Source: a virus. Taken from it: a stretch of DNA of 21,816 bases. The DNA is taken from positions 1 through 21,816 of IMG/VR virus record IMGVR_UViG_3300047483_000035, one strand, 5' to 3'. Below are positions 1-21,816 of the stretch, piece after piece (the first letter of the stretch is position 1; every line of letters starts with the position of its first letter). Under the pieces are notes generated by a model that was not told the DNA's origin, searched no databases, and was given only the letters and a program-made list of their open reading frames with translations. The translations under genes were made by a program, and so were the position numbers.

Positions 1-2
1 TG

Positions 3-914
3 ACCGGCACCCCGGCCAGCAACGGGTACAAAGACCTGCACGGTCAGTTCCTCGTGGTGGACAGGGGTGAGCGTCTGGGCACCAGCAAGACGCAGTTCAA
101 GACCCGGTTCTACAAGAAGGTCGGACCGTACAAAGAGGTGCCGTATGAGGACACCGAGGATACGATCAAGAAGCTGATCGGGGACATTACGCTTGAGATG
201 TCAGCCGAGGACTACAACCCGTTGCCGGACCTGATCATCAACAACGTCGAGATCGAGATGCCTGACGAGTTGCGGGCCAAGTACGACAGGCTGGAAAAAG
301 AGTTCTTCATGGTGCTTGACAGCGGCAAAGAGATCGAGGCGTTCAACCAAGCGGCTCTCACCAACAAGTGCTTGCAGTTTTCCAACGGAGCCATGTACCC
401 CATCGCCGGGATGCCGCTGTGGGAGCCGGTGCATGACATGAAGCTGGACGCGCTGGAGGACATCATCGACGAGGCGCAAGGGTCGCCCATCCTGTGCGCC
501 TATGCGTACCGGTCAGACGCTGCCCGCATCATGGAGAAATTCAAAGACCTGCGGCCCATCAACCTGACCGAGTGCAAGACCGAGGCATCGTTGACCAACG
601 CCATGCACCGCTGGAAGACGGGCGACTGCCAACTCATGATCGGCCACCCGGCCAGCATGGGTCACGGCATTGACGGCTTGCAGAAGAACGGCCACATCCT
701 CGTGTGGTATGGCCTCAACTGGTCGCTGGACCTGTACGAGCAGTTCAACGCTCGGGTGCGCCGCCAAGGCCAAGGGGCACCAGTGATGTGCCACCGCATC
801 CTGATGCAAGACACACTGGATCAAGCGCAGGCACTGGCACTCGATGAGAAAGCATCAACCCAAGCTGGGCTGCGAAACGCAGTCAAGCAGTATCGTCAAT
901 CCAAAGGAGTATGA
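3..914 (+). CDS. SNF2-type DNA helicase/ATPase, C-terminal part (5' end outside window)
   Basis: The open frame runs in from the left edge, so this is the C-terminal portion of a superfamily 2 helicase of the SNF2/DEAD-like type that many phages carry in their replication region. The first codons read TGTPAS, which matches helicase motif III, followed by NGYKDLHGQ and GERLG, typical of phage SNF2 proteins. The second RecA-like domain shows a motif V region near 645-680 (HPASMGHGIDGLQ) and motif VI near 741-773 (QFNARVRRQGQ, with the arginine fingers). Motifs I and II (Walker A and B) must lie upstream of the window. A GTG at 54 could start a shorter product, but that would cut into the fold, so I treat the gene as incomplete. 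The probable role is ATP-driven remodelling of DNA or DNA-protein complexes during phage replication. Its TGA stop overlaps an ATG of the next gene. Confidence 0.88.
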   Translation, partial: TGTPASNGYKDLHGQFLVVDRGERLGTSKTQFKTRFYKKVGPYKEVPYEDTEDTIKKLIGDITLEMSAEDYNPLPDLIINNVEIEMPDELRAKYDRLEKEFFMVLDSGKEIEAFNQAALTNKCLQFSNGAMYPIAGMPLWEPVHDMKLDALEDIIDEAQGSPILCAYAYRSDAARIMEKFKDLRPINLTECKTEASLTNAMHRWKTGDCQLMIGHPASMGHGIDGLQKNGHILVWYGLNWSLDLYEQFNARVRRQGQGAPVMCHRILMQDTLDQAQALALDEKASTQAGLRNAVKQYRQSKGV

Positions 915-916
915 AC

Positions 917-1348
917 ATGAGCACTGAAGCAATCGAACTCTGGCACAAACGTGCCCGCCCAGAACCCACCGCAGCCGACTTCAACGTGCAGCTTGGATGC
1001 CACTTCGAGGAGATCGAGGAGATGATGCGATCCATCGACACCAACGATGAGGAGTTGTGGACTGATGTGCGGTTGCACATTTACGCGCTGTCAAAGATGC
1101 TCAAGATCAACGAACTCAAAGCCACCATCAATGACCGCAACGAGTTTCTTGACAGCATTGCTGATCAGGTGGTCACCGGCATCGGCGCGGCCCACTGCGC
1201 AGGCATGAAGGGCGCTGTGGCCTGTGATCGGGTGAACGCAAGCAACTGGTCCAAGTTCGACCACAACGGCCAGCCCATTCGTGACGCCAACGGCAAGATC
1301 AAAAAGGGTCCAAATTATCAGCCGCCAGTGCTTGACGGCCTCTATTAA
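917..1348 (+). CDS. MazG-like nucleoside triphosphate pyrophosphohydrolase
   Basis: A 143-aa all-alpha protein resembling phage MazG/HisE-like NTP pyrophosphatases, which hydrolyse (d)NTPs to the monophosphate and pyrophosphate. The acidic metal-binding pattern is visible: FEEIEE at residues 30-35 and NEFLDSIAD at 75-83 (E76, D79, D83). The C-terminal stretch VNASNWSKFDHNGQP followed by KKGPNYQPP is characteristic of the phage branch of this family. I chose the ATG at 917 rather than 911, because the AAGGAG at 904-909 is 7 bases from 917 but touches 911. The likely role is adjusting the nucleotide pool or removing abnormal nucleotides, which fits with the glutaredoxin encoded downstream. The family assignment is from recalled motifs; substrate is not known. 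Confidence 0.75.
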   Translation: MSTEAIELWHKRARPEPTAADFNVQLGCHFEEIEEMMRSIDTNDEELWTDVRLHIYALSKMLKINELKATINDRNEFLDSIADQVVTGIGAAHCAGMKGAVACDRVNASNWSKFDHNGQPIRDANGKIKKGPNYQPPVLDGLY

Positions 1349-1363
1349 AAGTGTGATACACTT
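1332..1363 (+). promoter_or_regulatory. Possible promoter and palindromic operator
   Basis: In the 44-bp gap after the MazG-like gene there is a perfect inverted repeat, AAGTGT-GAT-ACACTT (1349-1363). A TTGACG at 1332-1337 could act as a -35 box, and TGATACACT at 1354-1362 resembles an extended -10, giving a 19-base spacer; GATACA at 1355-1360 would give 17. This is the one real gap in an otherwise tightly packed operon, which makes a promoter or operator plausible. The match is modest and there is no experimental support. Confidence 0.35.
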
Positions 1364-1392
1364 GTTGCACATCAACCACTGGAGTAAATGTA

Positions 1393-1599
1393 ATGATCCG
1401 AGAAGCAATCAACTGGGTGAAGAACGTGTACGCAACACCAAGCGCCGAAGCACTGGCACTGCGCGAGTTGGAGGACAGCAAGCGCAGGCTGCTGGAGGCC
1501 CAGACAGCGCGTGAATATGCCGACTCCATGTGCAAGTATCGCGAAGCCCAGATCAAGCGCCTGACGGCCTATCTGCACAACGCTACGGAGGCAGCATGA
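1393..1599 (+). CDS. Small coiled-coil hypothetical protein
   Basis: A 68-aa protein that I do not recognise. It has a GGAG at 1381-1384, eight bases before the ATG, and its TGA stop lies within the ATGA start of the next gene. Residues about 18-60 are strongly helical and charged (ALALRELEDSKRRLLEAQTA, then YADSMCKYREAQIKRL), which suggests a coiled coil and probable oligomerisation. It has no membrane segment or signal peptide. Similar short helical proteins are common in phage early operons and usually have no known function. Confidence 0.72.
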   Translation: MIREAINWVKNVYATPSAEALALRELEDSKRRLLEAQTAREYADSMCKYREAQIKRLTAYLHNATEAA

Positions 1600-2111
1600 G
1601 CCGCGAAGCAATGAAGCTGGCGCTGGACGCGTTGAAACGCATGAAACGCTATGGAAACACTTTTGGCTATCGCAGCCATGAGCAAAACCCTTATGATCAA
1701 GTTTGCGAGGCGATCACTGCCCTTGAAGCACTGGCAGAGCAGTCAATAAGTTGTCAATGTCCGGCTTGCCAGAAGACATTACACGCAAGCGGTTGTGCCG
1801 TTCATAACGCGCCCGCTTATCCTGTTGGAAAGTGTGATTGTGGGGCACAGCAGGAGCCTGTGGCAGAAGTGCAAGAGGTATGGGCCGACCCTAGTAAGGC
1901 AACCGTTATTGTCATGCATAAATGCAGAGTGAAAGTCGGCGACAAGCTTTACACATCCCCACCAGCACAAAGCAAGCCGCTGACGGATGAGGACTTGCGG
2001 AAGTTGGCAGACAAGCATCTTTTCTATCAACCCGAAGGCTATGAGGTGAGTGGCGTGTTTGCGCTTGCCAGAGCCATCGAAGCCGCCCACGGCATTAAGG
2101 GGAACACATGA
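1596..2111 (+). CDS. Hypothetical phage protein with Cys-rich segment
   Basis: A 171-aa protein starting MSREAMKLALDAL; the start at 1596 overlaps the previous stop (ATGA) and follows a GGAG at 1587-1590. An upstream in-frame ATG at 1530 would overlap the previous gene by 70 bases and is unlikely. The N-terminal part (DALKRM...CEAITALEALAEQ) is a helical segment. Next come closely spaced cysteines (CQCPACQ, GC, CDCG) that could bind zinc. The C-terminal part reads LYTSPPAQSKPLTDEDLRKLA and then FALARAIEAAHGI. This combination recurs in many hypothetical proteins of proteobacterial phages, where it looks like a modular family with interchangeable middle parts. Its function is unknown. Confidence 0.72.
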   Translation: MSREAMKLALDALKRMKRYGNTFGYRSHEQNPYDQVCEAITALEALAEQSISCQCPACQKTLHASGCAVHNAPAYPVGKCDCGAQQEPVAEVQEVWADPSKATVIVMHKCRVKVGDKLYTSPPAQSKPLTDEDLRKLADKHLFYQPEGYEVSGVFALARAIEAAHGIKGNT

Positions 2112-2242
2112 TTGACTTTGAAACCTATCTCACACTGAAGTTGATTCTGGCCGTGGTGGGCACGGTTATCGTTTTTCCACTTGCGATGTGGTGGCTCAGT
2201 GTTCGAGATCGTCAACGCAATGACCGCAGGAATAAACAATGA
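2108..2242 (+). CDS. Short single-pass membrane protein (44 aa)
   Basis: A short ORF lying exactly between two genes and overlapping both by 4 bases (ATGA at 2108-2111 and at 2239-2242). The product is a short N-terminal segment (MIDFETYLTLK), one hydrophobic helix at about residues 12-31 (LILAVVGTVIVFPLAMWWLS) and a very basic tail (VRDRQRNDRRNKQ), which suggests the C-terminus faces the cytoplasm. The double overlap strongly supports translation as part of the operon. I do not recognise the family. A small inner-membrane regulator or accessory lysis role is possible, but this is inference. Confidence 0.68.
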   Translation: MIDFETYLTLKLILAVVGTVIVFPLAMWWLSVRDRQRNDRRNKQ

Positions 2243-2472
2243 ACATCGTGATCTACACCAAGTCGCAGTGCCCCAACTGCGTCACGGCCAAGGCGCTGCT
2301 GAAGTCCAAAGATCTGGAGTACCGTGAGTTTGATGTCGAAAACACAATGATCGGTCAGATATTTCTTGCGGACCACCCCGAAGCCCGCCAGATGCCCCAG
2401 ATATTCATCAACGGTCAGCGTGTCGGTGGACTGGCTGGTCTTCAGGCTGCACTCAAGCAGATGGGTTTATGA
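2239..2472 (+). CDS. Glutaredoxin (NrdH-like)
   Basis: A 77-aa thioredoxin-fold protein, the usual length for a small glutaredoxin or NrdH. It begins with the beta strand MNIVIYTK and the redox motif CPNC at residues 11-14. It has the conserved cis-proline in MPQIF (P53) and the glutathione-binding GG of RVGGL (63-64). It would act in the cytoplasm as a thiol-disulfide reductant. In phages such proteins commonly supply electrons to ribonucleotide reductase, so an RNR may be encoded elsewhere in this genome; none is in the window. The start overlaps the 44-aa gene upstream (ATGA), and its stop overlaps the next start. Confidence 0.9.
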   Translation: MNIVIYTKSQCPNCVTAKALLKSKDLEYREFDVENTMIGQIFLADHPEARQMPQIFINGQRVGGLAGLQAALKQMGL

Positions 2473-2579
2473 ACACATGGCCCTTTCCTCCCCCGGGTGG
2501 CCCGGTGCCTTGGACTCCACAGCAGGAGTCCGAGTACCAGCGCCAGCAGCGTGATCAGCTACCGGAGGCACCATTTTGA
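2469..2579 (+). CDS. Proline-rich small protein (36 aa)
   Basis: A 36-codon ORF filling the space between the glutaredoxin and the next gene, with a 4-base overlap at both ends (ATGA at 2469, TTGA at 2576). The product is rich in proline, tryptophan and glutamine (MNTWPFPPPGGPVPWTPQQ, then ESEYQRQQRDQLPEAPF). I recall short proteins of this WPFPPPGGPVPWTP style from other phages, also with no known function. The overlap at both ends is the main reason to call it. Confidence 0.6.
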   Translation: MNTWPFPPPGGPVPWTPQQESEYQRQQRDQLPEAPF

Positions 2580-2944
2580 GCAGTTTGAACCGTGGGCAGC
2601 GGGTCATTGATACCACTGCCGCCATTGTCGAGTTTGGCGAGATCACTGCAATGGAGTTGGCCGAGTATCTGGACATCACCCGATACGATGCCCACGCCGT
2701 GCTGAACCGCATGAACAAGCGCACCAAGGCCGGAATCAAGCGCATCTATGTCGTGCGGTACATCGACGATCACGATGGTGCCCGCACCTACCCTCGGGCT
2801 GTCTTTGCGATGGGTGATAAGCCTGACGCCAAGAAGCCCAAGGCTGACCAGAATGCCGTCAAGCGCCGGTACTATGCACGGCTGAAGTCGCGCACCACCA
2901 TGAACAGCGTGTTCAATTTGGGAATGCACTGGAGAGCAGCATGA
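2576..2944 (+). CDS. Probable winged-helix DNA-binding protein
   Basis: A 122-aa protein beginning at a TTG codon at 2576. The TTG overlaps the previous stop (TTGA) and has a GGAG at 2564-2567 at good spacing; the first in-frame ATG would remove the front of the domain. Residues about 8-60 look like a winged helix: a helix (RVIDTTAAIVEFG), the recognition region ITAMELAEYLDITRYDAHAVLNRM, and a wing with IKRIYVVRYI. The C-terminal part is basic (KKPKADQNAVKRRYYARLK). Phage proteins with this layout are usually annotated as HTH proteins or left as hypothetical. A regulatory role in the early region is inferred. Confidence 0.65.
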   Translation: MSSLNRGQRVIDTTAAIVEFGEITAMELAEYLDITRYDAHAVLNRMNKRTKAGIKRIYVVRYIDDHDGARTYPRAVFAMGDKPDAKKPKADQNAVKRRYYARLKSRTTMNSVFNLGMHWRAA

Positions 2945-3171
2945 GCATTACTTGCCCAGTGTGCAGCGCGTGGACCTCGGTCAAGGAAACCCGGACACGC
3001 AAGACAGACGGTGTGGTGACGCGCCGCTACGAGTGTGCAAACTTGCACCGATTTTCAACCGAAGAAAGGATTCGAGATGACCAACTGCTGCGACGATTAC
3101 GGGAACTGCAACCAAGGCCGGGATTGTCCGGTCCGGGTGGCGAGGGTTGGGCAGCGTATGAAAACCGCTGA
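2941..3171 (+). CDS. NrdR-like zinc-ribbon protein
   Basis: A 76-aa protein starting in an ATGA overlap with the previous gene. The N-terminal part resembles the zinc ribbon of NrdR and related phage proteins: CPVC at residues 5-8, then a basic hairpin (RTRKTDGVVTRRYE), then C32 and H36 in YECANLHRFSTEE. The ATP-cone domain of real NrdR is absent, so this is only the ribbon with a helical tail. It probably binds nucleic acid. The last 95 bases are shared, in another frame, with the next gene, which begins at 3077. Confidence 0.7.
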   Translation: MSITCPVCSAWTSVKETRTRKTDGVVTRRYECANLHRFSTEERIRDDQLLRRLRELQPRPGLSGPGGEGWAAYENR

Positions 3172-3289
3172 TCCGCTGCCGCCGAGCATCTGGCGTGACC
3201 AACTCAGACGGCTGGCGTACTGGATGCTAATGGCCTTGATCGGCCTGACCGTGTGGCCCCTGCTGGCTTACTTGGTCTTGCGAGCGTAG
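3077..3289 (+). CDS. Small Cys-rich membrane protein
   Basis: A 70-aa protein starting MTNCCDDYGNC. I chose the ATG at 3077 because AAAGGA at 3065-3070 lies 6 bases before it; the longer frame from 3035 has no such site. The N-terminus has four cysteines (CCDDYGNC...CPVR), a pattern I recall from many short phage proteins of Burkholderiales. Residues about 45-67 form a hydrophobic helix (YWMLMALIGLTVWPLLAYLV), so it is probably an inner-membrane protein with its Cys-rich head in the cytoplasm. It overlaps the zinc-ribbon gene by 95 bases in another frame, and its last 22 bases overlap the convergent holin gene. Confidence 0.68.
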   Translation: MTNCCDDYGNCNQGRDCPVRVARVGQRMKTADPLPPSIWRDQLRRLAYWMLMALIGLTVWPLLAYLVLRA

Positions 3290-3636
3290 AACAGGGTGCG
3301 GTCACCGAACAGATAGAACCCAACGGCACCGGCAAAGTTGTCCACGGACTCACTGTCGATGCTGTTGATCTTGAGGTAGGCCCAAGTACCCAGCACAATG
3401 ACCCCGACAGCAGGGCGCATCAAGCGCACAGCAGCCTCAACCCACGGGTATGAGGGGTTGGTGCCCCCTGCATCGTTCATCGCCTTGAACATGTCCAGAT
3501 CAAGCTGGCGCATCTTGACGTACTCGTCCACGTTCACAGGCTTGTAGGTGTCGGTCTGGATGAACCTGCCGATCAGGGATTTCCCTAAGTCAACGGCCAA
3601 CGGGCCAAGGGCTGCGAGTATGGTTAGCGGGTCCAT
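3268..3636 (-). CDS. Holin (3-TM type)
   Basis: A 122-aa protein at the end of the late operon, directly after the endolysin gene (its ATG overlaps the endolysin TAA by one base). Hydrophobic segments are visible near residues 4-22 (LTILAALGPLAVDLG), 70-88 (RPAVGVIVLGTWAYL) and 102-115 (FAGAVGFYLFG). This arrangement, with WVEAAVRLMRPAVG, resembles the three-transmembrane holins of the gene-transfer-agent type. It would form lesions in the inner membrane at a set time and let the endolysin reach the cell wall. The 3' end overlaps the convergent early operon. Confidence 0.78.
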   Translation of the reverse strand: MDPLTILAALGPLAVDLGKSLIGRFIQTDTYKPVNVDEYVKMRQLDLDMFKAMNDAGGTNPSYPWVEAAVRLMRPAVGVIVLGTWAYLKINSIDSESVDNFAGAVGFYLFGDRTLFYARKTK

Positions 3637-4031
3637 TACGGGTACTCCTTGCGGGGCAACTGGAAGTGCGGTCCGTCTTTAAACTTTGTCCAATTGCCGC
3701 CCCACTCGATTGGCACACCGACCTGTTTGGATGCCTCTTGCATGGCGGCGTTGATCTTGTGGTACAGCGGCCATGACCAGTCAACCTGATCGTCAACCCA
3801 CGCGCCCAGATCGACTGCTTTGGCGAACCCATCGGCACCGGGGATGTGGCGCGAGTTCATGGTCTGACTGGCTCCCGACTCCACCAGCTTTTTTTGGCGA
3901 ACCGCATCGCGGACACCTTCAAGCACGGTGAAGTCCACTGTCGTCAGTTGAATGGCCCTTTCGACCACTTTGACCAGATCGGGATGAACGCCCTTGAGTC
4001 GCGCTTTAGATCGGACACCAAGGCTGTACAT
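3636..4031 (-). CDS. Endolysin, M15-type peptidase (L-Ala-D-Glu or D-Ala-D-Ala endopeptidase fold)
   Basis: A 131-aa single-domain lysin. The M15 metallopeptidase pattern is clear: SRH at residues 60-62 and AVDL at 72-75 give the SxH...D zinc site (H62, D74), and PHFQLP at 121-126 supplies the third ligand (H122). The EWGGNW at 109-114 matches the usual catalytic Glu region. It cuts peptide cross-bridges of peptidoglycan. There is no signal peptide or N-terminal membrane anchor, so it depends on the holin for export. The stop overlaps the holin start (TAATG), so the two are probably translationally coupled. Confidence 0.88.
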   Translation of the reverse strand: MYSLGVRSKARLKGVHPDLVKVVERAIQLTTVDFTVLEGVRDAVRQKKLVESGASQTMNSRHIPGADGFAKAVDLGAWVDDQVDWSWPLYHKINAAMQEASKQVGVPIEWGGNWTKFKDGPHFQLPRKEYP

Positions 4032-4032
4032 C

Positions 4033-4272
4033 TCAGTGACCCTTGAGCCAACTTAGGGCAAACCCTATGGCGCTGGAGACAAATGAAACAAAGGCCATTC
4101 CAGCCCAGAAGCCGCCGCGCCCTTGGTTGGCAAGGGCCACCAGCTTTTCGACGTTGGCTTCCATCTTGTCCATTTTGTTGGACATTTCATCGAAGCGGCG
4201 CTCGTAATTCTGAACGCGCTCCCACAAAACTCCGTATTTCACTGGGTCAATCTCTGCACTCTCGAAAGCCAT
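4033..4272 (-). CDS. XhlA-like coiled-coil membrane protein, lysis cassette
   Basis: A 79-aa protein with a coiled coil at about residues 14-48 (WERVQNYERRFDEMSNKMDK, then MEANVEKLVALANQ), a short GRGG turn and one C-terminal transmembrane helix at about 55-75 (WAGMAFVSFVSSAIGFALSW). The layout matches haemolysin XhlA-like phage proteins, which sit in the membrane beside the holin and help lysis. It is encoded just upstream of the endolysin with one base between stop and start. The assignment rests on topology and position, not on a diagnostic motif. An alternative is an unusual spanin-like or holin-regulator protein. Confidence 0.62.
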   Translation of the reverse strand: MAFESAEIDPVKYGVLWERVQNYERRFDEMSNKMDKMEANVEKLVALANQGRGGFWAGMAFVSFVSSAIGFALSWLKGH

Positions 4273-4278
4273 CTCTTG

Positions 4279-6216
4279 TTACTCCATTACAAGCGAGTTT
4301 TGGACTTCACTGGCCGGGGCCAGCATGTTTACGGCAGCAGGGGTGCGCAGCGCTTTGGATGCAGCCTTGCCTGTTTTCTTGAAGGGATCGGCCAACTTCT
4401 GACCCTTGGCTTGACGGGCCATTGCCTTCTCAAGCGCAACAGCAGCGGCAGCAGGGTCCAACATCTCAGCGGCCAACTCAATTGCCAGCTTTTGATCCAG
4501 CTTGCCTTGCATCCGGCGCAGCAGATCGTTGGCAACCGTGGTGACGTTGTTGATGAAGTTGGGGGCACGGACGTTACCCATGACCTCGGTGCCCATCAGG
4601 GTCACGTCAGGACCAGCGCCCCGGGCGGCAGCGGCTTGAGTCTCGGCTTGACGAGCACGGGCCAGATCGGCTCGGACATCATCGACGATCTTCAGTTGCT
4701 CGGGGGTCAGCATTTGAGACAGACTGTCGAACCGCGATTCACCTGTGGCCCGCTTGATGGTGCCCGGAGCGTTTTCCAACGCACTAGCGTACCCTGCGGC
4801 CCGCAGGCGGGCGGTTTCCTCACCCAGCGCAGGCTTGAGTTTGCCCTCAAGGAACTGGCCGACTTCCATCTGGTTGATCGGTTTGCTCTGGGCAGCAAAG
4901 GTTTCCCGGGCAGTGCGATAGGACGGGGCTTTGCTCTCGGCCCATTCCAAGAACTGGGCGCGGGTTCTGCCAATCGCCTTCGCTTCAGCCGAGCCGATGC
5001 CAAATGTGGCTGGGTCTTTGATCAGGTCGTCAAACGCCATCTTCATCGCGTGAAGGCTGCTGCCCGGATACTTAGCCACTTCGCCCGGGATCACTGTCTG
5101 ACCCATTGGACGGCCAGCCTCATCGAGGATGCTGGACGGCACGACCTGTGGGGGTCGGTTCTGACCGATCTGGAACGGCTGGCCCTTTTCAGCGGCCAAG
5201 TCGCTGGCGCGGGCCAACACCTTGTCCATTGAGGGGCGACTCAGCAGCGACGAGAACGTGTTGTCTGCCACCACCATCGCGTTGTCGGAGATACCGTACA
5301 ACTCTTTGGCCGTGGCACTTCGAGCAGCCTCGGCAGCTTTGAGTTCTGCGGGTGTCTTGCCGACCTGCTGCACAGCGGCAAGCTGCGCAGCCTTCTGAGC
5401 CTCGGCCCGCTCATAGAACGGGGTCGGGGTGGTGCGGGCAGCAGAGTCGCCCATTGCCGAGAACCGGGTGGCTCCCACGGGTGCGGCGGCTTGCGCAGCA
5501 GTTGGGCGGCTTCCGGGCACGATCTCAGTTTGACCACGCAGGGCGTTGACGATCTCAGGACCACGACCTTCAGCGGCTGTCAGGTACGCTGCCGACTTCG
5601 GGTCGAGTGCGTTGTAGACAGCACCCACACCCTTTGCGGCCAGCTTGATGGGCTGCTCAATGATGGGTGCGATGGGGCGCATTGGGTTGATGGCAGCACC
5701 AGTGCGCGACAGCGCAGCGCCGGTCTGCGTGGCACCCAGCTTGGTCGCGGCAGCACCGCCCCCAGTCAGCAGGGTGGACAGGTCAGCAGCAGCGCCCACT
5801 GGGTCTTCGGCAAACGTGCGCTTGATGCCCTCGTAGCTGCCGTAGCGGTCTTTGTACATGCCACCGATGGCGTTGGCTGTCTGAACAGCCCGTTGTGCGG
5901 CTTCCGGGTCGACTTCAAACCGGTCGATAAAGTTGACCACGCCTTGCGGCAGCGAGTTGCGCAGCGCACCAGCACCAGCATCGAGGATGCCGGTGAGGGT
6001 TTGAAGCGGACTGGTCACGGCCTGCACGACACCGCCGACAAACTTGCCTGCACTCTCGGGCAGGTTTTTGACGGCTTCCACGGGCACCTCGGTCAGCGAG
6101 TAACCACGGCGTGGGCCGGGGATGCCACCAGAAGGTGCTGCGGGGGCGAACTGGGCAAACGGGTTGTCCGATTTTGCAGGCTGTGCTGCAAATTGCGCAA
6201 ACGGGTTCTCTGCCAT
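4279..6216 (-). CDS. Large ejection (internal virion) protein, gp16-position
   Basis: A 645-aa protein, last of three large genes in the place of P22 gp7-gp20-gp16 (P22 gp16 is 609 aa). It is rich in Ala, Lys and Gln, largely helical, with no enzymatic motif that I can see. The N-terminus carries a duplicated NPFAQFA motif (residues 4-10 and 18-24), a feature I recall from large virion proteins of podoviruses. A Gly/Ala-rich hydrophobic stretch (about 57-90, GKFVGGVVQAVTSPLQTLTG) and another near 150-165 (LSTLLTGGGAAATKLG) could interact with membrane. The inferred role is release with the DNA and help in its passage across the host envelope. The start is adjacent to the previous stop (TAAATG). 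Confidence 0.65.
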   Translation of the reverse strand: MAENPFAQFAAQPAKSDNPFAQFAPAAPSGGIPGPRRGYSLTEVPVEAVKNLPESAGKFVGGVVQAVTSPLQTLTGILDAGAGALRNSLPQGVVNFIDRFEVDPEAAQRAVQTANAIGGMYKDRYGSYEGIKRTFAEDPVGAAADLSTLLTGGGAAATKLGATQTGAALSRTGAAINPMRPIAPIIEQPIKLAAKGVGAVYNALDPKSAAYLTAAEGRGPEIVNALRGQTEIVPGSRPTAAQAAAPVGATRFSAMGDSAARTTPTPFYERAEAQKAAQLAAVQQVGKTPAELKAAEAARSATAKELYGISDNAMVVADNTFSSLLSRPSMDKVLARASDLAAEKGQPFQIGQNRPPQVVPSSILDEAGRPMGQTVIPGEVAKYPGSSLHAMKMAFDDLIKDPATFGIGSAEAKAIGRTRAQFLEWAESKAPSYRTARETFAAQSKPINQMEVGQFLEGKLKPALGEETARLRAAGYASALENAPGTIKRATGESRFDSLSQMLTPEQLKIVDDVRADLARARQAETQAAAARGAGPDVTLMGTEVMGNVRAPNFINNVTTVANDLLRRMQGKLDQKLAIELAAEMLDPAAAAVALEKAMARQAKGQKLADPFKKTGKAASKALRTPAAVNMLAPASEVQNSLVME

Positions 6217-7629
6217 TTACTTCCCCTTAAGTACTCTTGCTGCCGAGCCGGGGCCAAAGATGGCATCGAATTGCTCGGGGGTGCCCTGACCTGCTTGCAG
6301 CGCCTGAATCGCACCACTCGGGATTGTCATGACAGACGAGGTTTTGCGCGGCGGCACAACCACGGGTTCGGTGGAGATACCGGTACCCTCAAGCGCACTT
6401 GCGGGAATCTGAGTAACCCGCTTGTTCCACGACTCTGCGCTCTTTTCGGCAGCAAGGCGGGACAGACGGGCCAGTTCGGTAAGTGACTTGGCATCGTAGC
6501 TGAGTTGACCGGCCTTGGCCTTTTCCAAAAAGTCTCGGTCGGCGTTGGTGAAGCCTTGACCTGCGCCAAGGTTCGACGATTTGATCGCACCCAGCGTTGT
6601 TTCGGCCAACGAAGAAACCAGCACCTCGGTGTTGCGAATCTTTTCCGAGTCGGTGCCACCGGCCAAGTTCAATGCCTTGGCAAGTTGCAGTCGAGCGTTG
6701 GCACCTGTACCGGTGATAACCTTGCCGGTAGAGATCAAATCCATCACTCGGTCGGCAGTTGCCGCAGCGTTGGGGGCGTTCTCGGCAGCAGACAGCTTGG
6801 CAGCGTCTTGGTCGGCAATCAAACCGCCAAACCGCTCACCGTACTTCTTCTCGGTGCTGACGTTGACAACCTGCTGTGACGCACCGGCCTTACCGATGCG
6901 AGACTTTTGCGCCTCGACAGCAGCGGGCAGCGGCACATCGGCGTAGGTGCCCACCGTGGTCGGTGCACCACCAAGACCCGGAATCTGGATGACCTGACGC
7001 TGACCACTCTGGTCAATGACCTGTGTCGTGGGTTTGTTCATTTCCATGAACTTCTCGGTGCCTAGCTTCGACTCGTTGATCAGTCGGGCAAGGCCACCGG
7101 GTGTCTGCATCAATTGCTGGATGCGCTGCATCGACTGGTCCACCGTGATGCCACGGGCTTCCAGTGCTTTGCCGATCACGGGGTCAGCATGGTTGGCACG
7201 GTGCCACTGCATGTACGCCTCGGCAGCACCGGGCGATGCGGGGTCCAGCGTGTCGAGAAAGCTGCGCGACTGCTTCAGCTTGGAATCCAGCAATTCCACT
7301 TGCCCTTTTTGCTGCGCTGTTCTGGCAGTCTGCAATTCGCTCAGACCTTTTTCCACAGCGGGCAGTTTGGAACCAAAGCCACCTGTCGAGAGTGAACTAC
7401 GCAGTTTGTTGACATCAATTTCACCGGTCTGCGTGTTGTACGCTTCGGCGTAAGCGCGGTTCAGTGCGTTGGTCGATTCCTGCTCACGCTGGGCTTGTTG
7501 CATCTGCAACTGAGCCAGTTGATTCTGGTTCTGCGCGTTTTGAATTGCAGCGACTTTGCCGTACTGAGCCAGCGGGTCTTGCAGTTCGATGCCTCTGACG
7601 GCCAATGCGATGTTTGGGTTGATTGCCAT
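6217..7629 (-). CDS. Ejection (internal virion) protein, gp20-position
   Basis: A 470-aa protein in the second ejection position (P22 gp20 is 471 aa). It begins MAINPNIALAVRGIELQDPL, followed by a Gln-rich helical segment (QNAQNQNQLAQLQMQQAQ) of the type usual in phage DNA-injection proteins. The middle and C-terminal parts are helical, with AETTLGAIKSSNLGAGQGFTNADRDFLEKA, cut here into GAIKSSNLGAGQGFTNADR, which resembles a segment found in many phage injection proteins. AGGA at -10 to -7 supports the start. It probably forms part of the transenvelope conduit with its two neighbours. I assign the role by order and length; direct homology to P22 gp20 cannot be shown by eye. Confidence 0.62.
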   Translation of the reverse strand: MAINPNIALAVRGIELQDPLAQYGKVAAIQNAQNQNQLAQLQMQQAQREQESTNALNRAYAEAYNTQTGEIDVNKLRSSLSTGGFGSKLPAVEKGLSELQTARTAQQKGQVELLDSKLKQSRSFLDTLDPASPGAAEAYMQWHRANHADPVIGKALEARGITVDQSMQRIQQLMQTPGGLARLINESKLGTEKFMEMNKPTTQVIDQSGQRQVIQIPGLGGAPTTVGTYADVPLPAAVEAQKSRIGKAGASQQVVNVSTEKKYGERFGGLIADQDAAKLSAAENAPNAAATADRVMDLISTGKVITGTGANARLQLAKALNLAGGTDSEKIRNTEVLVSSLAETTLGAIKSSNLGAGQGFTNADRDFLEKAKAGQLSYDAKSLTELARLSRLAAEKSAESWNKRVTQIPASALEGTGISTEPVVVPPRKTSSVMTIPSGAIQALQAGQGTPEQFDAIFGPGSAARVLKGK

Positions 7630-7638
7630 GATCAGTCC

Positions 7639-8337
7639 TTACCCAATGTTCGATGTGTACGGCACTTGGTACGAAGGGTACTGAGTTTGAGCCGCTGGAG
7701 GGCGAAGTGCGTTCAGGTATTGCTGACCCTGATAGTAGTTCAGGCCGGTATTCAGAGCACCTGTCAGCGCGTTGGCACCACCCACGTAACCCGATGCGCG
7801 GGCCGCAGCGCCGCTGGTCATCAAGTTACCCACGTTGCCAGCCATCTGTGTACCGGCTGCACCCAACTCCCGCGAAGTTGTTTGACCGACACCGGCCAGC
7901 GACTGCAACGGATTCAACCTGCGCTCTCGCTCAACACCATATCGGTTGAATGCGTTTTGGTATTCCTGCGATGCAAGGTCTTGACCAAACCGCTGAATGC
8001 CTTTGAGGGTACCGCCCGACAGCAGACCACCACGAGCGGCGGCAGATCGCTCCAAGCCCTTCAGTCCTTCGGACATGCGGAAAGAATAGCCGGGATCAGC
8101 TTGAAACTGAGACATCCCGAATGGGGTGTACTCGGTTGCCAACGGAACCAGTTTATTGAGCGCAGTGATACCCGCTTCACGAAACGGAGCGTTCAACTCG
8201 ATGTTGCGCTCAAACATTTCCCGCTCAAGATCAGCCGCTTGACCAGTCGCAGCCGCCTGTGATTTTGCTGCCTTGTTGGAGGCACTTGCGCCAATTACAG
8301 CACTGCCGACTACGGCACCAGCTACCCAAAATGTCAT
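7639..8337 (-). CDS. DNA transfer/ejection protein, p32-like (gp7-position)
   Basis: A 232-aa protein (P22 gp7 is 229 aa). The N-terminus is a hydrophobic Ala/Gly helix (residues 3-20, FWVAGAVVGSAVIGASA), then FERNIELNAPFREAGI, and the conserved core GGLLSGGTLKGIQRFGQDLA with SQEYQNAFNRY. I recall this core from the widespread proteins annotated as phage DNA transfer protein p32. The rest is Gly/Ala-rich. It is presumably packaged in the virion and released with the DNA to start the channel through the envelope. Its ATG overlaps the cupin gene stop by 4 bases. Confidence 0.75.
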   Translation of the reverse strand: MTFWVAGAVVGSAVIGASASNKAAKSQAAATGQAADLEREMFERNIELNAPFREAGITALNKLVPLATEYTPFGMSQFQADPGYSFRMSEGLKGLERSAAARGGLLSGGTLKGIQRFGQDLASQEYQNAFNRYGVERERRLNPLQSLAGVGQTTSRELGAAGTQMAGNVGNLMTSGAAARASGYVGGANALTGALNTGLNYYQGQQYLNALRPPAAQTQYPSYQVPYTSNIG

Positions 8338-8807
8338 GGTGACACCTCAATTTGTTTGTTCTTGACCGTGTTGCCCAAAGCATACATCGAATCGGGTTCC
8401 ACCTCAACCAACTCGGCCTCGGCTTCCTCGACCGTTGTCGCCTCGATGGCGTGAAACGTCATGCAAAGCGCATCAGTGATTGCATACACTGCCCGCTTTG
8501 TCCCGGGTTTGCTTTGGAACAGATGAGGCCCGGTGACCTCTTGCACATTACCCTCACCGTCCGTGATCGCCACGGTTCCAGACACGATGAGGTACAGGTG
8601 CTCTTTCTTGTGGATTGCGCCAACCACCAGCACACCAGCATGACGAAACACCTCGCGGCAGTACATACCACCGTGGAAATAGTGCTTTGTCTCAGGCTCG
8701 TACTGAGGCAGTTTGGACAGTTCCTGCTGGAGCGATTCTACCTTTTGCCGCATCATTTGAGGCGGCGCAACGGCGAACCCTTCTCCGTAAGTCACTGTCA
8801 TGTTCAC
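8334..8807 (-). CDS. Cupin-like phage protein
   Basis: A 157-aa protein with a cupin/jelly-roll core at about residues 45-120: REVFRHAGVLVVGAIHKKEH, LYLIVSGTVAITDGEG, then GPHLFQSKPGTKRAVYAITD and CMTFHA. The H67/H70-like histidines in the IHKKEH turn resemble a degenerate metal-binding cupin motif 1. The start is a GTG at 8807 that overlaps the previous TGA (GTGA) and has a GAGGTG 5-8 bases upstream; an ATG two codons later is also possible. Proteins of this type recur in podovirus tail regions without known function. A virion part or a small-molecule/sugar-binding protein are both possible. Confidence 0.65.
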   Translation of the reverse strand: MNMTVTYGEGFAVAPPQMMRQKVESLQQELSKLPQYEPETKHYFHGGMYCREVFRHAGVLVVGAIHKKEHLYLIVSGTVAITDGEGNVQEVTGPHLFQSKPGTKRAVYAITDALCMTFHAIEATTVEEAEAELVEVEPDSMYALGNTVKNKQIEVSP

Positions 8808-9142
8808 TGAGTCACCTCACGACCACTGACGCGCATGTTGATGGCGCTGGCGGTTCCTGCAATTGTACTGATGAAGCTGCCGGGGTTCAAAACCTGCCCC
8901 ACCAACTCGGGGAACGTATACACCTCGGACGGCTGAAGCGTCTTGGTCTTGGTGATCAGGTTGTCGTTACCGGCAGACCCGGCAGTTGTGACCAAGTTGA
9001 CCGAGATCGTCGCAGCCACGGCGCTGTAATTGGTCGCCGTGAACTTGTCGATGATCGTGGTCACGTTGGTGGCCGTGTACTGGGTGGTCTGTGTGTCCTC
9101 GACCGTTTTGGCCGGGACGATGTTTTTGACGATGACTGTCAT
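8804..9142 (-). CDS. Small beta-rich virion-associated protein
   Basis: A 112-aa protein beginning MTVIVKNIVPAKTVEDTQTT. It is made of short beta strands (TTIIDKFTATN, AATISVNLVTTAG, EVYTFPELVGQVLNPG, AINMRVSGREV). I recall this sequence type as a conserved phage family that sits between the fiber and ejection genes; it has no known function. The strand pattern suggests an Ig-like or jelly-roll fold and so a minor virion component. The stop overlaps the GTG start of the cupin gene, and its own ATG overlaps the stop of the 80-aa gene by 4 bases. Confidence 0.65.
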   Translation of the reverse strand: MTVIVKNIVPAKTVEDTQTTQYTATNVTTIIDKFTATNYSAVAATISVNLVTTAGSAGNDNLITKTKTLQPSEVYTFPELVGQVLNPGSFISTIAGTASAINMRVSGREVTQ

Positions 9143-9381
9143 TCGGGTCTCTCCATTTGTTGAGCGTATGCGGTTATTTTCTCAGGTGTGTGGACTGCGG
9201 CGCAAATGTCTCGCACCATCTTGTCCTCAGAAGAAAAGTCTTGACCCGGTGCAATGCAGTGTCGGTGGTAAGTTTTTGAAAGTTCTACACCGTCTTCCAT
9301 GATGGCCGTTTTGGTGCGAACTTGAACTATGCCATTTTCGATCACTTCAATTTTGTCAACAAGCTGTATTTTCTCAAGCAC
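9139..9381 (-). CDS. Conserved small phage protein
   Basis: An 80-aa protein read from a GTG at 9381, with an AGGAG 6 bases before it in the transcript. The sequence (KIEVIENGIVQVRTKTAIME, then ELSKTYHRHCIAPGQDFSSE) is of a type I recall from many phage tail regions, often next to fiber genes, and it has no known function. The N-terminal half looks beta-rich and the C-terminal half helical (VRDICAAVHTPEKITAYAQQ). A fiber-assembly or attachment role is possible from position only. Confidence 0.62.
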   Translation of the reverse strand: MLEKIQLVDKIEVIENGIVQVRTKTAIMEDGVELSKTYHRHCIAPGQDFSSEDKMVRDICAAVHTPEKITAYAQQMERPE

Positions 9382-9398
9382 GATGCTCTCCTAATATG

Positions 9399-9418
9399 AC
9401 CCAAGAATCCACTTGGGT
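9399..9418 (-). other. Hairpin between the fiber gene and the 80-aa gene
   Basis: A perfect 7-bp inverted repeat (ACCCAAG, 6-base loop, CTTGGGT) in the 54-bp gap after the fiber gene. In the transcript it has no run of U after it and ends 10 bases before the AGGAG of the next gene. It is therefore more likely an mRNA-end or translation-control structure than a terminator. On the plus strand it is followed by four T, which would suit antisense transcription, but no gene ends there. Confidence 0.35.
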
Positions 9419-9435
9419 TTTGGTAACAAGTTTCA

Positions 9436-11523
9436 TTACGCTGCCACATAAAAAAACGTCAAAGACAAAAAGTTATTTGCTGCACCTGCACTCATATCGG
9501 CAACAACAGTGCCAGTGTTTGAAAATGTTTTTTGAATTTGGGCAGTGGTTGAGCTTGCCACCGTAACAATTCCTGACGGGTTGACTACCCAACTAACCGA
9601 AATTGCTGCTGGGGTCGCAGCATTTGACGCAGTGGCGCTAAAAGTTGTAAACGGCAAACCTGTTAACAACACAATACCGCTTCCTGTGCCGACAACAAAT
9701 GCGCTTGTTCTTAACCTGCACGTACAAAAAACAATGTCGCCAATTTTTCTGTAATAACCAGAGGCAAAACCATACGTGATTGTGGTGAACGCTCCCGTAG
9801 TTGGCGCATATCCCGGTGTCCAAGTGCCTTCCTCGTAATCGTCGAAAGTGTTTGGGTCTGTGCTGGCACTTTGTGCGGCCGGAAAGCTGACACCAGCACC
9901 AGAGGCCGAAGCTGTTGCACCACCAACTCCGATGGTGCTGGCAAAGGACGGGCGCGTAGCAAAGACCAAAGAGCCGCTGCCCGTTTCATCGGTAACGGCT
10001 GCGGCAAGGTTTGCGGAAGAAGGGGTGCCAAGCCAAGTTGCAACACCTGTTCCAAAAGATGTTATTCCGGTCCCGCCGTTTGCTACGGGCAAAGTGCCTG
10101 ATACGTGCGTTGTCAGGCCAATTTTTCCCCACGATGGGGCAACCCCAACGCCGCCAGAGATCAGAGCATTGCCTGTGGCAACATCTGCTAATTTTGCGAG
10201 TGTTGTCGTTGTGTCGGCATACAGCAGATCGCCCACGGCGTAAGAGTCAAACCCTGTACCACCTCGAGTTGCGGCAAGCTGTCCGGTCCAGCCGAGCGTC
10301 AACGATGCAGCAGCCAGCAGCGCAGTGGTTGGATTTCCACCAAGGGTCAACGTGACGTTGGTGTCGTCAGTCTTTGTCAGCGCCGCAGCCGAGACCCACT
10401 CAGGCGCAGTGGCCCCAGAGTTGACCCGAAACACTTGACCAGCAGTGCCGATGGCTCGGAATGTGGTGGTGCTTGGTGCAGACTGGTATGGCACCGAGCC
10501 TGCCGCACCGCCAGCAAGGTTTGTCGCTGTGCCAACAGGCAATGTCGATGATGGAACGTTTTCCCAGCGTTGCTGCACTAAGTCGTACTGGAGAATGTCG
10601 CCATTGGCAAGCCCGGTGATTTCGACGTTGGAGTCAGTCGCACCCAAAGCCGATCCGAAGGTAGGGCGCACAAATAGGATGCCATTGCTGGCCGCATGGA
10701 CCACAGACGCCACGATGACCTTGGGGTTCGGTGCTGTCGGGACGTTTTTGGTCAGCCCACCCGCCACTGCGGGGTCGTAGTACAGAATCTGCCCATCGAC
10801 CCACACTTCTGCGCCGCCAGTGGTGTTGACACCCTTGACCTCGCCAAACCATGTGACGTAACCCCAGCCGTTGTTGGCGATGTCTTGGGTGGCGACACCC
10901 ATGATGTACTCGCCTTGAAAGGCCGTCAAGCCGGTAGCCGGGGCACCACGCAGCCCACCAGAGGCACCCACGGTGCCGGTGAACATGACCACCTGACCTT
11001 CGGTGATGGCTGCGCTGGCCTTGACCCGGTAGTAGGTTTCCTCACCGATGTGCTGGATCACCTCACCGCTGTCCTCCATGACGATGTTGAGCGTTTTGAT
11101 CGCGTCAGCATCGTCCCAATACAGTGTGCCATTGGCAAAAGGACCAGTTGGATAGCCTTCAGGTGCCGTGTCGAACTGCAGCCACGGCACGTTGTCCTGC
11201 TGAAGCTGGCTCATGGTGCCCAACTCAGGACGCACTTGCATTTCCAGCCCATTAACCTGCTTTTGCAACTCGGCCAATTGTGCCAGTAACCCGTCTTGCG
11301 ATGGGTCAAGAGCCGCGCTTGCCTTGTCGATAAGGGCGTTGATTTCGTCAACCGTCAGGGTCGGTGGACCTTTTTGCAAGTCGCCCAGCGACACATCGCT
11401 GCCACCAGTCAGTTGACTGAGCGACAGCAGGAACAGATACCACGGCGTTGAGACAAAGCCTGTCTCCGGGTTCAAGAAAGGAACCCTTGGTTGCGTGATT
11501 GGAACGATACTTGGATTAGGCAT
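9436..11523 (-). CDS. Tail fiber protein (tail-needle position)
   Basis: A 695-aa protein. The N-terminus (NPSIVPITQPRVPFLNPETG, then FVSTPWYLFLLSLSQLTGG) is a short virion-attachment segment, followed by a helical, probably trimeric coiled coil (about residues 75-97, LLAQLAELQKQVNGLEMQV). The middle has repeated low-complexity fiber sequence (ATRGGTGFDSYAVGDLLYAD, VANGGTGITSFGTG), and the C-terminal domain from about residue 557 (FDDYEEGTWTPGYAP...SGYYRKIGD) is a known type of phage fiber head. It lies directly after the gp10-like gene with an 8-base overlap, where P22 has the tail needle gp26. The likely role is host binding and perhaps closing the tail. No good ribosome-binding site is visible, so it may be coupled to the gene before it. 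Confidence 0.8.
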   Translation of the reverse strand: MPNPSIVPITQPRVPFLNPETGFVSTPWYLFLLSLSQLTGGSDVSLGDLQKGPPTLTVDEINALIDKASAALDPSQDGLLAQLAELQKQVNGLEMQVRPELGTMSQLQQDNVPWLQFDTAPEGYPTGPFANGTLYWDDADAIKTLNIVMEDSGEVIQHIGEETYYRVKASAAITEGQVVMFTGTVGASGGLRGAPATGLTAFQGEYIMGVATQDIANNGWGYVTWFGEVKGVNTTGGAEVWVDGQILYYDPAVAGGLTKNVPTAPNPKVIVASVVHAASNGILFVRPTFGSALGATDSNVEITGLANGDILQYDLVQQRWENVPSSTLPVGTATNLAGGAAGSVPYQSAPSTTTFRAIGTAGQVFRVNSGATAPEWVSAAALTKTDDTNVTLTLGGNPTTALLAAASLTLGWTGQLAATRGGTGFDSYAVGDLLYADTTTTLAKLADVATGNALISGGVGVAPSWGKIGLTTHVSGTLPVANGGTGITSFGTGVATWLGTPSSANLAAAVTDETGSGSLVFATRPSFASTIGVGGATASASGAGVSFPAAQSASTDPNTFDDYEEGTWTPGYAPTTGAFTTITYGFASGYYRKIGDIVFCTCRLRTSAFVVGTGSGIVLLTGLPFTTFSATASNAATPAAISVSWVVNPSGIVTVASSTTAQIQKTFSNTGTVVADMSAGAANNFLSLTFFYVAA

Positions 11524-12946
11524 TGGTCGGACTGATCATCAGTTCAGCACCCATGATGGCAATCTTCACGGGGTCGGTACCAGACACCTCGTAGACGCGA
11601 TCACGCAGCTTGAGGGTCATGCCCAGCCTGCGCCAGATGGCACGGCGATAGTATTCGCCGATCTTGCCGATGCTGACCCAGTGCTCGTTGGACCATGTGT
11701 GCCCGCCATCGTCTGACCAGCGCAGCATGACCTCGGGGTCGCTGCCTTGCCCGAGGTTCAAGCCGACACCCGACTCGCAGTCAAGCTGGAGGCTGTGGTG
11801 CGCGGTGCGCTTCAAGTTGTTCTGGCCCGTGGGCAGTGCTCTCCACGACCGTAGCCACTTTTGAACGCTACCGTTGTCCGAGTAGTCGTCCAGATCGAAC
11901 GAGTAGACGTTGGCGTTCTGGTAGTCGCCCACCATGACCTTGGTGCCAAAAAACGCTTGGCAGTTGCTGCGGTGACGGGTGAACTCACCATTGGAGAACC
12001 CGGCGCGTTCGTGCCACGCCTGCGTTGCCACATCGTAGACCCAAGTCGTGTCTGCACTGGGGAAAATCAGCACGTAGAAGCTGTGACCATCTTGCTGGTA
12101 CGTGTAGCCAATCGCGTCCGACAGGTCACCGTACTGCTGAATGTGCCACTCGATGGCATGGGTCGAGATGCGCTGACCGGAGTAGCCGTTGGCACGATAG
12201 ACGATGCCCTGACCACGGGCGTCCTTGCCCAGCCAGAACAGACCGTTGTCCATCTTGGCAAGCGAGTAAGCAGCAGCGCAGCCCAACTCGTTAAACGCGC
12301 CTTGGATACGAGTGAACGGGAAGTCAGCGTTGCCGCTGTTGTACCAAACCTCGATGGAATTGGTGCCGTAGACCCACAGTTGCCCGTGGTCCACGATGAT
12401 GCCGACCACGCCGTCAGGAGAGCCTTCGGCGCTGGCAAAGTCGAGGGGGTCAACAAGAGTGCCCTCAAGCAGCGCAGTGACCCAGATTTTCTGGCTGTTC
12501 GGCTCGTTGAATACGAAGTAGCCGTCCAGATAGCCCACGGTCACAGCGCCGGGGAAGTCCGGGTCAGTGATCTGCTGGAACACATTGGTCAGCGAATTGT
12601 AGATGTACGAGGGGCCGTTGCAGGCCACGAACAACTGGGTGCCGTTGTCGGCCATGCTGACAGGTCCAGTGCCCGTTACGCTGCCGATCAGAGTCACTAC
12701 GTAGGCAGGAGTCACCTTGTACAGTTGAGTGCCGCTGACCACGTACAGATTGCCAGCCAGCACCCACAGCCCACGGATCGGACCGGTGCCAGCCGTGAAC
12801 TCCAGCTTGAGGCCGGGAGCGCGGTTTAGAAACGCAGGCTCCTTGCCAGCCTCGGGCACGATCTCGGGGAACAGGTTGACCATGCGGGCATCCGCAGCGT
12901 TGACACTGCGGGCCACGTAGGATGAGCCGAGGATGGGCGTCTTCAT
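11516..12946 (-). CDS. Packaged-DNA stabilisation protein, P22 gp10-like (tail hub)
   Basis: A 476-aa protein (P22 gp10 is 472 aa). It begins MKTPILGSSYVARSVNAADA, followed by RMVNLFPEIVPE and the segment PAFLNRAPGLKLEF, characteristic of this family. The body has repeated beta strands with aromatic and Gly turns (GLWVLAGNLYVVSG, DNGTQLFVACNGPSYIYNS, GYLDGYFVFNEPNSQKIWVT), consistent with a beta-propeller. The C-terminus (MLRWSDDGGHTWSNEHWVSI, then GEYYRRAIWRRLG) is also typical. It sits beneath the portal and accessory factor, keeps the packaged DNA from leaking, and carries the needle or fiber. The start overlaps the gp4-like stop by one base (TGATG). Confidence 0.9.
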   Translation of the reverse strand: MKTPILGSSYVARSVNAADARMVNLFPEIVPEAGKEPAFLNRAPGLKLEFTAGTGPIRGLWVLAGNLYVVSGTQLYKVTPAYVVTLIGSVTGTGPVSMADNGTQLFVACNGPSYIYNSLTNVFQQITDPDFPGAVTVGYLDGYFVFNEPNSQKIWVTALLEGTLVDPLDFASAEGSPDGVVGIIVDHGQLWVYGTNSIEVWYNSGNADFPFTRIQGAFNELGCAAAYSLAKMDNGLFWLGKDARGQGIVYRANGYSGQRISTHAIEWHIQQYGDLSDAIGYTYQQDGHSFYVLIFPSADTTWVYDVATQAWHERAGFSNGEFTRHRSNCQAFFGTKVMVGDYQNANVYSFDLDDYSDNGSVQKWLRSWRALPTGQNNLKRTAHHSLQLDCESGVGLNLGQGSDPEVMLRWSDDGGHTWSNEHWVSIGKIGEYYRRAIWRRLGMTLKLRDRVYEVSGTDPVKIAIMGAELMISPTNA

Positions 12947-13656
12947 CAGAAGTTACCGGCGTAGATGTTGAACCGCTGACGATTCGCCACCACAGCGTAG
13001 GGCAGGCTCATCACATCGTATGGGTTGTTGATGCGTTTCAAGTTGCGCTTGCTGGTCATGGCGATGCGCTGCACCTGTGGGCTTGGCTCCACGCCGAACT
13101 CGGGTGCAATCTCCATCGCCAAGTTGTAGGCAAAAGCCCGCATGTAACCCGGTGGGAAGAACAGTTCAGTGCTGAGTAGCGCAGGCTGCGTCAACTCTTG
13201 CACCGAGATGAAGTGCCACTCCAAGACCTGTGTGGGCCGTGGGTAGATGTACATCTCCACATCAGGGAAGGTGTTGTTGACGAAGATGACCTGCGGGAAG
13301 GTCGATGTCGATGTCTTGACAGCGATGCCGTTGTACTGGTCTTGGTTGATGAACTTGATGCCATACGACACGCCGCTTGGGGCTTTGTAGTAGGTGCCGT
13401 CATCGAGTTGAATGGGGCGGTTGCCCACAAAGTCACCAGACGGACCAAGAGTTCGCTTGATCTCACCAGAGGGCCACGAGAAGATTTGGTCTTGGGTGCA
13501 GAACACGGACAGACGTTCCGTGTTCCAGCTATCGACCATTTGTTGAAGCGCCACCAACGCATCTTGCGATGTGGCGGCAGAAGGTGTTTCACCCTCAGCA
13601 AGAATGCCAAGCAGACGAAGTGCTCGATTTATTTGGTCGCCCGCAGTCGTACTCAT
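12946..13656 (-). CDS. Tail accessory factor / head-completion protein, P22 gp4-like
   Basis: A 236-aa protein (P22 gp4 is 166 aa). The N-terminal helices (GDQINRALRLLGILAEGETP, ALVALQQMVDSWNTERLSV) are the recognisable mark of this family, followed by FCTQDQIFSW, a beta-rich middle and a helical end (FAYNLAMEIAPEFGVEPSPQ, AMTSKRNLKRINNP). It would bind the portal after packaging and extend the channel for the gp10-like protein. Its ATG overlaps the stop of the homing endonuclease gene by 4 bases. P22 gp4 also has muralytic activity; nothing here by eye shows that this one does. Confidence 0.87.
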   Translation of the reverse strand: MSTTAGDQINRALRLLGILAEGETPSAATSQDALVALQQMVDSWNTERLSVFCTQDQIFSWPSGEIKRTLGPSGDFVGNRPIQLDDGTYYKAPSGVSYGIKFINQDQYNGIAVKTSTSTFPQVIFVNNTFPDVEMYIYPRPTQVLEWHFISVQELTQPALLSTELFFPPGYMRAFAYNLAMEIAPEFGVEPSPQVQRIAMTSKRNLKRINNPYDVMSLPYAVVANRQRFNIYAGNF

Positions 13657-14162
13657 TTGGTCACCCTTTGTTTAGCGGATATTGACATTTTAAGCCTTGA
13701 TTCGGCTGACGGGCGAATTCCAACATGAGACGCGCTAATCTTGGCGCGAACCTCGGGAGGGCGGGGTCTACCCTTGAGTGCCGCTGCCTTTTTCGCAATC
13801 GTCTCAGGACTTTGCTTTCGACCGAGTTGTGCCTTGCGCATGTTGTCGCGGGCCTGCTGTGAGCGTTTCACACCCAAACAAGAGTCAGCAATTTTGCGCT
13901 TGTTGTAAGCAGGTTGAAAAAAGTCAATCCAGAATTGCTCGTGCTTGATCAATTCTTCTTTGTCTTCGACAAATTGCACAACCTCCCAGTCAAACGCATC
14001 TGGACCGTACTTGCGGTAGGCGTTTTGCAAATGCTCACAGTGATGTTTACCTTTGCGGAGATTGCACAAGTGAGCATTCCACCTGCGATTTACAGCAACG
14101 GCTGAACCAACGTACATATCGCGTGTGACGTTGTTTACTATTGCGTAGATCGCAGAAGCCAT
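13653..14162 (-). CDS. GIY-YIG homing endonuclease with four NUMOD3 repeats
   Basis: A 169-aa free-standing endonuclease. The GIY-YIG domain covers about residues 1-88: AIYAIVNNVTRDMYVGSA (the YAI and YVG motifs), the catalytic-type Arg in VNRRWNAHL (R26/R27), EHLQNAYRKYGPDAF, and the metal-binding-type Glu in KHEQFWIDFFQPAYN (E75). The C-terminal half has four DNA-binding NUMOD3 repeats, with the glycines of GVKRS, GRKQS, GRPRP and GIRPS at residues 97, 114, 131 and 148, an exact 17-residue period. AAGGA lies before the ATG. It would cut homologous genomes that lack it, favouring its own spread. It sits between two virion genes with 1 base to the previous stop, and is not part of virion assembly. 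Confidence 0.92.
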   Translation of the reverse strand: MASAIYAIVNNVTRDMYVGSAVAVNRRWNAHLCNLRKGKHHCEHLQNAYRKYGPDAFDWEVVQFVEDKEELIKHEQFWIDFFQPAYNKRKIADSCLGVKRSQQARDNMRKAQLGRKQSPETIAKKAAALKGRPRPPEVRAKISASHVGIRPSAESRLKMSISAKQRVTK

Positions 14163-14163
14163 T

Positions 14164-14409
14164 TCAGTTTCCTTCGGATTCGTCGCTTGCCGAAGTCAGA
14201 AATGATGGGACTTCGTTGGGCTGTTCGACAGGTTTATCGGTCACTTTGCGAGTCAGCTTGTTGCGCACAGGCTTTTCCGCTATCGGTGCCGCCTCAACGG
14301 GCGTATCGGCATTGTACCGTGTCCAGCCGTTCTTTTCATCCATTTCGAGTTCGGTCTCATTGGTAGCAACTTTGGCACCATGAATGGGGTGTACGAGTGT
14401 GACGTTCAT
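14164..14409 (-). CDS. Small phage protein between coat module and tail module
   Basis: An 81-aa protein starting MNVTLVHPIHGAKVATNETE. I prefer the ATG at 14409 because a GGAG lies 6 bases before it, whereas the ATG at 14421 has no such site and directly follows a terminator-like hairpin. The first half (VTLVHPIHGAKVA...DEKNGWTRYN) is a segment I recall from conserved phage proteins near coat genes. The second half is Pro/Glu/Lys-rich and probably disordered (EKPVRNKLTRKVTDKPVEQP). Function unknown. Confidence 0.65.
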   Translation of the reverse strand: MNVTLVHPIHGAKVATNETELEMDEKNGWTRYNADTPVEAAPIAEKPVRNKLTRKVTDKPVEQPNEVPSFLTSASDESEGN

Positions 14410-14424
14410 TTGATTCTCCATGTG

Positions 14425-14448
14425 AAAACGGGGCCGAAGCCCCGTTTT
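14425..14448 (-). terminator. Strong hairpin/terminator after the decoration-like gene
   Basis: In the transcript this reads AAAACGGGGC-UUCG-GCCCCGUUUU: a perfect 10-bp stem closed by the very stable c(UUCG)g loop and ending in four U. It begins 17 bases after the decoration-like gene stop and 16 bases before the start of the 81-aa gene. It looks like an intrinsic terminator, symmetric enough to act in either direction. Because tail genes follow with no obvious promoter, partial read-through must occur, so it may lower their expression relative to the coat. Confidence 0.75.
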
Positions 14449-14464
14449 ACCAGTTGCTCAAGAA

Positions 14465-14872
14465 TTAAGCAATTTTGTACACAGTGTACGCAGCATCGCC
14501 AGTCTTGCGGAACAAGAAGGCTGCGCTGGATGTCACTGCAACTGCGACAGCAGCGTTGCCGCCATCGGTGATGCCAGTGCCCATCGACAAAGTGACAGCA
14601 CCCGAGGATGTGCCCTTGTTGACGATGTTCAACTGGAATGTGCTGCCAACTTTGGCGCTGGTCAGCACTGCGTCAACGGCAGAAGCTGTGGGCAGCGTGT
14701 AAGTAGCGGCAGAAGTGCTGGGATCAGCAACCAGTACGCCACCAGTGATCTGGGCAGCGGTCAAGGTAGCTGTGGCAGTAGCTGTCTGAGGAGCAGCAGT
14801 GTAGCCAAGGGTGAGTTCGTTCAGGTTGCCATCACCGAGTTGGTAACCGCCGCCGCCGTTAGGGAGTGCCAT
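14465..14872 (-). CDS. Capsid decoration-like / minor head protein
   Basis: A 135-aa protein rich in Ala, Thr, Gly and Val. It starts MALPNGGGGYQLGDGNLNEL, which I recall from small proteins next to P22-like coat genes. It continues in beta-strand sequence (ATATLTAAQITGGVLVADPS, ATYTLPTASAVDAVL, STFQLNIVNKGTS, AAFLFRKTGDAAYTVYKI). This composition resembles head-decoration or head-fiber proteins. It follows the coat gene and lies between two UUCG hairpins, consistent with high expression as a head component. AAGGAA precedes the ATG. The exact role is inferred. Confidence 0.68.
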   Translation of the reverse strand: MALPNGGGGYQLGDGNLNELTLGYTAAPQTATATATLTAAQITGGVLVADPSTSAATYTLPTASAVDAVLTSAKVGSTFQLNIVNKGTSSGAVTLSMGTGITDGGNAAVAVAVTSSAAFLFRKTGDAAYTVYKIA

Positions 14873-14903
14873 GATAATTTCCTTTCAGAGATTGATTTTG
14901 AAC

Positions 14904-14923
14904 GCAGGGGCCGAAGCCCCCGC
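14904..14923 (-). terminator. Hairpin after the coat gene (mRNA end or weak terminator)
   Basis: In the transcript, GCGGGGGC-UUCG-GCCCCUGC folds into an 8-bp stem (one G-U pair) with the stable c(UUCG)g loop, beginning 6 bases after the coat stop. It is not followed by a clear U run, so it may protect the coat mRNA from degradation or attenuate transcription rather than end it. Confidence 0.6.
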
Positions 14924-14929
14924 CTTGGA

Positions 14930-16129
14930 TTAGCCCCAGATGCGGCAACCCATTTGTGGACGAATCGTGTTGTAGCCATACAGCACGTCAACACGGCAAG
15001 GCATACGGTCGTTGTTGATGTCGTACTGACGAACAACGCGCAGGCTAATACCGTTGTGAACGGCACGGCTAGCCATGTCAACGCCTTGTGGCAGCAACAG
15101 GTCAGCAGTGGCGAACGCGATGGCGTCACGGTGGTACACCATGTTCTGTGGGTAGCTGGTCGAAGCAGCACCAACGAACACGACAGCCTTGCCAGTGGCA
15201 GGCAGGGACACCATAGTGCACAGGGCGTTACCAGCCGAGTACATAGGAGCCACGGTCACAGTAGCTGTGGTGGTGGTTGTCGAAGACGACAAGGCCACGA
15301 ACTGGAACAGCGAACCGGTGGACTCACGAGTCTGTGGGTTGGCAGCGTAGCAGTCAGCGATAGTGAACACGTCACCAGCGTTGATGATTTCGCCGGAACC
15401 GACAGTCAGAGTCAGAGTGGTTGCGCCTTCGGAGGTCACAGCAGCGCCGGTTGTGTTGCCAGTGGCAGCACGGGTACCGCAGGTGTGAACCTTGATCGAC
15501 TGGCTCATGTTGACTTCTTCGTAGCCCAACACTTGCTCACCCATCATGCCGTTCTTGAACTGGCGAGAGATGACGTCTGTGGGGTTGAAGAAACCAGACA
15601 AGCCGTTGACCAATGCGGCGTTGGCGGCAGGGTTCACGGTAGCGTAACGAGGCGACATGGTGGCGGCGTTCTCGTTCAGCTTCTGCTGGGCTTGCAACAG
15701 CACCAGAGCAGTCGATGGGGCAGAGCCGGGAGTACCGACGCTGTTACCGATCAGCTTGTATGCGTTGGCAACGTCAGCATCCACAGTGGAGGCCAACTGG
15801 CTGATACGTGGCTTCAAGACACGCTCTGCGAAGTCGTCCAACTGCATGGTCAATTCAGCGGATGTGAAGTTGATGCCGATGTGCTTCTGGCTGGAGACAG
15901 TCAGAGTGGTGAACTGTTCGTTGTCGTCCTGAACTTGCAGGGCGGCACCGTCAGTGACCAGAGCGCGGTCGGGCAAACGGATACGCAGTGTGGAACCGAT
16001 CTTGGCACCTTCAACAGCGAAGCTGTCGTCGTACTGGCGGTTCACGTTGCGGGTGATCACCAAGTTGTTCTCAAGAATTTCGAGAGACTTGCGGGTGATC
16101 ATGTCAATGGTTAAGAGCGAGTTACTCAT
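14930..16129 (-). CDS. Major capsid protein, P22 coat-like
   Basis: A 399-aa protein (P22 coat is 430 aa). The N-terminal part (MITRKSLEILENNLVITRNV, then NRQYDDSF and AKIGSTLRIRLPD) and the segment HIGINFTSAELTMQLDDFAE are recognisable from the P22 coat family with the HK97 fold. The middle (SRQFKNGMMGEQVLGYEEVN) followed by Ala/Thr-rich strands probably corresponds to the inserted domain. The C-terminus (RVVRQYDINNDRMPCRVDVL, YGYNTIRPQMGCRIWG) is characteristic. It forms the icosahedral shell with help from the scaffold upstream. UAGGAAAU precedes the ATG and the gene lies 14 bases after the scaffold stop. A UUCG hairpin follows it. Confidence 0.93.
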   Translation of the reverse strand: MSNSLLTIDMITRKSLEILENNLVITRNVNRQYDDSFAVEGAKIGSTLRIRLPDRALVTDGAALQVQDDNEQFTTLTVSSQKHIGINFTSAELTMQLDDFAERVLKPRISQLASTVDADVANAYKLIGNSVGTPGSAPSTALVLLQAQQKLNENAATMSPRYATVNPAANAALVNGLSGFFNPTDVISRQFKNGMMGEQVLGYEEVNMSQSIKVHTCGTRAATGNTTGAAVTSEGATTLTLTVGSGEIINAGDVFTIADCYAANPQTRESTGSLFQFVALSSSTTTTTATVTVAPMYSAGNALCTMVSLPATGKAVVFVGAASTSYPQNMVYHRDAIAFATADLLLPQGVDMASRAVHNGISLRVVRQYDINNDRMPCRVDVLYGYNTIRPQMGCRIWG

Positions 16130-16143
16130 GATGATTTCCTAAA

Positions 16144-16941
16144 TTAGCGGTTGCGAAGTGCCCGTGCCTTGTCGAGTTGTCGTTGACGCTCGGCAGCAAT
16201 CCAGTCCGATGTGCTCATGGTCTTGACAGACCGAGGATCGGTGGTGTCAGTGACACCGGGGTTTACTGCTCGTGCAGTCACCGGACGAATCGGGTCAGGT
16301 GCGGACGAAGTTTTCTTTTGGAAAGGCTCGGCAGTTATCTTAGCCTCAATCTTCCCGATTTCTCGCGCTTGCAACAGTGGCGACAGACGAGAGATGCGAT
16401 CAGCTTCTTTAGGGTTGCTGCCCAGCCAGTAGGCCAGATCAGGACCAATGTCGGAACTTTTGATTGTCTCGGCCATCACATCGGTGACTCGGAGATTCGG
16501 GTTGTAGGCGACTTGTTCAAAGTCGTCGTACTTGTTCCGAACTTCTTCTTCACGTTCTGCGTAGCTGTCCTCAATCGCTGCTTTTTGCTTCTGGAGTTCA
16601 CGCTGGTGGAGCATCTCCTCGGCCCGTTTGACTGCCAGTGCTTCCGCATAGGCTTCAGGGGACTCAAATTGATCCACAGGCGGGAGTTCCTTGGGCACCG
16701 ACTGCCGCACTTGCATCTCTGCTTGTTTGGCTTGCTGCTCACGTTCCCATTTGCGCTGTTCTCTTGCGAGGCGCTTGCCGATCATCGAATCGAGTTCAGC
16801 TTGAGAGAATTTCTTCTCCTCAGGTGTCTCGTTACTCTGGTCAGCGACTTCCGGCAGATTTTGTGCATTGTCCGAGGTGGCCGTCACTTCGGGTGCTGGC
16901 GCGGAGTCTACTTCCGCTAGGTTTTGGACTTCATCAGTCAT
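16144..16941 (-). CDS. Capsid scaffolding protein
   Basis: A 265-aa, highly charged and helical protein immediately before the coat gene, the usual position (P22 scaffold is 303 aa). The N-terminus is acidic and disordered (TDEVQNLAEVDSAPAPEVTA). The centre is a long coiled coil (SQAELDSMIGKRLAREQRKW, EREQQAKQAEMQ, AEEMLHQRELQKQKAAIEDS). The end is basic (STSDWIAAERQRQLDKARAL), like the coat-binding helix-turn-helix of P22 scaffold. It directs coat assembly and leaves or is lost on packaging. A promoter and a small inverted repeat lie upstream, and the ribosome-binding site is weak. Confidence 0.83.
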   Translation of the reverse strand: MTDEVQNLAEVDSAPAPEVTATSDNAQNLPEVADQSNETPEEKKFSQAELDSMIGKRLAREQRKWEREQQAKQAEMQVRQSVPKELPPVDQFESPEAYAEALAVKRAEEMLHQRELQKQKAAIEDSYAEREEEVRNKYDDFEQVAYNPNLRVTDVMAETIKSSDIGPDLAYWLGSNPKEADRISRLSPLLQAREIGKIEAKITAEPFQKKTSSAPDPIRPVTARAVNPGVTDTTDPRSVKTMSTSDWIAAERQRQLDKARALRNR

Positions 16942-16945
16942 TTGT

Positions 16946-16959
16946 AACTCATGTGAGTT
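16946..16959 (-). promoter_or_regulatory. Inverted repeat in the scaffold leader
   Basis: A 14-base inverted repeat (AACTCA-CA-TGAGTT in the transcript) ends 5 bases before the scaffold ATG. It could fold as a 5-bp stem with an ACAU loop and would hide the only Shine-Dalgarno-like bases (GAG). That would be a way to limit scaffold translation or to bind a regulator. It is short, so chance is possible. Confidence 0.4.
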
Positions 16960-16992
16960 CTCGGTCTACTGGGCCGATACAGTTGTGCCGCT

Positions 16993-17021
16993 ATTATGCG
17001 GCAGATTCTTAAAATTGTGAA
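16993..17021 (-). promoter_or_regulatory. Sigma70-type promoter for the scaffold-coat operon
   Basis: On the minus strand, TTCACA (17016-17021, 5 of 6 matches to TTGACA), a 17-base spacer, and CATAAT (16993-16998, 5 of 6 to TATAAT) fall in the 109-bp gap upstream of the scaffold. The start of transcription would be near 16986, about 45 bases before the scaffold ATG. The -10 lies in the loop of a small hairpin (stem 16986-16991 with 16998-17003). This is the best promoter match I found in the late region. Confidence 0.6.
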
Positions 17022-17050
17022 CCAAGTGCTATTTCTGCTTGAATCAATTA

Positions 17051-17272
17051 TCAGCAGTCGGTTGCTTGCGCGTACTGCGGCAAAGATTTCAAATGCGCGT
17101 AGGCTTGTGCGTCCCAACGATTGTCGCCCTCGGGCTTGAACACAAATCCTTTTTCGCTGACGATCTTTTCTGCGGCTGAGTTTTCATAGCCACGCAGAAC
17201 AAACACCAGTTGGTTTTTGCCGCCGCCGAGGTTTTCCACTCGGCAGTATTGGTTGTTGATTTCAAGAGCCAT
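17051..17272 (-). CDS. Small conserved phage protein between tailspike and scaffold
   Basis: A 73-aa protein starting MALEINNQYCRVENLGGGKN, with AAAGGAAAUC before the ATG. A strand-rich first half (QLVFVLRGYENS) is followed by GFVFKPEGDNRWDAQAYAHL. I recall similar small proteins from phages, with no assigned function. It lies 11 bases after the tailspike stop and before the scaffold promoter, so it ends the transcript coming from the portal side. Confidence 0.6.
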   Translation of the reverse strand: MALEINNQYCRVENLGGGKNQLVFVLRGYENSAAEKIVSEKGFVFKPEGDNRWDAQAYAHLKSLPQYAQATDC

Positions 17273-17283
17273 TTTGATTTCCT

Positions 17284-19683
17284 TTAATTTAGTTCGCCGT
17301 AATTTCCATCATTGCGCAATTGCTCGTACTTGTATGTAAACCGGGTGCTTGCCAAATTGATTGCACCAGCAGTCGGGTTATACAACTGAACAATAGACGC
17401 ATCCGACTGAGGTTGCACACTCATGATTAAGCCATTCAAATACCTGCTTGGAAAAACGCTTACGGACGCACCTATGGCTATTGCAGTTGGTTGCGGGATA
17501 TAAAACTCATACGTTGCGCCAGCAGCAATGCTTGGCAGATCGTATGTGACAGAATTTTCAAACAGATTTGAAACGCTGCCGCATGTTAGGACCGCCGAGC
17601 CTTCCAAGTCATACAACACGCCCACACCAGACAATGCGTTGCCACGATAGCTTATTTCTGTGTCAGAAACCGCGCAGATGCCACGGATCGCAATACCGGA
17701 AGCCGACGGATTGCGTATAAAGTTGTTGCTGATTTGACCAGTTGGGGCTACTGCGCTTCCACTCAGCGTTTCAGTTCGGATACCCGCGCCGCGATCATCC
17801 GAGGGGATAGACAAGTTCGCACCACTCCACGAAATAACGCTACTCGATTCGCTGACTGTCCAACTTGTTGACAGCATTCGTGTTGGGTAACGATAGGTCA
17901 CCACAAAGGCAGTGCCGTCATTGCTGAACGATGTGAATTGCAGCAATCCGTTTGGCATCACCGATGCTGTGCCCGTATCCCTTGCGGTAACAAGAATGTT
18001 TTGCAAGTTGGTGATGGTGTCGGCTTGACTTGCACCAATCAACACATTAATTGCGGTGTTGCTGTTGATGGCGCTTGGAGTTGCGACAAACGTGCAAACA
18101 ACACCGTTCAGCGTAATTGTGTCTGCCGCTGTGGGGTTGCCGCTAAATGTTGCAGTTGCAGCGGGGAACGATGCTGCATTGAATGGCTCAATCTCCCAAA
18201 TTGAATTGCTATCCACCAAAGAATTTGCACACGAAAACAGCATGATTGCATTTGAGCCGGATTCGCTGATGCTGTTTCCAGACACCACAAGGGCGTTTAT
18301 CAGAATTCCTTCAATTGCACCAAGCGATTCAGTCGAGTTTTTGCCGCCGCAATACGTCAATGTGTTGCCGCTGATAACAACACCATCGCCCGTATCACCG
18401 CCGACACCAACATCTCCGTCGGCCACGATTCCATAACTCATGCCATCACGCGATGGGTAAATCAAGGGGTCATTTTCAATCGTGTTCCCAGTTACAGCGC
18501 AACGTCTAGCGCCCGCATCTTGCGCAGTTGTAGCGCCACCTACGTAGGAGACAAGCGCAATACCAGCTCGACAATTACGAACAGTATTTCCAACAACCGA
18601 AATGTTGTAACCGCCGTGCGTATCAATACCTTCCCATGTTTTGACGTTGTAAACGTAGTTGCCAGTTACGGTAACGTCATGGGACAACGGACGACCAACG
18701 GTGTTACCGTTGCTGTTGCATGTGATTGCAATGCCGTAGGCGTTATCGAAAGAGCCAACAACACCGGTGGGGTGAATGTCGCCAATCCTGTTATTGGAAA
18801 TCACGCCTTGGTTACTTGATAGCGCTTGAACACCAGCGTAGCCAATGTTTGAAATGTCGCAGTTTGTGACATAGAAGTTTTGACACATTCTAAAAATCAC
18901 ACTCTCGCCTTGCCAATCGACAATGGTAGCGTCTTGAATGCCTACGTTTTCGATGTAGGTCGGTGGTGTTACTGAGTCGTTTTCGACGCCGTAAAACGTA
19001 ATTCCGTAATCCCCGCTGTTTGTGGTTGGCGCAACTTCTTTCCATGTGCCACCCAAGATTTTTACATTGCTGGCCGTAATACTGATTGCGTCATTGTTTT
19101 GCCCACCGCTTCGCGTTCCGTTGAAGCGCACGGTTGCACCATACGCCGAAATGGTCATTGCTTTGTTGATGACCAAACGCGATCCGCAATAGAAGGTATA
19201 CCCAGCGTTAAAAATCAAAGTGCCGCCAGTTGGGCAGGCATCAATGGCTTTTTGAATGTTCACGGTGTCGTCGGTGCTGTTGTTGCCAACCGCACCAAAG
19301 TCCAGCACCGTGAACAGTTGACGCATTTTGTCTTGTGCATTTTGCTCAACAGCGCCGGTTCCCGCTTGAACAAACACCAAGTTCTCTAAATCAAACGGGC
19401 TGCGTATATTGTCATACGTGCGAATCAACACGCTGGCCGATGTGCTAACCGTAAACTTGTAGTTTAGTAACGGGTCAGTCCAGATTTGTTCCGGTGGCCT
19501 TCCAGCAGAATCCAACACAATCGGATTCGTGTTTTGCGTGCTTCCCGTAGATGATGTGTATGTTGGTGTCGGTGTTGTAGTTCCGGCCAAATACACATGA
19601 ACTAAACCACCAGACAATGGATTGCCATTGTTGTCTAAAAATTGCCAGCCTGCGCCAGCAAACAAGGAAAGAGCCACTGTCAT
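17284..19683 (-). CDS. Tailspike with pectate-lyase fold (receptor-binding depolymerase)
   Basis: A 799-aa protein from the ATG at 19683, which has AAGGA 8 bases before it; the ATG at 19692 lies directly against AAGG and is less likely. The N-terminus is a virion-binding domain (residues about 5-92, AGWQFLDNNGNPLSGGLVHV, then VLDSAGRPPEQIWTDPLLNY). Next comes the pectate-lyase entry motif VLDFGAVGNNSTDDTVNIQK (126-145) and a long right-handed beta-helix of the NosD kind with repeated GN/SGN turns (VVGNTVRN, VTGNTIEN, ISGNTLT, VSGNSISE). An inserted domain (509-622) interrupts the helix and the fold resumes at about 625-670. It probably degrades a surface polysaccharide; its catalytic residues cannot be assigned by eye. 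Base composition is more AT-rich than that of the head genes. Confidence 0.85.
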   Translation of the reverse strand: MTVALSLFAGAGWQFLDNNGNPLSGGLVHVYLAGTTTPTPTYTSSTGSTQNTNPIVLDSAGRPPEQIWTDPLLNYKFTVSTSASVLIRTYDNIRSPFDLENLVFVQAGTGAVEQNAQDKMRQLFTVLDFGAVGNNSTDDTVNIQKAIDACPTGGTLIFNAGYTFYCGSRLVINKAMTISAYGATVRFNGTRSGGQNNDAISITASNVKILGGTWKEVAPTTNSGDYGITFYGVENDSVTPPTYIENVGIQDATIVDWQGESVIFRMCQNFYVTNCDISNIGYAGVQALSSNQGVISNNRIGDIHPTGVVGSFDNAYGIAITCNSNGNTVGRPLSHDVTVTGNYVYNVKTWEGIDTHGGYNISVVGNTVRNCRAGIALVSYVGGATTAQDAGARRCAVTGNTIENDPLIYPSRDGMSYGIVADGDVGVGGDTGDGVVISGNTLTYCGGKNSTESLGAIEGILINALVVSGNSISESGSNAIMLFSCANSLVDSNSIWEIEPFNAASFPAATATFSGNPTAADTITLNGVVCTFVATPSAINSNTAINVLIGASQADTITNLQNILVTARDTGTASVMPNGLLQFTSFSNDGTAFVVTYRYPTRMLSTSWTVSESSSVISWSGANLSIPSDDRGAGIRTETLSGSAVAPTGQISNNFIRNPSASGIAIRGICAVSDTEISYRGNALSGVGVLYDLEGSAVLTCGSVSNLFENSVTYDLPSIAAGATYEFYIPQPTAIAIGASVSVFPSRYLNGLIMSVQPQSDASIVQLYNPTAGAINLASTRFTYKYEQLRNDGNYGELN
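17818..18159 (-). other. Domain inserted in the tailspike beta-helix
   Basis: Residues about 509-622 of the tailspike. They do not follow the turn pattern of the helix before and after. They read ATFSGNPTAADTITLNGVVC, TFVATPSAINSNTAINVLIG and ASQADTITNLQNILVTARDT, then a set of strands. I recall this SGNPTAADTITLNGVVxTF type as a repeat-like module present in unrelated phage virion proteins, so it is probably a mobile carbohydrate-binding or stabilising module. Confidence 0.6.
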
Positions 19684-19694
19684 GATGTGCATCC

Positions 19695-19964
19695 TTATTC
19701 GTATGCAATGGTGCAGGACACGGTGCCCGAAATCACAACATACAAACCTTTGTTGGTGTACATACCATCAAAAAAATTGTAATTGGTGCCCGCCACAGGC
19801 GTAAACGTGTCGAGAACTTTGGGGTCAGTGTTGTCCGAATCCGGGGAATCGTAGACTGTGATTGTCGGAGTGCTGGATGCAGCACTGACAAACACACCCT
19901 TCAGCTTCGCAGCCATCGGTTTGATTTGAGTGCTTGCGCTGATCTGTGCGTAATTAGATGACAT
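19695..19964 (-). CDS. Small virion-associated protein, 89 aa
   Basis: An 89-aa beta-rich protein (NYAQISASTQIKPMAAKLKG, VFVSAASSTPTITVYDSPDS, FFDGMYTNKGLYVVISGTVS, CTIAYE). I recall proteins of this sort (a LKGVFV strand, a TITVYDS strand, a GLYVVISG strand) from phage head and fiber regions, where they are assumed to be minor structural components. A TAAGGATG arrangement couples its stop to the tailspike start region. Function not established. Confidence 0.63.
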   Translation of the reverse strand: MSSNYAQISASTQIKPMAAKLKGVFVSAASSTPTITVYDSPDSDNTDPKVLDTFTPVAGTNYNFFDGMYTNKGLYVVISGTVSCTIAYE

Positions 19965-19973
19965 GATGGCTCC

Positions 19974-20336
19974 TTATGCCAGAAATTTTAACTTGTAGAT
20001 TGCGGACAAGTAAACAGCAATGATCTCGTCAATGATGTTCTGCAAGGTGGTATCGGTCTTGCCGCAGACTTTGTACCGGTTTTCCTCAATGTAGGCCAGC
20101 GAGTCCTCCAAAAACGGCAAAATTGCACCGTCCTTGCGGGCTGACTTGAGCGAGATGGGGCCAATTAGACCATGACGGCCTTGGTACGCCTCGGCAAACT
20201 TGTCGGCAGCGTCCAGAATGTCTTCGTAGAAGTGCCGCAGCGCCTTGTGCTTCGAGTAGGACCGGGTGTTGAGGTGGACGGAATGGGCCACATCCCGCGC
20301 CAAGAACAACTCACCAATGAAATCAGCGCAACTCAT
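19974..20336 (-). CDS. Helical phage protein, DUF5856-like
   Basis: A 120-aa all-helical protein whose ATG overlaps the portal stop by one base (TAATG). The sequence (FIGELFLARDVAHSVHLNTR, ALRHFYEDILDAADKFAEAY, QGRHGLIGPI, TLQNIIDEIIAVYLSAIYKL) is of the type I recall as DUF5856, found in many phages and without established function. Its conserved His and Glu residues in helices (H18, H21, H35, E38) recall ferritin-like bundles, but I cannot show metal binding. Its place beside the portal suggests a role in virion assembly or late infection. Confidence 0.68.
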   Translation of the reverse strand: MSCADFIGELFLARDVAHSVHLNTRSYSKHKALRHFYEDILDAADKFAEAYQGRHGLIGPISLKSARKDGAILPFLEDSLAYIEENRYKVCGKTDTTLQNIIDEIIAVYLSAIYKLKFLA

Positions 20337-21816
20337 TACATCATCCCTTCAGGTGGCATTTGACCCTGCGGCTGCTCCATCGGCATCTCAGGCTGCATCG
20401 GCATCTCAGGCATCTGCGGTGCGCCTGCAACCAGATCGCCAGTGTCCATCGCTGCGGCAATGGTGCCCATCACGATGTCCTGAATCTGCTCGGGCGACAT
20501 GCCAGCCTGCACCGCGCTGATGCGCTGTGTCTCGGCAGAGTATGCCTTGATGTCAGCCTCAAACTGCTTGATCTGCATCTCGCGGGCTTCCATGCTCTGG
20601 TTGACGTTTTGCAACATCTGGAACATGTTCTCCATCTCAGCGGCCATTGCTTCCATCTGCTGGTTGGCAGCGGCCAAAGCTGGATCGTCTTCGTCGGCCA
20701 GCACTTTGGGGTCGATGGTCTTCTTGAACCGCTTGGCGAGGTCTTGGGCACCGGGCCAGTCCATGTTCTTGACGAACAGGTCGCCAGCCACTTGCCACAA
20801 CTGTGGGTTGCCTTGCAGCAACTGGGCCATGCTCTCCAAGGCTTCCTGACGCTTGGTAGCGTAGCCGGGACCGGTGATCACGCGCACATCGTACTTGCCA
20901 ACGCCGGGGTTGTAGACCTTCTCGATAAGGTTGCCCTCTTGGTCCACGATCCGCTTGACAGGTTCTTCCTGCATTGGGTTCATCTTGACGGTATCTGGCT
21001 CACCGTCTTCGCCAATGATGCGGGCGATGCGCTCGGTGTCGTAAATCTTGGGGATCAGGTCCACGAGTTGACGGCCAATGTGACGGATCGCACGGGCCAA
21101 GTTGTCAACGTAGTGGTAGGTGCCGATGTCGCCTTCGCGCTGGCGGGCCAAGATGGCCTTGCCAGAACGCTCGTTGCTGGTCATGCCCAGCGATGCGTTG
21201 TACTGACCTGTGGCCGACTTGATGTCCTCGGCAGCACCCGCCTTGGCTTGCAGGAGGCCGCTGGAGGCCATCGGAGGCTGTGCCCGCTGGGGTAGTGGCA
21301 ACACAGCGCCTTGACCGTCTGTAACGTCAGGGTTGACCTCCAGATAGGGCCAGTTGTTCGTGTTGGCAGTTTTCCACTGCTGCTCGTAGCCTTCAAACTG
21401 ACCGCCGTAGCCGATGAAAGGGGCTTTGGGGGCCAGCGCCAGCATCTCAGCTTCCTGCGACACCCAGTAGTTGTACATGCGCTGGGCATCTTTGGCGTTG
21501 CGCACCAAGCCCGACACGTACATGCGGCCATCGACCTCGAACTCGTTGCCAACCACGCGCACCACGGGGATGTAGGCACCAGCCCACTCGCGTTCTTCAA
21601 GGATGTCGTAGCCGTTGATCTTGCACCACTTGACCTTTTTGCGGTCAGCTTCGCGGGTGCGCAGGGGCTTGCCGAACATCATGCGCAGGGTCTTGTCCTC
21701 GGGCGTACCGCTGAACGCAGTCTGGTTGCCGGGGTAAAGGTTGAGCGTGTGCTTCTCGTACTCGATGTAGAAGTATTCGGCGATACGGATGGTGTTCTCA
21801 CCAATCCACTGGGCAA
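20336..21816 (-). CDS. Portal protein, P22-like, C-terminal part (5' end outside window)
   Basis: The reading frame is open through the right edge (codons from 21814), so the start of the gene is missing; an ATG at 21682 is internal. The first visible residues (AQWIGENTIRIAEYFYIEYE, then KHTLNLYPG) and further segments (REWAGAYIPVVRVVGNEFEV, AKDAQRMYNYWVSQEAEMLA, PKAPFIGYGGQFEGYEQQWK, TNNWPYLEVNPD, MTSNERSGKAILARQREGDI, ARAIRHIGRQLVDLIPKIYD) are recognisable as P22-type portal. The visible part is 493 aa; P22 portal is 725 aa. It forms the dodecameric ring for DNA packaging and ejection. The C-terminus holds a coiled coil and a Met/Pro/Gln-rich tail (MPEMPMQPEMPMEQPQGQMP). Confidence 0.93.
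   Translation of the reverse strand, partial: AQWIGENTIRIAEYFYIEYEKHTLNLYPGNQTAFSGTPEDKTLRMMFGKPLRTREADRKKVKWCKINGYDILEEREWAGAYIPVVRVVGNEFEVDGRMYVSGLVRNAKDAQRMYNYWVSQEAEMLALAPKAPFIGYGGQFEGYEQQWKTANTNNWPYLEVNPDVTDGQGAVLPLPQRAQPPMASSGLLQAKAGAAEDIKSATGQYNASLGMTSNERSGKAILARQREGDIGTYHYVDNLARAIRHIGRQLVDLIPKIYDTERIARIIGEDGEPDTVKMNPMQEEPVKRIVDQEGNLIEKVYNPGVGKYDVRVITGPGYATKRQEALESMAQLLQGNPQLWQVAGDLFVKNMDWPGAQDLAKRFKKTIDPKVLADEDDPALAAANQQMEAMAAEMENMFQMLQNVNQSMEAREMQIKQFEADIKAYSAETQRISAVQAGMSPEQIQDIVMGTIAAAMDTGDLVAGAPQMPEMPMQPEMPMEQPQGQMPPEGMM

Follow-up and report, generated by a model that had tools for sequence, protein, structure and literature searches.

A probable exchangeable tailspike module at the portal–scaffold border of a P22-type podovirus

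The window analyzed here is an IMG/VR virus record of 21,816 bases, and its numbering is used throughout. The genes considered are read on the minus strand in the order of portal, 120-aa gene, 89-aa gene, tailspike, 73-aa gene, scaffold and coat (Table 1), and 3′ of coat follow P22-type connector, tail and injection genes. The first-pass annotation had put a tailspike between portal and scaffold, and this placement and its coordinates were right; the 120-aa and 73-aa genes were absent from its account. The spike frame opens either at the ATG at 19692, giving 802 codons, or at a second ATG at 19683, giving 799 aa. The second appears the likelier start, as the aligned spikes of relatives begin there.

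Table 1. Features of the window, with positions in window numbering
Feature	Positions	Strand	Evidence or remark
Portal, P22-type (5′ end outside window)	20336..21816	-	PF16510, 394 bits; PHROG 156
120-aa DUF5856 gene, bounding slot A on the 5′ side in most relatives	19974..20336	-	PF19174
89-aa predicted jelly-roll protein gene, backbone, just before insert	19695..19964	-	AlphaFold2 pLDDT 92
Tailspike, 802 codons	17284..19692	-	PF13229; profile matches to solved tailspikes
Spike anchor, predicted head-binding domain, residues 1-107	19372..19692	-	profile match to 7eeq
Exchanged unit: spike body and 73-aa gene	17050..19368	-	97.3% nt in L178/G050
73-aa gene	17051..17272	-	PHROG 18037, function not assigned by PHROG
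Sigma70-like promoter candidate TTCACA-N17-CATAAT, 3′ end of insert	16993..17021	-	position conserved in relatives
Two-hairpin (tandem) scaffold leader, bounding slot A on the 3′ side	16942..16985	-	conserved in relatives
Scaffold gene	16144..16941	-	PHROG 8865, E 2.9e-31
Coat gene, P22-type	14930..16129	-	PF11651, 130 bits
GIY-YIG homing-type endonuclease	13653-14162		between 85-aa gene and gp4
Slot-B tail protein, 695 aa; N-terminus conserved, C-terminal half variable	9436..11523	-	

The spike consists of an N-terminal anchor and a large body. A profile of 29 anchors matched two solved structures, 7eeq ('Tailspike head-binding domain', E 7.8e-18), which we take to be that of phage Pam1, and 9vyg ('Tail spike protein', E 7.5e-15), and no Pfam model matched the anchor. 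The body matched Beta_helix PF13229 with 47.1 bits against a cut-off of 25.9, and its profile matched solved beta-helix enzymes and tailspikes, for example 2vbe and 7sg7. The pectate-lyase fold proposed before is thus upheld as a right-handed beta-helix. AlphaFold2 modeled the body with a mean pLDDT of 56, confident only in parts.

By likeness to 7eeq, the residues ~1–107 would dock the spike on the tail hub. The beta-helix body of residues ~109–802 would bind, and may also cut, a host surface polysaccharide.

All the sequences being metagenomic contigs, one may ask if a spike was misjoined into the head genes during assembly. However, the arrangement is the same in three contigs, of which one belongs to a clearly different phage, other spikes occupy the same place in many relatives, and a prophage in an isolate genome (L255) has the identical gene order. 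One contig (L005) reproduces the arrangement at 99.95% over 13.67 kb. Another (L006) carries the same block in a different phage: its identity to the window is 99.6% up to position 14156 and falls to 89.8% beyond, which rules it out as the same virus. An assembly artefact is hardly conceivable, being refuted in substance by the independent contigs.

We compared the portal/scaffold border, here slot A, across the DSL-LC05 clade (proposed 'Luchaoviridae'). The locus counts are a sample, and the figures on loci hold among the matches listed. For slot states, 91 distinct scaffold proteins were counted, leaving out 22 loci with neither portal nor 120-aa gene upstream and 12 with a partial scaffold. 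Among these matches, slot A had a spike in 46 and lacked it in 45. There was a spike but no 89-aa gene in 40, an 89-aa gene but no spike in 36, the two together in 6 and neither in 9, and the tree of the 91 scaffolds requires at least 23 changes of state.

With both genes in only 6 of the 91, the window's slot type is therefore the rarest, yet recurrent. The two genes also share the slot in L180, L229, L232–L236, L238, L239 and the prophage L255, so the window virus is alone in having both only among its close relatives.

The closest comparisons show different contents between conserved flanks. Phage DSL-LC05 (L001, OR003940.1) matches the window at 96.1% nt over 21814–19993 and 16983–14156 with no match between, and its slot A holds a cassette encoding 254, 100, ~50, 170 (anchor), 205, 483 (tailspike), 97 and 81–85 aa. 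In the contig L012, which has no spike, the match ends with the 89-aa stop codon (19695) and starts again at 16985, and 17 bases stand where the window has 2.7 kb. Its identities to the window are 94% in the portal, 97% in the 120-aa, 90% in the 89-aa and 98% in the scaffold protein. L012 and L185, both short contigs, are the A-empty ones with scaffolds 98–100% identical to the window's.

In the slot-filled relatives, nucleotide similarity to the window ends at 19962–19993, in the 120-aa/89-aa region. Similarity to relatives resumes at 16982–16985, the start of the ~44-nt scaffold leader. By synteny among relatives sharing the portal and scaffold, the module is variable, and a single spike of matched composition is not common to all of them.

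The spike had also been considered out of place for a P22-type genome. This is valid for the isolates P26218 (Rhodoferax phage), VvAW1 (Vibrio phage) and X14 (Shewanella phage), as their scaffold directly follows the portal. Within the clade, in contrast, slot A is a common spike address, used at 46 of the 91 scaffolds among the matches listed.

The 89-aa gene had been counted in the tailspike module, but the relatives and its codon use place it in the head-side backbone. Among the matches listed, 28 loci have a relative of it with at least 78% identity, and in 25 of these the scaffold follows after 65 or 69 bp with no spike between. Of the other three, two are contigs from the window virus or from its sibling, and the third lacks a scaffold within reach. 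Its codon distance to the backbone, 0.48, is inside the null of same-length chunks (maximum 0.63). Since the gene lies that close to the scaffold in the nearest relatives and the L012 match runs to its stop, the insert begins after it.

The predicted jelly-roll of the 89-aa protein had the HFTV1 turret as its top Foldseek match (E 1.9e-3), with none at 0.001 or better, and in a second comparison its best match was the nucleoplasmin core (Z 8.2, rmsd 2.7 over 81 residues). Judged from the model, these likenesses would be those of the common jelly-roll arrangement and show no function. Neither the 73-aa nor the 89-aa protein had a convincing relative among solved structures, and NCBIfam had no family for the six proteins searched. 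The 89-aa protein is a possible candidate for a virion surface protein. Some relatives have two tandem copies of its gene, and others have the gene directly before slot-D spikes.

Compositionally, the spike has GC of 46–49% and GC3 of 50%, compared with 59% and 78% in the portal and 57% and 69% in the coat. Its codon distance to the backbone is 0.55 in the body and 0.86 in the anchor, and the maxima of same-length backbone chunks are 0.22 and 0.58, respectively. The insert had been called more AT-rich than portal and coat, which is correct for the spike in GC, GC3 and codon distance but does not extend to the 89-aa gene with its codon use inside the null.

Among the matches listed, all 63 slot-A anchor genes have GC below that of their own backbone (mean 49.1 versus 56.3). 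The same is found at slot D in 6/6, at B in 1/3 and at C in 3/5, again among the matches listed. Because low GC is general to the slot-A spike genes, it says little in favor of a recent gain. It would mark a shared pool of such genes more than a recent arrival.

Could the arrangement instead be old? The order portal-120-89-spike-scaffold might be ancestral, the compact relatives having lost or moved the spike and the window lineage having replaced only the spike body. The same order occurs in the distant prophage L255 (portal 64%), in L233–L239 and in L180, so the window may have kept an old arrangement that was lost where the slot is empty, and the tree of slot states fits gain and loss alike. 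Yet slot A is empty in all other close relatives that have the 89-aa gene and a reachable scaffold (25/25 among the matches listed), and the anchor and the body are both codon outliers. We regard an ancestral resident spike as possible but somewhat doubtful.

Exchange is seen directly in a scan with the spike residues 120–802. It listed five loci, namely L178, L179, L180 and two that belong to the window virus or its sibling. L178 is in record G050 (39,068 bp), a distant podovirus whose gp10 is 23% identical to the window's and in which the window scaffold found no match. The G050 spike gene follows a 790-aa injection-type gene, precedes lysis-type genes and has a different N-terminal domain. 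Window positions 19368–17050, which begin at spike residue 109 and end shortly beyond the 73-aa gene, match it at 97.3% over 2,319 bp.

The borders of this match are sharp. In 100-bp bins, crossing the anchor/body linker takes the identity from ~50% to 96%, and past the 73-aa stop it is down to 43%. Between the two bodies, 37 codons differ synonymously and 13 non-synonymously, most of them within the first 200. The body is a codon outlier in the window genome and in G050, so neither need be the donor. In L179 and L180, a slot-A body ~75–80% like the window's is joined to anchors 57–59% alike.

A near-identical body on another anchor in an unrelated phage points to an exchangeable host-recognition module, and the window and G050 show the modular pattern of one body common to distant groups on different anchors. 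This one 97%-identical case shows the body and the 73-aa gene swapped between phages through recombination at the linker after the anchor. The first-pass annotation had suggested a host-range module gained by exchange; a variable receptor-binding module with its body at 97% nt in a distant phage is what we find, but the low GC tells little of how recently it came.

The 73-aa protein is 98.6% identical in L178 and 86% in L180, encoded directly after the body in each. From this co-transfer, and by comparison with the fibre and chaperone pairs of Alteromonas phages, we guess that it is a candidate assembly or folding helper, with its gene linked to the spike.

The anchor has four addresses in the clade. 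They are A at portal/scaffold, B after gp10 and a 695-aa-type protein but before a 112-aa gene, C after the injection genes and D after the coat. Address C contains a 225–244 aa anchor protein and small fibre-like genes, and P26218 also uses C. When the anchor residues 1–107 were sought in 72 distinct records, 49 had one match each and 23, including many short fragments, had none. Each genome keeps one such anchor, and related phages have it at A, B, C or D.

Among the matches listed, 60 coat proteins are divided into 40 at A, 8 at C, 7 at B and 5 at D, and the coat tree needs 16 address changes. Its starred branches alone force at least six changes for A, at least six for C and at least five for B. 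Even identical coats differ in address, L018 and L019 having A and L021 having B, and in the window's own coat clade all 15 rows with known address are A. The A and D rows share one anchor sequence type, the C rows have the other and B has both. With four addresses, the receptor-binding gene of this clade does not stay within one conserved gene order.

The addresses could also differ because large structural blocks recombine around a static spike module. These phages are indeed mosaic: a shared portal goes with a different scaffold in 10 of 73 near pairs, a shared coat with a different scaffold in 15 of 64, and the identity of L006 steps down beyond 14156. This is countered by slot content that switches while its immediate flanks stay at 94–98% (L012, L001) and by G050, which shares only the body and the 73-aa gene. 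Replacement of whole blocks is therefore unlikely as the explanation.

Neither are the flanks of slot A a visible hotspot of recombination. Among 38 genomes, the portal/scaffold distance correlation is 0.89 versus 0.81 for the scaffold/coat control, so the flanks are no more discordant than the control.

The 3′ border of slot A has its own signals. A sigma70-like site recurs upstream of the leader with varying letters, such as TTGACA/CATAAT in L007 and TGCACA/TAAGAT in L001. Its promoter-like score averages 8.11 versus 6.50 in dinucleotide shuffles and is higher in 74 of 86 leaders, and the −10 element ends 4 or 6 nt before a conserved ACYKTA core in 57 of the 86. The rows scored are related, and 17 of 103 distinct leaders lacking the core were left out. 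A plain scan of the window found 4 promoter-like sites versus 3.6 expected, with no excess. Owing to the related rows and this lack of excess, the promoter-like signal is suggestive only.

These features are suggestive of a scaffold-coat unit that starts from its own promoter, in which case an insert upstream would cost little. The module itself may be transcribed together with the portal, as the first-pass annotation had suggested. Slot A is probably tolerant of inserts because this unit would have its own promoter and leader directly downstream.

The leader also appears structured. Stem 1 of the leader (16942–16985) pairs in all of the 62 distinct leaders with covariation CCGG/CCGG, CTGG/CCAG and TCGG/CCGA. 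Stem 2 has 5/5 pairs in 60 of the 62, while dealing the 3′ halves among the leaders gives a mean of 29 and a maximum of 37. The 3′ arm of stem 2 holds purines, a possible site of ribosome binding, and no match to the leader was found in Rfam. The two-hairpin leader is a candidate control element for scaffold translation. Autoregulation of scaffold is a known phenomenon in P22.

Taken together, the insert is very probably an exchangeable tailspike receptor-binding module of a P22-type podovirus at the border of the portal-side and scaffold-coat genes, in a clade with one anchor per genome and four addresses. More tentatively, and with considerable reserve, the tailspike may be an itinerant single-copy module for host range that lands at four borders of transcription units in genomes nearly identical elsewhere. 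Given one docking place on the virion for the anchor, a newcomer would replace or supersede the old spike wherever it lands, and its landing in slot A would be allowed by the scaffold-coat unit's own promoter and leader.

The P22 tailspike gene sits after the ejection genes, which corresponds to slot C. The window resembles P22 and Lederbergvirus in having a head-binding domain joined to a beta-helix body and P22-type head genes, and differs in having the spike between portal and scaffold.

Exchange between anchors and bodies is already established (PMC10408124; PMC6872550, as far as their accessible text goes). Pas et al. (2023) describe the receptor-binding protein as generally the most variable gene in a conserved gene order, with Lederberg- and Uetakeviruses excepted (accessible text of PMC10408124). 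Unlike these modular tailspikes, the window clade shifts the address itself among near-identical backbones, a change that a limited literature search, including portions of PMC10975493, did not find. The swapping is well known and the shifting address is the newer part.

The Alteromonas phages A5, V22 and P24 have bench-tested modules of fibre and chaperone common to distantly related phages (PMC10579305, text available in part). There as here, distantly related phages have in common a receptor-binding gene along with the small gene behind it. The 73-aa helper is, in contrast, guessed from co-transfer, and the identity here is far higher at 97% nt.

DSL-LC05 (PMC10611076, accessible part) is alike in its portal, scaffold and coat at 96% nt and in its spike genes in slot A. 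It differs in that the anchor is a separate 170-aa protein, followed by 205- and 483-aa proteins, and the 89-aa gene is lacking. The words 'tailspike', 'tail spike' and 'pectate lyase' do not occur in the accessible text of PMC10611076, and the predicted hosts of DSL-LC05 are Enterobacterales. The portal relatives at 64–83% are on beta-, gamma- and alphaproteobacterial genome contigs, mostly metagenome bins.

In these abundant freshwater phages, gene position is no guide to the receptor-binding gene, as the spike can be at four places. A clean natural pair for locating the sites to cut and join spikes is provided by the body that two unrelated anchors share at 97% identity. The compact and filled slots A with near-identical flanks allow for a test of host-range gene exchange sparing head-gene expression.

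A split tailspike is found in slot A of L001, L007, L019 and others, where an anchor protein of ~167 aa is followed by proteins of ~170–220 and ~430–580 aa. In the window, the C-terminal half of the 695-aa protein and an 80-aa gene (9139–10500) are codon outliers. Relatives of this tip and 80-aa gene pair lie in slot A of L180 (L180:8919–9615), between the spike and scaffold, so pieces also move between slots.

The prophage-like region of the Rhizorhabdus histidinilytica UM2 genome (L255, NZ_FUYM01000001.1) has the order portal-120-91-spike-scaffold. Its identities to the window are 64% in the portal, 61% in the 120-aa protein, 39% in the 91-aa relative and 51% in the scaffold, and its 674-aa spike has an anchor 53% identical to the window's. 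This prophage is a possible cultured handle for the clade.

The GIY-YIG endonuclease of the window is absent from DSL-LC05 and from the sibling L006. The drop in L006 identity from 99.6% to 89.8% falls exactly across the site of this endonuclease.
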